From contig CALUYB010000001.1 in assembly GCA_944324905.1 (NCBI GenBank), positions 62,001-126,000 of the forward strand: DNA of 64,000 nt, in the 5' to 3' direction. Origin of the DNA: Candidatus Gastranaerophilales bacterium (GTDB lineage Bacteria; Cyanobacteriota; Vampirovibrionia; Gastranaerophilales; Gastranaerophilaceae). The position numbers and the translations under genes are program-made. Positions 1 through 64,000 of this stretch are shown piece by piece (within the stretch, counting starts at the first letter, position 1; each line of letters begins with the position of its first letter). The notes beneath the pieces were generated by a model. The model had not been told where the DNA came from. It made no database searches and saw only the letters and a list, made by a program, of their open reading frames with translations.

Positions 1-930
1 GCAAATTGGAAAAAATTGCAAAACGAATATGACAGTTTCTTTTTTATTGCTGACTGGCATGCGCTTACGACAAAGTTTGACTCTACTGAAACACTTGCAG
101 ATAACGTTTATAATGTAGCGCTGGATTGGCTTTCTTGCGGAATTGACCCTAATAAATCTACAATTTATGTGCAGTCTTATGTCCCGCAAATTGCACAATT
201 GCACATTTATTTAAGCATGATTACACCGCAAAACTGGGTAGAGCGCGACCCGACCCTAAAAGATATGGCACGTGCACTAAGAGAAGGCGGGCACAATGAC
301 TCGCAAATTTCCTACGGGCTTTTAGGCTATCCTGTTTTAATGACAGCAGATATTATGATGTTTAATGCAAATTATGTTCCTGTTGGGATTGACCAAGTTC
401 CGCATGTTGAGCTTTCTCGCGACATTGTAAGACGTTTTAATAATATTTATAAAACAGACTTTTTTGTAGAACCTGAACCGCTGTTAACTCAAATTCCTTT
501 GATGAAGGGGGTTGATGGCAATAAAATGGGCAAATCTTTTAACAACGACATAAAAATCTCGGATGATGAGAAAACAACCGAAAAGAAAATAATGAGCGCA
601 ATAACAGACAGGTCAAGGCTCAGACGTGATGACCCCGGACATCCTGAAGATTGTGAAGTTGTTTATGATTATTGGAAAATTTTTGATAGTGAAGAAAAGG
701 TAAAAGAAATTGATTCACTTTGTCGCAAGGGCGAAATAGGCTGTGCTCAGTGCAAAAGAGAGCTTGCACAAAAAGTTAATGAAATGCTTGCGCCCATCAG
801 GGCAAAAAGAAAAGAACTTGAGAACAACCCTAAACTGGTAAAAGAAATTTTGCTTGAAGGCTCAAATAAAGCGCAAAAAGAGGCTCAAATTATTTTAGAT
901 AAAGTAAAAGAAGTTGTAAGGATGTATTAA
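1..930 (+). CDS. trpS: Tryptophanyl-tRNA synthetase, 5' truncated by window edge
   Basis: Class I aminoacyl-tRNA synthetase that charges tRNA-Trp in the cytoplasm. The reading frame is open from base 1, so the true start lies upstream. The TTG at 16 is internal. The first visible residues are ANWKKLQNEYDSF, so the N-terminal HIGH signature is off the window. The second class I signature is visible as KMGKS (about bases 523-537), preceded by the tRNA/adenylate-region motif DQVPHVELSRDI. About 309 residues are present of a usual 330 or so. The stop codon abuts the ATG of the next gene with no gap, so the two are probably co-transcribed. The family call is firm. Confidence 0.95.
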   Translation, partial: ANWKKLQNEYDSFFFIADWHALTTKFDSTETLADNVYNVALDWLSCGIDPNKSTIYVQSYVPQIAQLHIYLSMITPQNWVERDPTLKDMARALREGGHNDSQISYGLLGYPVLMTADIMMFNANYVPVGIDQVPHVELSRDIVRRFNNIYKTDFFVEPEPLLTQIPLMKGVDGNKMGKSFNNDIKISDDEKTTEKKIMSAITDRSRLRRDDPGHPEDCEVVYDYWKIFDSEEKVKEIDSLCRKGEIGCAQCKRELAQKVNEMLAPIRAKRKELENNPKLVKEILLEGSNKAQKEAQIILDKVKEVVRMY

Positions 931-2133
931 ATGGATAAACTCATTGAAACATTTGTGGAACTTGCAAAAATTCCCTCTCCGTCTTTAGGTGAGGATAACG
1001 TTGCAAATAAAATAATAGAAATTTTAAATGCGCAAAATATAAAAGCTAAAAAAGACGACTATGGCAATGTGCATGCTTTTATCGAGCCAACGGATAAGTC
1101 TAAACGCCCCTTGCTTTTAAGTGCGCATATGGATGTTGTAGGGGGTGATAGTCCAGTAAATGTTATAATTAACGGCGATATTATTGAAACAGATAAAACA
1201 AGAACTTTAGGTGCAGACGATAAAGCAGGCGTTGCTGCTGCAATTGTCCTTGCTCAAGAAATTGTTAACAATAAAGATTTGCGCCATGGTGGCTTAGAGC
1301 TTGTTTTCACTCGCGATGAAGAACAAGGGATGAGTGGCATTCATAACATTGATTTTTCAAAGCTTGAGAGTGAATACATACTTGTGCTTGATTCTTCTGA
1401 ACTTGGTAAATTTGAAATTTCAGGTGCAAGCTACACTAAGCTTGATATAACGGTTAAAACAAAAATTGGCGGACACAGCGGGCTTGATATAGGTAAAAAA
1501 GACAGAATTAACGCTGCAAAAGTAATTGCAGATTATGTAAAAATTGCGCCAATTGGTGTAATTAACGAAGATGAGCTTGGCATAGTAACTTCTGCTAATT
1601 TAGGCTGTATTGTAGCAGGCGGTATTGAGCGCACATTAAAGTCTGCTCAAAAATCAAAAAACCCGCATGAATATATTTCAAAAAATTGCACTGATAATGT
1701 TATTAACACTACTGCTTGCGCACATTATTCAATCAGAAGTTCAAACGCCTGGTTTGAAAAAGAATTAATTGACGCGTATAAAAACATAGCAGATGAGATT
1801 ATAAAGAAATATGGTGAAAATGTTGAAATAAAAATTGATGTAAGCGAACATTTAAAGCCTTTTGAAAAGTCTGACGATGACACGCTTGTAAATATTGGAC
1901 GTGAAGCAGCAAAGAAAATAGGCTTAAAACTTGATGTAAGTTCATTCCACGCAGGGGCTGAAACACATGTTTACGCAAATGAAAAAAATAAATACGGTAA
2001 AGTTTTTAAACCTGTGCTTATTGGCGTTGCAAATATAGAAAATATGCACTCTCCTCAAGAGAAAATGCATATTAATTCTTATTTAGAAGGTTATAAATTC
2101 TTAAAAGAATTTTTTGCTGAGTTTAACAAATAA
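931..2133 (+). CDS. M20 family metallopeptidase, PepT-like
   Basis: Predicted cytoplasmic zinc-dependent aminopeptidase or dipeptidase of the M20/peptidase T-like group. Visible signatures are the first metal motif SAHMDVV (H66, D68), the bridging-Asp motif LGADDKAG (D97), the catalytic pair RDEEQG (E131 as base, E132 as ligand) and a C-terminal FHAGAETH motif. The dimerisation insert lies around residues 170-290. At 400 residues it has the usual size. The ATG directly follows the trpS stop codon. The exact substrate (tripeptide or other) cannot be read from sequence. It converges with a minus-strand gene two bases downstream. Confidence 0.88.
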   Translation: MDKLIETFVELAKIPSPSLGEDNVANKIIEILNAQNIKAKKDDYGNVHAFIEPTDKSKRPLLLSAHMDVVGGDSPVNVIINGDIIETDKTRTLGADDKAGVAAAIVLAQEIVNNKDLRHGGLELVFTRDEEQGMSGIHNIDFSKLESEYILVLDSSELGKFEISGASYTKLDITVKTKIGGHSGLDIGKKDRINAAKVIADYVKIAPIGVINEDELGIVTSANLGCIVAGGIERTLKSAQKSKNPHEYISKNCTDNVINTTACAHYSIRSSNAWFEKELIDAYKNIADEIIKKYGENVEIKIDVSEHLKPFEKSDDDTLVNIGREAAKKIGLKLDVSSFHAGAETHVYANEKNKYGKVFKPVLIGVANIENMHSPQEKMHINSYLEGYKFLKEFFAEFNK

Positions 2134-2135
2134 TT

Positions 2136-2744
2136 TTACTTTTTCCAAAATTTCCATTTAGGAGTTTCGGTTTGGTAAAATTTCAGTGCTAAACTATCGC
2201 CGCTGTTGACTTTTAGAGCGTTGCCTTCTTCTATGTATGATAAAATTGAGTTATCATAAGCATTTTGCACACCTGATTTAAAACGTCCTTTGCCTGCAGT
2301 AGGATGTATAAAACCATCACCAAAATGATAAGCAGTGCTAAATCCTTGTACGAAAAAGTTTGCAACGCTTATGCCTGCTTTTTTAGCAGTTTCAGCAGCG
2401 TCAAAAGGCTTATAGCCTACAACCTTTGCCTCAACTGGCAAATTTTGAATATTGTATGTTTTGCCAACCGTAGGGTCTGTATAGCTCAAAGGTTTAACTA
2501 CAAAGTAAGCATCACGCTTTGCACGTTTTGCATCAACTATTTTTACCACTTTTGCCCTTATTATTGAATTTTCTTTTAAATAAATTCCGTTTTTGTATTC
2601 CATTTCTTTAAGAACTTTTGCGCTAAAATAAGCAGAGGGGTTATTGGTTGAAAAAGAATTAAGACACTGCACAACTGTTTTGCTCGCGGCATATGCAGGC
2701 GACATTAAAAACATTAAAGCAAGGGTAATAAAAATTTTTTTCAT
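2136..2744 (-). CDS. Secreted or periplasmic protein of unknown function
   Basis: Not recognised. The 202-residue product opens with a clear Sec signal peptide (MKKIFITLALMFLMSPAYA, cleavage likely after AYA). The mature part is basic, with no further membrane segment, and ends in a Trp/Lys-rich tail (PKWKFWKK). A good Shine-Dalgarno (AGGAGG) precedes the ATG. The mature sequence (RAKVVKIVDAKRAKRDAYFVV) suggests a small beta-rich envelope protein, but I assign no function. It lies alone between the convergent peptidase gene and gmd. Confidence 0.75.
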   Translation of the reverse strand: MKKIFITLALMFLMSPAYAASKTVVQCLNSFSTNNPSAYFSAKVLKEMEYKNGIYLKENSIIRAKVVKIVDAKRAKRDAYFVVKPLSYTDPTVGKTYNIQNLPVEAKVVGYKPFDAAETAKKAGISVANFFVQGFSTAYHFGDGFIHPTAGKGRFKSGVQNAYDNSILSYIEEGNALKVNSGDSLALKFYQTETPKWKFWKK

Positions 2745-2760
2745 ACATCCTCCTTTATTT

Positions 2761-3849
2761 TTAAGCTTCTTGCGGAATTAGAACCTGATAACCTTTTTCT
2801 TTTAGGACTTTTTCTTTTTTAGCTTCCTTCAAATCTTCTTCAACCATTTCAGATACCATGGTTTGAAGGTCATATTTAGGCATCCAACCTAATTTTTGAC
2901 GAGCTTTTGTACTATCACCTAAAAGAAAATCAACTTCCGCAGGTCTAAAGTATCTGGGGTCAACTTCGATTATAACTTTGCCTGTTTTCTTGTCTATACC
3001 TTTTTCTTCAATTCCTTTGCCTTGCCAGATTAATTCAATACCTAATTCTTTAAATGTCATATTGCAAAAATCACGAATTGAAGTTGTTACACCTGTTGCA
3101 AGAACAAAATCTTCGGGTTTTTCCTGTTGAAGAACTCTCCACATACCTTCAACATAGTCCTTTGCATGTCCCCAATCACGCTTAGAATCGAGGTTTCCAA
3201 GGTATAATTTATCTTCCATGCCAAGAGCTATGCGAACTGCGGCACGAGTGATTTTTCTTGTAACAAAAGTTTCGCCTCGACGGGGGCTTTCATGGTTAAA
3301 TAAAATACCGTTACAAGCGTATAAATTATAGCTTTCACGATAGTTAACAGTAATCCAGTAAGCGTATAATTTAGCGCAAGCATAGGGTGAGCGAGGATAA
3401 AAAGGCGTTGTTTCTTTTTGCGGAGTTTCCTGCACAAGACCAAAAAGTTCAGATGTTGAAGCCTGATAAAACTTTATTTTTTTGCCTAAATCCAGTAGTC
3501 TTATTGCCTCTAATATCCTTAAAGTACCTATACCGTCAGCATTTGCTGTATATTCAGGTTCATCAAAAGACACTTTAACATGAGATTGCGCTGCAAGGTT
3601 ATAAACTTCATCAGGCTGAATTTCTTGCATAAGCCTTATTATATTTGTAGAGTCGGTTAAATCTCCATAATGAAGTTTAAATTTTAAATTAGGATTGTGA
3701 ATATCCTGATAAAGGTGGTCAATTCTTGAAGTATTAAATGATGATGCGCGTCGCTTCATCCCATGGACTTCATAACCTTTTTCAAGTAATAATTCTGCAA
3801 GATAACTTCCGTCTTGTCCTGTAATCCCTGTTATAAGTGCTTTTTTCAT
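2761..3849 (-). CDS. gmd: GDP-mannose 4,6-dehydratase
   Basis: NAD(P)-dependent short-chain dehydrogenase/reductase that converts GDP-D-mannose to GDP-4-keto-6-deoxymannose, the precursor of GDP-fucose, GDP-rhamnose or perosamine for surface glycans. The Rossmann motif [10 protein letters not shown] is at residues 7-16. A TSELFG motif and the catalytic YxxxK ([10 protein letters not shown]) follow. The frame is open upstream to 3969, but the ATG at 3849 has a GGAGA Shine-Dalgarno and places the nucleotide-binding loop at the expected N-terminus, giving 362 residues, the family length. The upstream extension is intergenic. No GDP-fucose synthase gene is adjacent. Confidence 0.95.
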
Positions 3850-3907
3850 ATTCTCTCCATTAATGTTTATAAGAACATTATACAATTTACACGCTTTAGT
3901 GCAAGTA

Positions 3908-3946
3908 AACAAAAAAGAACCACCCTGCAATTTGCAAGGTGGCTTA
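3908..3946 (-). terminator. Rho-independent terminator after the Spy-like gene
   Basis: A 10-bp hairpin (CCACCCTGCA / TGCAAGGTGG, one G-T pair, 3-base loop, 3920-3942) is followed on the minus strand by a T-rich run complementary to AAAAAAG at 3911-3917. It lies just downstream of the sigma/anti-sigma/Spy-like transcript and insulates gmd from it. Confidence 0.8.
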
Positions 3947-3973
3947 ATCGGTTGTAGTGAATTAAACAAACAA

Positions 3974-4555
3974 TTACTTAGCTTCAGGTGTGCCTAATGG
4001 TTGTAAATCCGGATGGTGTGGAGGCATTGGGCGAGTACCTTTTTTAGCTTTATGTTTTTTTGCAAATTCTTTTCTGCCGTCTTGTTTCATTTTTTCTAAA
4101 GTTTTCTTTTGTTTATCAGTCAAGATTGCTTCAAATTCTTGCATATTTTGTTTTCTAATTTCTCTTGCCTGTGCTTTAAGTTCGCCTATTTCTTTGTGCA
4201 GTGCTTGAACTTTAGCATTAGCCTCAGCTTGAGTCATTGAACCGTTTTGACGGATTGTTTTTATTTCACCTTTTTTAACTTTAATTTGTTCCATTACAGG
4301 TTTCATTTTTTCAAAACCGTCTTTTCTTATTTGCTCTGCTTTTGCTTTTTGTTCGTCAGTTAAATTTAATTTTTTGTCAAACTCAGCTTTCTTTTGTTCC
4401 ATTTTAGCTTTCATTTCAGGATTCATAGGTGGTTTTTGACATTTTTGTTCCATTTTAGGGCAAGGTTTTTGTCCTTCAAGCGGGCATGGTTGAGCATTTG
4501 CAGCCCCTACTGATAAGAAAAGTATTAAAGTTGATGCAAGTACTAATTTTTTCAT
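3974..4555 (-). CDS. Periplasmic Spy/CpxP-like LTXXQ-motif protein
   Basis: Predicted periplasmic, helix-rich protein with two LTxxQ-type motifs ([13 protein letters not shown] and [12 protein letters not shown]), as in the Spy/CpxP/CnrX group of chaperones and metal or stress sensors. The signal peptide ([21 protein letters not shown]) is cleaved after ANA. The mature N-terminus is rich in Pro, Cys, Lys and Met ([20 protein letters not shown]), and the C-terminus in His and Pro, so metal binding is possible. It is the last gene of a three-gene unit behind an anti-sigma and a sigma factor. A role in envelope stress is therefore likely, but this is inferred. Confidence 0.8.
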
Positions 4556-4568
4556 AATTAAATCCTTT

Positions 4569-5060
4569 CTAAATTAAATCTTTCAAGCTTTGTGCAAGTT
4601 CTTTTTTTGCATTGTAAAGTCTTGATTTGACTGTTCCTATTGGAGTTTTAATTTTGCGCGCGATTTGTTCATAAGAAAGCTGCTCTATTTCATATAACAT
4701 CACAACTTCCTTAAACTTTGGTTTAAGAGCGTTAATTGCATTGATAATAAGCTTTTGACGCTCATTTTGTATTAAAGTCAACTCGGGAGTTTGTTTTTTG
4801 TCTTTTATTTCATTTAATTTTTCTTCCTCTGCTATTGTTGTATTTTTGACATATGAAGATTTTAGGTAGTCTTTAGCTAAATTCTTGGCTATTGTACCAA
4901 TCCAGCCCTTTAACTTTCCTTTTTCCTCGTATTTGCTTTGGTTTTGCCAGACTTTTATATATACTTCCTGTTCGATGTCTTCATTTTGTTCGTTTGTTAT
5001 TTTTTTGATTATATTTCTGACATTTTGTTTGTTTTGTTTGATTAATTCACTAAAGTTCAT
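4569..5060 (-). CDS. ECF-type RNA polymerase sigma factor
   Basis: Small sigma-70 family factor of 163 residues with only regions 2 and 4. Region 2 includes NEDIEQEVYIKVWQ and GWIGTIAKNLAKDYL. Region 4 carries the helix-turn-helix LSYEQIARKIKTPIGTVKSRL. The ATG at 5060 overlaps the TGA of the upstream anti-sigma gene in a TGATG arrangement. A GTG one codon earlier is an alternative start. It probably directs transcription of its own operon and the downstream Spy-like gene under envelope stress. The partner call rests on gene order. Confidence 0.88.
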   Translation of the reverse strand: MNFSELIKQNKQNVRNIIKKITNEQNEDIEQEVYIKVWQNQSKYEEKGKLKGWIGTIAKNLAKDYLKSSYVKNTTIAEEEKLNEIKDKKQTPELTLIQNERQKLIINAINALKPKFKEVVMLYEIEQLSYEQIARKIKTPIGTVKSRLYNAKKELAQSLKDLI

Positions 5061-5413
5061 CACTCTACCATTATAAGCCCGTATTCATCGGTTGGAAAAC
5101 CTAAATCTTCTGCACTTAAATTATGATACACAATTGAATTTACAATGTCATATTCATAATTTAGAGCAGTTCCGCCCAGTGCAAAAAACATAAGTGCAAT
5201 AGAAAAACAAGCTGCTTTTATTTTATACAATTTCTTTTTCTCACATTGTTTTTGCGCTAAAAAATACGGACGCACTTCACCTATTAAATCCGAAACTTTT
5301 TGCATTTTTTCATGCTCAATTTTACAATCAGGACAATTTTCAACATGTTCCAAAAATTCTTTTTCATCTCTGAATGTAAAATATGCTTCGTATTTATTGC
5401 ATTTTTCTTTCAT
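5060..5413 (-). CDS. Membrane-anchored zinc-finger anti-sigma factor (ZAS-like)
   Basis: The 117-residue protein has a short N-terminal cytosolic domain with the HxxxCxxC signature typical of zinc-binding anti-sigma factors (HVENCPDC). One hydrophobic segment (FSIALMFFALGG) follows, then a short C-terminal part. The ATG at 5413 is chosen because TAGGAG lies 9 bases upstream; the frame is open to 5446 without a better signal. Unusually the anti-sigma gene precedes the sigma gene. The one-base stop/start overlap suggests coupled translation in fixed proportion. Confidence 0.78.
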   Translation of the reverse strand: MKEKCNKYEAYFTFRDEKEFLEHVENCPDCKIEHEKMQKVSDLIGEVRPYFLAQKQCEKKKLYKIKAACFSIALMFFALGGTALNYEYDIVNSIVYHNLSAEDLGFPTDEYGLIMVE

Positions 5414-5482
5414 TTTTTTAGCTCCTACATTTATATAACGAAGCACACATTTATTTTGTTCATTTTTTATTTAAAAAATTTT

Positions 5483-7675
5483 TTATTTTAACATTTTATA
5501 AACTTTAAATTCCGCAGGTTGCAAGATATCAAAGGTTATTGAGCCTTTTATTTCTTCTTGCATGGGAATTTCAACAAAGGTGCATTTTTGCATTTCATCT
5601 AATCTGAAATCATAAAATGCGCTTAGTCTTTTGTTATCTTTAAGTTTAATTGTTTTATTCAAGACTGCTTTACCTTTTTTAGTCATGCGTCTTGTATTGC
5701 CGTTTACATCAACTACATTAACCTTTTCTGTAGGCATTAAATAGTTTGCAACTACAAAAAGACTTTCATCAGATTTTTTATCGCCAATAATTTCCCAGCA
5801 GCAAAAACCGTCGTCACTTTGAACATGTAAAACAGCTTTGCCGCGGCTTATAAGTTCACTGTGTTGAACAAAGTAATTTAGCGCATTAAATTTTTCATAA
5901 AAACTCCAGTCTTTGTTTCTGTCCATTGAAACTTCATTGCCTATAATGCGCTCTATGCCTGTTTTTGTAAAACTTTCATCACCATCGACATAAAGTGTTG
6001 AACGTTGTGCAAATTTCCCGCCGGGGAGAAATTTATACTTAAACCATTTAAACAGTGCGCCCTGTTCACCTAATTGAGCAGGATACTGGTCAATTTCACG
6101 AAATTCTCCGTCTTGATTGTTATAAGCTTTTAAAATAGAAAGCGGATTTGTTTTTGATGCTTTATTGTTATAAATTTCAAGACGCATGTTATCATTAATT
6201 ATTTGCTCGGGTGTTTTTATGTACTGACTTACAATATCATCACCCCAGAGAAGATCAAAGTGCATATCGTTATGATATTCCTTAAAATAACCATCCCAGA
6301 GCATATATTCTGCTAATGTTGCAAAGTATGGAATACGTCTTTTTAGTTTTGAGTTCATTGCACCTAAAACTTTGCTTGGTATTCTATAGCTTATTGGCAT
6401 GCCTGATTTTTGAGAAACTTCATCAACCACATGGTCAATATGATCAACTCTAAAGCCGTCAAAGTTATATTCTTTTTGTAAATTATTCATGTAATCAATG
6501 AAAAATTCCTTAACTTTGTTATTGTATTTAGATTTTTCAAAATACACAAAGTAATAAGGTGTTTGACAGTCAAGGTTTGCAAAGTGTGTTACATCCTCAC
6601 CTTTAAAATTGTAGTGTTTATATGTAGGATATTGACCGGACTTGTGCATTTTATCATACACAGGAACTCCGGCTGAACACCACGCACCGCCGGGCATAGT
6701 CCAAAGTCCTTCATTAATTAAAGCTTGTATTATTTCAGGTTGCTTTGTAATGTCTTCTTCGCACTTTGGTTTTTTACCGTTAACGCGCTCAATAATTTCC
6801 TCAACTCTTTTTGTTAATTCCTCTTGTTTATCTTTAAAAGACATTTTGTAAGAAATTAAAATTTTAAATTCTTTTAAATCTTCCTCTTGTGTTTTTGAAT
6901 TATTTGCTTTTAGTGCTTTTTTAAAGTTATTTATTTGAGAATCAAGTTCTTTTATATCCATCCATCTTGCAACGTATGGATGAGTTAAAACAATTTTTGA
7001 AAATCTGCCTGTTTGAGGCAAAATGTCATAAATTACAGGGTGTCCTGCAAGTTGAGCTAATGTTATAAAGAATTTTACCTGTTCTTTTGCGCCCAGACCT
7101 AAAAATTTCGCCACTTTTTCATCGCAAAGTTTTTGTGAAACATCAGAGGACTGAGGCAAATATGCACAGCCAAATTCACGAGGGTGAAAAGGTATTAAAT
7201 AAAGAGTTGTGGGCATAATGTTTAAATCTTTATTACCCCAATCAAGAGAAACAACTGCAGCCAGCCAATCAATGAACTTACCGACATTATTTGGGTCTTT
7301 GCCTAACCCTGCAAGGGATAATAGTTTTATGTTGTGACCTTCTTTTTTAAACCAGTTAGAATGTTTTACTTTTCTTCTTGCAAGAGGAGAAGGGTTTGAA
7401 AAATTTGTAAATTTTTCTCCGTCATAAGTGCCTTCAAGTTTTAATTTTTCACAAAATGCAAAAATAATTTCACCTGTTGTTAACTCATCAAGCGTTTTAT
7501 AGTGCGGGTATGGCAAATATCCGTATTTTTGTATTGTTTTTGACAGGTATTCTTTTCTTTCGTTTGAAACATCAGAAATACCATAAATTTCTTTTAACTT
7601 TGCAAACTGAGTATTGATGTCAAAATTGTTTAAAAAATCGTATTCATTTGTTTTGGGGTTAATTAAATTAAGCAC
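5483..7675 (-). CDS. GH13-type (alpha-amylase superfamily) glycosidase
   Basis: A 730-residue protein without a signal peptide, so probably cytoplasmic. The clearest evidence is the conserved region II motif FDGFRVDHIDH, whose Asp411 would be the nucleophile of a GH13 barrel. TLAEYMLWDG probably holds the acid/base Glu, and an AmyC-like beta domain follows at the C-terminus. The region I sequence (IYDILPQTGRF) departs from the usual DxxxNH, so this is a divergent subfamily. The likely role is turnover of intracellular alpha-glucan or maltodextrin. The exact activity (hydrolase or transferase) cannot be decided. It stands alone, divergent from the coiled-coil gene. Confidence 0.7.
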   Translation of the reverse strand: MLNLINPKTNEYDFLNNFDINTQFAKLKEIYGISDVSNERKEYLSKTIQKYGYLPYPHYKTLDELTTGEIIFAFCEKLKLEGTYDGEKFTNFSNPSPLARRKVKHSNWFKKEGHNIKLLSLAGLGKDPNNVGKFIDWLAAVVSLDWGNKDLNIMPTTLYLIPFHPREFGCAYLPQSSDVSQKLCDEKVAKFLGLGAKEQVKFFITLAQLAGHPVIYDILPQTGRFSKIVLTHPYVARWMDIKELDSQINNFKKALKANNSKTQEEDLKEFKILISYKMSFKDKQEELTKRVEEIIERVNGKKPKCEEDITKQPEIIQALINEGLWTMPGGAWCSAGVPVYDKMHKSGQYPTYKHYNFKGEDVTHFANLDCQTPYYFVYFEKSKYNNKVKEFFIDYMNNLQKEYNFDGFRVDHIDHVVDEVSQKSGMPISYRIPSKVLGAMNSKLKRRIPYFATLAEYMLWDGYFKEYHNDMHFDLLWGDDIVSQYIKTPEQIINDNMRLEIYNNKASKTNPLSILKAYNNQDGEFREIDQYPAQLGEQGALFKWFKYKFLPGGKFAQRSTLYVDGDESFTKTGIERIIGNEVSMDRNKDWSFYEKFNALNYFVQHSELISRGKAVLHVQSDDGFCCWEIIGDKKSDESLFVVANYLMPTEKVNVVDVNGNTRRMTKKGKAVLNKTIKLKDNKRLSAFYDFRLDEMQKCTFVEIPMQEEIKGSITFDILQPAEFKVYKMLK

Positions 7676-7869
7676 TTATACACCGTCACTTTACTGTAAT
7701 CTATCCTATTAACATGGTATATACTAACAAAAAAAGTTTAATTTTTTAACTTGAAGTAAAGAATTGTAACACAGATATGCTCTATTATGGTTTACAAATT
7801 AGTAAAATTGATATTTTTATATTAAAATGTCGATTAAAAAAGAGAATTTAAAGAGGAATTTTAGGGTTT

Positions 7870-10800
7870 ATGGCGGATAACGTTGAAGTAAAATTAGAAC
7901 AGCTTACAGATGCAATAAGGAGTCTGTATTCAAGACCATCACTAACGCAAAGTGAAATCAACAACTTGATGACAAGTCTTGCGCAAAAGTTTGAAAACTC
8001 AACAGAGTTAAGCACTCAAAAGTTTATTGGCGTTATCATAAACGAAACAAAAAAAGTTTTAGAAGAAAAACAACTTGAAATGCGTCAACAACTAACAGGT
8101 TTTGAAAACCTTATAAAACAAATGACGCAAAGTTTATCGAACCCTAAAATGTCTATGGAAGTGACAAAAATCTTAAATGAAGTCACTGACATGTACGCAA
8201 AATTGGGCGCACAAGAAATTGCCCTGCAAAAAGTTAATCAAACTCTAATTGCAAATAAATCCGCAAATCCAATAAACGAGATTATAAAATTAAGCAATGA
8301 ATTTAACGTATTTAGTCGTGGTTTTGAAAATATAACACACACCCTAAACAAAAATTTTACAGACTTTTTAAATCAGGTTAAATCTTACAATTCCAAAGAA
8401 GAAATAACTGAAATGCAGCTTGAGTTAGATACAATTAATGGCAATATCAACTCAATTATTTCTGCCCTTGCAATAATTGACCATAAATATCGTGATTTAA
8501 CAGGTCTTATCGATGCTTTCCACTCCAAAGAGGCAGTTTTTGACCAGAGTCTTGAAGGCATTAAAAACATAGCAGAAAAATTTGACCATATTAAAGAAGA
8601 CATTTCAAAAGGTGCTACAAAAGACGATATCACTGCACTTAAAGAGCATTTAGACTTTGTTAATAAAAGTGTAGATACAGTAAATGAAAATATAAATCAA
8701 AGTTTTAATCAAAATTCCCAAAAATTCACAAACGCAATAAACTTAATTGAAACAAAATTATCTCAAAATCCTACAATGGAGGATTTAAACAACTTAAAAG
8801 GGGAAATTAAAACCTCAATTGACAAATTAAGCGTTCAAAGCAGCACAAATAAAGATGATTTCATAGCAAAATTGCAAGAAAACATTACAAAATTAAAAGC
8901 GCAGAGTGACGCTGATTTAAAAAGTCAGATTTTTGACCATGCAAATGGGGTAAATGAAGGAATTAACTACATTAGCTCCCAAATGACCAAATTGCAGGAA
9001 AACCTTGGGGCATCTTTTTTAGACAAAACCCAAAAAATGAATGAAGATGTTGGCAGTTTAAAAAATAAACTTGATTTAATTGAACAAACCATACAAAAAC
9101 TCCCGAGGGAAAATATTTTACAAGAAGTAAAAACAATCGAGGAAAGTTTAAAAACCCTTACAAAAAATTCTTTATCAAGCATTGTAGAACTTGTAAGCAG
9201 CGAATTTTCAAGCTTAGATAAATCCCTTGAAAATAAAGGCAGCGAAAACAATCAAAAAATTGATTCAGCAATAAATAACCTAAGAGATGACATTAAAATT
9301 TTCGCTGAAAAATTCTCAACCCTTAAAGATGAAATTTCATCTTTAAATCAAGGCAGCATTAACACCCTAAAAGAACCATTAGAAAAGGCTCTTAGAGAAT
9401 TAAGAGAAACAACTATTGATGAACAATTAAATATAATCAATCAAAACATTAAAAACACAACCTCAAGCATTAATAGTTCTTTTGAAAAAATAAAAGAAAA
9501 TTTTGAACACGCTGCATCAGGCACAAATGTAGAAATATTATCCAAACTAAACAATGCAATTCCTGTAATTTCAGAAAAATTTGAAATATTAAGGGGTTAT
9601 TTAGCTCAAGAAAATGCGCAAAATTCACAGGAATTAAAAGACTATTTTCAAGAAACCTCAGAAGCTGTTAAAGAGTACATAAACGAGATAAAAGACTCTT
9701 ACAACTCACCTTTGACTGAAATAAAAGTTGACCTGCAAACCCTTTCAAATTACTTAATTGAAAGTGTAGAAAACATTAACATAAATATTTCAAAAGAATT
9801 TGAAGAATACAAAAATACAATTGAAGAATTTTTGCCAAATGCTGACAATTCTGAAATTAAAGAAGCTTTAAACTCTATTAAAAATGACCTTATAGAAGGC
9901 ATTTTAGGCAGCACAAAAAATGCAAAAGCTAACTTTATAATTTTAGAAGAAAAAATTAATAAAATCCTTGAAAATCAAGGCACAAACAACGAAAACGTAA
10001 TAATAGAGCTTATTAATAAAATTTTAGAAAATCAAGCTCAAAAAAATGACAACGAAACAGTTGAACTTATTAAAAAAGTTCTTGAAAATCAAACCGAAAG
10101 CAAAGAACAAGTAATTATTGAACTTATAAACAAAGTCATTGAAAATCAAAATCAGAAAAATGACAACGAAACAGTTGAACTTATTAAAAAAGTTCTTGAA
10201 AATCAAAATCAAAAACAAACTTTAAATAACGAAGAAATAATTCTTGAAGTCATTAACAACATCCTTGAAAAAATTGAACACAACAATCAACAACAAATTC
10301 ACAATGCAAAAGAACTTTTGGAAGAAATTCAAAACAACAGTTCTGAAATAAACGAAAAAATAAGTTCATTCACCAAAAAAGAACCTCTTTTTAACAACGA
10401 AATTTTGCACAGATTGAATGCAATCAGCGAAAAACTTGAGGTGTCAGACACTTACAAGGAAGATGAAATAAAAGATTCTATTGAGCTTTTAAAAGACCAC
10501 ATTGAAAATATTGCAGGCTCAATGAGAGAAGAATTTTCAAACAAAATTAGTGAGATTTCGCAAAATAAAGAAGAAAAACCACAAGAAAAAAATCCTAATG
10601 TTAATGAATACCTTACAAAAATCAATGAATACCTTACAAATGTTGAATATTTAAAAAATAATTTAAGCGAAGATTTAAAAGACTGCATTGAAAATCAAGT
10701 TAACAATTTACACGAAAAATTTAAAGATGAGCTTAAAACTAAAAACCAAGAAACAAAAATTGACACATACAACTTAATTCAAAAAGTAACAAATGTTGAA

Positions 10801-11403
10801 TCAAACATCGATAAAATCACATCTGACATCTCAAAAATTATAAATACAAATGATGAAACAAATTACGATTATTCACTGCAAGATGTTGAATCTGACATTG
10901 CAAAGTTAAGATTAACCATTGAAAAAAACCTAAAAGGTGACAATTACAAAGAATTTATTAACAGACTTATTGAACTGAAAAATATAAATATTGAAAATAA
11001 CAAATTAAACCACGCGCTTGAAGGGCAAATGAGCCACCTAAACAATTGGTTCAAATCAGCCGCACAAAAATTAGAAGGGCTTTCAGAGCAAATTGAAAAT
11101 GCCGAAAAAATGAACATGGAAGAAATTAAAACTCGCCTGATTCGCTCTGAAAAATCCCCTGACGGCGGAAAAATTGAAGAAGCAACAAGAAGACAAATTT
11201 CATACCTTGAAGATTTAGATGAAAAATTAAATGTACTTTTGCAAAGACAACAAGACGGTTTTGACCCAAATTCCTTTATCGATGTAACTTATGAAAATAT
11301 GAAACAAACAAAAGAACTTGCAAGCCGCATGGATGAAATGGAAGTTAAAATCGATAAAATTCAAGGGTATATGGAAAAAATCGTTGCTTATATCGAAGAA
11401 TAA
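7870..11403 (+). CDS. Very long coiled-coil protein of unknown function
   Basis: A 1177-residue, Glu/Lys/Asn/Ile-rich protein with no signal peptide or membrane segment, predicted almost wholly helical with heptad-like spacing. It belongs to no enzyme family I recognise. Residues about 710-785 contain tandem 38-residue repeats (VIIELINKxxENQ.QKNDNETVELIKKVLENQ) whose DNA copies are nearly identical, so the duplication is recent. The C-terminal 150 residues look less repetitive. GAGGAA precedes the ATG by about 11 bases. A structural role (cytoskeleton-like scaffold, polar organiser or chromosome-associated) is a guess. Its stop codon abuts that of the convergent mnmD gene with no spacer. Confidence 0.75.
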   Translation: MADNVEVKLEQLTDAIRSLYSRPSLTQSEINNLMTSLAQKFENSTELSTQKFIGVIINETKKVLEEKQLEMRQQLTGFENLIKQMTQSLSNPKMSMEVTKILNEVTDMYAKLGAQEIALQKVNQTLIANKSANPINEIIKLSNEFNVFSRGFENITHTLNKNFTDFLNQVKSYNSKEEITEMQLELDTINGNINSIISALAIIDHKYRDLTGLIDAFHSKEAVFDQSLEGIKNIAEKFDHIKEDISKGATKDDITALKEHLDFVNKSVDTVNENINQSFNQNSQKFTNAINLIETKLSQNPTMEDLNNLKGEIKTSIDKLSVQSSTNKDDFIAKLQENITKLKAQSDADLKSQIFDHANGVNEGINYISSQMTKLQENLGASFLDKTQKMNEDVGSLKNKLDLIEQTIQKLPRENILQEVKTIEESLKTLTKNSLSSIVELVSSEFSSLDKSLENKGSENNQKIDSAINNLRDDIKIFAEKFSTLKDEISSLNQGSINTLKEPLEKALRELRETTIDEQLNIINQNIKNTTSSINSSFEKIKENFEHAASGTNVEILSKLNNAIPVISEKFEILRGYLAQENAQNSQELKDYFQETSEAVKEYINEIKDSYNSPLTEIKVDLQTLSNYLIESVENININISKEFEEYKNTIEEFLPNADNSEIKEALNSIKNDLIEGILGSTKNAKANFIILEEKINKILENQGTNNENVIIELINKILENQAQKNDNETVELIKKVLENQTESKEQVIIELINKVIENQNQKNDNETVELIKKVLENQNQKQTLNNEEIILEVINNILEKIEHNNQQQIHNAKELLEEIQNNSSEINEKISSFTKKEPLFNNEILHRLNAISEKLEVSDTYKEDEIKDSIELLKDHIENIAGSMREEFSNKISEISQNKEEKPQEKNPNVNEYLTKINEYLTNVEYLKNNLSEDLKDCIENQVNNLHEKFKDELKTKNQETKIDTYNLIQKVTNVESNIDKITSDISKIINTNDETNYDYSLQDVESDIAKLRLTIEKNLKGDNYKEFINRLIELKNINIENNKLNHALEGQMSHLNNWFKSAAQKLEGLSEQIENAEKMNMEEIKTRLIRSEKSPDGGKIEEATRRQISYLEDLDEKLNVLLQRQQDGFDPNSFIDVTYENMKQTKELASRMDEMEVKIDKIQGYMEKIVAYIEE
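9997..10224 (+). repeat. Two tandem 114-bp copies inside the coiled-coil gene
   Basis: Copies at 9997-10110 and 10111-10224 are in frame (38 codons). The stretch encoding QKNDNETVELIKKVLENQ is almost base-identical between 10039 and 10153 onwards. Each copy is itself two similar 18-20 residue helices. Recent in-frame expansion of the rod is the simplest reading. Confidence 0.85.
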
Positions 11404-12219
11404 TCAGCACATTTTTCTTAAATACTTGCTTGCACCCAAAAGGGTAGAATTTTTAACCTCATTTTCACGCTTTTTAAACATTTCATCGGCACTTGAGTTT
11501 AAATTCTCGTCCCTGTAGGGAATTCCCGCTTTTGTATTCATTAAACCCAGCTCAAAATCATCAAGCGGAAATTTTATTAATTTTTCATCTAAAGCTGCAA
11601 TGCTAACGTAAGAATGATTTTTACTATCAAGCATTTTACCTACAAAAAAATTATTTAAGCTCATCGCTTTTCTTACAGGCTGTGCGCTGCAATAAGTTAC
11701 AAGCACACCATGGGGTAAAAGCAGTCTTTTTAATTGCGCAAAAAACTCAACCGACCAGAGGGTAGGCAGCTTATTTGGCGCAAAAGCATCAAGAAAAATA
11801 ACATCGTAAGGTTTATTAAGCCCTAAAACAGTCTTTCTTGCATCATCAATATAAAAGTTAATTTTTGAATTACCCAGCTTTTTTTCGCCTCTTAAAAATT
11901 CATTAATCTCAGGCAAATAAAAATCAGATGTTTTTGAATATTCAACAAGCTCAAAATCCCACTCCAGCGCATCAATTACAATATCGCAATTTTTATAATA
12001 ACAAAGAGCATTTTTTGAATTATAACCAATGCCGTAACAAACGTCCAAAACCCTTATATTATCTGAGTTTTTAGTCCTTTGTTCAAAGTCAGATGGAATT
12101 ATAAATTTTTCAATGCTTTCTTTTTGTGCGCCCTCTCTTGAATGATAAATTTCATCCAATTCTTTGTTATATAAACCTATTGAACCGTCATCGGTTTTAA
12201 AAATTTGTGCATTTTTCAT
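11404..12219 (-). CDS. mnmD: MnmC-like tRNA U34 methyltransferase (MnmD type)
   Basis: SAM-dependent methyltransferase matching the methyltransferase half of MnmC, which converts nm5(s2)U34 to mnm5(s2)U34 in tRNA. The SAM-binding motif VLDVCYGIGYNS is followed by the family hallmark VIFLDAFAPNKLPTLW and then LLLPHGVLVTYCSA. The oxidoreductase half of MnmC is absent, as in free-standing MnmD proteins, at 271 residues. MnmG, which makes the precursor, is encoded at 48.6 kb. There is no Shine-Dalgarno: a TATAAT lies 7 bases before the ATG, so the mRNA is probably leaderless. Confidence 0.85.
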   Translation of the reverse strand: MKNAQIFKTDDGSIGLYNKELDEIYHSREGAQKESIEKFIIPSDFEQRTKNSDNIRVLDVCYGIGYNSKNALCYYKNCDIVIDALEWDFELVEYSKTSDFYLPEINEFLRGEKKLGNSKINFYIDDARKTVLGLNKPYDVIFLDAFAPNKLPTLWSVEFFAQLKRLLLPHGVLVTYCSAQPVRKAMSLNNFFVGKMLDSKNHSYVSIAALDEKLIKFPLDDFELGLMNTKAGIPYRDENLNSSADEMFKKRENEVKNSTLLGASKYLRKMC

Positions 12220-12226
12220 AAAATAT

Positions 12227-12232
12227 ATTATA
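12227..12232 (-). promoter_or_regulatory. Candidate -10 box of mnmD (leaderless start)
   Basis: Perfect TATAAT on the minus strand, 7 bases before the mnmD ATG and immediately after the T-run of the terminator of the preceding transcript. No clear -35 box could exist without overlapping that terminator. Transcription would start at or next to the A of the ATG. Confidence 0.5.
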
Positions 12233-12233
12233 C

Positions 12234-12257
12234 AAAAAAGGGAGCAATTAAGCTCCC
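12234..12257 (-). terminator. Rho-independent terminator of the NhaD/OadG transcript
   Basis: Hairpin GGGAGC-AATTAA-GCTCCC (arms 12240-12245 and 12252-12257) followed on the minus strand by six Ts. It closes the transcript carrying the ArsB/NhaD permease and the 34-residue peptide and sits directly upstream of mnmD. Confidence 0.85.
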
Positions 12258-12264
12258 TTAAAGT

Positions 12265-12369
12265 TTAAGTATTTAAAAAATGCGCTAAAAGTGCCATAAA
12301 TATTACCATTAAGATAAACATAATTATGCCAATCAACACATCTTTATTATTATGTTTAAATTCGTTCAT
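12265..12369 (-). CDS. 34-residue single-pass membrane peptide
   Basis: Small ORF with an ATG at 12369 preceded by a GAAAGG Shine-Dalgarno at suitable distance, and a terminator 8 bases after its stop. The product has a charged N-terminus (MNEFKHNNKDV) and then one uninterrupted hydrophobic helix (LIGIIMFILMVIFMALLA). It begins 12 bases after the NhaD-like gene ends and lies between that gene and the shared terminator, so it is part of the same mRNA. An accessory subunit of the adjacent transporter or of the OadG-like protein is plausible but unproven. Confidence 0.65.
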   Translation of the reverse strand: MNEFKHNNKDVLIGIIMFILMVIFMALLAHFLNT

Positions 12370-12380
12370 TTATAACCTTT

Positions 12381-13709
12381 CTACCTTAAAAATCTAAGAT
12401 AAATGTAAGCACTGCTTAATACAAGAGAAATAAAGACACAAATTGTGCCGTATTTCATAAAATGTAAAAAGCCTATGGGATAGCCTCTGTTTGCAGCGTT
12501 TTCACTGACATAAACGTTAGCTGCCGCACCTATTATGGTTAAGTTACCGCCAAGGCAAGCACCTAAAGATAATGACCACCAAATAGGATAAGCATAAGCA
12601 CTGCCAAGCTCACGCTCAATTTCAGCGATTAAAGGCGCCATTGTTGCGGTATATGGGATGTTATCAATAATACCAGAGGCAATACCTGAAATCCATAAAA
12701 CTAAAGAACATGTCATTGCTTTTGAACCTTGAGTAACATCAATTAGCCACTGTGCCATAAGTTTTATACCGCCAGAGGCCTCAAGTGCGCCAATAATAAC
12801 AAATAAACCGATAAAGAAAAATATTGCGTTCCACTCAACGTCCCTTAAAATATCAGTCGGCTTTTCAAAAAGCAAAAGCACACATGCGCCCACCATAGCG
12901 ACAATACTTGTTTCAAGGTGAATTGTATCATGCAATACAAATCCTAAAATTACAAGTGAAAGCACTACAAGTGAGCGAATCATCAAAGGAATATCCTCAA
13001 TTGTTTTAGAATTATCAATCTCCATAACGGATTTCATTTTTTCCGGTGTTGTAACTAATTGTTTTCTAAATAAGAAATACATGGCACATACAACCGCAAG
13101 CAAAATAATTGCAACAATTCCCGTTAATTCTTTTATAAAATCCATAAAAGAAAAACCTGCAGCAGAACCTATTATGATGTTTGGCGGATCGCCGATAAGA
13201 GTAGCCGTACCGCCGATGTTAGACGCAAAAATTTCAACTATTAAATAAGGCAAGGGGTTTATGTCCAATTTTTTTGCTATTGCAAAAGTAATAGGCAAAA
13301 TCAAAATAACTGTTGTAACGTTGTCTAAAAGTGAGCTTACAACAGCAGTAAAAATTGATAACATAAAAAGAACTTTTACAGGATGACCTTTTGTAAATTT
13401 TAAAAGCTCATTTGCAATCCAATTAAAAATGCCGCTGCGAGTAGTAATTGCAACAATAATCATCATTGAAACAAGCAAAAATATTACATTAAAGTCAACA
13501 AAATTTATAAAATAATGAGGATTAATTGCCCCGTCAATCATTTTTGTTTGACTTACAAGATTTAAAACAATTGCTATAACAGCACCGATTAGTGCTATTG
13601 TAACCTTTGGGATTTTCTCAAGTGCAATAAAAATATAGGCAAGAATTAACAGCCCTGCGCTAAATGCTACAGCATTTGCACTTACAAAATTATGAAAATT
13701 TTCTAACAT
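12381..13709 (-). CDS. ArsB/NhaD family ion permease (probable Na+/H+ antiporter)
   Basis: Polytopic inner-membrane transporter of 442 residues with about eleven hydrophobic segments. Signatures of the ArsB/NhaD family within the ion transporter superfamily are present: SSLLDNVTTVILILP, GGTATLIGDPPNIIIG and, in the second half, IIDNIPYTATMAP, with GACLGGNLTIIGAAAN as the paired motif. NhaD members exchange Na+ for H+, while ArsB members export arsenite. No arsenic genes are nearby. The upstream OadG-like sodium-pump subunit favours a sodium role. It follows that gene by 3 bases. Confidence 0.85.
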   Translation of the reverse strand: MLENFHNFVSANAVAFSAGLLILAYIFIALEKIPKVTIALIGAVIAIVLNLVSQTKMIDGAINPHYFINFVDFNVIFLLVSMMIIVAITTRSGIFNWIANELLKFTKGHPVKVLFMLSIFTAVVSSLLDNVTTVILILPITFAIAKKLDINPLPYLIVEIFASNIGGTATLIGDPPNIIIGSAAGFSFMDFIKELTGIVAIILLAVVCAMYFLFRKQLVTTPEKMKSVMEIDNSKTIEDIPLMIRSLVVLSLVILGFVLHDTIHLETSIVAMVGACVLLLFEKPTDILRDVEWNAIFFFIGLFVIIGALEASGGIKLMAQWLIDVTQGSKAMTCSLVLWISGIASGIIDNIPYTATMAPLIAEIERELGSAYAYPIWWSLSLGACLGGNLTIIGAAANVYVSENAANRGYPIGFLHFMKYGTICVFISLVLSSAYIYLRFLR

Positions 13710-13712
13710 ATA

Positions 13713-13967
13713 CTATCTCCCGCTTCTTTGCAAATTTAAAATTGAAGCAATAGCAACTGCCACCATTTCTTCTTCATTTGTTTGCGGTCTTTTTTTGGTT
13801 GTCGTTGTTTCAACAACTTTTGGCGGGAATTTTTTATTTAAATAGCCGACAATGCCTGATGTAATATCCATGGCAATTACCATAATTGTCAAAAATACAA
13901 ATACGATAAGCATGCCAACAATAGTAATAATCACGCCGTCAGAAATGGCTTGCATAATATTTTCCAT
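13713..13967 (-). CDS. OadG-like small membrane subunit (sodium-pumping decarboxylase gamma family)
   Basis: An 84-residue protein with an N-terminal amphipathic stretch, one membrane helix (GVIITIVGMLIVFVFLTIMVIAM), a Lys/Thr/Pro linker and a C-terminal conserved block (EEEMVAVAIASIL). This is the architecture of OadG/MmdD gamma or delta subunits, which hold the alpha and beta subunits of Na+-translocating decarboxylases together. No alpha (biotin or carboxyltransferase) or beta (ion pump) gene is in the window. The next gene is an NhaD-like permease. A strong AAGGAG precedes the ATG. Confidence 0.75.
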   Translation of the reverse strand: MENIMQAISDGVIITIVGMLIVFVFLTIMVIAMDITSGIVGYLNKKFPPKVVETTTTKKRPQTNEEEMVAVAIASILNLQRSGR

Positions 13968-13983
13968 TATTTTCTCCTTTTCT

Positions 13984-14012
13984 ATATACTTTTTCCAAAC
14001 TAAAAAGTATAT
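13984..14012. repeat. Perfect 11-bp inverted repeat upstream of the OadG-like gene
   Basis: ATATACTTTTT (13984-13994) and AAAAAGTATAT (14002-14012) flank a 7-base loop, in the leader of the OadG-like gene just upstream of its Shine-Dalgarno. On the plus strand it is followed by Ts, but no plus-strand gene precedes it. It could be an operator or a leader hairpin. Confidence 0.45.
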
Positions 14013-14015
14013 TTT

Positions 14016-14384
14016 TTAAGGAGCACGACTGTTAATTTCGGTCGAGTATGCGAGTTTAGTGCAATTAATTGTTAAAAAATTATTTTTATAAAAATTATTT
14101 ATCTTATTTGAAAAATCAAATCTAAAAGATGGCGCAACAGTGGACAAAAATCCGCCATTAATTTCTCTATGAGAAGTAATAGATTTTGAGGAATTATTTT
14201 GACAAACAAAATGCCCGTCATTTGAGGTTTTACTTAACATGCCGTTTTTTTCGGCATCAATTATAAAATTGCGCACAAGGGCAGACTTTTTTTGAAAATC
14301 TGTATGATTATCAGTACAAATTGCCCCATAGAAAAGCAATTGCACAAATACGAATATAAAAGTTAATAAAACCCTCAAATTCAT
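14016..14384 (-). CDS. Small secreted protein of unknown function
   Basis: Not recognised. 122 residues with an N-terminal hydrophobic signal (LRVLLTFIFVFVQLLFYGAIC) whose Cys could be a lipoprotein site, although the lipobox is imperfect. The mature part is Ser/Asn-rich with two further Cys residues. No Shine-Dalgarno is visible. A TATAAA lies 8 bases before the ATG. It could be a lineage-specific pilin-like or envelope protein, or a weakly expressed ORF. Confidence 0.5.
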   Translation of the reverse strand: MNLRVLLTFIFVFVQLLFYGAICTDNHTDFQKKSALVRNFIIDAEKNGMLSKTSNDGHFVCQNNSSKSITSHREINGGFLSTVAPSFRFDFSNKINNFYKNNFLTINCTKLAYSTEINSRAP

Positions 14385-14407
14385 AATTGTATTTTATACA
14401 CAAAATA

Positions 14408-15070
14408 TTATGGACGCAAGGCAAGACCGTCAACAAGGACAAAACGCCCTAAGGGCAAGACTTCACAGTATTTTTGCAGTGAGTCAATAAAGCATTTATT
14501 TTCGCAAAAACCGCCTGAAATACAGATTTTCTGGGGATTTTTCGTAAAGTTATAAGCATTGTAGGCTATCCCATGGATAAATTTTGAAATTGCAATTTTT
14601 GGCGCAAGCCCTTTTGAAACATCATCCATAATTTTTTCTAACCCGAAAATCCCGCATGTGACAGGGTATTTCTCCTCACAAAACTCTAACTCATCGACTT
14701 TAACATCGTAAAACTTTAAAAGCATTTCAATTGTTGCGCCTGTTGCAGCAGCACAGCTTGAATTCCAGTCCATATCAGAAAATTTTGAGTTTTTATATTT
14801 TATCCATTTAATATCTCTTGAACCCAGATCAAGCGCAATAAAATTATTTTCAAGATGTGCTTTTGCGCCCATTGCAAGGGCTACAACCTCATTTACATAC
14901 AGGGCGGAGTTTTTATCGCTTGTGTGACCTGTCATTTTTTCATATTTTATATCAAATTTTCTTGCCTCGCTTGTCGGGTAAATACTGTATTTGCGCTCAT
15001 TTAAGGGCGTTATCTCAAGAATTTTTGACCACGTGGTACCTGCATCTATGTAAAATTTCGATTTGTTCAT
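14408..15070 (-). CDS. BadF/HgdC-type ASKHA ATPase (dehydratase-activator family)
   Basis: Member of the BcrAD/BadFG family. These ATPases bind one [4Fe-4S] cluster per dimer and use ATP to drive electrons into a partner metalloenzyme at low potential. Visible are the phosphate-1 motif IDAGTTWSK at residues 9-17, the second loop LDLGSRD, and the two cysteine motifs expected to bind the shared cluster: SSCAAATGA (C106) and TCGIFGLEK (C139). A GGFCEN adenosine-type motif and a VDGLALRP ending complete it. At 220 residues it is shorter than HgdC (about 260). The ATG overlaps the TGA of the preceding unknown gene by 4 bases, suggesting that gene encodes its partner. Confidence 0.82.
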   Translation of the reverse strand: MNKSKFYIDAGTTWSKILEITPLNERKYSIYPTSEARKFDIKYEKMTGHTSDKNSALYVNEVVALAMGAKAHLENNFIALDLGSRDIKWIKYKNSKFSDMDWNSSCAAATGATIEMLLKFYDVKVDELEFCEEKYPVTCGIFGLEKIMDDVSKGLAPKIAISKFIHGIAYNAYNFTKNPQKICISGGFCENKCFIDSLQKYCEVLPLGRFVLVDGLALRP

Positions 15071-15801
15071 CTTAACCTCAAAAACGCCTCTATTTTAGCA
15101 TAAGCAGAGTTTGTAGGAATAGCGTCCACATCAATATAAAGCCCGTTATATTTATCGGCTAAATACTTTGCAAGTGCCGTTTTTGAGCAAAAAGTCTGCG
15201 CAAAAAAGACTGTAGGTAAATCAGGCTCAACATACATTTCAAGCTCAAAATTTGCAGGGTTTTTAGCCTCAACACACCTTGACCAACCAAAAACATGGGT
15301 CTGGGGCGGAAATAAATCACAAATATTTAAATCATTAGGCGGAACACCCCAAAAACCAAAACGCGCATTTGAGCGCTCAAGGTGTGAATAGTCTTTCTGC
15401 TCAACAATATTTACAGTAATTAAAGAAAGCTTTTCTTTAAGTGGCAGCGAACTTTTACAAATGGGCACATCGCTCAATTGATTAAGGGGCAAAGTGTCCT
15501 CAAAATAGGATAATTCAACCTCAAAACCTTCGTTTTTAAGCAAGTTTGCCGCAAAAAAACCACTGTCGCATTTATCTTTTCCAACTGCAGCCAAAATTTT
15601 TATAATTCTGTTTTTGAGATAAAAAGCGTTATCAAAAATATTTTTAATAATCCCGCAATACGCATCAGGAGTGAATTTTGAGGATGGATAATTAAAGCAA
15701 ATATCTAAATCAACCCAGGTGGCATTTGGATATTCAAGTTTTGTTTTATTTATTAAATTAGGGTGCGGATATCCCCAAAAAGCAATTATATCCTTTGTCA
15801 T
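15067..15801 (-). CDS. Unrecognised cysteine-containing protein in the glycine-cleavage operon
   Basis: I do not recognise this 244-residue protein. It is soluble, with no signal peptide, and holds seven scattered cysteines (in DICFNY, AYCGI, DKCDSG, PICKSS, NICDLF, SRCVEA and TFCSKT) plus aromatic-rich turns (FWGYPHPN, FGFWGVPPND). It overlaps gcvPA by 4 bases at its 5' end and the BadF-type activase by 4 bases at its 3' end. The three are therefore translationally coupled. An iron-sulfur or metal-binding partner reduced by the activase is a reasonable inference. It is shorter than HgdB/BcrB-type partners, and no standard Fe-S spacing is apparent. Confidence 0.8.
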   Translation of the reverse strand: MTKDIIAFWGYPHPNLINKTKLEYPNATWVDLDICFNYPSSKFTPDAYCGIIKNIFDNAFYLKNRIIKILAAVGKDKCDSGFFAANLLKNEGFEVELSYFEDTLPLNQLSDVPICKSSLPLKEKLSLITVNIVEQKDYSHLERSNARFGFWGVPPNDLNICDLFPPQTHVFGWSRCVEAKNPANFELEMYVEPDLPTVFFAQTFCSKTALAKYLADKYNGLYIDVDAIPTNSAYAKIEAFLRLR

Positions 15802-17039
15802 AGGCTTAAATACAGTTCAATTTCTTCTTCATCATTAAGTTCAGTAGCAGCAGTTAAAATTCTTTTATCATCCAGCGCAATACCGCCTAAAATGCCTCTT
15901 TCCTTAAGCATTGCAAGGTATTCTTGAGCATTTTGCTCACTTTTTAGCTCATAGGTAAATTCATTAAAAAAGTTTTTATTTAAAATTTTATAACCCTTAT
16001 TTTGCAAGCCCTGTGCAAGTTTATGGGCATTTTTATAAGCAAGATAGTTTAATTCTTGAAAACCCTTTTTGCCTGTCAAACTTAAATATAAAGTAGCGCA
16101 AAGTGCACAGTGGGCTTGGTTTGAGCAAATATTACTCGTTGCTTTTTCTCGTCTAATGTGTTGTTCGCGAGCCTGCAGAGTTAAAACATAGGCGTCTTTG
16201 CCTTCTCTATCAACAGTTTTACCTGCAATGCGTCCTGCAAGCTGACGTTTATAAGCATCACGACAGCAAATAAACCCGCCATAAGGCCCGCCAAAATTAA
16301 GCGACAGACCAAGGGTCTGAAAATCACCCACCGTAATATCACTTTTTGGTGGCTCTAAAAGTGATAATGTTGAAATATCAACACATGCAATAATTAATTC
16401 ATTTGCATTTTTTTCTGGCATTTCAACAATTTCGCCAAGGTAATTTGGACTTTGGTACAATTTACAAGCTAAATCCTCGTCCTTGCAATCACTTGCAACA
16501 ATTAATTCAACATCTGCAGCATGTAAATATGTTTTTATAACTTCAAGATAATTCGGGTTAATGTTTTCATCAACAAAGGCTTTTGTTTTTTTACTCAAAC
16601 GGCAAGCCATTAAAATTGCCTCAGCACAAGCACTTGCGCCATCGTAAACAGAGGCGTTTGCAACATCTTGCGCACACAAATTGCAAATCATGGTTTGAAA
16701 TTCATACATAATTTGCAATGACCCCTGTGAAATTTCCGCCTGATAAGGGGTGTAGGCAGATAAAAATTCATACCTTGAAACGGTATCCCCAAGTGCTGCG
16801 GGGATGAATTTTTTATACGCGCCGCCACCTAAAAAACAAGCATAGTCAGTGTTATTTTTTTTTGAGATTTTTTTAAGTTTTTTTATGGCTTCAAGCTCAC
16901 TCAGTGGATTAAAAAGTTTAAAATCCTCTGTACGTGCGCTTTTTGGTATAACTTCAAAAAGTTCGTCAGGTGATTTTATACCAATATCAGCGCACATTTT
17001 TTCGCGGTCATCACTGCTTAAAGCTTCAAAATTGTACAT
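15798..17039 (-). CDS. gcvPA: Glycine dehydrogenase (decarboxylating) subunit 1
   Basis: N-terminal half of the split P-protein of the glycine cleavage system, which with GcvPB decarboxylates glycine and passes aminomethyl to the lipoyl arm of GcvH. Recognisable motifs are CFLGGGAYKKFIP near residue 70, TPYQAEISQGSLQ, YDGASACAEA, LNFGGPYGGF and AREQHIRREKATSNICSNQ. The length of 413 residues fits split systems; the PLP lysine is in GcvPB (43-44 kb). It starts 1 base after gcvH and overlaps the unknown downstream gene by 4 bases. Confidence 0.95.
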   Translation of the reverse strand: MYNFEALSSDDREKMCADIGIKSPDELFEVIPKSARTEDFKLFNPLSELEAIKKLKKISKKNNTDYACFLGGGAYKKFIPAALGDTVSRYEFLSAYTPYQAEISQGSLQIMYEFQTMICNLCAQDVANASVYDGASACAEAILMACRLSKKTKAFVDENINPNYLEVIKTYLHAADVELIVASDCKDEDLACKLYQSPNYLGEIVEMPEKNANELIIACVDISTLSLLEPPKSDITVGDFQTLGLSLNFGGPYGGFICCRDAYKRQLAGRIAGKTVDREGKDAYVLTLQAREQHIRREKATSNICSNQAHCALCATLYLSLTGKKGFQELNYLAYKNAHKLAQGLQNKGYKILNKNFFNEFTYELKSEQNAQEYLAMLKERGILGGIALDDKRILTAATELNDEEEIELYLSL

Positions 17040-17040
17040 C

Positions 17041-17427
17041 TTAGGCTACTTCTTCCTTGTAATCTTCGTATTCTAAAAGCCCCAAGCTGTCTTGCGCAAA
17101 TGTATCACTTTGAACTTTAACTAACCAGCCTTTTTCCCAGACATTTTCGTTAATAAGTTCAGGCGAGTTAATCAATTCTTCATTAACTTCAACAATTTTG
17201 CCGCCTATGGGCATATAAATTTCACTTGCAGCTTTAACAGATTCAATTGTTGCAAAAACTTCGCCTTTTGCAAATTCGCTCTCAACTTCGGGCAATTCAA
17301 CAAATACAATGTCGCCCAACTGTTCAACGGCATAATCGGTTAAGCCGATTTTATAAGTGTCGCCTTCATCAAGTACCCATTCATGGCTTTTTGAACATAA
17401 AATTCCTTCAGGTTGTTGAATACTCAT
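17041..17427 (-). CDS. gcvH: Glycine cleavage system H protein
   Basis: Lipoyl carrier of the glycine cleavage system: it shuttles the aminomethyl group from the P-protein to GcvT and dihydrolipoyl groups to the L-protein. The lipoylation motif ATIESVKAASE places the modified lysine at K65, the expected site. The domain start HEWVLDEG and the C-terminal GWLVKVQ are typical. At 128 residues it is full length. It sits between gcvT (8-base gap) and gcvPA (1-base gap). Confidence 0.96.
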   Translation of the reverse strand: MSIQQPEGILCSKSHEWVLDEGDTYKIGLTDYAVEQLGDIVFVELPEVESEFAKGEVFATIESVKAASEIYMPIGGKIVEVNEELINSPELINENVWEKGWLVKVQSDTFAQDSLGLLEYEDYKEEVA

Positions 17428-17435
17428 TTTATCTC

Positions 17436-18575
17436 CTATTTAACATATTTCTTTTCAACAAAGGGTTTTTTGACAATTTTAGCATTGTACAATTTATTTC
17501 TTACCATAATTTGTACTATTGTGCCAATACTTTTTTCGCTTGTGTTAAGTGATGTTGCTAAATCTTCGCATTCCCCAATAAAGGAAATCAAGCAAAGACC
17601 GATGTTTTTGCCCAAGGTTGGCGAAATTGAGCCTGATGTTACACACCCGCACTCCCTGCCGTCAATAAAAACTTTTGCCCCATGGCGCGCTATAGCTTTA
17701 TCAATCATCTCAAAGGCAAAAAGCTTTTTAGCCAAAGGAATTTCACCGTTTTTTTGCCCTAAAATCACCTTTTTTCCGTTGTAATCTTCTTTTTTATCTT
17801 TTGGAATTGACCAGCCTAAACCAGCCTCAATTGGGGTTGTTTCTTCATCAATATCTGACCCGTACAGGCACAGTGCAGCTTCTAACCTTAGGGTATCCCT
17901 TGCACCCAAGCCTACAGGGGTTATTGAAAATTCTTTACCTAATTCAAGCAATTTTCTCCAAATTTCAACAACGTCAGAGTTTTTACAGATTATCTCAAAA
18001 CCATCTTCGCCTGTGTAGCCTGTACGGCAAAGGTAAATGTCAAAACCGAAAAGTTTTGTTTCGCTTATTGTAAAAAATTTAGGCTGATTTTCTTTTTTAA
18101 TCCCTGCTTTTTCAATAACTTCAAGGGCTTTTGGACCTTGTAGCGCAATCATTGAAAACTCGTCAGACTTGTCTTCAATTTTTGCATCTAAATCCCCTAA
18201 ATTCATCTTAAACCAGTCTACATCAGCCTCACGACGTGACGCATTAACTATTATTAAATATTTATTTTCAAGTTTATAAATTATAAGGTCATCAACCAAA
18301 GTGCCGTTTGAATAGGGCAATTGGCAATAATGCGCGTGATTTAGGGAAAATTTTGAAACGTCCTGAGGTACTATTTTTTGTAAAAAGTTAAGAGCCTCAT
18401 CGCCTGAAACAAATACTTGCCCCATGTGTGAAACATCAAATATACCGACGTTTTGGCGTACATTTTTATGTTCATCAAGAATTGACTTGTATTGAACGGG
18501 CATTTCCCAGCCGCCAAATTCAACCATTTTTGCCCCTAGTGCAATATGCTCATCGTATAAAAAAGTTTTTTTCAT
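17436..18575 (-). CDS. gcvT: Aminomethyltransferase, T protein of glycine cleavage
   Basis: Transfers the methylene of lipoyl-bound aminomethyl to tetrahydrofolate, releasing ammonia and 5,10-methylene-THF. Typical features are the N-terminal FGGWEMPVQYKSI, the folate-site motif FDVSHMGQV, CRTGYTGEDGFEI near the middle and GLGARDTLRLEA. The length of 379 residues is slightly above the usual 360-370. The Shine-Dalgarno AGAGGT precedes the ATG. It follows alr by 12 bases in the one-carbon operon, with folD supplying the next folate step. Confidence 0.96.
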   Translation of the reverse strand: MKKTFLYDEHIALGAKMVEFGGWEMPVQYKSILDEHKNVRQNVGIFDVSHMGQVFVSGDEALNFLQKIVPQDVSKFSLNHAHYCQLPYSNGTLVDDLIIYKLENKYLIIVNASRREADVDWFKMNLGDLDAKIEDKSDEFSMIALQGPKALEVIEKAGIKKENQPKFFTISETKLFGFDIYLCRTGYTGEDGFEIICKNSDVVEIWRKLLELGKEFSITPVGLGARDTLRLEAALCLYGSDIDEETTPIEAGLGWSIPKDKKEDYNGKKVILGQKNGEIPLAKKLFAFEMIDKAIARHGAKVFIDGRECGCVTSGSISPTLGKNIGLCLISFIGECEDLATSLNTSEKSIGTIVQIMVRNKLYNAKIVKKPFVEKKYVK

Positions 18576-18587
18576 TGTTAATACCTC

Positions 18588-19748
18588 TTATCTGACATAA
18601 ATCCTTGGCAGGCGGACTTTTAAGCGACATGTCAGTTCATAGTTTATAGTATCCAACTCTTGCGCCCAACAGTCAATAGAGAAAAAATTCCCCGAATCAT
18701 CATCCCCTAAAAGCGTTATTACATCGCCGTTTTGTGCCTCTATATCGCCAATATCAAACATCATTTGATCCATGGTAATGCGCCCGATTTGATTAATAAT
18801 TTTCCCGTTTAGACTTGCTTTAATCTTTCCTGAGAGTGACCTTGAAACACCATCTGCATAACCAATCGGAATGGTTGCAACTCGTGTTTTTTTATCTGCA
18901 ACAAAAATGTGTCCATAGCTTACCCCATCACCCTTTTCAATTGTGTGAATGTTTGTAATTCTGCCTTTTAAACCTATAACCTGTTTTAAATCAGGCAGCA
19001 TTGAATTTTTAGGATTTTTATAACCCAAGGGTGTTAAACCGTATAAAATAATGCCTAAGCGCAACATGTTATATTTTAAATCACCATAAAAAAGGCTCGC
19101 TGCAGAATTTGAACAATGAACGGTCAAACCTGTTGTGTCTATTGAATTTATGACATATTTAAAATTTTCAATTTGTTTTTTTGTAATTTCATCACTCTCT
19201 ACATCGGCAAAATGCGTAAAAATACCCCTTAAATCTAAATATGGCGCGCTTTTTGCCTTGTTAAAAAATTCTATTGCGCTCTTTGGATTTATACCAATTC
19301 TGTTCATACCTGTGTCGATTTTTATGTGAGCTTTTAATTTTTTACCGCCTAAACGCTCGCTAATCAGGCGTGCTGCCTCAAGATGTTCATCAGAGAAAAT
19401 CGACACTGTTATGTCATTTTTTATTGCAGTTTCATAAGACCAAATGGGAACTGACCCAAGCACCAAAATCGGCGCTGTGAACTTATTTTGCCTTAACTCA
19501 AGTGCCTCATCTATACTTGCAACGCCAAAAACATCTATCCCACAAGCTAAAAGCGTTGGCGCACACATAATTGAACCATGTCCGTAAGCATCAGCTTTAA
19601 TAACCGCAAGCAATTTGACGTCATTATTTTTATCATCACCAAAAATTGCTTTTTTAATTTGCAAAATATTATGCTCTAAATGCCCTAAATTCACCTCAAC
19701 CCAGGCGTCCCGGTGTTTGTTTACAAAAGTACCCCTAAAATTTTGCAT
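18588..19748 (-). CDS. alr: Alanine racemase
   Basis: PLP fold-type III enzyme interconverting L- and D-alanine for peptidoglycan. The PLP lysine is K51 in VIKADAYGHG, and the catalytic tyrosine of the other subunit is Y278 in GVSYGHIF. LRLGIILYGLTP and IPIGYADGVSR are further family motifs. 386 residues. The ATG lies inside the end of folD (14-base overlap), so the genes are coupled. Its place within an otherwise one-carbon operon may be chance, or may link glycine and alanine metabolism. Confidence 0.95.
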   Translation of the reverse strand: MQNFRGTFVNKHRDAWVEVNLGHLEHNILQIKKAIFGDDKNNDVKLLAVIKADAYGHGSIMCAPTLLACGIDVFGVASIDEALELRQNKFTAPILVLGSVPIWSYETAIKNDITVSIFSDEHLEAARLISERLGGKKLKAHIKIDTGMNRIGINPKSAIEFFNKAKSAPYLDLRGIFTHFADVESDEITKKQIENFKYVINSIDTTGLTVHCSNSAASLFYGDLKYNMLRLGIILYGLTPLGYKNPKNSMLPDLKQVIGLKGRITNIHTIEKGDGVSYGHIFVADKKTRVATIPIGYADGVSRSLSGKIKASLNGKIINQIGRITMDQMMFDIGDIEAQNGDVITLLGDDDSGNFFSIDCWAQELDTINYELTCRLKVRLPRIYVR

Positions 19749-20580
19749 TGTTTAAACTAAGCTCCAGCGTATTTTCCATTAACATGGCAATTGTCATAGG
19801 TCCAATCCCCCCGGGGACAGGCGTTATAAGGGAGGCAACTTTTGAAACTTCCTCAAATTCAACATCTCCTTTGATTTTTCCGTCCTCATCACGAGAAATT
19901 CCAACATCGACAACAACAGCCCCTGATTTTACAAAATCCCTTGTTACAAGCCCTTTTATGCCTGTTGCGCTAATTAAAATATCCGCTTTTTGTGTAATTT
20001 CAGGCAAATTTTTTGTTTTAGAATGTGCAACAGTAACTGTTGCATTTTGCCCTAAAAGCAAATGTATCAAGGGTTTGCCTACCATATTAGAACGCCCTAT
20101 GACAACAGTATTTGCGCCTTGAATTTCTACGTTATATTTTTTTAAAAGCTTTATAATGCCCTTTGGAGTGCAAGAAACAGCATAAGGGCTTGAATTTGTC
20201 AAAAGTCTGCCACAGTTTATGGGATGAAAGCCATCGACATCTTTTTTTGGGTCAATAAGTTCTATAAAGTCTTGCGACACAAGGTGTTTAGGCAATGGCA
20301 GCTGCAGTAAAATCGCGTCTGTGTCCTCATCTAAATTTAAGTTTAAAATTAAATCCTTTAGTTCATTTGAGCTTGTATTTTCTTTTAAACGGTAGGTTTT
20401 TGAAACAAAACCAAGCTCGCGCGCAGTTTTTTCCTTGTTGCTTACATAAATTTGCGATGCAGGGTCATCTCCGACAAGAATTACCGCCAAAGAGGGCTTT
20501 TTTTGCAACTTTTCAACTTTTAGTTTAATCTGTGCAAGGATTTCTTTTGAATAAGCCTTGCCATCCATTATTTGAGCCAT
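19735..20580 (-). CDS. folD: Bifunctional methylene-THF dehydrogenase / methenyl-THF cyclohydrolase
   Basis: Interconverts 5,10-methylene-THF and 10-formyl-THF with NADP. The active-site motif IYVSNKEK has Tyr45 and catalytic Lys49. LQLPLPKHL, DVDGFHPINCGRL and the nucleotide-binding GRSNMVGKPL are all canonical, as is TPVPGGIGPMT near the C-terminus. 281 residues, full length. It follows the CooC-like gene by 1 base and overlaps alr. Together with GcvT/H/P it connects glycine-derived C1 units to formyl and methyl folates. Confidence 0.97.
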   Translation of the reverse strand: MAQIMDGKAYSKEILAQIKLKVEKLQKKPSLAVILVGDDPASQIYVSNKEKTARELGFVSKTYRLKENTSSNELKDLILNLNLDEDTDAILLQLPLPKHLVSQDFIELIDPKKDVDGFHPINCGRLLTNSSPYAVSCTPKGIIKLLKKYNVEIQGANTVVIGRSNMVGKPLIHLLLGQNATVTVAHSKTKNLPEITQKADILISATGIKGLVTRDFVKSGAVVVDVGISRDEDGKIKGDVEFEEVSKVASLITPVPGGIGPMTIAMLMENTLELSLNNAKF

Positions 20581-20581
20581 T

Positions 20582-21325
20582 TTACACCCCTCCTGAAATA
20601 TCTTGCGGGAGATTTAAACGAGGGTAAAAATCTTTTATAATTTCTTTAACCTTTTCATAGCTCACATCATCACCCAAATCATCGATAATTCCAAGTAAAT
20701 TAAGGTTATTGAGGTTTATTTGCTCAACAAATTTATTTAAAGTTTCTTTTTTAGCTTTATTTAAAATTACCCCAAATTGCCCGTCTGCTGCGTATTTTTT
20801 AGAAAAGTCATAAATTTCGCCTGCAAGATGAATGGACTTTTGAGTAGGATTAGCAACGATTATCGAGGTATCAATAGGGTAATCCACAAGTAAATTTAAA
20901 TATTTAAGGTCAAATTCACAATCAAAAATTACAAAATCATATCTGTCAACAAGTTTTACAAGAGCATCGTTCATCTGCTTTGTAATAGGGCAACGACAGT
21001 CTTTTGAGGCAACAAACCAAGACACAATAATTTCCGTATTTTCTTCCACTTCTTCTAAAATGTCCTCAAGCGCCCACTCAATGTACTCTTGCTTTGTCAT
21101 GCCCTTTGGTATGCCTGTTTTATACTCGTGTTTACCGGAGCGAATGCCATATATTGTATTTCTTGATTTTAAGCCGAAACTGCCTGCAAGCTCGCAAGTT
21201 AGGTCATTATCCACAAGTAAAATCGATGAAGATGGAAAATATTCCCTCAAAAGTGAACAAAAAGCCCTTGTTAAAGTAGTTTTACCGCTTCCGCCTTTGC
21301 CTAAAAGTGCAAGAGTATGTGTCAT
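20582..21325 (-). CDS. CooC-like P-loop ATPase with CxC metal motif
   Basis: MinD/ParA-superfamily ATPase of the CooC/AcsF type (metallocentre insertion, typically nickel into CO dehydrogenase or acetyl-CoA synthase). The deviant Walker A GKGGSGKTT is at residues 10-18, and DFVIFDCEFD forms Walker B. The pair C110/C112 (KDCRCP) matches in position the CxC dimer-interface metal site known in CooC1 (C112/C114). The ATG at 21325 overlaps the stop of the upstream methyltransferase by 4 bases (ATGA). A start 5 codons earlier is possible but less apt. No CODH/ACS gene is in the window, so its client is unknown; the cotranscribed methyl transfer genes suggest a corrinoid or C1 enzyme. Confidence 0.8.
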   Translation of the reverse strand: MTHTLALLGKGGSGKTTLTRAFCSLLREYFPSSSILLVDNDLTCELAGSFGLKSRNTIYGIRSGKHEYKTGIPKGMTKQEYIEWALEDILEEVEENTEIIVSWFVASKDCRCPITKQMNDALVKLVDRYDFVIFDCEFDLKYLNLLVDYPIDTSIIVANPTQKSIHLAGEIYDFSKKYAADGQFGVILNKAKKETLNKFVEQINLNNLNLLGIIDDLGDDVSYEKVKEIIKDFYPRLNLPQDISGGV

Positions 21326-22419
21326 AAAAGCGCACCACACCTTTCTTTAAGACGCAAAGAAAGCTCCTGCGTAAGTTTTAATGCCTTTAGCGCGCCCTTG
21401 TCGTCAAGTGAACCGCAACCGCAAGAAGGGGTTAAAAACAGCTGTTTAAAAAGCAAATCTTTATCAATTCCCTTTGATGTAAAACATTTTACAGAATCGT
21501 TGAATTTTTGCTCAAGTGTATCTACATCAAGGTTTTTCAATTCATCTTTATCTAAAGTCGGAACAATTCCAAAGGCAAAAAATCCGCCGTTTTCAAGGAA
21601 TTTTTTAGCCTGAGGCGCAAAATTTGCAACGCTTTGCGAATATGAATAAGCGTCAAAATTAACAATATCAACATTACTTGAAAGAGCAATTTCCCAATCA
21701 GTCTTGCCACAGCAGTGTACACCGCTTAAGGCATCAAATTTTTTCAAGTCATTAGCAATAATTTTAAGCATTTCAATTACATCTGAATTTTCAACCGACA
21801 AAAACGCACAAGAGCCGACTTGCGAAATTGAAGGCTCATCCATAAAAATTATTGACTTTGCATTTGGTGCAGCCTTTTTAAACTCTTTTACCTGCCAAAG
21901 TGCTTTAAGGGAAAGTGTTTTTGTGCAAACATCTCTTAAAACATCGTTATAATAGGCACATTTACCTTCATTATCAACTATTGAAGTTGAAAAAGTGAAA
22001 GGGCCTGTAATTGAACCTTTTACAAAATCAGGGTTATGGTTTTTAAGTTCACATAAAAAAGGTGCAAGAGAATTTGAATTTGGCGGCAAAATCGCATATT
22101 TATCAAGCGTTTGCTCGCATTGAATTAAATCATCCGCACTTATAACATTTTCATAATCAAAAAATAATTCTTCAAGTGCAGAAAAAAATTCTTCGCTTTC
22201 AGGATTTAAAAAATATTTATCACCATCAAAGCTAAGCCCTGCAAGGTTTTGGGTGTATTGAAACACCATATCTTCTTCGCGCGCAAAATGTGGCAACTGT
22301 GGCCAAAAAGGTATGCTTTTAAATTCATTAAAAATAAAGTCCAGTGCGCATTTTGGTGCATTTTCACCCTTAAATGGCAAAGAGCCTATTCCTGTATAAT
22401 TTAAAGTTAACTCGCTCAT
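21322..22419 (-). CDS. Short MetE/UROD-type methyltransferase (core-MetE-like)
   Basis: 365-residue protein resembling the C-terminal catalytic barrel of cobalamin-independent methionine synthase, without the N-terminal folate-side domain. The zinc ligands of MetE appear conserved: HxC at H235/C237 (GVHCCGKTDW) and C333 in TPSCGCGS. An N-terminal YTGIGSLPF motif matches the family. In anaerobes such core-MetE proteins (described for Dehalococcoides and acetogens) take methyl groups from a corrinoid protein instead of methyl-THF. It is the first gene of the one-carbon operon. A plain uroporphyrinogen decarboxylase-like or corrinoid methyltransferase is the alternative. Confidence 0.75.
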   Translation of the reverse strand: MSELTLNYTGIGSLPFKGENAPKCALDFIFNEFKSIPFWPQLPHFAREEDMVFQYTQNLAGLSFDGDKYFLNPESEEFFSALEELFFDYENVISADDLIQCEQTLDKYAILPPNSNSLAPFLCELKNHNPDFVKGSITGPFTFSTSIVDNEGKCAYYNDVLRDVCTKTLSLKALWQVKEFKKAAPNAKSIIFMDEPSISQVGSCAFLSVENSDVIEMLKIIANDLKKFDALSGVHCCGKTDWEIALSSNVDIVNFDAYSYSQSVANFAPQAKKFLENGGFFAFGIVPTLDKDELKNLDVDTLEQKFNDSVKCFTSKGIDKDLLFKQLFLTPSCGCGSLDDKGALKALKLTQELSLRLKERCGALL

Positions 22420-22430
22420 AGAATTATTTT

Positions 22431-22436
22431 ATTATA
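22431..22436 (-). promoter_or_regulatory. Candidate -10 box of the one-carbon operon
   Basis: TATAAT on the minus strand, 11 bases before the ATG of the core-MetE-like gene. No Shine-Dalgarno lies between them, so the leader would be only a few bases. The 53-base gap to the divergent GT9 gene must hold both promoters. No convincing -35 box was seen. Confidence 0.35.
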
Positions 22437-22472
22437 AAATTAAAAAGAAGTAAAATTATAAAGAGGGTAAAA

Positions 22473-23489
22473 ATGGCACAAAATAAGGAATATAAAAACA
22501 TTTTACTTGTAAATTGGGGCGGAATAGGGGATGAAATACTTTTTATGCCCGTTATAAAAAGCCTTAAAGACACTTTTAAAGAGTGCAAAATTACACTTGC
22601 GCTTGAACCTCGAAGTGCAAGTATAGTGCAACTTTGCCCCGATATTAACGATGTTATAAAAACTGACATAAAAGCAAAAGGGATAAAAAAATATTTAAAC
22701 ATTTTAGGATTTTTATTTGAAGTTTGGACTAAAAATTTTGATGTTGTAATATCAAGCGGAAAATCTCCGCTGGTAGCCATTTTGCTGTTTTTAACAGGAA
22801 TAAAAGAGCGCATTGGGTTTAGGTCAAAAACTTCTTTTTTACTTACAAAAAGTGTAGAGTTAAACGAAAATCAATATGCCTCAAATATGTATCACGACTT
22901 AGTTTCGCCAATTTGTAATTTAGATTGCGAACTACCTAAAATTGCCGTTGATGAAAATTACATTTTGCCTCAAAACCTTACAAAAGGTGAATTTATAGCC
23001 ATTCACCCAGGGGTGAGCAAAATGAGCATAAGAAAAAATATTTTAAAATGCCCAAATTTAGATTTTTGGAAAAATTTAATCACAGAATTACTTGAAAAGG
23101 GCGAAAAAGTGGTGCTTTTCGGCACTCGAGATGATGAAGATTTAATTTCTAAAATTATTGCTGACGAAAAAATTTCACAAAATCAAAATTTTGTAAATTA
23201 TTTCAACAAAACAAAAAGCTTGCTTGATATGGCAAATATTTTTAACAAGGCTAAATGCGCAATTTGTGCGGATTCTGCACCAATGCATGTGGCAGTAGGG
23301 GTTAATGTCAAAACTTTTGCAATTTTTGGACCGACAAATGAAGAAAAACTTTTACCAAAAAGTGAAAAATTTTACGTAATAAAAAACAATGTTCCATGCC
23401 GACCCTGCTTATGGCACAAAAGGGCGCAAAACTGCGACAGTAGCGAATGTTTAAACATTGATTATAAAGAAATAATAAGTAAAATTTAG
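22473..23489 (+). CDS. GT9 family glycosyltransferase (ADP-heptose:LPS heptosyltransferase-like)
   Basis: Inner-membrane-associated cytosolic glycosyltransferase of the WaaC/WaaF group that adds heptose-type sugars to the lipopolysaccharide core. The N-terminal NWGGIGDEILFMPVI matches the acceptor-side glycine motif, and the C-terminal IAIHPGVSK and CADSAPMHVAVGV plus FGPTNEEKL form the nucleotide-sugar site. 338 residues. A GAGGG Shine-Dalgarno is present. It is divergent from the one-carbon operon and unlinked to other LPS genes here. The sugar donor cannot be told. Confidence 0.88.
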   Translation: MAQNKEYKNILLVNWGGIGDEILFMPVIKSLKDTFKECKITLALEPRSASIVQLCPDINDVIKTDIKAKGIKKYLNILGFLFEVWTKNFDVVISSGKSPLVAILLFLTGIKERIGFRSKTSFLLTKSVELNENQYASNMYHDLVSPICNLDCELPKIAVDENYILPQNLTKGEFIAIHPGVSKMSIRKNILKCPNLDFWKNLITELLEKGEKVVLFGTRDDEDLISKIIADEKISQNQNFVNYFNKTKSLLDMANIFNKAKCAICADSAPMHVAVGVNVKTFAIFGPTNEEKLLPKSEKFYVIKNNVPCRPCLWHKRAQNCDSSECLNIDYKEIISKI

Positions 23490-23561
23490 TTGTAGTTTGA
23501 TTTTAAGCTTATCTTATTGTAAAATTTTCATAGGTTTTGAGTAAAATGAGGCTTAAAATAT

Positions 23562-24854
23562 ATGAAAAAGATATTCTGTCTAATAGCGCTTTGTTTATTG
23601 GTTTTTAGTGTAAACAAAGCTTTCGCGCTTGAAGTTACCGATGTTAAAAATGACCACTGGGCAGCTTCCCAAATTGCCAATGCGCTAAATAAAGGATATA
23701 TGGGCTTTAAAAGCGGTTATGCTTTTGCACCTGATGAAACGCTTTCAAGAAGCGAATTTGTGCATATGCTTTTAAAAGTCATCCAAAGTGAAGACATTAT
23801 GACAGATGGCACAACAAAATTCAAAGATGTAGATTCATCTACAAGATTTGACCAGAGCATTTTAACATCAGAACAACTAAGGCTTATTTTTGGTTATCCT
23901 GATTACACTTTTAAACCCGAACAATCAATTTTACGCTCAGAAGCAAACGCAGTAATAGCAAACGTTACAAAGGGTTTTTATGGCGACATAAATGTTCTTA
24001 ACGGTTTTGCAGACACTGAGCAAATCCCAAACTGGGCTAAATATTCTTACATTAAAAACGTTGTGAATAAATTATATGTAAATCATCCTGACCCATCTTA
24101 CTTTAGGCCAAATGACTTTTTAACACGCGCTGAAGCTGCTGTTTTATTTACTCAAGTTGAAAAACAATTAAGCCTTGTTGAAGATAAATTTAGAAGAACT
24201 GCAAATAAACAAAAAACAGAATTTTTAGGCACAAATACCTTAAAACTTGTTGAAGGTGCGCCAAGAAATACTGTTAATCTTTACAACACAAAAAATGTTA
24301 TTGAAGCAGGAAACATTATTGTTGCAAAACCAAGTCAGCCTATAAACAGCAAAAAGCATGAAATTGGCGACCAGCTTGTATTTGTTGCACCAGCTGATGT
24401 TTACACTCAAGAAGGCACATTCTTATATCCTGCAGGAACTCAATTTGTTGCAGATGTTCAAAAAATTAAATACACACCCTTTAGAATTAAAAAACAAAAA
24501 AATCTTATTGTTATAAGAAAATTCTATATGCCAAACGGAATTAGCCACCAAATGGCAGGTGTAACTTACACTACAGACAAGGGCAAAGTTGTTACAACAA
24601 AAACAGTTGATAAAAAAGCACCTGTTAAAGAAAACTACTTTGAAGGCAGAAAAGAAATCACAAAAGCTGAATTTTTGGTTAAATATACAAACAAATTATC
24701 CCCTGTTGTTAAATACGACTTAAAAGGTGATGAGCTTGTATATATTCTCTTAACAGGTGATATGGTTATACCTAATGAAAATTATTGGGAATTTGAGGTT
24801 GAGGACGACTCGCAAAGTCCTGACGATTCAGTTAATACCCACGAAAATATGTAA
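23562..24854 (+). CDS. Secreted SLH-domain protein
   Basis: 430 residues with a signal peptide (MKKIFCLIALCLLVFSVNKAFA). Three S-layer homology domains follow: residues about 23-75 (DVKNDHWAASQIANAL...LSRSEFVHMLL), 85-135 (ILRSEANAVIANV) and 145-205 (FADTEQIPNWAKYSYI...LTRAEAAVLFTQ). SLH domains bind peptidoglycan-linked polymers and in cyanobacteria anchor outer-membrane proteins. The C-terminal 220 residues contain no OprB porin domain; they look like soluble beta-rich sequence with an acidic end. A role in tethering outer membrane and wall is likely. Monocistronic, with a strong terminator behind it. Confidence 0.9.
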   Translation: MKKIFCLIALCLLVFSVNKAFALEVTDVKNDHWAASQIANALNKGYMGFKSGYAFAPDETLSRSEFVHMLLKVIQSEDIMTDGTTKFKDVDSSTRFDQSILTSEQLRLIFGYPDYTFKPEQSILRSEANAVIANVTKGFYGDINVLNGFADTEQIPNWAKYSYIKNVVNKLYVNHPDPSYFRPNDFLTRAEAAVLFTQVEKQLSLVEDKFRRTANKQKTEFLGTNTLKLVEGAPRNTVNLYNTKNVIEAGNIIVAKPSQPINSKKHEIGDQLVFVAPADVYTQEGTFLYPAGTQFVADVQKIKYTPFRIKKQKNLIVIRKFYMPNGISHQMAGVTYTTDKGKVVTTKTVDKKAPVKENYFEGRKEITKAEFLVKYTNKLSPVVKYDLKGDELVYILLTGDMVIPNENYWEFEVEDDSQSPDDSVNTHENM

Positions 24855-24859
24855 AATAA

Positions 24860-24905
24860 GCGGCTCCCAAAGGCTCGATAAGAGCCTGCTTTAATTAAGA
24901 GCCGC
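24860..24905. terminator. Two-tier bidirectional terminator
   Basis: Outer stem GCGGCTC (24860-24866) / GAGCCGC (24899-24905) and inner stem AGGCTC (24871-24876) / GAGCCT (24882-24887), flanked by A/T-rich ends on both sides. It lies between the convergent SLH and udg genes and could stop transcription both ways. The outer 3' arm ends at the udg stop codon. Confidence 0.7.
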
Positions 24906-25487
24906 CTATTTAATTAAATTCTTAATCATAATTAAATCTTTTAAGGTTAAATCTCTGGGTGAATTAATTTCTGTTGAATGCTGCCTTAAAAGATAAGACG
25001 GGTGCAAAACAGGGATAAATTTAATACCCTCGTAACCTTTTATATTTTCAAAAATCTGCCCGCGAACTTTTGAAATTTTAAGCTTTTTATCTAAAAAACT
25101 CTCCATTGCAGTCGCTCCGCAAAGGACAATAATTTTTGGCTTTATAATTTCAATTTGAGCTTGCAAAAACTTTTCACAAGCCTTTTTTTCTTCTTTTGTA
25201 GGTTTACGATTTTCAGGCGGTCTGCACTTTAGAGTATTTGCAATGTATAAATCCTCATCTCTATTAATTCCTGCAGAGCGCAAAAACTCGTTTAAAAGCT
25301 TGCCCGCACGACCTACAAAAGGCTTAGCAAGCTTATCTTCATCAGCCCCGGGGGCTTCTCCTATGAGCATAATTTTAGCTTTATTTGAACCGTCAGAAAA
25401 TACAATATTGTTTCTTGTTGCAAAAAGAGGGCAGCACTCACATTGCTGCGCCTCTTTTTCAAGATTTTTTAACTTTTCAAAAGTCAT
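24906..25487 (-). CDS. Family 4 uracil-DNA glycosylase (Fe-S type)
   Basis: Base-excision repair enzyme that removes uracil from DNA. Family 4 members hold a [4Fe-4S] cluster. The N-terminal cysteines C16/C19 (QQCECCPL) and the later LKCRPPENRK and KKACEKFL cysteines supply four ligands. The active-site motif GEAPGADED and the C-terminal VLHPSYLLR are diagnostic. 193 residues. The ATG overlaps the prs stop codon by 1 base (TAATG), and it is last in the glmU-prs-udg transcript. Confidence 0.93.
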   Translation of the reverse strand: MTFEKLKNLEKEAQQCECCPLFATRNNIVFSDGSNKAKIMLIGEAPGADEDKLAKPFVGRAGKLLNEFLRSAGINRDEDLYIANTLKCRPPENRKPTKEEKKACEKFLQAQIEIIKPKIIVLCGATAMESFLDKKLKISKVRGQIFENIKGYEGIKFIPVLHPSYLLRQHSTEINSPRDLTLKDLIMIKNLIK

Positions 25488-26500
25488 TAGTTTTTATATT
25501 CCTTTTCAAATCCAAAAAGTGAAGATACACTTTGATCATCGTGAATTCTTGAAATTGCCTCACCTAAAAGCGGTGCAATGCTTAGTTGTGTAATTTTTGT
25601 CGGAATAAATTCATTTTTCAAAGGAATTGTATTTGTAACAATAACTTCTTTAATTGGCGCCTCATCAAGTCTTTGCAGCGCAGGACCGGAGAACACAGGG
25701 TGGCAAGCGCAAACATAAACTTCTTTTGCGCCTTCTCTTATAAGAAGTTTTGCAGCCTCGCAAATTGTACCTGCTGTGTCAATCATATCATCAAACATAA
25801 CGCAAACCTTGCCTCTAACATCACCTATAACATGGTCTGCAATTGCAACATTGTGTTTATCACGACGTTTATCAATAATTGAAAGAGGGCAGTTAAGAGC
25901 TTTTGCAAATGCACGAGTTCTTTGAACGCCGCCTGTATCAGGGGATACCGCCATAAGAACATCTGAGGGGATATTTAAGTTTTTAATGTAATCAACAAGC
26001 ACAGGTGTTGAGTAAATATGATCAACCAAAATATTAAAGAAACCTTGAATTTGACCTGTGTGCAAATCCATTGCAAGAACACGATTTGCGCCTGCAGTTG
26101 TTAAAAGGTCCGCAACAAGTTTAGCTGTAATTGCTTCTCTGCCTGATGTTTTTCTATCTTGGCGAGCATAACCGTAATAGGGAATAACCGCCGTAATTGT
26201 CTTTGCACTTGCACGTTTAAACGCATCGATTATAATTAAAAGCTCCATTAAGCTTTCATTTACGGGATTACAAACAGGCTGAACAACAAAAACATCATCG
26301 CCACGAATTGAATCTTGAATTTGGACGTAAATTTCGCCGTCCATAAAATTTTTGACAATCATCGGCTCAACCGTTGTACCTAAATATTGAGCAATTTCTT
26401 GCGCCAATACAGGGTTAGAACGGCCTGAAAAAAGTTTAATGTCATGTGTGGGCAAAACCGTATTTTGCAACTGCTCCATTGTTTCAAGCCCTAATTTCAT
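25487..26500 (-). CDS. prs: Ribose-phosphate pyrophosphokinase
   Basis: Makes PRPP from ribose-5-phosphate and ATP for nucleotide, His and Trp synthesis. Typical motifs are FSGRSNPVLAQEIA near the N-terminus, the flexible-loop arginine segment GYARQDRKT, VSPDTGGVQRTRAFA and the PRPP loop VMFDDMIDTAGT. 337 residues, about 20 longer than the usual bacterial enzyme because of an N-terminal extension. A strong AAAGGAG precedes the ATG at 26500. It follows glmU by 2 bases, a pairing common in bacteria. Confidence 0.96.
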   Translation of the reverse strand: MKLGLETMEQLQNTVLPTHDIKLFSGRSNPVLAQEIAQYLGTTVEPMIVKNFMDGEIYVQIQDSIRGDDVFVVQPVCNPVNESLMELLIIIDAFKRASAKTITAVIPYYGYARQDRKTSGREAITAKLVADLLTTAGANRVLAMDLHTGQIQGFFNILVDHIYSTPVLVDYIKNLNIPSDVLMAVSPDTGGVQRTRAFAKALNCPLSIIDKRRDKHNVAIADHVIGDVRGKVCVMFDDMIDTAGTICEAAKLLIREGAKEVYVCACHPVFSGPALQRLDEAPIKEVIVTNTIPLKNEFIPTKITQLSIAPLLGEAISRIHDDQSVSSLFGFEKEYKN

Positions 26501-26502
26501 TT

Positions 26503-27825
26503 TTAATTATCTCCTTTGTTTAGTAATTTTTTTTGTTTTTCAACCCAATTTGGGTATTCCTTCTGAGGTGTTCTGCAAAGTGCAAGCGAGTTTTCCTCAA
26601 CATCTTTTGTAATAACACTGCCTGCACCTACAAAAACGTTTTCGCCTAACTCAACAGGTGCAACAATTACAGTATTTGAACCAATTGAAACACCATCTTT
26701 TAGCGTTGATTGCTTTTTCTCTTTTGTAATTGAATTGTAATTTGCAAAAATTGTACCTGCGCCTATGTTTACATTTGAGCCTAAAGTTGCATCTCCCACA
26801 TAACTTAGATGCGAAACATTTGTGTGAGAACCGATTTTTGCATTTTTTAACTCGACAAAATTGCCAATTTTTGAGTAATCGCCAACTTCAACATTACCCC
26901 TTAAGTGCGAAAAAGGCCCAATTTTGCAATTGGAACCGATTTTATTTTTGCCGTTTATATAAGTATTTGGATAAATTACAGTATCTGCGCCAATTTTCGT
27001 TTCAGGCGATATTGAAGTAGATAAAGAATCAACTATTGTAACACCTGTTTCCATAAGCTCATTAAGCTTTTCATTTTTCATAATTTGTGTTGCTTGAGCA
27101 AGTTGCGCTCTTGAGTTAATGCCCAAAGTTTCATCAGGGTTTTTAATTACAAACGAAAGTGCTTTTTTGTTTTTTTCTTTTGCCCAACAAACTATGTCTG
27201 TCAGGTAATATTCGCCTTGCGAGTTATTATTTTTAAGCTCACCAAAGGCACCCTTGACACTTTCCCATTTAAGGCAATAAACACCTGCGTTTACTTCTTT
27301 TATAGCTTTTTGCTCGTCATTTGCATCTTTTTGTTCAACTATAGCCTCAATTCCACCATCTTGCAAGCGTACAATTCTGCCGTAACCAAAAGGATTATCA
27401 AAAATTGCACTCATAACAGTAACATCAGCATTATGTTCAAGGTGATATTCAACCATAGAGCGCATTGTGGAAGATTTTAAAAGAGGAGTATCGCCACATG
27501 TGATTAAAACCGTACCACAAAAATCCTTTAATTCACTTGTTGCCATTGAAACTGCATGTCCTGTGCCCAACTGCTCTTTTTGAAGAACACAGGTTACATT
27601 TTCATATTTTTTTAAATACTTTTCAACATCATCAGCACCATGACCCACAACCACAATACTTTGAGTATTATTTTGCGGATAAATTTCATTTATTGAATCC
27701 ACAACCCAACCTACAAGAGGTTTAGAGAATATTTCATGCAAAACCTTTGGCTTGGATGATTTCATCCTTGTACCCTTGCCTGCTGCAAGAATTACTGCCT
27801 TAAAGCTTGTTTTGCTGTTAAACAT
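26503..27825 (-). CDS. glmU: Bifunctional GlmU: glucosamine-1-P acetyltransferase / UDP-GlcNAc pyrophosphorylase
   Basis: Makes UDP-GlcNAc for peptidoglycan and LPS. The N-terminal uridylyltransferase domain shows AVILAAGKGTRMKSSKPK at residues 10-27 and LITCGDTPLL. The C-terminal left-handed beta-helix has hexapeptide repeats (IGADTVIYPN, IGSNCKIGPF, VGDYSKIGNF) and the acetyltransferase region FANYNSITKEKK. At 440 residues it is slightly short of the usual 450-460. No Shine-Dalgarno is obvious before the ATG. It heads glmU-prs-udg. Confidence 0.95.
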   Translation of the reverse strand: MFNSKTSFKAVILAAGKGTRMKSSKPKVLHEIFSKPLVGWVVDSINEIYPQNNTQSIVVVGHGADDVEKYLKKYENVTCVLQKEQLGTGHAVSMATSELKDFCGTVLITCGDTPLLKSSTMRSMVEYHLEHNADVTVMSAIFDNPFGYGRIVRLQDGGIEAIVEQKDANDEQKAIKEVNAGVYCLKWESVKGAFGELKNNNSQGEYYLTDIVCWAKEKNKKALSFVIKNPDETLGINSRAQLAQATQIMKNEKLNELMETGVTIVDSLSTSISPETKIGADTVIYPNTYINGKNKIGSNCKIGPFSHLRGNVEVGDYSKIGNFVELKNAKIGSHTNVSHLSYVGDATLGSNVNIGAGTIFANYNSITKEKKQSTLKDGVSIGSNTVIVAPVELGENVFVGAGSVITKDVEENSLALCRTPQKEYPNWVEKQKKLLNKGDN

Positions 27826-27929
27826 GGGGGGCGCCTTATTTTTACTTGTTACAAAAAAATTCTCTCATGAAGTTATGTAAATTTAAAGTTTTTAAATCGT
27901 TTTTATGAACATTTTTTTACAAAAGAATG

Positions 27930-27948
27930 TATAATTGAAAAAAAGGAG
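27930..27948 (+). promoter_or_regulatory. -10 box and Shine-Dalgarno of ilvD
   Basis: Perfect TATAAT at 27930-27935 followed by AAAAGGAG a few bases downstream and the ATG at 27957. A -35 box is poor. The 5' leader is only about 15 bases, leaving no room for a leader-peptide attenuator upstream of ilvD. Confidence 0.45.
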
Positions 27949-27956
27949 AAAAAAAT

Positions 27957-29615
27957 ATGAAATCTGACGCAATTAAAGAGGGTATGGCACATGCGCCGCA
28001 CAGAGCACTGCTTTATGCAGGCGGTTTAAGCGATAAGAATATTAAAAAGCCGTTTATTGGTATTGCAAGCTCATTTTCGGATTTAGTCCCAGGACATGCC
28101 GGAATGAGAGATTTAGAGCGACAAATTGAAAAAGGTATACACTCAAACGGTGGTCAGGCTTATATTTTTGGAACTCCTGCCATTTGCGATGGCATTGCAA
28201 TGGGTCATAGCGGTATGAGATATTCTCTGCCAAGCAGGGATTTAATTGCAGACTGCGTTGAAGCAGTAGCAGCAGCGCACCAGCTTGACGGGCTTGTACT
28301 TTTAACAAATTGCGATAAAATCACTCCGGGGATGTTAATTGCGGCACTTAGACTTAATATTCCTGCAATTATTGTAACGGCAGGCCCTTCTTTAGAAGGT
28401 CAGTGCAAGGGCGAAACTTTAACGTTTATAAGAGGATCTTCTGAAGCAGTAGGACGCTATAGAGCAGGAGAAATAACCGCAGAAAAACTTTGTGAAATGG
28501 AACACTACGCATGCCCGACTTTTGGCGCATGTCAAGGATTATACACTGCAAATACTCTTGCATGTTTAACTGAAGTTATGGGAATGAGCCTTGAGGGTTG
28601 TGCAACTGCTTCTGCTGTAAGCTCTAAAAAACGTCGTATTGCTTTTGATTCCGGCTATACGGTTGTGGATTTGGTAAGAGAAAATATTTGTCCAAAAGAT
28701 ATTATTACCAGAGATTCCCTAAGAAACGCAATTATTGTAGATTTAGCACTTGGCGGCTCAACAAATTCTATTTTACACTTGCTTGCAATTGCAAACAGTG
28801 CAAGAATTAATTTAACACTTGATGATTTTGAAGAATTAAGCTTTAAAATTCCACAAATTATTAAACTTGACCCCTCATCAACCCTTACAATGACTGATTT
28901 AGACAACGCAGGCGGTATTTCAGGCGCACTTAAAACAATTTGGGGTCATACTGATGAGCTTAAAAATACTATAAATTTAGTTGGTCAAACAGTTGAACAA
29001 CGTGCAAAAAGCGCATGGGTGGATAGCAATGTTATTAAGCCTTTTGACAATCCTATAACCAAAAACCCCGGTCTTGCAATACTTCATGGTAATTTAGCCC
29101 CATTAGGTGCGGTTGTTAAAATCTCGGGTGTAGATGAAAGTGTCTTTGAATTTGAAGGTACAGCGCGTGTTTACGAACGTGAAGAAGACGCTATGAAAGG
29201 CATTGAAACAGATGAAGTCGTTGCAGGCGATGTTGTAGTTATTAGAAACGAAGGTCCAAAAGGCGGTCCAGGGATGCGTGAGATGCTTGCTCCCACATCG
29301 CTTTTAGTAGGCAAAGGGCTTGGCAAATCTTGCGCTTTAATTACTGATGGCAGATTTTCAGGCGGTACAAGAGGCTTGTGCATTGGTCATATTTGCCCTG
29401 AAGCTCCTGAGGGCGGCATTATAGGGCTTATTAAAACAGGCGATAAAATTAAAATTGATATAAACAAAAGAACTATTGATTTAATAGTGTCTGAAGAAGA
29501 ACTGGCGCAAAGAAGAAAAGACTTTGTACCCGTTAAAAAAGAAGTCCCGAGAGGATTTTTAAGTAAATATGCAAAAACCGTAAAAGGTGCAAATTTAGGC
29601 GCTATTACAGATTAA
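27957..29615 (+). CDS. ilvD: Dihydroxy-acid dehydratase
   Basis: Fe-S dehydratase of branched-chain amino acid and pantothenate synthesis. It converts 2,3-dihydroxyisovalerate to ketoisovalerate, and the isoleucine analogue. Cluster cysteines lie in [12 protein letters not shown] and [35 protein letters not shown] near the C-terminus is diagnostic. 552 residues, full length. It stands alone with its own promoter and terminator; other ilv genes are not in the window. Confidence 0.97.
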
Positions 29616-29620
29616 ATAAT

Positions 29621-29660
29621 AAAAACGGGGCTTAAACTAAACTGCGCCCCGTTTTATTTT
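29621..29660. terminator. Bidirectional terminator after ilvD
   Basis: Arms AAAACGGGGC (29622-29631) and GCCCCGTTTT (29645-29654), followed by TTATTTT on the plus strand and by Ts on the minus strand as well. It separates convergent ilvD and the DedA/YqaA-like gene. Confidence 0.9.
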
Positions 29661-30276
29661 ACTTTTTTGAAAAGCTATGACGCTTTTTGTATAAAACAAT
29701 GAAAAATATTACAATAACAGCAGTTGCGCCAAGTATTATAAGCTCCAAATGGTCTTTTATCTTTTCTCCAAAAAACATAAGCACAATGCTTACTATAAAA
29801 AAGCGCATACCGCGGCCAATTACCGACGAGAGCGTAAAAGCAAGCAAATTCATGTTTAAAATTCCGCTTGCAATTGTAAAAACTTTATACGGAATAGGGG
29901 TAAAAGCCGCAAAAAACACCGCATGCACGCCCCATTTGTTGTATAGTGCTTCAACTTCATTAAACTTTTGTAAGGCATTTTTTAGTTGTTTTCTTTTTTG
30001 AGCGCCTTTTTTATTTGAAAGAGCGGTTAAAATCCAAATAAAAACGGGCCTTCCGCCAAATTTACCAATCCAGTAGCCCACCATACCGCCAAAAGCTGAG
30101 GCTAATGTACAAATTAGCGCATAGTAAAGCGCACGCTCTGGTTTTGCTAAATCCATTGCAATAAGCAAAAAGTCAGGAGGTGGAACAAGGAAAAAGCTCT
30201 CTATGAAAGAATTTAGAGCAAGCCCCAATGTCCCAAGACTTTGAAAATACGTATCCATCGCACTAAAAATTTGCAT
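29659..30276 (-). CDS. DedA/YqaA-like (VTT domain) inner-membrane protein
   Basis: 205-residue polytopic protein of the SNARE-associated/DedA group, some members of which move undecaprenyl phosphate or other phospholipids across the membrane. Typical are the N-terminal re-entrant region FIESFFLVPPPDFLLIAM, the Gly-rich FGGMVGYWIGKFGGRP, and AFTPIPYKVFTIASGILNM, the conserved [F/Y]xPxP arginine/proline-type motif of YqaA proteins. A basic C-terminal tail follows the last helix. Its ATG overlaps the stop of the thioesterase gene (TAATG). Confidence 0.82.
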   Translation of the reverse strand: MQIFSAMDTYFQSLGTLGLALNSFIESFFLVPPPDFLLIAMDLAKPERALYYALICTLASAFGGMVGYWIGKFGGRPVFIWILTALSNKKGAQKRKQLKNALQKFNEVEALYNKWGVHAVFFAAFTPIPYKVFTIASGILNMNLLAFTLSSVIGRGMRFFIVSIVLMFFGEKIKDHLELIILGATAVIVIFFIVLYKKRHSFSKK

Positions 30277-30671
30277 TATACCCTCTCTTTAAAATACTCA
30301 TCCACTTGCCTTGAAATCCTGCCGCCCTTAAGCGCTGTTGCTCGAACCGTCGCGCTTGTGCAGAGCTTTTGAGTGTCCTCGACATAAATTTCTTGTAAAA
30401 AAGTTACTGTTGTTTTGGTTAAATCAATTATTTTTGTCCTTAAAACGCACTCATCCATTAGCTTTGCACTGAACTTATACTTGATATCCAGCTCTATTAC
30501 AGGCATAATGACATCTTGCTCTTTTTGCAATTTGTCAATTTTTATGCCATAGTCCTCTAAAAGCTCAACTCTGCCCATTTCCATATATCTTAAATACGAG
30601 CCATGCCACATAACTCCATAGGCGTCAGTGTCAGCATATTGGACTTTAAAGCGCATTATATTTTCTATCAT
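30276..30671 (-). CDS. YbgC-like acyl-CoA thioesterase (hotdog fold)
   Basis: 131-residue 4-hydroxybenzoyl-CoA thioesterase family protein. The catalytic motif YADTDAYGVMWHGSYLRYME holds the active-site Asp and matches YbgC/FadM-type enzymes that hydrolyse short or medium acyl-CoA or acyl-ACP. It is placed between a phospholipid-carrier-like DedA protein and envelope genes, so a role linked to membrane lipids is possible. It overlaps the upstream gene by 4 bases. Confidence 0.85.
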   Translation of the reverse strand: MIENIMRFKVQYADTDAYGVMWHGSYLRYMEMGRVELLEDYGIKIDKLQKEQDVIMPVIELDIKYKFSAKLMDECVLRTKIIDLTKTTVTFLQEIYVEDTQKLCTSATVRATALKGGRISRQVDEYFKERV

Positions 30672-31093
30672 TTTTTATCCTCATACTTTTGATAAGTCAC
30701 AAAAGACGGCGGTTTTATAACTGTTCTTACGACAATTTGTTTTTCTTTTCCAAAACCTGTAACCGTAACTGTTTGAAGTTCATCATCAGATTGTACTATA
30801 ACGCTTCCTGCCTCTGGATTTTCAAAAACGTAAGCAGGAAGTTTTTTATTAAAAGGGTTTTTGCTTAAAGTATTGAGTTCATCTGCAGTTTTTTTCGCAA
30901 CAACTGAGGCTTTTTCTTTTTTATTAATTGAAAAATTTGCAAGTGATTTTGAAGTGAAAACAGCAGCATTTGCCACCACTCTTGCCTCTTTTTTCTTATC
31001 CAACCCGCCCGTTAAATAAGGCGTTAAATACAAACCTATGCACAAAATAAGAATTATAATAACTGCGATTTCAATTTTTGCAACTTTATTCAT
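30668..31093 (-). CDS. Membrane-anchored protein of unknown function
   Basis: Not recognised. 141 residues with a single N-terminal membrane anchor (KIEIAVIIILILCIGLYLTPYL) and a periplasmic domain rich in Val and Lys. The domain shows some resemblance in layout to minor pseudopilin-like proteins (charged start, one helix, small mixed domain), but no prepilin cleavage motif is visible. It lies 8 bases after the phosphodiester-glycosidase-type gene and overlaps the thioesterase gene by 4 bases, so it is part of the LPS-export operon. Confidence 0.7.
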   Translation of the reverse strand: MNKVAKIEIAVIIILILCIGLYLTPYLTGGLDKKKEARVVANAAVFTSKSLANFSINKKEKASVVAKKTADELNTLSKNPFNKKLPAYVFENPEAGSVIVQSDDELQTVTVTGFGKEKQIVVRTVIKPPSFVTYQKYEDKK

Positions 31094-31101
31094 TTACACC
31101 T

Positions 31102-31917
31102 CTATTTTTGAATTATTAAAAACGATTTTACTTTTCTTTGCTCATTGTTGCTTGCACAGGAAATTTCCTTGTCTTGCCAGTTTAGTGAAGTTGATGGGCC
31201 TCCATCAAGCGCCATTATTTTCTCAAAACGATATTTTTCAAGTTTTTTTGCAGCCTCGTTTAATGTCACAGGAGCAAAGTTTGAAAATATTATAACATAG
31301 AGATTTTCACCCTTTAGCGCAAGCATGGTGCGCGCTCTTTTCTTTAGTACATGCGCACTTTGAATTTTAGGGTACCCTGTTTCATCATACTTCACAAAGC
31401 CTTCTTTTAAAATAGCCATCTCGGGATAAATTTCAGGCCCGCCGCCTAAAAGGTGCACTATTTCATAATCTTTTGGCACAGGGTCAAAGTGATTTACAAT
31501 GTCAAATTTATATAAATCTTTATAGTCATGGCGGTAAATCCTTAGTTCGCTTCTGTTTAGGACATTTTCAACCCTGTCTTCTTTAGATAAATTTTCAATC
31601 ATTTGAATTGATTCAAAAGGAGTTGCGACTTTTTTCCCGTCAATTACCACGTAAGACGCTGATTTTGCGGTGTTTGGGTCAAAAAAACCACCGTTTATAA
31701 CAAAATCAAAATTATTTTCTTTAAAAACTTCTCTTGCGGTTTTTAAGCCGTCTTGCACAATATAAGGGCGTATTCTGGGCGCAAGCTGTTCTAAATCTAT
31801 TTTATACAGGTAAAATTTACCCTTTTTGTCATACTTTTCGCTAATTCCATCTGCTGCAAAGGCTGATGTCGCAACTAAAAAAACCGTAAATATTAAAAAT
31901 ATTTTTTTCAACATCAT
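31102..31917 (-). CDS. Secreted NAGPA-family (phosphodiester glycosidase) protein
   Basis: 271 residues with a signal peptide (LIFTVFLVATSAFA) and the phosphodiester glycosidase domain, named after the human N-acetylglucosamine-1-phosphodiester alpha-N-acetylglucosaminidase uncovering enzyme. Diagnostic motifs are FVINGGFFDP, RTMLALKG and the C-terminal ALDGGPSTSL. Bacterial members act on cell-wall or exopolysaccharide phosphodiesters. It overlaps the LptF/G gene by 4 bases, which places it in envelope biogenesis. The substrate is unknown. Confidence 0.85.
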   Translation of the reverse strand: MMLKKIFLIFTVFLVATSAFAADGISEKYDKKGKFYLYKIDLEQLAPRIRPYIVQDGLKTAREVFKENNFDFVINGGFFDPNTAKSASYVVIDGKKVATPFESIQMIENLSKEDRVENVLNRSELRIYRHDYKDLYKFDIVNHFDPVPKDYEIVHLLGGGPEIYPEMAILKEGFVKYDETGYPKIQSAHVLKKRARTMLALKGENLYVIIFSNFAPVTLNEAAKKLEKYRFEKIMALDGGPSTSLNWQDKEISCASNNEQRKVKSFLIIQK

Positions 31918-33020
31918 AAATCCCTCACCTTTTTAATTACAAAAATCGCTGCAACAAAAACTATTATAGGAAACGCAGCAGCCAAAAACGGCCACATAAC
32001 ACCCTTTTGCGCCAAAAGGTCAAAAAACGGCAGAGTAATATAGTAGGCAAAAATCATACCTACTCCTATTGTAAAACCTACAAGCCTTTGAGAACGCGGT
32101 GGCGAAAAACCAAGTAAACAGCCTATTGCGGCAAAAATTACACATGTTAGTGGGTGCAAAAATCTCTGGTAATATTTTGCAAGCATAAAATTGTATTCAT
32201 CAGTGTATTCTTGTTTTTTAAGCAACTTTACATACTCACCAAGCTCTTTATTTGTATAAGATCTGTCGCGGCGTGTAGCGTTTTTCATTAACTGAAAAAC
32301 TTCATCTGATAATTTTTCGTTTAAAATAGGGTAATCACCAATTTCCTTAATTTCCTTGTAAATTCCGTTTGGATTTATGCTGTATTCTTTAGCTTCTTTT
32401 AAAATCCAATTATTTTTATTTCTTAGGGCATAAGGAGCAAAAATAATACTGTTAAACATTTGTGCATCCGCGTATCTGTCAGGGGAAAAATTTAGTAAAA
32501 TCAAGTTTCTTATTACCAAAACATTAAAATTTGAAACAATAAGCCCCTGCTTTGGCGCATTATTTTCATCTTTTATAATATAAACAAAATGCACATCATA
32601 ACCGCCTGCTTCACCTGCTCTGGCTGATGTATAAGGGATAAATTTATCGTTTACAACATAACAAATATATGCAAGCATGACCCCTAAAACAAGTACAGGC
32701 GCCATTATACGGCTAAAGGAAAGCCCGACACCGCGAAAAATACTGAGTTCGGAGTTTTTTGAAAGTGTATCAAAAGTAAACAACGACCCGAGCAAAATGC
32801 CCACAGGTATTGCTTTTGCAAGGACTTTTGGTATTTCATAAAGCAAAAGTTTTGATGCCTCAAGTATTGAAACATGCTCGATTAACACCTTTTTTATTGT
32901 CCTTACAAGGGTTTCAGGCGCAATCCAAACAATTATAAATAAAAACAAGCACACAAGTGTTGCCATTAGCACTTGCTTAAAAATGTATTTATCAAAAATT
33001 GTAAGTTTTAATTTATTCAT
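31914..33020 (-). CDS. LptF/LptG-family LPS export permease
   Basis: Inner-membrane subunit of the Lpt ABC transporter, which extracts LPS from the membrane and feeds it to the periplasmic bridge. 368 residues with three N-terminal helices (IFKQVLMATLVCLFLFIIVW first), a central beta-jellyroll periplasmic domain and three C-terminal helices (VGFTIGVGMIFAYYITLPFF, then FLAAAFPIIVFVAAIFVIK). Only one permease gene is present here. Many cyanobacteria-like genomes carry a single fused or homodimeric form. The gene starts in the last base of lptB (overlap 1 base). Confidence 0.9.
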   Translation of the reverse strand: MNKLKLTIFDKYIFKQVLMATLVCLFLFIIVWIAPETLVRTIKKVLIEHVSILEASKLLLYEIPKVLAKAIPVGILLGSLFTFDTLSKNSELSIFRGVGLSFSRIMAPVLVLGVMLAYICYVVNDKFIPYTSARAGEAGGYDVHFVYIIKDENNAPKQGLIVSNFNVLVIRNLILLNFSPDRYADAQMFNSIIFAPYALRNKNNWILKEAKEYSINPNGIYKEIKEIGDYPILNEKLSDEVFQLMKNATRRDRSYTNKELGEYVKLLKKQEYTDEYNFMLAKYYQRFLHPLTCVIFAAIGCLLGFSPPRSQRLVGFTIGVGMIFAYYITLPFFDLLAQKGVMWPFLAAAFPIIVFVAAIFVIKKVRDL

Positions 33021-33763
33021 TAAAGTGTAAAATCTTTTCCTAAATAAAATTCTTTTGCAACAGGGTCAACTGCAACGTCTTTTGACTTGCCTGAAATTTT
33101 TATTTTACCATCAAATATTACATAAGCTCTATCTGTAATAGAAAGAGTTGCCTTTGGGTTATGGTCTGTAATAAGCACCCCAATGCCTTTTTCTCGTGCA
33201 AGCTTATAAATATTTTCTTTAATTTCGCCAATTGCAATTGGGTCAATACCCGTAAAAGGTTCATCCAGCAAAATAAAGTGAGGTGTTGCAGCTAAGGCAC
33301 GTGCTATTTCTACCCTTCTTCTCTCACCGCCTGAAAGCGATACTGCTGAGGCGGTTCTGAGTTTTTTAACACCAAATTCTTCAAGTAAATCTTCAAGTTT
33401 TTGGGCTTTTTCTTCTTTATTTAGAGATTCATTCATCTCTAAAACAAGTTTTAAATTGTCCTCAACTGAGAGTTTTCTAAAAATAGAGGCTTCTTGAGGC
33501 AAATAACCAATACCTCTTTTTGCGCGCTCATTCATTGGCATTTGAGTAATTTCAATTTGAGATTTGTCTTTTTTATTTTCTAAAAAAATATGTCCTGAAT
33601 TTGCCTTTACAAGACCTACAATCATATAAAAAGTTGTGGTTTTACCTGCTCCGTTAGGCCCTAAAAGACCAACGACTTCGCCTTTGTTAACCTCAAAAGA
33701 AACATCATTTACAACAGAGCGATCTCCGTATATTTTTATAAGGTTGTTTGCAATAATTCTCAT
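33020..33763 (-). CDS. lptB: LPS export ABC transporter ATPase
   Basis: 247-residue ABC ATPase of the LptB group that powers LPS transport. Walker A GLLGPNGAGKTTTFYMIVG, the signature LSGGERRRVEIARALA, Walker B FILLDEPFTGIDPIA and the switch His in LITDHNPK are all present. GYLPQEASIFRKLSVEDNL is characteristic of LptB. Head gene of lptB - lptF/G - NAGPA - anchor protein - thioesterase - DedA, all joined by overlaps or short gaps. Confidence 0.95.
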   Translation of the reverse strand: MRIIANNLIKIYGDRSVVNDVSFEVNKGEVVGLLGPNGAGKTTTFYMIVGLVKANSGHIFLENKKDKSQIEITQMPMNERAKRGIGYLPQEASIFRKLSVEDNLKLVLEMNESLNKEEKAQKLEDLLEEFGVKKLRTASAVSLSGGERRRVEIARALAATPHFILLDEPFTGIDPIAIGEIKENIYKLAREKGIGVLITDHNPKATLSITDRAYVIFDGKIKISGKSKDVAVDPVAKEFYLGKDFTL

Positions 33764-33882
33764 AAAAATCTCTCGTTTATTTTTTCAATAATTATAAATC
33801 AAACAACTTGAAATATAAAGGCAATTTTATTTTTTTTAGGTTTTTATATATACATAACATATTAATAATTATAGGGAAGCAA

Positions 33883-36510
33883 ATGGGATTTTTAAATTCA
33901 TTAGGACAAGTTATGTCCAATAGTAAAAACTTTAAGGAATGGGAAAAAGAACAGCAAAACAACACTGAAAAAAGGAAAGTTTTAGCTCAAAAAAATCCAA
34001 AAACACAAGAAGAACTTGAACGCGCAAAAAAGCAAGGTCAAGTTATAATTGACATTGTAGACATTATGGATGCCCATTCTGAAGATGTTGCAGAAAAAAC
34101 AGAAACTGCAACAGCCCCATTTGAAGCCATCATTCCATATGTTGCAACGGTTGGCTCTTTCCTTGGCAGTTCTAAATTTGTATTTGGTCCTGCAAGTAAA
34201 GCTCTGATGGAAGCACGCAATAAATTTACAGATAACAAAGAAGTAATAGAACTTGCTAAAAAGATTCAAAACTATGGGTATAACAATGATATTAGTGACT
34301 TAAAATATTTCTATGAATACGGATTTTTAAATAAAAAATATTTAGACAAACTAAAAAACATTGATGACAATGAAATTAAAGCAATTTACAAACGAGCGCA
34401 AGAACTTTTAAAAGAATACCAAAATATTCCTGCGGTTAAAAATTTCAATAAAAAAATTGGTCTTGGAATTTTAATACCTTTAGCAACTGCTCTTACAAGC
34501 TTTGTTGGAACAATTATTTTAGCTACAAAATTACAAGTAAACTCCTCAAGAATTGCACGCTGGCAATCTAGAGAACAACTAAATGACCCGAAATACTTTG
34601 TTCAATACACTCCTGAGCAAATCGAACAAGCAAAACAAACAGTTGAAGCAAAAGAACAGCAAGAAAAAGGTTTCAGCGCAAAATTATCTAAGAAAAAAGA
34701 AAAATCCTCTCTAATTCAAGTTATAAAAGACAATAAAGCATATAAAGCTTGGAAAAAACAAGACTCTGACCAAAGCAAACTGGTACAAAGAGAATTAACT
34801 CAACAAGAACTTATTGAAGCTCAAAAAGACAAAGAAGTAATTCAAAGAATTACAAAATTAATCAACAATAGAGCAGAAGATTATTCTGAAAACATGGAAG
34901 TTGCTGCTGATACCATTATTATGGGAACACCATTTTTAGGTGGTGCAATTGGTGCTATTGTAGGTTTTATAGGCAACAAATCAGGTCTATTAGACAAAGC
35001 ATTTAACAAAAACATTGAAAAACTTATAGGACAACTGCAAGATTATGACGCACAAGAAGTTAAAAACGTCTATGAAAAATTTAAAAATACCACAAAAAAC
35101 ACCCCTGAATATAAAAAATTAGCAGGAAAGTTAAGAGCATTAATACTTATGTCTGATTTTAAAGTAAATTCAGGAACAGCTTTTGACAATCTTAGCAATG
35201 CTGCAAAAAAAGTTTTAAACATTGCACTTACAACAAACAAAGGAAGAAACTTTGCCTTTTCAATAATAGGCGGAATTATTACCACAACAGTGGGGCTTGT
35301 TGTAGGTTTAAAACTTCAAAAAGCGTCAGCTCGTGCAGGAAGATATCTTGCAAAACGAGAACTTGAACAAGACCCGAATAACTTTATAGGCTACAGCGAC
35401 GAAGAACTAAAATCAGTTGAAAATGTAAAAGCTCAAAAAGAACCTTTTGGCAAAAGATTTAAAGAATACATTACTTTTATACCGCGTGTTATTGGAGAAT
35501 ATTTTGAGTATAAAAAATACCAAAATTCAACTGCTGCAAAAAACAGAGCAATAAAAGAAGAACTTGTTAAAAGTGCAAATGTAGATGAAAATCAGCTAAA
35601 AGACGCTAAAAACTTGCAGCGCAAAATGTTTAATACCTTTGAAAAAGTTGACGATAAGTCGCAAGAATACTCTGAATCAGTAGAGGCAGCAGTCGAAATT
35701 GCAAAACCTTTAGTTTTACTAACAGGCATTGCAACGGCACTTTCACCTCTTGCAATTGTAGGTATTCAAATTGCAAGGGGAAAAATTAAAGCAGGTAACG
35801 TTATTGAAAAAGTAACTAAATTTTTATCAGAAAAAACAAATTTCCTAAAAGGCAAAAGGGTGAAAAATTATTTAAGTGATGTTAACAAAAATATTGTTGA
35901 ACTTACAAAAGATATGAAAGCTGCTCAAAAGGTGACAGATGAGTTTTCTGAGTTTGATATTCCTTTCAATGTAATTAAAGACACCTTAAAAGAAATGAAA
36001 GCCGGAATTAAAGGAATGAGCGAAAAAGAATTTTTAGAATACATAAGTTCAGACAATATTCCACACTGGCTTAAATCTATTGTTGAAAGTTCTAACAAAA
36101 AACAAGTTGACACAATTTTAGACAACTTAGAAAAAATCGGCAACAATATTCCACAAAAAGATTTGGAAGAAATTTTTGAAACCATTAAAAAAGTTGTTGA
36201 AAAAGACCCTCAAAAAGCAATAGAGTTGTTAAAAGATTCTAAAAATGTTAAAAATATACTTCTTACAAAAGGAATTAAAAAAGTTGGCGCTATAACAGCA
36301 GGCACTTGGGCAGCACTAAACTTTGTTATAACTTTTGCAATAGAATCCTACCTTGCAAAATTACAAAAAGAAGCAGGCAGATTAGGCGTTATGAAAGCAA
36401 TGGAAGAACTTGACGATGAAAGATTTTACGCTAATTCAGAAGTTGACACTCAAAATAAACAAGTCGAGCCCGCCAAAACCACAAATGTAGAAAATAAATA
36501 CTTGTTATAA
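33883..36510 (+). CDS. Large membrane protein made of three diverged repeats, function unknown
   Basis: Not recognised. The ATG at 33883 (AGGGAAG upstream) gives 875 residues. The frame is open to 33808, but that part is non-conserved leader. Three units are visible, starting near residues 16, 279 and 535. Each begins with an amphipathic charged helix (xxFKEWEKEQ, AYKAWKKQD, YFEYKKYQN), then a section with EDxxEKxExAxxP and a small-residue-rich hydrophobic segment. Units end in a membrane helix near residues 191, 457 and 803, followed by a KLQxxSxRxGRxxAxxEL-type block ending DPxxFxxY. The third unit has an inserted helical stretch. A membrane-shaping or scaffold role is only a guess. Confidence 0.8.
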   Translation: MGFLNSLGQVMSNSKNFKEWEKEQQNNTEKRKVLAQKNPKTQEELERAKKQGQVIIDIVDIMDAHSEDVAEKTETATAPFEAIIPYVATVGSFLGSSKFVFGPASKALMEARNKFTDNKEVIELAKKIQNYGYNNDISDLKYFYEYGFLNKKYLDKLKNIDDNEIKAIYKRAQELLKEYQNIPAVKNFNKKIGLGILIPLATALTSFVGTIILATKLQVNSSRIARWQSREQLNDPKYFVQYTPEQIEQAKQTVEAKEQQEKGFSAKLSKKKEKSSLIQVIKDNKAYKAWKKQDSDQSKLVQRELTQQELIEAQKDKEVIQRITKLINNRAEDYSENMEVAADTIIMGTPFLGGAIGAIVGFIGNKSGLLDKAFNKNIEKLIGQLQDYDAQEVKNVYEKFKNTTKNTPEYKKLAGKLRALILMSDFKVNSGTAFDNLSNAAKKVLNIALTTNKGRNFAFSIIGGIITTTVGLVVGLKLQKASARAGRYLAKRELEQDPNNFIGYSDEELKSVENVKAQKEPFGKRFKEYITFIPRVIGEYFEYKKYQNSTAAKNRAIKEELVKSANVDENQLKDAKNLQRKMFNTFEKVDDKSQEYSESVEAAVEIAKPLVLLTGIATALSPLAIVGIQIARGKIKAGNVIEKVTKFLSEKTNFLKGKRVKNYLSDVNKNIVELTKDMKAAQKVTDEFSEFDIPFNVIKDTLKEMKAGIKGMSEKEFLEYISSDNIPHWLKSIVESSNKKQVDTILDNLEKIGNNIPQKDLEEIFETIKKVVEKDPQKAIELLKDSKNVKNILLTKGIKKVGAITAGTWAALNFVITFAIESYLAKLQKEAGRLGVMKAMEELDDERFYANSEVDTQNKQVEPAKTTNVENKYLL

Positions 36511-36558
36511 TCATTTTTATAGTAAAATAACCATAAGGACATAAATAAGGAGATTCTT

Positions 36559-37371
36559 ATGGGTATTATGGATGGCAAAAAGGGCATTATATTTGGTGTT
36601 TCAAACAAACATGGTATCGCTAATGCCATAGCAGAGCAAATTTATGCTGCAGGCGGTGAAATTGCTTTTACATATGCTAATGAAGCAATGGAAAAAAGGG
36701 TAAAACCTATAGCGCAAGAAATGAACGCTAAAATGTGCATAGAGTGCGACGTTACAAAAGATGAAGATGTTAAAAAAGTTTTTGAAGAATACGCTAAAAT
36801 TTATGACAGATTAGACTTTGTCATCCACGCAGTTGCTTTTGCCAACAAGGAAGACCTTTTAGGAGATTTTTATACAACAAGCAGAGAAGGCTGGGATCTA
36901 GCTATGCATGTAAGTGCTTATTCTCTTTTAACTCTTACAAAATACGCTAAACCACAAATGGAAAAAACAGGTGGCGGCTCGATTTTAGCCCTTACATACC
37001 TTGGCTCAACTCACGCTGTTGCAAACTATAACATCATGGGTGTAGCAAAAGCAGCTCTTGAATCTTCAATGAGATTTATTGCAGCAGACTTGGGTAAATT
37101 TAACATTCGTTGTAACTGCTTGTCTGCAGGCCCTGTTAAAACTCTTGCAGCAAAAGGCATTGGCGGATTTGATAAAATGCTTAAATTTAACGCACTAAAA
37201 GCTCCACTTAATCGCACACCTTCTTTGGAAGATGTCGGTAAAGCAGGCTTGTACCTAGCTTCTGACCTGTCTTCAGGCGTAACAGGACAAGTTCAATTCG
37301 TTGATTGCGGTGCCTCAAGCGTGTTTGCCTCCCTCGACGAAATGGAATGCGTAAGCCGGAGTGAAGCCTAG
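36559..37371 (+). CDS. fabI: Enoyl-ACP reductase (NADH), with repeat-derived C-terminal tail
   Basis: Last step of the fatty acid elongation cycle. The SDR-type nucleotide site is GIIFGVSNKHGIANAIA, with the catalytic Tyr/Lys in NYNIMGVAKAALE and the FabI-type RCNCLSAGPVKTLAAKGI. A strong AAGGAG precedes the ATG. FabI proteins end shortly after the FVDCG motif. Here a tail CVSRSEA runs into an interspersed repeat (GCGTAAGCC... from 37346), so the last 7-8 residues and the stop come from inserted repeat DNA. Function is probably unaffected because the C-terminus is peripheral. Confidence 0.95.
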   Translation: MGIMDGKKGIIFGVSNKHGIANAIAEQIYAAGGEIAFTYANEAMEKRVKPIAQEMNAKMCIECDVTKDEDVKKVFEEYAKIYDRLDFVIHAVAFANKEDLLGDFYTTSREGWDLAMHVSAYSLLTLTKYAKPQMEKTGGGSILALTYLGSTHAVANYNIMGVAKAALESSMRFIAADLGKFNIRCNCLSAGPVKTLAAKGIGGFDKMLKFNALKAPLNRTPSLEDVGKAGLYLASDLSSGVTGQVQFVDCGASSVFASLDEMECVSRSEA

Positions 37372-38228
37372 GGGCTTGCGTTGAGCAAGACCAAAGGCGT
37401 AACTATCGATAGGCGATGCCCACAATCCGTTAGCGAATATATGAGCTTACGGATTGGCAATACTCTTGGGGTACGTAGGATAATCGAGGCTGTGAGCCGA
37501 CTGAGGCGAACAGAGCCGAGATACCCACAGGAGCAATGCGTAAGCCGGAGTGAAGCGAAGCTTGAATTGTGACGCGACGCGTCCAATGAAAGCAAGCGAC
37601 CGATAGAATGTGAGCATATGCACAGCGCCGATGAGGCGGTGGGCTTATGCGACACTGGACTGTGAAGCGCAGCTTGAAAGCTAGTGCTATGCACAGCTTG
37701 AAAGCAAGCGACTATGTAATAGACCCTGAAACGAGTTCAGGGTGACGGATTGGATCGTTCAGGGTGACAATTAATTGTCATGCTGAACTTGTTTCAGCAT
37801 CTATTCAACCGGCGTAATTCGAACTTATTTGACTGCTTTTCTTGACGAAGCGCAGCTTGAAAGCTAGTATGGCTGTATGACAGACCCTGAAACAAGTTCA
37901 GGGTGACGGATTGGATCGTTCAGGGTGACGGGTTAATTGTCATGCTGAACAGCCCCCTTGTCATGCTGAATTTATTTCAGCATCTAAAAAGTGGACACTT
38001 AATAACATTAACGCGTAAGTTTGTAAGACCCTGCCCAGTAGGGACATTTTGCACAAAATCAAAGATTTTGGCAAAAGCAGTCAAACAAGTTCAGGGTGAC
38101 GGGGTTTTTGTGTTCAGGGTGACAGGGTTAATTTTGCGACTATGTGACAGACCCTGAAACAAGTTCAGGGTGACGGGGTTTTTGTGTTCAGGGTGACGAG
38201 GTGAGCGCAAGGGGTGACAGGTTAGGCG
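37346..38228. repeat. Composite intergenic repeat array A
   Basis: No real gene. The 860-base stretch after fabI is a mosaic of short elements that recur at 58.9, 61 and 63.6 kb. The GCGTAAGCCGGAGTGAAGC unit occurs at about 37349 and 37537, and GCTTGAAAGCAAGCGAC nearby. Palindrome ACCCTGAAACAAGTTCAGGGT (hairpin arms CCCTGAA/TTCAGGG) occurs at 37723, 37884 and 38151. Palindrome ATGCTGAACTTGTTTCAGCAT lies at about 37780 and 37967. A longer unit begins GACCCTGCCCAGTAGGGAC at 38029. The region is visibly richer in G+C than the genes. ORFs within it are artefacts of the repeats. Confidence 0.9.
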
Positions 38229-38256
38229 CAAAGGACAATAGAGTAAATTTCACATC

Positions 38257-38294
38257 AAAATATCGCCAATGGTTTTATCCAAAGGCGATATTTT
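38257..38294. terminator. Terminator after the 130-residue protein gene
   Basis: Perfect 11-bp arms AAAATATCGCC (38257-38267) and GGCGATATTTT (38284-38294) with a 16-base loop. Lies downstream of the minus-strand gene ending at 38329 and ends the repeat array on the plus side. Confidence 0.65.
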
Positions 38295-38328
38295 TGAACA
38301 ATAGTGAGAAGAACAAATAAGGGGTAAA

Positions 38329-38721
38329 CTATTCTCTAATCTGCATGCTTGCAGCCATTGCCAACTTTTGGGAATCAGAGAGATTTTCCCATGCGCTGAC
38401 GCCTTGAAACTCCGTATCCATCGCGGCTTTTGTACTTTCTGTACTACCTTCAAAAGCACCCATCGAGGCTTCAATATCTTTTATCCTATCTTCTGACAAA
38501 TAATCTTTAGGATTTACAAACTTGCCAAAAGCAATTGCCTTGTTTTGAATTGCGCTCATTTGCATAGCGTCAAAAATAGCGTCAGGGTCTTTTGCCTCTT
38601 GCGCCTGAGCTTGTGGCAACTCATTTTTTTCATCTGCCTTTTTACTGTCATTCTCTTTCTTAACGGACTGATTGTTTACGTAAAAATTAGCATTTGCGCC
38701 TATTTTTGAAATGTTGTCCAT
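38329..38721 (-). CDS. Small Asn/Lys/Glu/Ala-rich protein of unknown function
   Basis: Not recognised. 130 residues, no signal or membrane segment. The N-terminal third is polar and likely disordered (VKKENDSKKADEKNELPQAQAQEAK). The remainder looks helical with Met, Ala and Gln (DAIFDAMQMSAIQNKAIAFG, ENLSDSQKLAMAASMQI). AAGGAGA precedes the ATG. The abundance of small residues and of MQMS/AAMQ-type segments recalls flagellar or secretion-associated proteins (FlgD N-terminal-like hook-capping part), but that is weak. It lies between repeat array A and folE2. Confidence 0.7.
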   Translation of the reverse strand: MDNISKIGANANFYVNNQSVKKENDSKKADEKNELPQAQAQEAKDPDAIFDAMQMSAIQNKAIAFGKFVNPKDYLSEDRIKDIEASMGAFEGSTESTKAAMDTEFQGVSAWENLSDSQKLAMAASMQIRE

Positions 38722-38814
38722 TGTCTTCTCCTTGTTGTCCTTATTGTTTACAATAAGTATTTCGGTAGAATTTTAATGAACTTTATAATTTTGACAACAA
38801 ATTGTTACAAAAGT

Positions 38815-39603
38815 TTATATATTTTTTACCTGCTTGCACCATGCACTGTGGTTGTGAATACTCTCAAAAGCTTCAATTTCAACTTCATAGTAGTCAATTG
38901 CGTTAATGCCCTCAAGCTTTAAAACCACGTCTCGCATAACATCCTCTACAAATTTGGGATTTTCATACGCGCGCTCTGTCACAAATTTTTCATCTTCGCG
39001 CTTTAGTAGGGAATAAAGCTCGCAAGAACCGCAATTTTCAATATCTTTAATTAAATCTTCAAGCCAAATGTGCTGATTTTCAGGATAAGAAACCTTAACA
39101 CTTACAATTGCTCTTTGATTGTGTGCGCCATTATTTGAAATTTCTTTTGAACAAGGGCAAAGGGTTGTTATAGGTACTTTTGCACCTAAATAAAATTTAT
39201 AATTATCATTTTCATCAAGCGTGCCTTCAAAATAGCAATCATAGCACATAAGCGCTTCAAGGGCTGATTTTGGTGCAGATTTTTTAACAAAATATTTAAA
39301 ATCAAACTTTAAATAGGCACTTTTAGATTCAAGTTTGATTTTCATATCCTCAAGCATTTTTTTAATATCAACACCGATGAGATTTTTTTTGCGGTAATCC
39401 TCTAAAATCTCAATAAATCTGCTCATATGAGTGCCTTTATAATTTGATGGCAAATAAACACTCATTTTAGCTTTAGCGTAGACTTTTTGCGACGTTTTTT
39501 GCCCCTTTCTTTCAATATTTAAAAGGGTTTCGACATCTTTGACCCCTACTTTTTGCAAGGGGATATTTCTTTCATCTATGGTTTTTTGTACATCTTTAAT
39601 CAT
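38815..39603 (-). CDS. folE2: GTP cyclohydrolase FolE2 (type IB)
   Basis: Converts GTP to 7,8-dihydroneopterin triphosphate for folate and queuosine synthesis, using a range of metals in place of the zinc of FolE. The diagnostic motif TLCPCSKEISNNGAHNQRA contains the metal-binding Cys and the substrate-site residues. The ATG at 39603 gives 262 residues. A TTG 9 codons earlier lacks a ribosome site. It overlaps the upstream gene by 8 bases. QueA at 42 kb and the folate enzymes at 17-20 kb use its products. Confidence 0.93.
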   Translation of the reverse strand: MIKDVQKTIDERNIPLQKVGVKDVETLLNIERKGQKTSQKVYAKAKMSVYLPSNYKGTHMSRFIEILEDYRKKNLIGVDIKKMLEDMKIKLESKSAYLKFDFKYFVKKSAPKSALEALMCYDCYFEGTLDENDNYKFYLGAKVPITTLCPCSKEISNNGAHNQRAIVSVKVSYPENQHIWLEDLIKDIENCGSCELYSLLKREDEKFVTERAYENPKFVEDVMRDVVLKLEGINAIDYYEVEIEAFESIHNHSAWCKQVKNI

Positions 39604-39931
39604 TATCTTGAGGGAAACTCTTTTCTTCAAGGGCTAAGAGCAACTTTAGCGCTGCTTTTCTCTGCACTTTCGGTTCGGCATTTCTTAAAAGCTCAATTGC
39701 TTTAATCATAACAGGATCATTATCATACCAGCGATTGCCTACACCCTGATACTTAGTAACTATTTCATAAATGCGCTCGATTACATCCTTTGCAACATCT
39801 TCCTGCAATTTTAAAATAAAATCTTTTGCAGCTTCTTTTTCGTTATCTGATGACAATCTTAAAAGCTCAAGAGCCTCTTTTAAAATTGGGTCTTTGTCAT
39901 ACCAGCGCTTTTTTTCAAACGATTCTTCCAT
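39596..39931 (-). CDS. Small helical protein with two internal repeats, function unknown
   Basis: Not recognised. The ATG at 39931, with AGGAG 7 bases upstream, gives 111 acidic, helix-rich residues. The frame is open to 39988 but that part has no start signal. Two copies of a unit are plain: KRWYDKDPILKEALELLR near residue 9 and NRWYDNDPVMIKAIELLR near residue 67, each followed by a helical segment ending in an LKL/LLxL pattern. The layout suggests a TPR- or HEAT-like adaptor. It is cotranscribed with folE2 and divergent from the fliM operon. Confidence 0.75.
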   Translation of the reverse strand: MEESFEKKRWYDKDPILKEALELLRLSSDNEKEAAKDFILKLQEDVAKDVIERIYEIVTKYQGVGNRWYDNDPVMIKAIELLRNAEPKVQRKAALKLLLALEEKSFPQDND

Positions 39932-40038
39932 AACTCTCCTGTTTAAAAAATACAAAAAAAGTATATCATACGCATGATAGACAAACAAGCACTATGATAG
40001 TAAGATATAAGTGCTGTAATGTTATTATCGGAGGACGA

Positions 40039-41043
40039 GTGCAGAACCCAACAGGTAACAACCCGCAAGAAAATAATCCTGATTTATATCAGGAGGATTT
40101 AGCTGCGCTTGAAGAAGAATCCGCACTTATTGAGGAGATTTCGGAGGAGTTTAAAAAAGGCTACAAACTCTACAATTTCCGCCGTCCCGATAAGTTTTCA
40201 AAAGAGCATTTGCGTGCACTGCAAGATATTCACAGGGATTTTGTAAGGCAATTGGCACTGACTTTAACTGCTTATCTTCGCATGGATGTTGAAATGGACA
40301 TCATTTCGGTTGACCAGCTTACATATGATGAGTACGTTTGCTCCATGCCTGCGCACTTTCAAAACGGCATTTTTAAACTAAATCCACTCTCGGGTGAAAT
40401 TTCGCTTGGTCTGAGCAGTGAAGTTTTAATGGTAATTTTAGACAGAATGCTGGGTGGGGATGGCTCAAACAACGATTTTAACCGCGATTTAACACAAATC
40501 GAGGAAGCTCTGACTAAAAAAATTATAGAAAAAATTATAAAAACACTTGAGAACTCTTGGTGTTCCGTTTTGCCTGTAAAAGCAGAATTTACAAGCCTTG
40601 ACAACGGTTATCATGTTGTACCTATTACAACATCAGGGGAAATTGTTGCGCTTATTTCTTTTGAAATTCGCCTTGGTTCTAAAAACTTTGGTTTAATTAA
40701 CCTGTGTTTCCCATATCCCGTATTAGAAACTGTTTTACAAAAATTAACACCACAGTATATTTTCCAACACACAAATGTTGTTTCAAATGAAATCGGAAGA
40801 AATGAAATTTTAACAAAGATAAACCCCGCCTTGCTTGATTTAAGCGTTATTTTAGGCACAACTAATATTTTAATTAACGATGTGCTTGAACTAAAAGAGG
40901 GTGATGTTATAAAGCTTGATGAAAAAATTGATGAAAAACTTTTTGTTTTAATCAATAACAAGAAAAAGTTCACTGCTATGCCGGGTAGAAAAGACGGCAA
41001 AATATGTGTTAAAATTGCTCAAAGGTACATACCTAAGGAATAA
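40039..41043 (+). CDS. fliM: Flagellar motor switch protein FliM
   Basis: C-ring component that binds phospho-CheY and sets motor direction. The start is taken as GTG at 40039 because GGAGG sits 4 bases upstream; the ATG at 39994 has no ribosome site. That gives 334 residues. The FliM middle domain begins with FRRPDKFSKEHLRALQDIHRDF and includes MLGGDG. The C-terminal SpoA/FliN-like domain (LLDLSVILGTTNILINDVLELKEGDVI) is complete. An acidic N-terminal stretch precedes them, where the CheY-binding site usually lies. First gene of fliM-fliN-response regulator. Confidence 0.95.
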   Translation: MQNPTGNNPQENNPDLYQEDLAALEEESALIEEISEEFKKGYKLYNFRRPDKFSKEHLRALQDIHRDFVRQLALTLTAYLRMDVEMDIISVDQLTYDEYVCSMPAHFQNGIFKLNPLSGEISLGLSSEVLMVILDRMLGGDGSNNDFNRDLTQIEEALTKKIIEKIIKTLENSWCSVLPVKAEFTSLDNGYHVVPITTSGEIVALISFEIRLGSKNFGLINLCFPYPVLETVLQKLTPQYIFQHTNVVSNEIGRNEILTKINPALLDLSVILGTTNILINDVLELKEGDVIKLDEKIDEKLFVLINNKKKFTAMPGRKDGKICVKIAQRYIPKE

Positions 41044-41045
41044 AA

Positions 41046-41387
41046 ATGTCTGAAAAAGAACCGCAAAACCTTGATTTAAGTAAATTTGAAAGTGTTGAAC
41101 GCCCAAAAGAAGATGAAAATGAAAATTCTTCAAGCAGCACTCTGGGGCTTTTAATGGATGTCGAACTTGAGCTAAGCGCGATTTTAGGTTCAACAGATAT
41201 GAGCATAAAAAAGATTTTAGAACTTACAAAAGGTTCAATAATAGAACTTGAAAACAAAACCGCAGAACCGATTGATTTGCTTGTTAACGGAAAATTAATA
41301 GGCAAGGGTGAAGTTGTAATCATAGAAGATAATTTTGGTTTAAGAATAACTGATACTGTAAACGAGGATTTTAGAATTCATGAGTGA
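41046..41387 (+). CDS. fliN: Flagellar motor switch protein FliN
   Basis: Second C-ring protein with a SpoA domain: MDVELELSAILGSTDMSIKKILELTKGSIIEL then VNGKLIGKGEVVIIEDNFGLRI. 113 residues with a disordered, acidic N-terminal 35 residues. It starts 2 bases after fliM and overlaps the following response regulator by 8 bases. Confidence 0.95.
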   Translation: MSEKEPQNLDLSKFESVERPKEDENENSSSSTLGLLMDVELELSAILGSTDMSIKKILELTKGSIIELENKTAEPIDLLVNGKLIGKGEVVIIEDNFGLRITDTVNEDFRIHE

Positions 41388-41985
41388 AGAAAATGTTTCA
41401 ATAAGCAATGAAACCATTGATTTAATATATAAAATTGCAGGTACTCAAAAACCTGAAATAGTAAGCGATGAAGTAATTAAACTTGCCCTTTGTGTTATTG
41501 AAAAAAAGCTAACTGACGCGCAATCACTCGATATTATTCCGCAAGAACCGCCCGAGGATGAAAGCTATACTAATGAACAGTGGCAAAAAGATATGGCTAT
41601 GGCAGGTTTTGGCGACAAGAGAAAAATCCTTGTTGTTGATGATATTGGTGTTGTAACTTACCAGCTTAAAATTCTTTTTCAAAAAATCGGATTTGAAGTT
41701 GACACTGCAAAAGATATATACAGTGCTGCAAAACTGGTCAGAAAAAGTGTTTATGACTTTATTGTTATGGATTTGTTTGTATCAACAGAAAGAGAAGGCT
41801 TCTTGCTTCTTGATGAAACAAAAAAAGTTATTGTACAAAACAATTTAAAAACAAAAATCATTGTAATAACGGCCTCATCAAAAGGCGAACACAAGGTAAA
41901 ATGTTTAAATCGCGGTGCAAATCTGTATTTACAAAAAGATACAGGCTGGCAAGACGAGCTTATTAAATTTGTAAGCACTAACTGA
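41380..41985 (+). CDS. Response regulator receiver protein, motor-linked
   Basis: 201 residues: an N-terminal helical extension of about 80 residues of unknown fold, then a CheY-like receiver domain. The phosphoacceptor is the Asp of IVMDLFV, with the acidic pair in KILVVDDIG and the conserved Thr/Lys positions in VITASSKGEHK and LQKDTGW. There is no output domain. Overlap with fliN indicates a motor role, perhaps a CheY variant whose extension contacts the C-ring. The pair of Ser residues after ITA is usual for CheY switches. A variant phosphatase or adaptor role is also possible. Confidence 0.85.
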   Translation: MSEENVSISNETIDLIYKIAGTQKPEIVSDEVIKLALCVIEKKLTDAQSLDIIPQEPPEDESYTNEQWQKDMAMAGFGDKRKILVVDDIGVVTYQLKILFQKIGFEVDTAKDIYSAAKLVRKSVYDFIVMDLFVSTEREGFLLLDETKKVIVQNNLKTKIIVITASSKGEHKVKCLNRGANLYLQKDTGWQDELIKFVSTN

Positions 41986-43027
41986 TAAACATGCAATCGC
42001 CATAGCTGAAAAATCTGTATTTTTCTTCTACTGCTTTTTTATAAGCCTCAAAAGTAAAATCCTTACCTGCAAAAGCACTTACCAGCATAATAAGTGTTGA
42101 TTTTGGCAAATGAAAGTTTGTTACAAGTTTATCAATTGATTTTATTTTATATGGCGGATAAATAAAAATATCTGTTTCATCTTGCGTTGCAACGATTTTA
42201 CCATGTTTTTGATAAGTCGCTTCAAGTGTCCTTAAAACAGTTGTCCCCACTGCAACAACAGAACCTTTAGTGTTGTTTATTGCTTGTGCCGTAACATCCG
42301 GAATTACAAAACTTTCAAAATGCATTTTGTGTTTTGTAAAATCATCAACCTTAACGGGCAAAAACGTTCCCAAACCTACGTTTAAAGTAACATAAACAAT
42401 TTTTACGCCTTTGTTTTCAATTTTTTTTAAAATTTCCTTGCTAAAGTGCAACCCTGCTGTTGGTGCTGCTGCTGAGCCTGTATTTTTTGCAAAAACCGTC
42501 TGGTAATCTTGCTTATCATCATCATTTGTTTTTCTTGAAATATAAGGTGGCAGAGGAATAGAGCCGTATTTATTTAAAATTTCATAAACGTCATTCCCTA
42601 AAAACTCAAGCTCTACAATGTTTTTAGGCAACTCACCTTCTTTTACTTTTTCTACATCTTTTTGAATAACTTTTATTTTAAAATCATCACTTACAAAAAG
42701 TTCTTCACCTTCTTTTACCCTTTTTGAACGCTTCATAAGGCAAAACCAGCAGTTGTTTTGCGCACATGGATTAAGCAAAAACACCTCAACCTCACCGCCA
42801 CTGTTGCGTTTTGCAATCAAACGTGCAGGAAAAACCTTTGTATTATTTAAAACAAGCACATCAAAAGGATTTAGCAAATCAACAATGTCATAAAAGTGTT
42901 TGTGCTCTATTGTTTGATTTTTTCGCTCAAGCACCATCATGCGCGCATTTTCACGCTTTTTTAGCGGATATTGCGCAATCAATTCTTCAGGCAAATTGTA
43001 ATTAAAATCATTGGTTGTTAAATTCAT
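41978..43027 (-). CDS. queA: tRNA preQ1(34) S-adenosylmethionine ribosyltransferase-isomerase
   Basis: Transfers and isomerises the ribosyl moiety of SAM onto preQ1 in tRNA to form epoxyqueuosine. The N-terminal FNYNLPEELIAQYPLKKRENARMMVL, the central VLVLNNTKVFPARL and the C-terminal TNFHLPKSTLIMLVSAFAG are diagnostic. 349 residues. The start is internal to the end of gcvPB (20-base overlap), so it relies on readthrough from gcvPB. It converges with the response-regulator gene, overlapping by 8 bases. Confidence 0.96.
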   Translation of the reverse strand: MNLTTNDFNYNLPEELIAQYPLKKRENARMMVLERKNQTIEHKHFYDIVDLLNPFDVLVLNNTKVFPARLIAKRNSGGEVEVFLLNPCAQNNCWFCLMKRSKRVKEGEELFVSDDFKIKVIQKDVEKVKEGELPKNIVELEFLGNDVYEILNKYGSIPLPPYISRKTNDDDKQDYQTVFAKNTGSAAAPTAGLHFSKEILKKIENKGVKIVYVTLNVGLGTFLPVKVDDFTKHKMHFESFVIPDVTAQAINNTKGSVVAVGTTVLRTLEATYQKHGKIVATQDETDIFIYPPYKIKSIDKLVTNFHLPKSTLIMLVSAFAGKDFTFEAYKKAVEEKYRFFSYGDCMFIS

Positions 43028-44426
43028 ATTTAGTGTTCAAATGTCTTGCCGCAAGCGTTTCATCTGCCCTTAAAACAGGTGTTTTTGTCGGATATTGCTC
43101 AAATTTTTGCGGGTCGTTTTCAACTTCATTTGCAATTTCAATCATTGTTTGAATAAAGTTATCCAAAACCTCTTTTGTTTCACTCTCGCAAGGCTCAATC
43201 ATCATTGCCTCGTGCACAATTAAAGGAAAGTAAACTGTTGGAGGGTGACAATTAGAATCCATAAGCCTTTTTGCCATCATAAGGGTTGAAACACCTTTTT
43301 CTTTTTGCAAATCTCCCGATAATACAAACTCATGCATACAAGAGCGATTATATGGCAACATATAATATTTTTTAAGTTTTTCTTTTATATAATTTGCCGC
43401 TAAAACAGCGTCAGAACTTGCATTTTTAAGATTTTTACCCATCATTAAAATGTAAGTGTAGGCGCGCACAAGGACAGAAAAATTACCGCAAAAAGTGCTT
43501 ACTTTGCCTATTGAATATGGGTTTTCATAATCTCTAAAGTATTTTTTGCCATCAAATTTTACCCTTGGCACTGGCAAAAACTTTTCAAGCTCAGCCACAA
43601 CACCGACAGGGCCTGCCCCCGGGCCACCGCCGCCATGAGGGGTTGAAAATGTTTTGTGCAAATTAAGATGGACAATGTCAAAACCCATAAGGCGCGGGTT
43701 TGTATGCCCCATAACAGCATTTAAGTTTGCACCGTCATAGTATAAAAGCGAACCGTTTTTATGCATTAATTCTGAAATTTTTAAAATATTTTCATCAAAA
43801 AGCCCTAAAGTATTGGGGTTTGTCATCATAATAGCGGCAATTTCATCTCCCTGAGTATCAATTAGGCTTTTTAATGCTTCAAAATCTACACCGCCCTGCT
43901 CATCAGACTTTACTTCAATACAGTCAAATCCGTTCATTTTAGCACTCATAGGGTTTGTTCCATGGGCATTATCAGGGATTATAACTTTTTTCCTTTTTTT
44001 ATCGTTTTCAAAATACTTTTTAACAATATTCATCGCGCAAAACTCACCATGCGCACCGGCACAGGGTTGCAAAGTTATTGCATCCATTCCTGTTATAATT
44101 TTTAGGGCTTGCTCTAAATCATACATTAGCTCAAGCGCACCTTGGCAATCTTCATCATTTTGCATAGGGTGAAGATTTAAAAAGTCCTCAAATCTTGCTG
44201 TCAGCTCGTTTGCACGAGGATTGTATTTCATTGTGCAAGAACCCAGCGGATAAAAACCTTTTTCTATGCAAAAGTTTCTATCAGAGAGTTCTTTGTAGTG
44301 CCTCATAACCTCTAATTCAGTTGTATCAGGCAAATTCAGGGGTGTTGTTCTTTTGTTAAACTCAACTTCTTCCACAAAAAATGGTTTTGCGTTTAAATTT
44401 TTATCTTTTTCAAATATTGTTTTCAT
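43008..44426 (-). CDS. gcvPB: Glycine dehydrogenase (decarboxylating) subunit 2
   Basis: C-terminal half of the split P-protein, carrying the PLP lysine in HLNLHKTFSTPHGGGGPGAG. N-terminal PDTTELEVMRHYKELSDRNF and YPLGSCTMKYNP fit GcvPB of 470-490 residues. It should pair with GcvPA encoded 26 kb away in the one-carbon operon; separation of the two halves is less usual. There is no Shine-Dalgarno. A TATAGT lies 8 bases, and a TATAAT 1 base, before the ATG, so a leaderless or very short leader is likely. Confidence 0.95.
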   Translation of the reverse strand: MKTIFEKDKNLNAKPFFVEEVEFNKRTTPLNLPDTTELEVMRHYKELSDRNFCIEKGFYPLGSCTMKYNPRANELTARFEDFLNLHPMQNDEDCQGALELMYDLEQALKIITGMDAITLQPCAGAHGEFCAMNIVKKYFENDKKRKKVIIPDNAHGTNPMSAKMNGFDCIEVKSDEQGGVDFEALKSLIDTQGDEIAAIMMTNPNTLGLFDENILKISELMHKNGSLLYYDGANLNAVMGHTNPRLMGFDIVHLNLHKTFSTPHGGGGPGAGPVGVVAELEKFLPVPRVKFDGKKYFRDYENPYSIGKVSTFCGNFSVLVRAYTYILMMGKNLKNASSDAVLAANYIKEKLKKYYMLPYNRSCMHEFVLSGDLQKEKGVSTLMMAKRLMDSNCHPPTVYFPLIVHEAMMIEPCESETKEVLDNFIQTMIEIANEVENDPQKFEQYPTKTPVLRADETLAARHLNTKYEFNNQ

Positions 44427-44486
44427 AATTATATACTATAACAAAAATTTATTTTTGGCTTAAAATTAAGACGGGAGGAATAAAAA

Positions 44487-45260
44487 ATGGATAAAATTAA
44501 AATTGGCGACAAGGAATTTAGTTCGCGTTTAATGGTTGGTACAGGCAAATTCGACGATTTTGAAACAATGCAAAAGGCACATTTAGCCTCTGGTGCTGAA
44601 ATTGTCACTGTTGCAATAAGAAGGGTAAACGACAAGGCACAGGGCCATGTGGGTCTAATGGACTATATTGACACAAATAAATACTGGCTTTTACCAAATA
44701 CCGCAGGGTGTGCAACTGTAGATGAAGCACTGCGTGTTGCAAAACTTTCGCGCGCAATGGGAATAAACAATTGGATTAAACTTGAAGTTATACCTGATCC
44801 GAAATTTCTTCTCCCTGACCCTATTGCAACTCTTGAAGCTGCAAAACAATTAGTTGATGAAGGTTTTACAGTTTTACCTTACATTAATGCAGACCCGATT
44901 TTAGCAAAAAGACTTGAAGAAGTAGGTTGTGCAACAGTTATGCCGCTTGCAAGCCCTATTGGTACAGGTCAAGGTGTAAAAACTCTTGAAAATATTAAAA
45001 TTATAATCGAGCAGGCAAATATTCCGGTTGTAGTTGACGCCGGAATTGGTGTTCCTTCTGATGCTTCGCTTGTAATGGAGGCAGGAGCTGATTTTTGCCT
45101 TATTAACACCGCAATAGCTAAAGCGGACGACCCTGTAAAAATGGCGGAAGCTTTTAAATACGGAGTTATGGCAGGAAGATATGCCTATGAAGCAGGCAGA
45201 ATCCCTAAAAAGGCCTATGCAAGTGCGTCATCACCACTAGATGGAATAATTGGCAAATAA
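44487..45260 (+). CDS. thiG: Thiazole synthase
   Basis: Forms the thiazole phosphate of thiamine from deoxyxylulose-5-phosphate, ThiS-thiocarboxylate and dehydroglycine. The Schiff-base lysine is in NNWIKLEVI, with the N-terminal [35 protein letters not shown] and [14 protein letters not shown] as further hallmarks. 257 residues. GGGAGG precedes the ATG. No thiS, thiH or thiO gene is adjacent, so its partners must lie outside. The stop codon overlaps the next start (TAATG). Confidence 0.97.
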
Positions 45261-45919
45261 TGTTAAAAAGTTTTTTTGAACAGTTCGCAGATTTAATTTA
45301 TAAACAAAAATGTGTGGTCTGCGGCTGTTCAAAAACTAATGAAATTCTGTGCAAAAACTGTTTAAAAACTGTGCAAAACCTCTCACCTTTTGCACAGAAA
45401 AAAATCGAGGGTGTTAATATCTTTTGTGCTTTTAAGTACGATGGAAATATTAAAATTTTAATTAGAAACTTTAAATTTAACAGAAGAAAAAACGCTGCAA
45501 TTCCTTGCGCTAGGCTGCTTTATGACTACTTTAAAAAAGTATGTGAACAAAATAATTTAAACTTAAACCCTCAAAATGCAGTTATAACCTGTGTTCCAAG
45601 CCATCCACTAAGAGTATTAAAACGCGGATATTGCCACACAGAGCTGATTTCAAGGGAATTTGCAAAACTCAGCGGAATTGACACAGATTTTAAAATAATA
45701 AAAAAGGTCAAAAACACACTCCCACAGTATAAAGTGCGGGCAAATCAAAAAGCAAAAAACGTTCGCGGAGCATTTAAAATATGCCCAAATCACGCACAGG
45801 GCAAGACTTTAATACTTATTGATGACATTGTAACCACCACTGCTACGCTGTTTGAGGTCATTTCAAACCTACAAAAAAATTCTTACAACGATATTATTTG
45901 TTTTACACTTGCCTGTTAA
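45260..45919 (+). CDS. ComF family phosphoribosyltransferase-like protein
   Basis: 219-residue ComF/GntX-type protein. An N-terminal zinc ribbon (CVVCGCSKTNEILCKNC) is followed by a type I PRTase domain ending with the PRPP loop LILIDDIVTTTAT. In competent bacteria ComF supports DNA uptake, while elsewhere its role is unclear. Translationally coupled to thiG. The RGYCHTELISREFAKLSG stretch fits the family core. Confidence 0.88.
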   Translation: MLKSFFEQFADLIYKQKCVVCGCSKTNEILCKNCLKTVQNLSPFAQKKIEGVNIFCAFKYDGNIKILIRNFKFNRRKNAAIPCARLLYDYFKKVCEQNNLNLNPQNAVITCVPSHPLRVLKRGYCHTELISREFAKLSGIDTDFKIIKKVKNTLPQYKVRANQKAKNVRGAFKICPNHAQGKTLILIDDIVTTTATLFEVISNLQKNSYNDIICFTLAC

Positions 45920-45956
45920 AACCTGTTCAAAACTTCCTTGAGTTTTGCACAGGCAA
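45909..45956. other. Nested inverted repeat after comF
   Basis: Outer arms TTGCCTGT (45909-45916) and ACAGGCAA (45949-45956) and inner arms AAAACT (45929-45934) and AGTTTT (45941-45946). The outer left arm includes the comF stop region. It may be a terminator, but only three Ts follow, so it may instead be a processing or regulatory hairpin before dnaN. Confidence 0.4.
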
Positions 45957-46065
45957 ATTTCCCATAAAATCAATAGTTTTGAGAGTTTTGCACAAAAGTT
46001 ATTGTATTATTATGTATTATTATTTTTTTATAATATAATTAATATAAAAATAAATGGGGAAGAAT

Positions 46066-47202
46066 ATGGAAATTATCTTAAATAAGGATGAACTTTTAAA
46101 TGCAATAAAAGTTGTTGAAAAAATAACCGCACAAAAAAGCTCACAGCCTGTATTGTCAAATATTTTAATTGAAACAGTAAGTGCAGATAGAGTAAAATTT
46201 TGCGCAACAGATTTAAATCTTTCAATAAGTCATAAAATTAACGCCCAAGTTGTAAATGAAGGTAAAATCACTCTCGGCGCAAAAAGATTAGGTGAGATTG
46301 TTTCAAGATTGGACAGCAAGCCTGTAAATATTTCCCTGAACCCCGAAACAAACGTTGTAACAATAAGCAGTGGCAAGGCAAAGTTTGAGCTGATTGGAAT
46401 AACCGCAAACGAATTTCCGCAAGTGTTTGGCGAAGAAGAAAATGAAGAAGATACAAAAACTTTTGAAATAAATAAAAACACTCTTGTGAAAGGTGTTAAG
46501 CAAGTTGTTTTTTCAACTGCTCAACATGAAAGTGCAAGCATTTTATCGGGTGTGTGTTTTAATATAGATTCAAATACAATTGAATTTGTTGCAACGGATG
46601 GAAACCGCTTGACCCGCGCGTCAAAAGAAATTAATTCAAAAGATGATAGTGCAAACTTTATTGTGCCATCAAGAACAGTTCAAGAACTTATAAGAATCCT
46701 CTCTTTTGTAGATGATGACAAAGTTGAGATGAAGCTTTTAAGAGCAAAAATTCAATTTGCTTTCGGCGGAGTTATTTTTCAATCAAAATTAATAAATGGA
46801 ACTTATCCGAAGTATCAACAGTTAATTCCAACCACAAATGAAAAATTGGTATATATCAACAGACAAGAATTAATTGATGTAATTGAAAGAGTTTGTGTAA
46901 TGGTAAACGAGCGCACAAACATTATTAAATTTACATTCAATAAAAATTCACTTGAATTAAGTACAGACTCGCCCGATGCAGGTTCAGGAAAAGACTTTAT
47001 TGATATTGACAGCAACTTTGATGAAATAGTTATTGCGTTTAATTACAGGTATGTTTTAGACAGTTTAAAAAATATGGATACCCAAAAAGTTAAAATTGAA
47101 ATTGCTACAAATCTTAGTGCAACGTTGTTTAAACCTGCAGTTGAGGCAAATGCGGCTGATGAATCGTATGTTTGTTTAATTATGCCGGTGCAAGTGAGGT
47201 AG
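46066..47202 (+). CDS. dnaN: DNA polymerase III beta subunit (sliding clamp)
   Basis: Ring-shaped processivity factor. The N-terminal MEIILNKDELLNAIKVVEKITAQKSSQPVLSNIL, the mid-domain FSTAQHESASILSGVCFN and the VATDGNRLTRA motif are diagnostic, and the protein ends LIMPVQVR. The ATG at 46066 is preferred over that at 46054 because GGGGAAG lies 5 bases upstream, giving 378 residues. Overlapping TATAAT boxes at 46029 and 46034 could serve as promoter. dnaA and other origin genes are not adjacent, so this is not the classic origin cluster. Confidence 0.95.
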   Translation: MEIILNKDELLNAIKVVEKITAQKSSQPVLSNILIETVSADRVKFCATDLNLSISHKINAQVVNEGKITLGAKRLGEIVSRLDSKPVNISLNPETNVVTISSGKAKFELIGITANEFPQVFGEEENEEDTKTFEINKNTLVKGVKQVVFSTAQHESASILSGVCFNIDSNTIEFVATDGNRLTRASKEINSKDDSANFIVPSRTVQELIRILSFVDDDKVEMKLLRAKIQFAFGGVIFQSKLINGTYPKYQQLIPTTNEKLVYINRQELIDVIERVCVMVNERTNIIKFTFNKNSLELSTDSPDAGSGKDFIDIDSNFDEIVIAFNYRYVLDSLKNMDTQKVKIEIATNLSATLFKPAVEANAADESYVCLIMPVQVR

Positions 47203-47205
47203 TTT

Positions 47206-48135
47206 ATGAAAGTAGCAGTTCAAGTTCCTGCCACAATGGCAAATCTAGGATGTGGTTTTGATTGTTTAGGTTTAGCTTTGCCTATTTATAATACTGTAAT
47301 TGTTGAAGAAACAGTTTTGCCCGGTTCTGGTGTTGAAATAAATATAATTGATGAAAAAAATCCTGACAGTGTTTCAAACATTCCAACCGATAAAAATAAT
47401 ATAGTTTACAAGGCAATTGAGCTTTTATACAGTTATATAGGGCAAGTTCCTGATGAAATGAAAATAACTATAAAAACACAAATTCCCGTTGCGCGTGGTT
47501 TGGGTTCGTCTGCCTCTGTTATTGTCGGCGGTTTAATGGCTGCAAATGCCCTCTTGAGAAATCCTGCCGATGAGGCTGTTTTATTGTCAATTGCAACAGA
47601 AATAGAGGGACACCCTGATAATATTACACCTGCAATAAAAGGCGGGGTAACTTTATCCAGCTGGGAAGAAGACGGTTCTGTAGTGTATCGAAAATTACCT
47701 TGGTATGACGATTGGAAAATAACTGTTTGTATTCCTGATTATGAGCTTGCAACAGAAATTTCGCGCTCTGTTTTACCTAAAGAAGTTGCAATTAAAGACG
47801 CTGCATTTAATTTAAGACGTTCGGCAATGTTTGTAGAAGCGCTGCACACGCATGACAGTGAGCTTTTAAAACTTGCAATGCGTGATAGATTGCACCAACC
47901 CTACAGAAAAAAACTTGTCCCGGGGTTAAGTGCCATAATGGATAATTTAAGACACACAAATGGTGTTTTAGGCTGCTTTTTAAGCGGTGCAGGGCCTGCA
48001 ATAGGTGTTATTTCATGTGGTGCAAATTTAGGTGAAGTAAAAGAAATTGTTGCAAACACTTGGAATGACATGAACGTAAATACTCAATTCCATTCTTTGC
48101 CTCTTGACAATGAAGGCGCTAAAAGAATAATCTAA
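47206..48135 (+). CDS. thrB: Homoserine kinase
   Basis: GHMP kinase that phosphorylates homoserine for threonine synthesis. The N-terminal VQVPATMANLGCGFDCLGLAL and the ATP-binding VARGLGSSASVIVGGL are typical, with HPDNITPAIKGGV and the C-terminal FLSGAGPAIGVI. 309 residues. It starts 3 bases after dnaN. No thrA or thrC gene is near. Confidence 0.95.
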   Translation: MKVAVQVPATMANLGCGFDCLGLALPIYNTVIVEETVLPGSGVEINIIDEKNPDSVSNIPTDKNNIVYKAIELLYSYIGQVPDEMKITIKTQIPVARGLGSSASVIVGGLMAANALLRNPADEAVLLSIATEIEGHPDNITPAIKGGVTLSSWEEDGSVVYRKLPWYDDWKITVCIPDYELATEISRSVLPKEVAIKDAAFNLRRSAMFVEALHTHDSELLKLAMRDRLHQPYRKKLVPGLSAIMDNLRHTNGVLGCFLSGAGPAIGVISCGANLGEVKEIVANTWNDMNVNTQFHSLPLDNEGAKRII

Positions 48136-48160
48136 AAAAGTACATTAAAAGGAGAAAATA

Positions 48161-48592
48161 ATGAAAAAAACACTAGCTTCAATCTTGTGCTTTATGTGTG
48201 TAACATTAGCATCAAACGCTGCAGGAATCGGTTATATTAACTATGACGTTCTTTCAAAAAATTATTCTTTAGCTAAAAAATACACAAATAACTTGAATAA
48301 TAAAGTTAATTCAATAAAAACATACACTGCCCAAAAAGATAAAGAGATGAACAATGCAAAAACACAGGCTCAAAAAGCAGCAATTAAAAAAACAGCCATA
48401 GCTGAAATAGAAAAAAGACAAAAAGATTATCTTTTAACACGTCAAAAATATGAAGCTGATTTGACCAAGAAAATTAATGCTGCAGCAGAAACGGTAAGAG
48501 CTCAAAAAAAGCTTGACGCTGTATTAAATAAAGACTCTGTTGCTGCAGGTGGTGTAGATGTAACTCAGGCAGTACTTTCCATATTAAAATAA
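48161..48592 (+). CDS. OmpH/Skp-like periplasmic chaperone
   Basis: 143 residues with a signal peptide (MKKTLASILCFMCVTLASNAA) followed by the Skp start GIGYINYDVLSKNY and a long Lys/Ala/Gln coiled coil, the layout of Skp/OmpH proteins that bind unfolded outer-membrane proteins. Shorter than E. coli Skp. The C-terminal VDVTQAVLSILK matches the end of the family. AAGGAG precedes the ATG. It follows thrB by 25 bases. Confidence 0.8.
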   Translation: MKKTLASILCFMCVTLASNAAGIGYINYDVLSKNYSLAKKYTNNLNNKVNSIKTYTAQKDKEMNNAKTQAQKAAIKKTAIAEIEKRQKDYLLTRQKYEADLTKKINAAAETVRAQKKLDAVLNKDSVAAGGVDVTQAVLSILK

Positions 48593-48595
48593 ATT

Positions 48596-50491
48596 ATGTT
48601 TAAATTTGACACAATCGTAGTTGGTGCAGGGCATGCGGGAATAGAAGCGGCAGTTAGTGCTGCACGTCTTGGGGCAAAAGTGCTTTTTTGTACATTAAAC
48701 CTTGACAACATTGCCCTTATGCCCTGTAATCCTGCGGTTGGTGGCCCTGCAAAGTCTAATTTGGTTCGCGAAATTGACGCTCTGGGCGGGGTTATGGCGG
48801 ATGCGACAGATGCTACTTATGTGCAGATGAAAATGTTAAATTCATCTCGCGGGCCTGCAGTGCGCGCACTAAGGGCGCAATCTGATAAAAAAGAATACAT
48901 GAGATATTTTAGACACTTGCTTGAAAGTGAAAAAAATATCTCTTTAAAACAAACTCAAATTACTGAAATTATTGTTGAAAATGGTGTTATAAAAGGCGTT
49001 AGGGATGAATTAGGACTTGAATATTTTGCACCGACGGTTATTTTAACCACAGGAACAAGTTTAGAGGGTAAAATATATATTGGTTTAAAGTCTTTTAGCG
49101 CAGGAAGATTGGGAGAACGTGCAGCTTGCGGACTTTCAGAAAGTCTGGAGAAAAACGGGCTTAAAATAAAAAAATTAAAAACAGGAACACCGGCAAGAGT
49201 TGACGGTCGGACAATTGACTATTCAAAATTAATTATTCAGCCGCCTGACCCCTTAATTGACGGTTTGCCAAATTTCTTTTCTTTTAAGCCAAATCGCCCA
49301 ATAAGAGAGCAATTGCCTTGTTATTTAACAAAAACTACTGAATTAACCCATAAAATAATTCGCGATAACTTAGATAAATCTCCACTTTATCAAGGATTAA
49401 TTCATGGCAGAGGTCCAAGGTATTGTCCAAGTATTGAAGATAAGGTAGTAAGATTTGCGCACAACCCTTCCCACCACATTTTTATTGAGCCTGAGGGAAA
49501 AGACACTTATGAAGTTTATGTGCAGGGATTTTCAACAAGTTTGCCTGTTGAAGTACAGTTTCAAATGCTCCATTCACTCCCAGGGCTTGAAAATGTGTCT
49601 GTAATAAAACCTGCTTATGCTGTTGAATATGACTCTGTAAGCGCGCTTGAGCTTGACCATTCTTTGATGAGCAAGAAAATAAAAGGTTTATTTTTAGCAG
49701 GACAAATTAACGGTACATCAGGCTACGAGGAAGCTGCAGCGCAAGGACTTGTGGCAGGAATTAACGCAATAAATTATCTTCAAAATAAAGATTCACTTGA
49801 GTTAACGCGTGCAAATTCTTACATTGGTACATTAATTGATGATTTAGTTACAAAAGATTTAGATGAACCTTACAGAATGCTAACTTCAAGAAGTGAATAC
49901 AGACTTATTTTAAGACAAGATAACGCTGATGAAAGGTTAATGGAGATAGGATACAGCGCAGGGCTTGTCAGGGAAGAAAATATTTTAAGATTTAGAGAAA
50001 AGCAAAAACAAATTGAATTTGAAATAAATAACCTAAAAAATACAAAAATTTCACCCACTCAAGAAAATAAAGAAATTCTTGCAAAATACGGTGAAAATCT
50101 TGATACGGGAAAAAGTGCTTATGAACTACTAAAGCGTCCTAATGTAGATTATAAGGTTTTAAAAGAGCTAAACTATGAGCTTTTAGGAAATTACCTTGAT
50201 AAGCTTTTTGAGCGCGAAGTGTTGGAGCAGGCGGAAATAAAAATAAAATATGACGGGTATATTAAGCGTCAGGCAAGCCAAATAGAAAGTGCCGATAAAA
50301 TGGAGCGCATAAATATACCTGATGATATTGATTATTTTGCAATAAAACAAATTTCAACGGAGACAAAGGAAAAACTTGACAAGGTGCGCCCTAAAACCTT
50401 AGCTCAAGCCCTTAGAATCGGCGGAGTAAAGCCTGCTGATATTTCTTGTTTAATGGTGTTGATAGAATCAAGAAAATTGACAAATAAATAA
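48596..50491 (+). CDS. mnmG: tRNA uridine-5-carboxymethylaminomethyl modification enzyme MnmG
   Basis: FAD enzyme (GidA) that with MnmE modifies U34 of tRNA. The FAD-binding VVGAGHAGIEAAVSAARLG is at residues 7-25. Motifs NPAVGGPAKSNLVREIDALGG, GRGPRYCPSIEDK, FLAGQINGTSGYEEAAAQG and LTSRSEYRLILRQDNAD are all conserved. 631 residues, full length. It follows the Skp-like gene by 3 bases; mnmE is not adjacent. MnmD (12 kb) may act on the ammonium-branch product. Confidence 0.98.
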   Translation: MFKFDTIVVGAGHAGIEAAVSAARLGAKVLFCTLNLDNIALMPCNPAVGGPAKSNLVREIDALGGVMADATDATYVQMKMLNSSRGPAVRALRAQSDKKEYMRYFRHLLESEKNISLKQTQITEIIVENGVIKGVRDELGLEYFAPTVILTTGTSLEGKIYIGLKSFSAGRLGERAACGLSESLEKNGLKIKKLKTGTPARVDGRTIDYSKLIIQPPDPLIDGLPNFFSFKPNRPIREQLPCYLTKTTELTHKIIRDNLDKSPLYQGLIHGRGPRYCPSIEDKVVRFAHNPSHHIFIEPEGKDTYEVYVQGFSTSLPVEVQFQMLHSLPGLENVSVIKPAYAVEYDSVSALELDHSLMSKKIKGLFLAGQINGTSGYEEAAAQGLVAGINAINYLQNKDSLELTRANSYIGTLIDDLVTKDLDEPYRMLTSRSEYRLILRQDNADERLMEIGYSAGLVREENILRFREKQKQIEFEINNLKNTKISPTQENKEILAKYGENLDTGKSAYELLKRPNVDYKVLKELNYELLGNYLDKLFEREVLEQAEIKIKYDGYIKRQASQIESADKMERINIPDDIDYFAIKQISTETKEKLDKVRPKTLAQALRIGGVKPADISCLMVLIESRKLTNK

Positions 50492-50564
50492 AATGAAAGG
50501 GTAAGACCCAAATCCCCCGCAACACACACTCTACAAAGCAGAAAGGTTGAAAGGGGGTGAGCAA

Positions 50565-50642
50565 ATGATTAAACGTGAGTTAATCAAAAAAGCTCTAGTG
50601 GTGCTAGAGCTTTTAATCAGATTAATTATAACGTTAATCTAA
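50565..50642 (+). CDS. 25-residue hydrophobic peptide with strong ribosome site
   Basis: Small ORF (MIKRELIKKALVVLELLIRLI then ITLI) with a near-perfect AAAGGGGGTGA Shine-Dalgarno 5-6 bases upstream, far stronger than those of neighbours. The peptide is a cationic start followed by an amphipathic or membrane helix, like type I toxin or holin-like peptides. The five Cs at about 50513-50517 could pair with the GGGGG of the ribosome site. Two strong hairpins follow. It lies in the 234-base gap between mnmG and convergent rpoD. A leader peptide for an attenuator, or a toxin under RNA control, are the options. Confidence 0.5.
   Translation: MIKRELIKKALVVLELLIRLIITLI
50588..50614 (+). other. 11-bp hairpin inside the 25-residue ORF
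   Basis: AAAAGCTCTAG-TGGTG-CTAGAGCTTTT (arms 50588-50598 and 50604-50614), perfect. The 3' arm ends with Ts. It lies inside the coding sequence, so translation and folding would compete. Confidence 0.7.
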
Positions 50643-50653
50643 AGGGTCAAAGC

Positions 50654-50706
50654 AGCAACTCTAAGAGAAACCACCTCTTGGGGTTGCTCCCCTTTATATT
50701 TTAATT
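50654..50706 (+). terminator. Strong 14-bp hairpin with U-rich tail
   Basis: Arms 50654-50667 (AGCAACTCTAAGAG) and 50675-50688 (CTCTTGGGGTTGCT) pair fully with two G-T pairs around a 7-base loop. CCCC and TTTATATTTTAATT follow. It ends the mnmG/small-ORF transcript and may also act on the convergent rpoD side. Confidence 0.7.
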
Positions 50707-50725
50707 ATACCACCTTTTAGATGAG

Positions 50726-51715
50726 TTACAACCCTATGTAATTTTTTAAATTACCGCTCAAGTTTTGGTTGCGACACAACTTTTTAAGTTTTGAAATTGC
50801 GCGTGTTTCAATTTGTCTGATACGCTCGCGCGAAACACCGTAACGGCTGCCTATTTCATCAAGTGTTTTCTTTTGTCCGTCATCATCTAAGCCATAGCGC
50901 ATAATAAGTACATCTTTTTCTTTTTGGTTTAGTTGATTTAACATTTTATGAACATCGGTTAATAAATTTTCCTGTGTAACCTTAGTATCTGGTGTCAGAT
51001 GTGAATCATCAATAATAAAATCAGCGATTTTTGATGAATCATCTTTTTGATTTGCAGGTGTTTCAATGCTTATAGTGCTTTGTGCGCTTTTCATAAGGGA
51101 TGACAATTTAGAAGGACTCATGCCAATAGCATGCGCCACTTCCTCTTTTGTTGGTGTGCGGTTTAATTTTGTTGAAAGCTCGATTGTTGCACGTTTAATT
51201 TTACCTAAAGTTTCAATCATATGAACGGGCAACCTTATCATGCGCGACTTATCTGCAATGCCTCTTGTAATTGACTGTTGAATCCACCAGGTTGCATAAG
51301 TTGAAAACTTATAACCCTTTGTATAGTCAAACTTTTCAGCAGCTTTCATAAGTCCTAAATTGCCTTCTTGAATTAAATCAAGGAATGAAAGACCGCGCCC
51401 GATGTACTTTTTAGCAATTGATACTACAAGTCTTAAATTTGCATTTATTAAAATTTCTTTTGCTTTTTGAGAATTGTTTTCTTTAATCTCTTTTGCAATT
51501 TTCATTTCTTCTTCGTAAGACAAAAGTTTTATTTTACCTATTTGTTGCAGGTAAACTTTAACTGAATCATCAGAAGTTGCGCTTTTATAGTCTTCTTTTA
51601 CCTCTTTTTCTTCTTGATTTTCGTCGTTTTCATCATCAAGATTTTCTATTTCATCCATTTCAAAGAGATTTTCATTTGTTTCATCTAACTCGTGTTTTGA
51701 ACTTTTAGTTTTCAT
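50726..51715 (-). CDS. rpoD: Primary RNA polymerase sigma factor (sigma-70)
   Basis: Housekeeping-type sigma factor of 329 residues. The N-terminal 45 residues are acidic and degenerate (no full region 1.1). [21 protein letters not shown] is region 1.2. [55 protein letters not shown] is region 2 with the -10 contact residues. [20 protein letters not shown] is the region 4.2 helix-turn-helix. The ATG at 51715 is preferred over TTG at 51730 because GGAG lies just upstream. A cyanobacterial-style group 2 factor is the alternative. Confidence 0.92.
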
Positions 51716-51770
51716 TTTTTTCTCCAACAAGCCGTTTAATAATTATACAATTTTTTTTAGGTGATACAAG

Positions 51771-52547
51771 CTACGTTTGGTGTATTTGTCTTATGCTTTC
51801 ATACACTATAACGGCACATGCAGCAGAAACATTTAATGATTCAAAGTTTGATGGGATTTTTATTTTAAAATCAGCCTTATTAAGCAAAGTTTTTGAAACT
51901 CCTTCTCCTTCTGCACCTAGAATGATTGCAAAATTCATATCTTTGTAACTTATGTCAAAATAATTATCTTTACTTTGTCCGTCTGCTGCAATTATCCACC
52001 AGTCGTTTTTTTTGAGAGTATCGACAATAGAAGGTAGGCCATTTGTTTTTATTACAGGAATGTAATTTATTGCACCAACAGACGTTTTTTCAACAGTTGC
52101 ACTTATGGGGCAGCTTCTGTGTTTAGGGACTATAACAGCGTCATAGCCGGCTGCTGCAAGAGTTCTTATTATTGCGCCAAAGTTGTGAGGGTCTTCAACA
52201 CCATCTAAAATAACAATTTTCCTGTAAGAATTTGATTTTTGATTCAAAAAGTCCTCAAAATCAAGGTATTCAACAGGAGAAACAGAGGCAATTACTCCTT
52301 GAAAATTTATGTTTGTTAATTTTTTTTCATCTGCTTCAAAATATTTGTTAAATTTGTTAAGATTTGTAAACTGAACAAGTATTGAATTTTTTTGTGCAAG
52401 TTCATTTATTTTTTTTAATCGGTTGTCAAAATTTATCCCTTGAGAAAAGTATATTTTGTTAATTCTTTTAGGGTTTTGGCTGATTGCTTCAAGAACAGAA
52501 TTTTTACCATAAATGTAGTTTTTAATATTTTCGGATGAATTTTTCAT
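51771..52547 (-). CDS. rlmB: 23S rRNA 2'-O-methyltransferase (RlmB/TrmH, SPOUT)
   Basis: SPOUT-class RNA methyltransferase of 258 residues. The N-terminal L30-like substrate domain starts NYIYGKNSVLEAI. The knot domain shows VILDGVEDPHNFGAIIRTLAAAGYDAVIV, AIILGAEGEGVSK and SNFESLNVSAACAVIVYE. In E. coli RlmB methylates G2251 of 23S rRNA. The ribosome site is GGAG. A gene product acting on tRNA (TrmH) is less likely. Confidence 0.93.
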   Translation of the reverse strand: MKNSSENIKNYIYGKNSVLEAISQNPKRINKIYFSQGINFDNRLKKINELAQKNSILVQFTNLNKFNKYFEADEKKLTNINFQGVIASVSPVEYLDFEDFLNQKSNSYRKIVILDGVEDPHNFGAIIRTLAAAGYDAVIVPKHRSCPISATVEKTSVGAINYIPVIKTNGLPSIVDTLKKNDWWIIAADGQSKDNYFDISYKDMNFAIILGAEGEGVSKTLLNKADFKIKIPSNFESLNVSAACAVIVYESIRQIHQT

Positions 52548-52662
52548 TTTTAACTACTCCGTTTATTGTATATTTTTTTTAAGATTGTTTTTAATTTTTA
52601 TTGATTATTGTATTATAAAAAAGACATTATATGTAAGTATTATTACGAGTAAATAAATTTAA

Positions 52663-54333
52663 ATGGTAAAATTTATTAATTCAAACAAACAAATAGTTGG
52701 AGTTTCAATTACACCTAATCATGGTGTAGAAGTTGCTGTTCTTGATAAAAAAGAACCTGTTATTGTTAAATACGGGTCAAGACCCCTTGAATACAACTTT
52801 GCAACAAGAGAAATTCAAGACTATGACACGTTTAAAGCAATAATTATTGACTTATTTAAAGAACTTGATATAAGTCTAAAGTCAAGTGTATATTTAACTT
52901 TGCCAAACGTGCATTTAGACTTTGAAACACTACCTTTAATTATTGGCGATGAAGCAATAAGCAATGCAATTTTATCTAAAGCAGAAGACTCTTATATTTT
53001 TAAAAGGGTTGAACCAATCAGCGCTTGGACAGATATTGTTACAAACTCTCAAACAGATAAAAGAGTTATTGCTTACACATCTTTTCAAGAAACTGCAATA
53101 ACTCAAATTAGAGATATATTTTCAGAACTGGGTGCAGAACTTGTTGGTATTGAAAGTGCTTATTCTGCTACTATACGTGGATTGTTTTTTACAGATACAA
53201 TTGATATTGAAGAAGATGAAAATGTTAACTGGAATTTATTACTTGTAAATTCAAACAGTTATGCACTTTTTTCAATGCAAGGAACAAAATTAATTGATTA
53301 TACAGAAGTACCCCTTGCAATTAAATCTTTTTCTACAGAAGAAGCTTATCAGGCTATTTCAACATCTGTTTCACAAATTTTGCCTAATTTCCCTGCAAAA
53401 AAATTAATAATAGTAAGCCAATCTGATGAAATTTGTGCGGAAGTTTTAAGAACTCAAGTAACTTTTGATGATGAAATAATTGTACATGACAGCAATAAAT
53501 ACGCAAAAGCTGCCCCGATAACAACAGATTCTTCGATTATGGAAACAGAAGCTGCAGCAATGACGTATGCTGTTATTGGTGCGCTTGCAACAGACCACCT
53601 TGAAGAAAGAATTTTAGACCTTAATCTTTTAAGCACAGTGCCGACTTTAGGCGATGCTTATTTTGTTTTTCAAATTAAAGACAAAACAATTTTCGTAAAC
53701 CAAGAACTTGTAAGAAAAGCATTTCTTTATATTGCTGGAGTTTTGGTAGTAATTTTTGCAGTAATTTATGGCTTAATTTATCTGGTTACAATGGGTTTAA
53801 ATAAGCAAACAGGTAACTATCAAACAAAAATTTCTTCTACACAACAGGAAATTCAAGCAATAACCGGTACTGACGGTATTGTAGACATTGAAACGCTTGT
53901 TACAAGAATAATAGATTTAAACAAAACCGCAATTAATTTCTATGACTCAATTGCGACAGATATCCCTCAGTCTGTTTGGTTACAGTATTACTACAACAAA
54001 GACGGTGACAAAGTTGCGCTGGAAGGTGTTAGTGCAAATATTGCAGATATTTACAACTATTACAAAAGTTTAAAAGTAATTTCACCTCAATCAAGCATTA
54101 AATTAAACAGGTTGCAAATTTTAACAGAAGTTAGCGGGGAAGAGTATGACCTTGCAGCACCTGATTTAGGTTCAAGATATTATGATTTTGAAATATCAAA
54201 TGTAAAATCGCCAAGAAGTTCACTTTTAAAAGGTGCAAACGCTCAAGACGGACAAAATCCGCAAAACCAAAATAACAATCAGGGTGATGGCGTTCCTGCA
54301 ACAAGGTTGGAACCTGTAGATATAAATAATTAA
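52663..54333 (+). CDS. PilM-PilN fusion, type IV pilus assembly
   Basis: 556 residues. The N-terminal 340 are an actin-like ASKHA domain as in PilM, with an opening VGVSITPNHGVEVAV. A single membrane helix (FLYIAGVLVVIFAVIYGLIYLVTMGL, about residues 362-387), a coiled region and a PilN-like periplasmic domain follow. The order is what separate pilM and pilN would give if joined. The C-terminus is Asn/Gln-rich and disordered. The next gene is PilO-like, completing the pilM-pilN-pilO alignment complex of a type IV pilus or competence system. No Shine-Dalgarno precedes the ATG. Confidence 0.82.
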   Translation: MVKFINSNKQIVGVSITPNHGVEVAVLDKKEPVIVKYGSRPLEYNFATREIQDYDTFKAIIIDLFKELDISLKSSVYLTLPNVHLDFETLPLIIGDEAISNAILSKAEDSYIFKRVEPISAWTDIVTNSQTDKRVIAYTSFQETAITQIRDIFSELGAELVGIESAYSATIRGLFFTDTIDIEEDENVNWNLLLVNSNSYALFSMQGTKLIDYTEVPLAIKSFSTEEAYQAISTSVSQILPNFPAKKLIIVSQSDEICAEVLRTQVTFDDEIIVHDSNKYAKAAPITTDSSIMETEAAAMTYAVIGALATDHLEERILDLNLLSTVPTLGDAYFVFQIKDKTIFVNQELVRKAFLYIAGVLVVIFAVIYGLIYLVTMGLNKQTGNYQTKISSTQQEIQAITGTDGIVDIETLVTRIIDLNKTAINFYDSIATDIPQSVWLQYYYNKDGDKVALEGVSANIADIYNYYKSLKVISPQSSIKLNRLQILTEVSGEEYDLAAPDLGSRYYDFEISNVKSPRSSLLKGANAQDGQNPQNQNNNQGDGVPATRLEPVDINN

Positions 54334-54347
54334 TTGGAAAAGTAAAA

Positions 54348-54947
54348 ATGGATAAGTCAAAAATAATTGTTAATATTTTAAAAGAAAATGCAGTTTATGT
54401 TTTGCCAATTTTGGTAGCACTTGTCCTTTTTGTAAATTTTGTTTTTCCTCAGTTTGGCAAGGGTTTAAAATCATATAGAAATATGAACGATTCAAAAACC
54501 CAGTATGAACAAGTAAAAGAACAGTATGACGCACTAAAAGCACAACAAGAACTGCAAAACCGCCAGAAAAAAGTTGTAAAAGACGGTAAAATTGTTTTCG
54601 ATGCTCCTGACATGAGATTTAGCCCTGATGCATCTTTTGCACCATTGTTTGAACTTGTTTTAACAATTGCGCAACAAAGCGGCATAAGAATTCGCTCAAT
54701 TGATTACAACTATGCTCCGCAAGAAGATATGATTTTTGCGGCAAAAATTAACGGTTACAATGTTTGCGAGTTAAATATGGTAACTGTTGGTTCTTATACA
54801 GAATTGCAAAATTTCTTTAAATCAATAATGAAAGAACAGTATCTTACAAACCTTGCTGAGGTTGAGTTAACCCCATGGGAGAAAGACAAAAAAGTTCTTA
54901 TTGCAAAAATTAAACTAAGATTATACACAAGAACAATCGTTGATTAA
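54348..54947 (+). CDS. PilO-like inner-membrane protein
   Basis: 199 residues with one N-terminal membrane helix (AVYVLPILVALVLFVNFVF), a coiled coil (QYEQVKEQYDALKAQQELQNRQ) and a ferredoxin-like periplasmic domain, the PilO/GspM layout. It starts 14 bases after the PilM-PilN fusion. LNMVTVGSYTELQNFFKSI matches the PilO signature. PilP and the secretin are not in the window. Confidence 0.8.
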   Translation: MDKSKIIVNILKENAVYVLPILVALVLFVNFVFPQFGKGLKSYRNMNDSKTQYEQVKEQYDALKAQQELQNRQKKVVKDGKIVFDAPDMRFSPDASFAPLFELVLTIAQQSGIRIRSIDYNYAPQEDMIFAAKINGYNVCELNMVTVGSYTELQNFFKSIMKEQYLTNLAEVELTPWEKDKKVLIAKIKLRLYTRTIVD

Positions 54948-54950
54948 TTT

Positions 54951-56252
54951 TTATCTTATTTTACCGTTTTGAACTTTTCTAAAACCTTTAATATAGACAA
55001 AATCAGGATTAGATTTGTCTAAAATGTTTCTGTAGTCTTCGTTTTCGTTTAGTAAAAATACGTTAAAATCAGCGTCTTTATCTATTTCTAAACTACCGAT
55101 GATTTTATCTAACCTTAAAATTTTTGCAGGAATTATTGTTAAATATTTTATTGCTTCAAGCGCATCTAATCTGCCGCAATTAACGCTTCTTAGCTCGTTT
55201 AAAAGACTCATATCAGAATTAAACGCAAGCGAGTTTGTCCCAAAACCAAAGCGCTCCGGAAAATATTTTAAAACTTTATCAAAATCAAGCACTTTATTGT
55301 GCAAGTTTTTACTTACTCGCGGACAATATGCAAGCGCAACCTTGTTGTCTTTTAAAATTTCTAAATCATCATCATTTAAGTAATTACCGTAGCTTGCAAT
55401 TAATCTCTTGTTTAAAACATTCATTTGCGCAAGGTATTGGGTGGAGGTGACTCCTTTAAATATTGGTTCGAATTTTTTGTTTCCGCAAAATTCATTTAGC
55501 AAGTCAATGTCTGAAAAGCCGTATTTCAACCAATCTTTTTCTTCTTGACTTTCAGAAATTCTAATTGTCATTAAAATATTATTTTTTGAACAATATTTTG
55601 TTAAAATTTTAAATAATCTTTTATGCACTGAGCAAACGCTGTGCGGTGCAACGCCCACAAAAGTGTTTTCGGACTTTTGTTTTAAAAGTTTGTCAATTTT
55701 CTTTTGAATATTTCTGAATTCTTCTTTACTTGTTTCTGATGAATCTGAAAAAAGTTCAAAAAACAAATACGTTTTAATCGGCAAATCGTTTAAAACTTTA
55801 AAATATTTACTTTCTTTAGAAAGCTGTGCAACACAAGTTGTACCGGCTAAAAGTGACAATTCAAGACCCTTTTTAAAAGAGGCAAGTTTATTGTCTGCAC
55901 TTAGGCAAAAATACTGGTTTAACAAGTCTGCAAGCCTATAAACAAAGGAATTTTTTTTAATTCCTGCAATAAAATAATGTTTTTTTAAAACCGTATAAGC
56001 CTTTTTAAGACAGTATTTAATTCCTTGCTGCTTAACGTTTATATCAGTGTATTGCAGGTGATTGTGTAAATTTACAAACCCCGGGGTTATGACGCAACGA
56101 CCGTAATCTTTTAGATTTTTATATTCGCCTTCTTTTATTTCGCAAGTTTTTACAATTTTTTCAACTTTGCCTTCATCCACAATAAGAGTGCAATCCTCGT
56201 AAAGATTGCCATCTGAAGCTATAATCCATTTTGCGCTGTATCCTTTAGACAT
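54951..56252 (-). CDS. Amidohydrolase of the TrzA/ATZ-SsnA type with degenerate metal site
   Basis: 433 residues with the composite beta-sandwich and TIM-barrel layout of deaminases such as MtaD, SsnA and guanine deaminase. The HxH (H63, H65 in NLHNHLQ) and PHS (H204) are kept, and E234 in RISESQEE. The remaining ligands are altered: the usual IHxxE His is R231 (MTIRISE), the usual aHcv His is Y288 (IASYGNYL) and the catalytic GTD Asp is N340 (FGTNSLAF). A mononuclear metal site of the usual kind is therefore unlikely. It may be a pseudoenzyme or have acquired a new role. It converges with the PilO-like gene. Confidence 0.75.
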   Translation of the reverse strand: MSKGYSAKWIIASDGNLYEDCTLIVDEGKVEKIVKTCEIKEGEYKNLKDYGRCVITPGFVNLHNHLQYTDINVKQQGIKYCLKKAYTVLKKHYFIAGIKKNSFVYRLADLLNQYFCLSADNKLASFKKGLELSLLAGTTCVAQLSKESKYFKVLNDLPIKTYLFFELFSDSSETSKEEFRNIQKKIDKLLKQKSENTFVGVAPHSVCSVHKRLFKILTKYCSKNNILMTIRISESQEEKDWLKYGFSDIDLLNEFCGNKKFEPIFKGVTSTQYLAQMNVLNKRLIASYGNYLNDDDLEILKDNKVALAYCPRVSKNLHNKVLDFDKVLKYFPERFGFGTNSLAFNSDMSLLNELRSVNCGRLDALEAIKYLTIIPAKILRLDKIIGSLEIDKDADFNVFLLNENEDYRNILDKSNPDFVYIKGFRKVQNGKIR

Positions 56253-56296
56253 TTTACCCCTGCTTATAGTGATTATATAATATATTATTAGATTTT

Positions 56297-58540
56297 TTAA
56301 ATGTTTGCAAGCTCGATTTTATCATTTTTTAAATCGTAAAAAATTCCCTGCCCCTTGTCATTTATTCCATAAAATATATTATTTTTGTTTGTGTTTATAA
56401 AAATCTTTTCATCAAGCTGTTTATCAAGCACAAAGGCACACCGGGTGTTTAAAAATTTTTCACTGTATTCAAACATTTTTTCTTTTTTTGAAGTAAAGCA
56501 AAGACCAAAACGCACTTTTTGCAAGCCTAAACACTGTAAATCAGGAGTTAATATAGGCGGCCCTGCAGGAATAGAGCGAGAAGCGCACTTTGGATTGGAA
56601 ATAATTCCAACAGACCTTAAAAGCGCAATTCTAAGTTCGTTTTTATAAATTTCATACTCATTTACACCTTCGCCTAAAACCCCTGTCCCTTGGGCATATA
56701 CAAAGTTTAACATAGGGAAAGAATTTGTTTTTAGTTCATAAGGGCGCATGGCAGGCTGGTTTTCAAAAAGTGAATAATTCGGGTCGCATTTTCTTTTTAT
56801 AATTCCTAAGCTATCTTGCGCAAAAGTTTCGTAAATAGGCTCATTTAGGTTAAAAACAACTTGCAGTTTGTGATTTTTCTTTTTGTTGTTGATTTTTGTG
56901 TCAAACTCAAAAAACTTATTTTTATTGTCTAAAATAACATCAATGGTTAAATCTTTGTAAAAAATCCTTAAAACCGAACGCACAAGCCCGTTTTCAAGAA
57001 CTTTTGTTTTAATCGGTTTTATAATTTCAGCCTTTGAGGCAGGCGCAAAATTGTAGCTGTCGCCTAAATCTCTTGTGTCTGTAATTTTTATAAAATCCTT
57101 GTGCAGCGCGCCTGTTGACTTGTTTAAAACGTTAATTTTGCCGTCCTCAAAACTTAATTTTAAATAAGGATTTTCAATGTAATTTTTGCCTGCAAAGCTT
57201 AGTTTCTCCGGCTTTTTAGGCTCAAAAGTTTTAAAACTCATGGGTTTTTGTTCATCAATTTCAACAACTTGTTCGTACAAGGTTAAAATGTCCTCTGTGA
57301 CAGGCACTTGATTTATGTCATAAAGTTTGGAATCGCTAAAACCTTTTGTTTTAGAGATTATTTGTGCATTTTTTAATTTGTATTCACTTATAACCCTTGC
57401 AATGCCTGAACTTTTGTAATTAGAAAGATTAAAAACACCTACATATCGCGGTTTTTTGGTGTTTTTGTGAAAATCGCGCACAATTCTTTTTTCAAGCCCC
57501 TCTAAAATTTCATTTGTCTTTTCAAATCGAGAGTCAACAATTTTATACACCTTGTCTGTAGAGCATCCGTAAATCGAGTCATGGGCGTGGTTTTTCAGGA
57601 TTAACTCATAGGCATAATCAATATTTGGCGCGTAATTTAGCCCTAAAAAGTAATTTAGGGGCTCAACAATGCGCGAAATTTTGTGCATTAACTTTGCATT
57701 TTGTACTTTTTGATAAATTCGAGAAGAAAAAACGCCGCCTAAAATGTTGTTTTGACTGTTGTCTAAAAACTCGCCCTCATAGATTTTTGAACGAGAATAC
57801 TTAACCGAAGAAAAATATTCAAAGGGGGTCGAGAGCTCAATTTTATAATTTTTTAAATATTTGTTGATTTGAGCAACTTTTGCGCTTGCATTTTTAATAA
57901 TTGCCATATGGTCGCCCCCAAGTGGCAAAATAAGCGTGTTAGAGGAATATTTTGCAATTTTATCAAGAAATTTTTCAAGTTGCAGGGCAATATTTTGTGC
58001 TGAAATATTTTGGTGCAAAATATCAATAAAATAACCCTCTACAAGCCTTGTGGTGTTGATGTTTCGAACCTTTATATCACTTTTTATTGCTCCTGTACCG
58101 CGCCAAATAATCGCATTTTTAATTTCAAATTTTTCTAAAACCTCAAAAACACCCCTGCTGTGACCGAAAATGTCCGGCAAATAGCCTATAAAATCGCTGC
58201 AGCCAAGACTTTTTGAGTATTCAATGCCTTTTTCCAAGTTTTTTATAAGACATCTTAAATTAACTAAAAACGCGTCAGCGCTTACAAAAAAAGGCCCTAT
58301 GAATAATTTTTTTTCTTTTATAAATTCTTTTATGATTTCTAAATTTTGCGGACGAAATTTTAAATAATCAATAATTGCGCTTGTCTGCCCATCAAAGTAA
58401 AAGCAAGGCGCCAAGCCCTTTTTAAGCTCCTCTATGACCTCGTCAAAAACTTCTAGTAGCCTTAGATTAAATTCTTCTTTTTCTCTGTACCACTCTCTGT
58501 CCCAATGGGTTTGCAAGTAGGCAATTACACGCTTTTTCAT
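56297..58540 (-). CDS. GH38 alpha-mannosidase
   Basis: 747 residues if started at the ATG at 58540. The signature YLQTHWDREWY (metal site) is near the N-terminus, and GYLPDIFGHSRG carries the catalytic nucleophile Asp123 with further metal ligands. C-terminal beta domains follow. An upstream ATG at 58579 adds 13 residues but has a poor ribosome spacing. The ATG at 58540 has a TATAAT 6 bases upstream and no Shine-Dalgarno. GH38 enzymes trim alpha-mannosyl residues of host or own glycans. No signal peptide is seen, so it acts in the cytoplasm. Neighbouring transport genes were not found. Confidence 0.88.
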   Translation of the reverse strand: MKKRVIAYLQTHWDREWYREKEEFNLRLLEVFDEVIEELKKGLAPCFYFDGQTSAIIDYLKFRPQNLEIIKEFIKEKKLFIGPFFVSADAFLVNLRCLIKNLEKGIEYSKSLGCSDFIGYLPDIFGHSRGVFEVLEKFEIKNAIIWRGTGAIKSDIKVRNINTTRLVEGYFIDILHQNISAQNIALQLEKFLDKIAKYSSNTLILPLGGDHMAIIKNASAKVAQINKYLKNYKIELSTPFEYFSSVKYSRSKIYEGEFLDNSQNNILGGVFSSRIYQKVQNAKLMHKISRIVEPLNYFLGLNYAPNIDYAYELILKNHAHDSIYGCSTDKVYKIVDSRFEKTNEILEGLEKRIVRDFHKNTKKPRYVGVFNLSNYKSSGIARVISEYKLKNAQIISKTKGFSDSKLYDINQVPVTEDILTLYEQVVEIDEQKPMSFKTFEPKKPEKLSFAGKNYIENPYLKLSFEDGKINVLNKSTGALHKDFIKITDTRDLGDSYNFAPASKAEIIKPIKTKVLENGLVRSVLRIFYKDLTIDVILDNKNKFFEFDTKINNKKKNHKLQVVFNLNEPIYETFAQDSLGIIKRKCDPNYSLFENQPAMRPYELKTNSFPMLNFVYAQGTGVLGEGVNEYEIYKNELRIALLRSVGIISNPKCASRSIPAGPPILTPDLQCLGLQKVRFGLCFTSKKEKMFEYSEKFLNTRCAFVLDKQLDEKIFINTNKNNIFYGINDKGQGIFYDLKNDKIELANI

Positions 58541-58546
58541 ATGATT

Positions 58547-58552
58547 ATTATA
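58547..58552 (-). promoter_or_regulatory. Candidate -10 box of the GH38 gene (leaderless start)
   Basis: TATAAT on the minus strand ending 6 bases before the ATG at 58540. A short palindrome-like TTGTTGAACAACAA lies just upstream and could be an operator. No Shine-Dalgarno is present. Confidence 0.4.
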
Positions 58553-58652
58553 CTTGTTGTTCAACAAAACTTTTTCCATCCTTTAGATGAACTTTTAAAT
58601 TTAAAAGTGTTGTAATATATTTTCTGCTAACACCCCATTAATTAAGGTATTT

Positions 58653-58904
58653 ATGGACATCGAAAATTTAAATTCCCTAAAAAAAGAAATTTTTAAATGC
58701 AAACAAAGGCTTTTAGAGCTTGAGCCACAAGCCGATTCAAATGAAAATATTAAAAGGATTTATAATAAAGTTTTGATTAGAAAAGCTGTGCTTATACAAA
58801 AGTATAAAAAAGCCTGCTATAAGCCAACTTTTAAGGATAAAGTTAAGAAATTTTTGAGAAAAAGCACGAGAAATAAACTAATCTGCGATTATTGGAACGC
58901 GTAA
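58653..58904 (+). CDS. Small basic helical protein, stop codon supplied by repeat
   Basis: Not recognised. 83 residues, Lys-rich and helical (LKKEIFKCKQRLLELE, YNKVLIRKAVLIQKYKKACYK). The last codons and stop (NA then TAA) fall in the interspersed repeat unit GCGTAAGCC that begins at about 58899, so the native C-terminus may have been replaced. The ribosome site is weak (AAGG). It could be a truncated protein. Confidence 0.55.
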   Translation: MDIENLNSLKKEIFKCKQRLLELEPQADSNENIKRIYNKVLIRKAVLIQKYKKACYKPTFKDKVKKFLRKSTRNKLICDYWNA

Positions 58905-59560
58905 GCCAGAGTGAAGCGAAGCTTGAAAGCAAGCGACTATGTAATAGACCCTGAAACGAGTTCAGGGTGACAGGGTTTTTGTGTTCAGGGTGACAATTAA
59001 TCGTCATGCTGAACAACCCCTTGTCATGCCAAATGCCCCCTGTCATGCTGAACTTGTTTCAGCATCTATTCAACCGGCGCAATTCGAATTTATTTGACCG
59101 CTTTTCTTGACGAAGCGCAGCTTGAAAGCTAGTGTACCCCAAGGGCATTTCCAAACTCTAAGTTCGCATTAGCTCACTAAGAGTTTGTGGGCACGACTTT
59201 GTGACAGACCCTGAAACGAGTTCAGGGTGACGGGTTAGGGTCGTTCAAGGTGACGGGGTGGGTCGTTCAGGGTGACGGATTGGGTCGTTCAGGGTGACAA
59301 TTAATTGTCATGCTGAACTTGTTTCAGCATCTTTGTCATGTCGAACAACCTCTTGTCATGCTGAACAGCCCCCTTGTCATGCTGAACAGCCCCCTTGTCA
59401 TGCTGAACTTGTTTCAGCATCTTTGTCATGCTGAATTTATTTGACTGCTTTTGCCAAAATCTTTGATTTTGTGCAAAATGTCCCTATTCGGGCAGCATCT
59501 AAAAAACAGGCAACAGAAAATATTCCTACTGGGCAGCATCTAAAATTTAACTCTTACACA
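58896..59560. repeat. Composite intergenic repeat array B
   Basis: About 660 bases with no gene. Opens with GAACGCGTAAGCCAGAGTGA, then the CTTGAAAGCAAGCGACTATG element, ACCCTGAAACGAGTTCAGGGT palindromes at about 58948 and 59208, and ATGCTGAACTTGTTTCAGCAT palindromes near 59046, 59310 and 59400. A reversed copy of the CCTGCCCAGTAGGGAC unit lies at about 59445-59520. It separates the 83-residue gene from fliI. Confidence 0.9.
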
Positions 59561-59573
59561 ACAAAACAAGGCC

Positions 59574-60920
59574 CTAAACATCCACTCCGCGCATCATATC
59601 CTTAAGAGTTTTTATAGTTGTTTCCATGCTCACTGTATCAGACACTTTCTGCTGTAGAAAAGCATTGATTTGCGGCATTAATTCAATTGCAATATCAAGC
59701 TTTGGATTAGACCCTGCCTGATACATGCCAACGTCAATCAAGTCTTTATTTTCGCGATACATAGCAAGCAAACGACGCATTTTTTGTGCTGCCTGCTGGT
59801 GTTCTTTGTCTGTAATTTCTGTAAAAAGCCTTGAAATCGAGCCAAGTGCGTCAATTGCGGGGTAGTGGTTCATTTCTGCAACCTTACGCGACAAGAAAAT
59901 ATGCCCGTCCACAATACCCCTTACAGTATCTACAATAGGGTCTGTAATGTCATCGCCTTCCATAAGAACAGTGTAAAGCGCTGTAATTGAGCCTTTTTCA
60001 GAGTTTCCTGTGCGCTCCAGTGCGCGTTGCAACCAAGAAAATATTGAAGGCGGATAGCCTTTCATTGTTGGCGGTTCGCCAATTGAAAGACCGACTTCAC
60101 GCCCTGCCATAGCGCAACGCGTTACAGTGTCTGTCATAAGAAAAACTTTTTTCCCCTGATCCCTAAAATATTCGCATACGGTAGTTGCTGCAAGCAGTGC
60201 TTTTTGTCTGATTAGTGGGGGCTGATCGCCTGTTGAGCATACAACAACTGAGCGCTTCATGCCCTCAGGCCCAAGGGAATTTTCAATGAATTCTTTAACC
60301 TCACGGCCGCGTTCTCCAATCAGCGCCATAACGTTAATATCTGCCTCAGAATTCCTTGCTATCATACCAAGCATTGTTGATTTGCCGACGCCTGAGCCTG
60401 CAAATAAACCCATACGCTGGCCTTGACCCATTGTTAAAAGTGAATCTATAACCCTTATGCCCGTTGATATTGAATTTTTTATAATTGGGCGATGAAAAGC
60501 ATCAGGAATTGTGCCGTTAATGTTCATATACTGGGCATTTGTAAGGTCTAGGGGGCGACCATCTAGGGGTTCGCCCAAAGGATTTATGAGCCTGCCAAGC
60601 AAAAAATCTCCAACAGGGAGCATAATGGGCCCGCCTGTTGTTTCTACCAAGCTGCCTTGCCCGATGCCTTCGCCATCATAAAGTAAAAGCAATTGCGCGG
60701 TGTCGCCTTTAAAAGCAACGACTTCTGCGGCTTTTTTTTCGCCTGTGTAAGTTTGAATGTAGCATAAATCGCCAATTTTAAGCCCGGGGAGTTTAACCTC
60801 GACAGTTAAGCCAAGGAGCTTTGAAACAGCACCCTTAAAGCCATATAGCTGCGTGTTTTCAAGGGTATTTATGGCTTTTGTTTTTAAATTATGAAGTTTT
60901 AGTTCTAATTCTTCGTCCAT
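59574..60920 (-). CDS. fliI: Flagellum-specific ATPase FliI
   Basis: F1-beta-like ATPase of the flagellar type III export apparatus. Walker A GLFAGSGVGKSTMLGMIA, Walker B region KVFLMTDTVTRCAMAGREVG and the flagellar/T3SS hallmark GEPPTMKGYPPSIFSWLQRALER are clear. The ATG at 60920 gives 448 residues; the frame runs on to 60995 but no ribosome site fits. There is an extended -10 (TGCTATAAT) 7 bases upstream and no Shine-Dalgarno. It lies alone between two repeat arrays, away from fliM/fliN and from fliH. Confidence 0.94.
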   Translation of the reverse strand: MDEELELKLHNLKTKAINTLENTQLYGFKGAVSKLLGLTVEVKLPGLKIGDLCYIQTYTGEKKAAEVVAFKGDTAQLLLLYDGEGIGQGSLVETTGGPIMLPVGDFLLGRLINPLGEPLDGRPLDLTNAQYMNINGTIPDAFHRPIIKNSISTGIRVIDSLLTMGQGQRMGLFAGSGVGKSTMLGMIARNSEADINVMALIGERGREVKEFIENSLGPEGMKRSVVVCSTGDQPPLIRQKALLAATTVCEYFRDQGKKVFLMTDTVTRCAMAGREVGLSIGEPPTMKGYPPSIFSWLQRALERTGNSEKGSITALYTVLMEGDDITDPIVDTVRGIVDGHIFLSRKVAEMNHYPAIDALGSISRLFTEITDKEHQQAAQKMRRLLAMYRENKDLIDVGMYQAGSNPKLDIAIELMPQINAFLQQKVSDTVSMETTIKTLKDMMRGVDV

Positions 60921-60927
60921 TAAAAAA

Positions 60928-60936
60928 ATTATAGCA
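60928..60936 (-). promoter_or_regulatory. Extended -10 box of fliI
   Basis: TGCTATAAT on the minus strand (extended -10 TGn-TATAAT) whose end is 7 bases before the ATG. A start at about the A of the ATG would give a leaderless mRNA. No -35 match. Confidence 0.5.
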
Positions 60937-60989
60937 TATATTTTAGTTGTTGTGTGTTTTGCGATTTTGTTGACTTTGTAATAAAGTGC

Positions 60990-61525
60990 GCCCAAACTGT
61001 CACCCTGAACGACCCTAACCCGTCACCCTGAACTTGTTTCAGGGTCTTAACCGCATGTACAACTCATGCCCGCCTTGTCACCCTGAACACCCACCTCGTC
61101 ACCTTGAACGACCCTAACCTGTCACCCTGAACTTGTTTCAGGGTCTGTCATACAGCCATACTAGCTTTCAAGCTTCGCTCCAGTCCAGTGTCGCATAAGC
61201 CCACCGCCTCATCGGCGCTGTGCATATGCTCACATCCTATCGGTCGCTTGCTTTCATTGGACGCGTCGCGTCACAATTCAAGCTTCGCTCCAGTCCAGTG
61301 TCGAGCTGTCCGCCTGCTCAACGCAGCCGTCACGCTCTCACATCCTATCGGTCGCTTGCTTTCAAGCTGTGCAGTCGCACTAGCTTTCAAGCTTCGCTTC
61401 ACTCTGGCTTACGCATTAGGTACGGACTACGTGCTCTGCGCCAAGCTCCTCGCTTGCCGCTATCGCACTTCGCACACCAAAGCGCTCGCCTTCGCTCGTT
61501 AAGCGCAGTCGCGCTAAACTCGCTC
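60990..61525. repeat. Composite intergenic repeat array C (inverted relative to array A)
   Basis: No gene. Units of array A appear reversed: GTCACCCTGAACTTGTTTCAGGGTCT at about 61021 and 61121, then TAGCTTTCAAGCTTCGCTCCAGTCC and GCATAAGCCCACCGCC from 61161, which is the reverse complement of 37605-37690. CTTCGCTTCACTCTGGCTTACGC (the reversed GCGTAAGCC unit) occurs near 61394. Predicted ORFs across it have repeat-derived, low-complexity translations. Confidence 0.88.
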
Positions 61526-61819
61526 GGCTTACGCGTTCCGCCTGTGCTCGCTACGCTTGCTACGGCGGTCATCAACAGTTGCGTTTTCGAACCGCTCAAC
61601 GCGGCTCTCAAACTCACTCTGGCTTACGCGTTCCGCCTGTGCTCGCTACGCTTGCTACGGCGGTCATCAACAGTTGCGTTTTCGAACCGCTCAACGCGGC
61701 TCTCAAACTCACTCTGGCTTACGCGTTCCGCCTGTGCTCGCTACGCTTGCTACGGCGGTCATCAACAGTTGCGTTTTCGAACCGCTCAACGCGGCTCTCA
61801 AACTCACTCTGGCTTACGC
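61526..61819. repeat. 95-bp tandem repeat, three copies plus a partial
   Basis: Copies begin at 61526, 61621, 61716 and 61811 (partial), starting GGCTTACGCGTTCCGCC and containing CTACGGCGG, ATCAACAGTTGCG and CGAACCGCTCAACGCGGCTC. The copies are essentially identical. The unit is GC-rich against AT-rich genes. 95 is not a multiple of 3, so the same peptide appears in all three frames, showing the array is not coding. The start shares CTCTGGCTTACGC with the dispersed repeats. Confidence 0.95.
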
Positions 61820-61820
61820 A

Positions 61821-61994
61821 TAAAAAAATGGGGCAAAAGCCCCAAACTGTCTGGAATTAAGAATAGCTGGAAGTATGAAAAAGATTAATTATATATAACA
61901 ATACATGTGTAAGTTCTACAATAACCCGCATGGGTAGTATTTTTTTACGTCATGAAATCAAAATAATAAGTGTAAAATGAACAATATTTTTTAT
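61821..61994 (-). ncRNA. Candidate minus-strand small RNA
   Basis: A promoter-like TTGACC-16-TATAAA on the minus strand (62028-62001) points to a start near 61994. A terminator hairpin GGGGC-TTTT-GCCCC (61830-61843) followed by ATTTTTTT lies at 61821-61843. No ORF of note lies between, so an RNA of about 170 bases is predicted. Nothing else on the minus strand needs that terminator. Function unknown. Confidence 0.45.
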
Positions 61995-62000
61995 AAATAT

Positions 62001-62028
62001 TTTATAAAGGTATACAAAAATAGGTCAA
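62001..62028 (-). promoter_or_regulatory. Minus-strand promoter for the candidate sRNA
   Basis: TTGACC (62023-62028) and TATAAA (62001-62006) on the minus strand with a 16-base spacer. Divergent from the plus promoter at 62071. Confidence 0.45.
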
Positions 62029-62070
62029 AACGCTTGCTATACTTGAAAATAAAAAAATTTTACATAGGGG

Positions 62071-62099
62071 TTGACAAAAGATTTTTTTAGGTACATAAT
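62071..62099 (+). promoter_or_regulatory. Sigma-70 promoter of the 83-residue protein gene
   Basis: TTGACA (62071-62076), 17-base spacer, CATAAT (62094-62099). The 60-base leader contains the small hairpin AGTGTT-AGACA-AACACT and a GAGG ribosome site. Confidence 0.75.
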
Positions 62100-62167
62100 G
62101 TGAGTATAAAGATAAAGTGTTAGACAAACACTAAAAAGAAAAAAACAAGAGGTTAAAGAAAAGAAAA

Positions 62168-62419
62168 ATGTTAGCTATAAATGCAATAAGAAACGTAAAT
62201 AGTACACTAAATAAAAATATCAGCTTTGGTTATAGAAGCAACGAACTTGTTAAAGCCCCAACATACAGCAACGATATGGTTGAAGGTAGCATTGGCGGTT
62301 TATTTACAGGCTTTGTAGGAACTCTAAAAAGCTCTCCCTTGTTCGATGCAAAGGTTAAACAAAGAGCTCAAAGCATAAACAAAGGCTTGGAAGAAACAAA
62401 ATTAAATCTCATTGCATAA
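62168..62419 (+). CDS. Small protein of unknown function with NISFG N-terminal region
   Basis: Not recognised. 83 residues, an Asn-rich N-terminus (NAIRNVNSTLNKNISFGYRSN) and a Gly/Ser/Phe segment (SIGGLFTGFVGTLKSSP), then a basic helix. It has its own good promoter, hairpin leader, ribosome site and terminator, which is strong evidence of a real and perhaps highly expressed gene. N-terminal Asn-rich, NISFG-like stretches may be a lineage feature, but I cannot verify that here. Confidence 0.75.
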   Translation: MLAINAIRNVNSTLNKNISFGYRSNELVKAPTYSNDMVEGSIGGLFTGFVGTLKSSPLFDAKVKQRAQSINKGLEETKLNLIA

Positions 62420-62475
62420 TGAGTAAAAGCATTATCAACACCTAACAACACAATCCCGAAGCACAACAACACATG

Positions 62476-62506
62476 ACCCTGCAAATTGGCGGGGTTTTTA
62501 TTTTTT
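62476..62506 (+). terminator. Rho-independent terminator
   Basis: ACCCTGC (62476-62482) / GCGGGGT (62489-62495), one G-T pair, followed by TTTTATTTTTT. Ends the 83-residue protein transcript. Confidence 0.85.
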
Positions 62507-62557
62507 ATATAGAATGTAACAAAGTACAAATTAGGCAAAGACATAATATTTTTAAGC

Positions 62558-62588
62558 TTGACAATATTTTTTTATTTGAGAATATAAT
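62558..62588 (+). promoter_or_regulatory. Sigma-70 promoter of the 204-residue protein gene
   Basis: TTGACA (62558-62563) and TATAAT (62583-62588), both perfect, but with a 19-base spacer. AAAAGGAG precedes the ATG at 62655. Confidence 0.6.
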
Positions 62589-62654
62589 AAGTGTTGAAAT
62601 AATTTTATTTTTTTTATAGAATAAAATCATTGACGTAAGGAAAAGGAGTTGCAA

Positions 62655-63269
62655 ATGCAAAACAATAATCTGCCTAAAAACATGGGAAAGAAAATTGCCG
62701 ATGCATTGAAGCAACAAGATAACCTGAGCGAAAACACAGACACTCTTGAGATTGAATCTGATAGTGATAGTGTAGAAAATACAATTAATTATCAGGAATC
62801 TAATGAAACATTTGATACTTCGTTTGATTTAGGTTCGGACAATGTTCAAGACAGTACTGAATACAATCCGGTATTCTCTGTGGATGTTGATGAAATTGAC
62901 AAAACTTCAGATATGAAATTGTCCATCGATTCCGAAGAAGATGAAGCTGCTGAAGAATTTGAAATGCCCAATAACATAAATGTTTTAAAAAGGCTTATCA
63001 ATCAACTTCCCACAGGTGTTCCACGTCAGACAGGTGCGCAAATCATCCGTCAGACAATTGAAGCCCTCGGTATTCCAATGAAAAGCGTGCTTCAGGATGC
63101 ACAACGAGTAAGGGATTGCTTAAACAGCTCAATCAAAGATTGTAATTATACAATCCAAGAATACAAAACAAATATTCGTAATCTTGAAAAACAAAGCGCA
63201 AATTATCAAAAACAACTGAATAAATTAAATGACATTATCGGTTTGTTTGTGTATAATGATAGAAAATAG
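62655..63269 (+). CDS. Acidic protein with C-terminal coiled coil, function unknown
   Basis: Not recognised. 204 residues; the ATG at 62655 has AAGGAG 6 bases upstream (a TTG two codons earlier is worse). Residues 20-105 are acidic, Ser/Asp-rich and likely disordered. Residues 110-204 hold a conserved-looking helix (VLKRLINQLPTGVPRQTGAQIIRQTIEALGI) and a coiled coil (YKTNIRNLEKQSANYQKQLNKLNDIIGLF). The layout recalls cell-division or polar adaptor proteins, without real homology known to me. The tRNA promoter lies in its last codons. Confidence 0.75.
   Translation: MQNNNLPKNMGKKIADALKQQDNLSENTDTLEIESDSDSVENTINYQESNETFDTSFDLGSDNVQDSTEYNPVFSVDVDEIDKTSDMKLSIDSEEDEAAEEFEMPNNINVLKRLINQLPTGVPRQTGAQIIRQTIEALGIPMKSVLQDAQRVRDCLNSSIKDCNYTIQEYKTNIRNLEKQSANYQKQLNKLNDIIGLFVYNDRK
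63229..63257 (+). promoter_or_regulatory. Promoter of tRNA-Glu
   Basis: ATGACA (63229-63234), 17-base spacer, TATAAT (63252-63257), with the tRNA starting at 63276. It overlaps the last codons of the preceding gene. Confidence 0.65.
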
Positions 63270-63275
63270 TCTTAT

Positions 63276-63351
63276 GCCCCCATCGTCTAGAGGCCTAGGA
63301 CAACACCCTTTCACGGTGTAGACAGGGATTCGAATTCCCTTGGGGGTACCA
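63276..63351 (+). tRNA. tRNA-Glu (anticodon TTC), CCA encoded
   Basis: Full cloverleaf: acceptor GCCCCCA / TGGGGGT (with a G-T end pair), anticodon stem ACACC / GGTGT around loop CTTTCAC (anticodon TTC), T arm AGGGA-TTCGAAT-TCCCT, and encoded ACCA. The last 17 bases are duplicated downstream (see repeat entry). Confidence 0.97.
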
Positions 63352-63565
63352 TTTAGCGGCATATGGCCGTTTTTTTATTGGAATTCGAATCCATGCAAAA
63401 ATTTGCTACCCTCACAAGTTCGTGTAGTTCCCTTGGGGGTACCATTTAGCGGCATATGGCCGTTTTTTTATTGGAATTCGAATCCATGCAAAAATTTGCT
63501 ACCCTCACAAGTTCGTGTAGTTCCCTTGGGGGTACCATTTAGCGGCATATGGCCGTTTTTTTAAT
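63335..63565 (+). repeat. Tandem 93-bp duplication of the tRNA-Glu 3' end and its terminator
   Basis: TTCCCTTGGGGGTACCA plus the adjoining terminator (CGGC-ATATG-GCCG followed by T7-T8) occurs at 63335, 63428 and 63521, exactly 93 bases apart. The linker holds GGAATTCGAATCC (T-arm-like) and CTCACAAGTTCGTGTAG. The unit is 31 codons, so a spurious repeated ORF spans it. Confidence 0.95.
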
Positions 63566-63596
63566 GTTGTGTAATATGAGCGGCGCAGGCTGAATA

Positions 63597-63906
63597 GACC
63601 CTGCCCAGTAGGGACATTTTGCACAAAATCAAAGATTTTGGCAAAAGCAGTCAAACAAGTTCAGGGTGACAGGGTTGGGCGTTCAGGGTGACAATTAATC
63701 GTCATGCTGAATTTATTTCAGCATCTGAAAAGTGAACGCTTTGCAAAATTAAGTTGCAAAACGGTAAGACCCTGCCCAGTAGGGACATTTTGCACAAAAT
63801 CAAAGATTTTGGCAAAAGCAGTCAAACAAGTTCAGGGTGACAGGGTTGGGCGTTCAGGGTGATAATTAATCGTCATGCTGAATTTATTTCAGCATCTGAA
63901 AAGCGT
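63597..63906 (+). repeat. Direct repeat pair of about 137 bp, 171 bp apart (array D)
   Basis: Copies at about 63597-63735 and 63768-63906 begin GACCCTGCCCAGTAGGGACA, include CACAAAATCAAAGATTTTGG, GTCAAACAAGTTCAGGGTGAC and the palindrome ATGCTGAATTTATTTCAGCAT. Single-base differences are few. The same unit lies in array A (38029) and, reversed, in array B. Confidence 0.9.
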
Positions 63907-63910
63907 ACAA

Positions 63911-64000
63911 CTAATTTATAATTTTAATTCCTTGCTTTTGAATTTCAGCGCTTGGGGCAAGCTTTTTGTACTTGTAGAGGGGAACTTTTGGGTTTGGATT
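63911..64000 (-). CDS. C-terminal fragment of a gene running off the window
   Basis: The minus frame from the window end reads NPNPKVPLYKYKKLAPSAEI and then QKQGIKIIN, with a TAG stop at 63911. 29 residues only. The Lys-rich ending is plausible for a real protein, but nothing else supports it and no family can be named. Confidence 0.4.
   Translation of the reverse strand, partial: NPNPKVPLYKYKKLAPSAEIQKQGIKIIN

Follow-up and report, generated by a model that had tools for sequence, protein, structure and literature searches.

We found that the gap downstream of mnmG in the window, by which we mean the whole stretch of 64,000 nucleotides that was analysed, carries a unit at 50496-50695, which covariance models assign to a family of units, each ~200 nt long, in Ca. 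Gastranaerophilales. We consider it highly likely, from sequence evidence, that this is a previously undescribed family of chromosomal type I toxin-antitoxin loci, both as regards the circuit and its class, whereas the transcription, the duplex decay, the toxicity, the membrane target and the trigger of the circuit are what we infer. An earlier note on this DNA had suggested, among other readings, a type I toxin-like peptide under RNA control, and this suggestion is now strongly supported by the RNA architecture, the coding selection, the antisense promoter and the strand-specific terminators.

The unit occupies the 234-base gap that the note had described, between the end of mnmG on the plus strand at 50491 and a convergent sigma-70 gene on the minus strand (50726-51730). 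The strong ribosome site claimed ahead of the ORF is borne out, with GGGGGTGA at 50553-50560 before an ORF at 50565-50642, and the upstream C-run that had been thought able to sequester it is CCCCC at 50514-50518, which pairs in the MFE fold with GGGGG at 50553-50557 and buries the Shine-Dalgarno (SD) site. The perfect 11-bp hairpin within the ORF is found at 50588-50614, and the 14-bp hairpin described as terminator-like lies at 50654-50688, but its T-run, CCCTTTATATTTTAATT, is poor and a simple scan makes no terminator call. We also observe three features that were absent from the note: the pairing of the 5' and 3' ends, the antisense promoter at 50704-50731 and the antisense-strand T-run after the in-ORF hairpin. 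The features of the locus are as follows.

50496-50695, plus strand: family unit and predicted toxin mRNA, from AAAGGG to CCCTTT (full-length covariance-model match 1.5e-48; fold z -6.65).
50496-50509, plus strand: 5' arms of P1 (AAAGGG, 50496-50501) and P2 (GACCC, 50505-50509) (MFE fold, covariation).
50514-50557, plus strand: P3 hairpin, pairing CCCCC 50514-50518 with GGGGG 50553-50557 and GCAAC 50519-50523 with GGTTG 50545-50549 (MFE fold).
50553-50560, plus strand: Shine-Dalgarno site GGGGGTGA (direct reading; GGAGGTGA-like conservation across the family).
50565-50642, plus strand: toxin-like ORF MIKRELIKKALVVLELLIRLIITLI, 25 codons and a stop (length and codon-position conservation).
50588-50614, minus strand: P5, a perfect hairpin of 11 bp within the ORF that is predicted to act as the intrinsic terminator of the antisense RNA (strand-specific stability, covariation).
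50591-50586, minus strand: TTTTTT after P5.
50644-50648, plus strand: 3' arm of P2, GGGTC, directly after the stop codon (MFE fold, covariation).
50654-50688, plus strand: P7, 14-bp 3' hairpin, probably the terminator of the toxin mRNA (strand-specific stability; T-run weak in the window).
50690-50695, plus strand: 3' arm of P1, CCCTTT (MFE fold).
50704-50731, minus strand: antisense promoter TTGTAA-16-TATAAT with an extended -10 (TG) (promoter scan).
50586-50697, minus strand: predicted antisense RNA (antitoxin) of ~110 nt, placed by the promoter and the in-ORF terminator.

The stretch in the window folds at -72.2 kcal/mol, and none of 200 dinucleotide shuffles was as stable (z = -6.65); its MFE fold is one closed multibranch structure formed by P1, P2, P3, P5 and P7. 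This structure, with homologues whose helices covary throughout the order, is far beyond chance. Covariation was assessed in 54 units whose ORFs share less than 90% identity, comparing the pairing of each arm with its own partner and with partners from other units over 2000 permutations. Cognate pairing was strongly favoured for P2 (z -12.6), P3 (z -14.4), P5 (z -17.4) and P7 (z -21.1), each with 0 of 2000 permutations, and P1, the GGG of which is nearly invariant, reached z -3.6. Shared ancestry is a caveat of such permutation tests, but it is an unlikely cause of the covariation, because the non-pairing control in the same 54 units was flat (z +1.2). The start and end of the ORF, at first intended as a control, covary too (nucleotides 1-16 with 55-72; z -11.3, 54 units), so that the region around the start codon may also be paired; in the window these pairing partners lie around 50565-50580 and 50620-50641. 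In 32 ORF sequences aligned without gaps, both sides have changed in 10 of the 12 P5 pairs, and the pairing score drops at any partner offset; across 86 ORFs the stability of the in-ORF hairpin exceeds that of synonymous-codon shuffles by 3.4 sd (z -3.4). With a plain MAFFT alignment, misalignment limited RNAalifold to 17 recovered pairs, and the arm-pairing permutations were therefore used. The predicted unpaired probability of the SD site is 0.05 as a family mean and 0.13 in the window unit; in silico removal of the 5' arm raises it to 0.54 in the family and only to 0.16 in the window unit, and under in silico trimming of the 3' end the site stays buried. The structured toxin mRNA with a sequestered ribosome site that characterises the class is thus present as a prediction.

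Next, we investigated the opposite strand. Just past the 3' end of the unit, 94% of the 115 units carry a sigma-70-like antisense promoter with 10 or more of 12 positions matched, compared with 2.5% in locally resampled sequence; its spacer is 16 or 17 in all units but one, and it lies 2 nt from the unit end in 85 of the 115. In the window its -35 is only TTGTAA and overlaps the 3' end of the sigma gene. A toxin-mRNA promoter scoring at least 10/12 is present in just 39% of units (null 4%), and that of the window is weak. The hairpins differ in the strand that they favour: the antisense form of P5 is the more stable one in 47 of 54 units and the sense form in 2 (p 6e-9), whereas for P7 and P3 the sense form is favoured in 46 and 38 of the 54 units, respectively. 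The mismatches follow the same division, those of P5 comprising 47 A.C cells, which are G.U on the antisense RNA, against 7 G.U cells, and those of P7 comprising 69 G.U cells against 20 A.C cells. From the strand-biased stability and mismatches of P5 it follows that the perfect in-ORF hairpin belongs to the RNA of the other strand, where a T-run follows it, and we identify it as the predicted intrinsic terminator of an antisense RNA. The antisense RNA that the earlier note had proposed looking for is therefore predicted from both ends, by a promoter and a strand-specific terminator, as a gene overlapping the toxin mRNA in the manner of the class. This predicted opposite-strand RNA very probably silences the toxin-like peptide.

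The earlier note had also proposed checking the ORF for synonymous-rate bias; a bias by codon position is evident in it. Among 115 distinct units it has exactly 24 codons in 75 and 25 codons in 11, together 86 of the 115. Outside the hairpin, in codons 17-24, codon position 2 has an entropy of 0.57 bits, compared with 1.55 bits for position 3, and codons 17, 19 and 24, which encode I, L, F, V or M, never vary in their second base. These patterns indicate an ORF conserved as coding, with codon position 2 the most constrained, and hence a small hydrophobic ORF under coding selection, as is typical of the class. The peptide follows the pattern M-x-K/R-x-x-I-K-x-A-L/I-x-x-L/I/V with a hydrophobic tail; its mean GRAVY is 1.43, its net charge of ~+2.5 falls mostly within the first nine residues, and its helical moment of 0.52, compared with 0.40 in shuffled peptides, makes it amphipathic. 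Pfam, NCBIfam and PHROGs profiles gave no meaningful match, either for the window peptide or for 23 family peptides; the latter yielded two isolated weak Pfam hits only, both outside the toxin families. At such lengths, peptides come close to the detection limit of these searches.

When searching for further copies, we find the family to be widespread in the order. A first covariance model, built from four same-site units, detected units in 93 of 146 genomes of the window's own taxonomic family, in 32 of 41 genera and at 1-9 loci per genome; a second detected them in 113 of 192 genomes of the order, spread over three of its families. A draw across the phylum (292 genomes, 115 genera) gave 80 positives, all from the window's own family, and in the sampled phylum beyond Gastranaerophilales the covariance model found no unit. 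The maximum was 12 units per genome. A DNA pattern scan of named genomes returned 19 stretches, mostly titled Ca. Gastranaerophilales or uncultured bacterium. One rumen MAG titled 'uncultured Acinetobacter' (L085, ONVC01000018.1) matches the start pattern of the unit, the record probably being mislabelled or contaminated. The earlier note had called for copies at other loci with covariation of both its hairpins, P5 and P7, and such copies occur across the order; the outcomes it had named as counting against it, namely no conservation or broken ORFs beside covarying hairpins, did not occur, the ORF and the hairpins being conserved across genera.

The units are intergenic, and some copies stand in tandem ~290-310 nt apart (L059, L027). 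Their neighbours at the inspected loci are ordinary chromosomal genes, which from reading the sequences we take to include mnmG, dnaN, dnaB and ruvC, in all four orientations (66 loci). At the site of the window unit, a unit is present in G008 and G011, with 96 and 95% identity over a 321-base query, and in G013 and G005, with 76 and 75%; the site is also filled in G007, and it is empty in G006, G004 and G012. Comparison of the window with L005 (G005) and L004 (G013) shows flanks 92-96% identical around a unit only 56% identical, whereas against G008 and G011 the flanks are 85-90% and the unit 98% identical. In this allele swap at a fixed site, the flank carrying the antisense promoter stays with the host. 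The swap could be allelic replacement or the loss of alternate members of a tandem pair. We also observe, at ~25 or ~54 nt upstream of the unit, a TTAATAATATTTCC motif in 24 of 115 units with up to two mismatches (carriers include L027, L041, L042, L043, L031, L057, L129 and L152), which is possibly a regulator site or an UP element of the toxin promoter.

In certain units the outer structure is retained but encloses unrelated toxin-like ORFs; across the family the ORFs span 24-38 aa. One type has 32 aa and ends in ...ELELLELFLKS. The 32-residue M..FD.LI...KEKAPELELLELFLKS type (L089, L039:1113-1346, L091, L101, L059:2076-2309 and L035:820-1056) sits on the same RNA scaffold and has its antisense terminator hairpin in the C-terminal codons. 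A type of 36-38 aa (MRVAVNKTDWFAIIVILLLLTATKKELVDILTLFLQK) occurs in L096 and L107, in another family of the order and in tandem copies, and a further type, MKRDKIEKALEILELILKIILAFIK, is likewise found in another family of the order. The alternative-ORF units that were refolded each place a hairpin of the antisense strand within the ORF, in most cases followed by a distinct T-run, and most kept the antisense promoter, a few of the most divergent scoring only 7-9/12. The ORF is broken in five units, by loss of the start codon (L125, L141), frameshift (L120, L152) or a nonsense change (L138), and all five keep antisense promoters of 11 or 12/12, which is the decay expected for a harmful gene with a harmless antidote. 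Tentatively, and with less than even confidence, we raise the idea that one RNA chassis (a buried SD site, end-to-end pairing, an antisense promoter and an antitoxin terminator placed inside any ORF carried) might act as an exchangeable cassette for unrelated membrane toxins, with whole-allele replacement at fixed chromosomal sites across the order; such cassettes would possibly serve as a fast-diversifying arsenal, of a population or phage-defence kind.

Under the toxin-antitoxin reading, an mRNA of ~200 nt would encode a cationic, hydrophobic, helical peptide of 24-25 aa. In the full-length mRNA the strong ribosome site would be buried in the 5' hairpin and both ends paired to each other, and we propose that this transcript would therefore be poorly translated. 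The promoter just past the 3' end would fire an antisense RNA of ~110 nt that stops at the intrinsic terminator built into the toxin coding sequence and anneals to the toxin mRNA over its 3' half, probably leading to cleavage and silencing. With less antisense supply, or with the 5' structure opened, the peptide would be made and would presumably enter the inner membrane.

The same two-RNA circuit might instead control a regulatory or benign membrane peptide that tunes a membrane protein or a stress response. All of the sequence evidence for the circuit fits this equally, yet the multiple, tandem and patchily distributed copies, the swapped ORF types and the dead ORFs that retain an antitoxin promoter resemble toxin loci, and we regard a benign peptide as unlikely. 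That the unit is a purely structural non-coding RNA with an ORF by chance would account for the strong structure and covariation, but the constant ORF length and the codon-position bias outside the hairpin render it hardly credible. Equally improbable is a leader-peptide attenuator of the downstream gene, which the earlier note had entertained. Its short ORF followed by a terminator-like hairpin would be in place, but selection on the in-ORF hairpin acts through the opposite strand and the 3' neighbour is co-directional at about half of the loci (32 of 66), with neighbours in all orientations, and at the window locus attenuation is rejected because the downstream gene is convergent.

The note's further suggestion of a small mobile element survives in part, since the units are indeed scattered and also form tandem repeats, but we detected neither a transposase nor a target duplication nor a viral carrier. 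The element would be MITE-like, with its ends formed by the AGGG/CCCT inverted repeat and the ORF and hairpins as incidental cargo, and the empty sites in G006, G004 and G012 and the same-site allele swap are in keeping with it. Against this, the ORF is under coding selection, and the difference between empty and filled sites takes in the antisense promoter, which lies outside the inverted repeat. No target-site duplication is visible on comparing filled sites with the empty sites of G006 and G004, the inspected flanking genes include no transposase or mobility protein, and blastn against phages and plasmids gave no match to the unit. Strict pattern scans of viral contigs returned nothing, and a loose scan matched 93 stretches, with a covariance-model match in 0 of the 80 loci examined. 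We therefore consider a mobile element very improbable and retain the toxin-antitoxin reading.

By profiles and Rfam, the family appears to match no known type I family, its peptides being near the detection limit of profile searches. Rfam 15, known antitoxins included, gave no match at gathering score and chance hits only at E<=5. It resembles bsrG/SR4, bsrE/SR5 and txpA/RatA in its convergent toxin mRNA and antisense RNA pairing at their 3' ends, in a ribosome site held in a short GC-rich stem and in its small hydrophobic peptide. These are type I systems of Bacillus subtilis, silenced via a duplex at the 3' half in txpA/RatA and bsrG/SR4 (PMC6562991). Unlike them, the family has a toxin of 24-25 aa with no sequence similarity found, and it is chromosomal, between housekeeping genes, with up to 12 copies and several ORF types on one scaffold. 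Long-distance 5'-3' pairing in the full-length toxin mRNA is shared with aapA/IsoA of Helicobacter and hok/Sok, and several chromosomal copies with aapA/IsoA, which has six loci (PMC6733600). In contrast to both, the SD site of the family is buried by a local 5' hairpin and remains so upon in silico 3' trimming. The RNA architecture of ibs/Sib and shoB/OhsC of E. coli is different from that of the Gastranaerophilales family, and the family peptides have no profile match to them, at lengths near the detection limit. They do share very short hydrophobic peptides, of 19 and 26 aa there (PMC8309996). The msoT1/msoA1 system of Microcystis, a host also within the Cyanobacteriota/Melainabacteria group, has an antitoxin whose complementarity covers the toxin ORF at its 3' end and the 3' UTR, as predicted here; MsoT1, of ~8.8 kDa in its His-tagged form, is predicted to have two membrane helices and has homologues among photosynthetic cyanobacteria (PMC12390103). 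The family differs from it, with peptides of 24-25 aa confined to Gastranaerophilales in the searches run, and its ORFs of 24-38 aa fall short of a two-helix toxin of ~70 residues.

Before the 2025 Microcystis report, type I systems were known only from Proteobacteria, Firmicutes and Tenericutes (PMC12390103), and in the open-access literature searched no paper combined 'type I toxin-antitoxin' with 'Melainabacteria'. The candidate type I loci described here are thus of a known kind, come from a lineage for which no examples had been described, and are unusually abundant and informative. The family is large, unannotated and multi-copy, and more than half of the sampled genomes of an uncultured gut order carry it. 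Overall, the loci offer hundreds of natural variants in which the toxin ORF, the hairpin that buries the SD site and the terminator of the antitoxin would be written on shared bases, and a two-RNA circuit that is directly testable.
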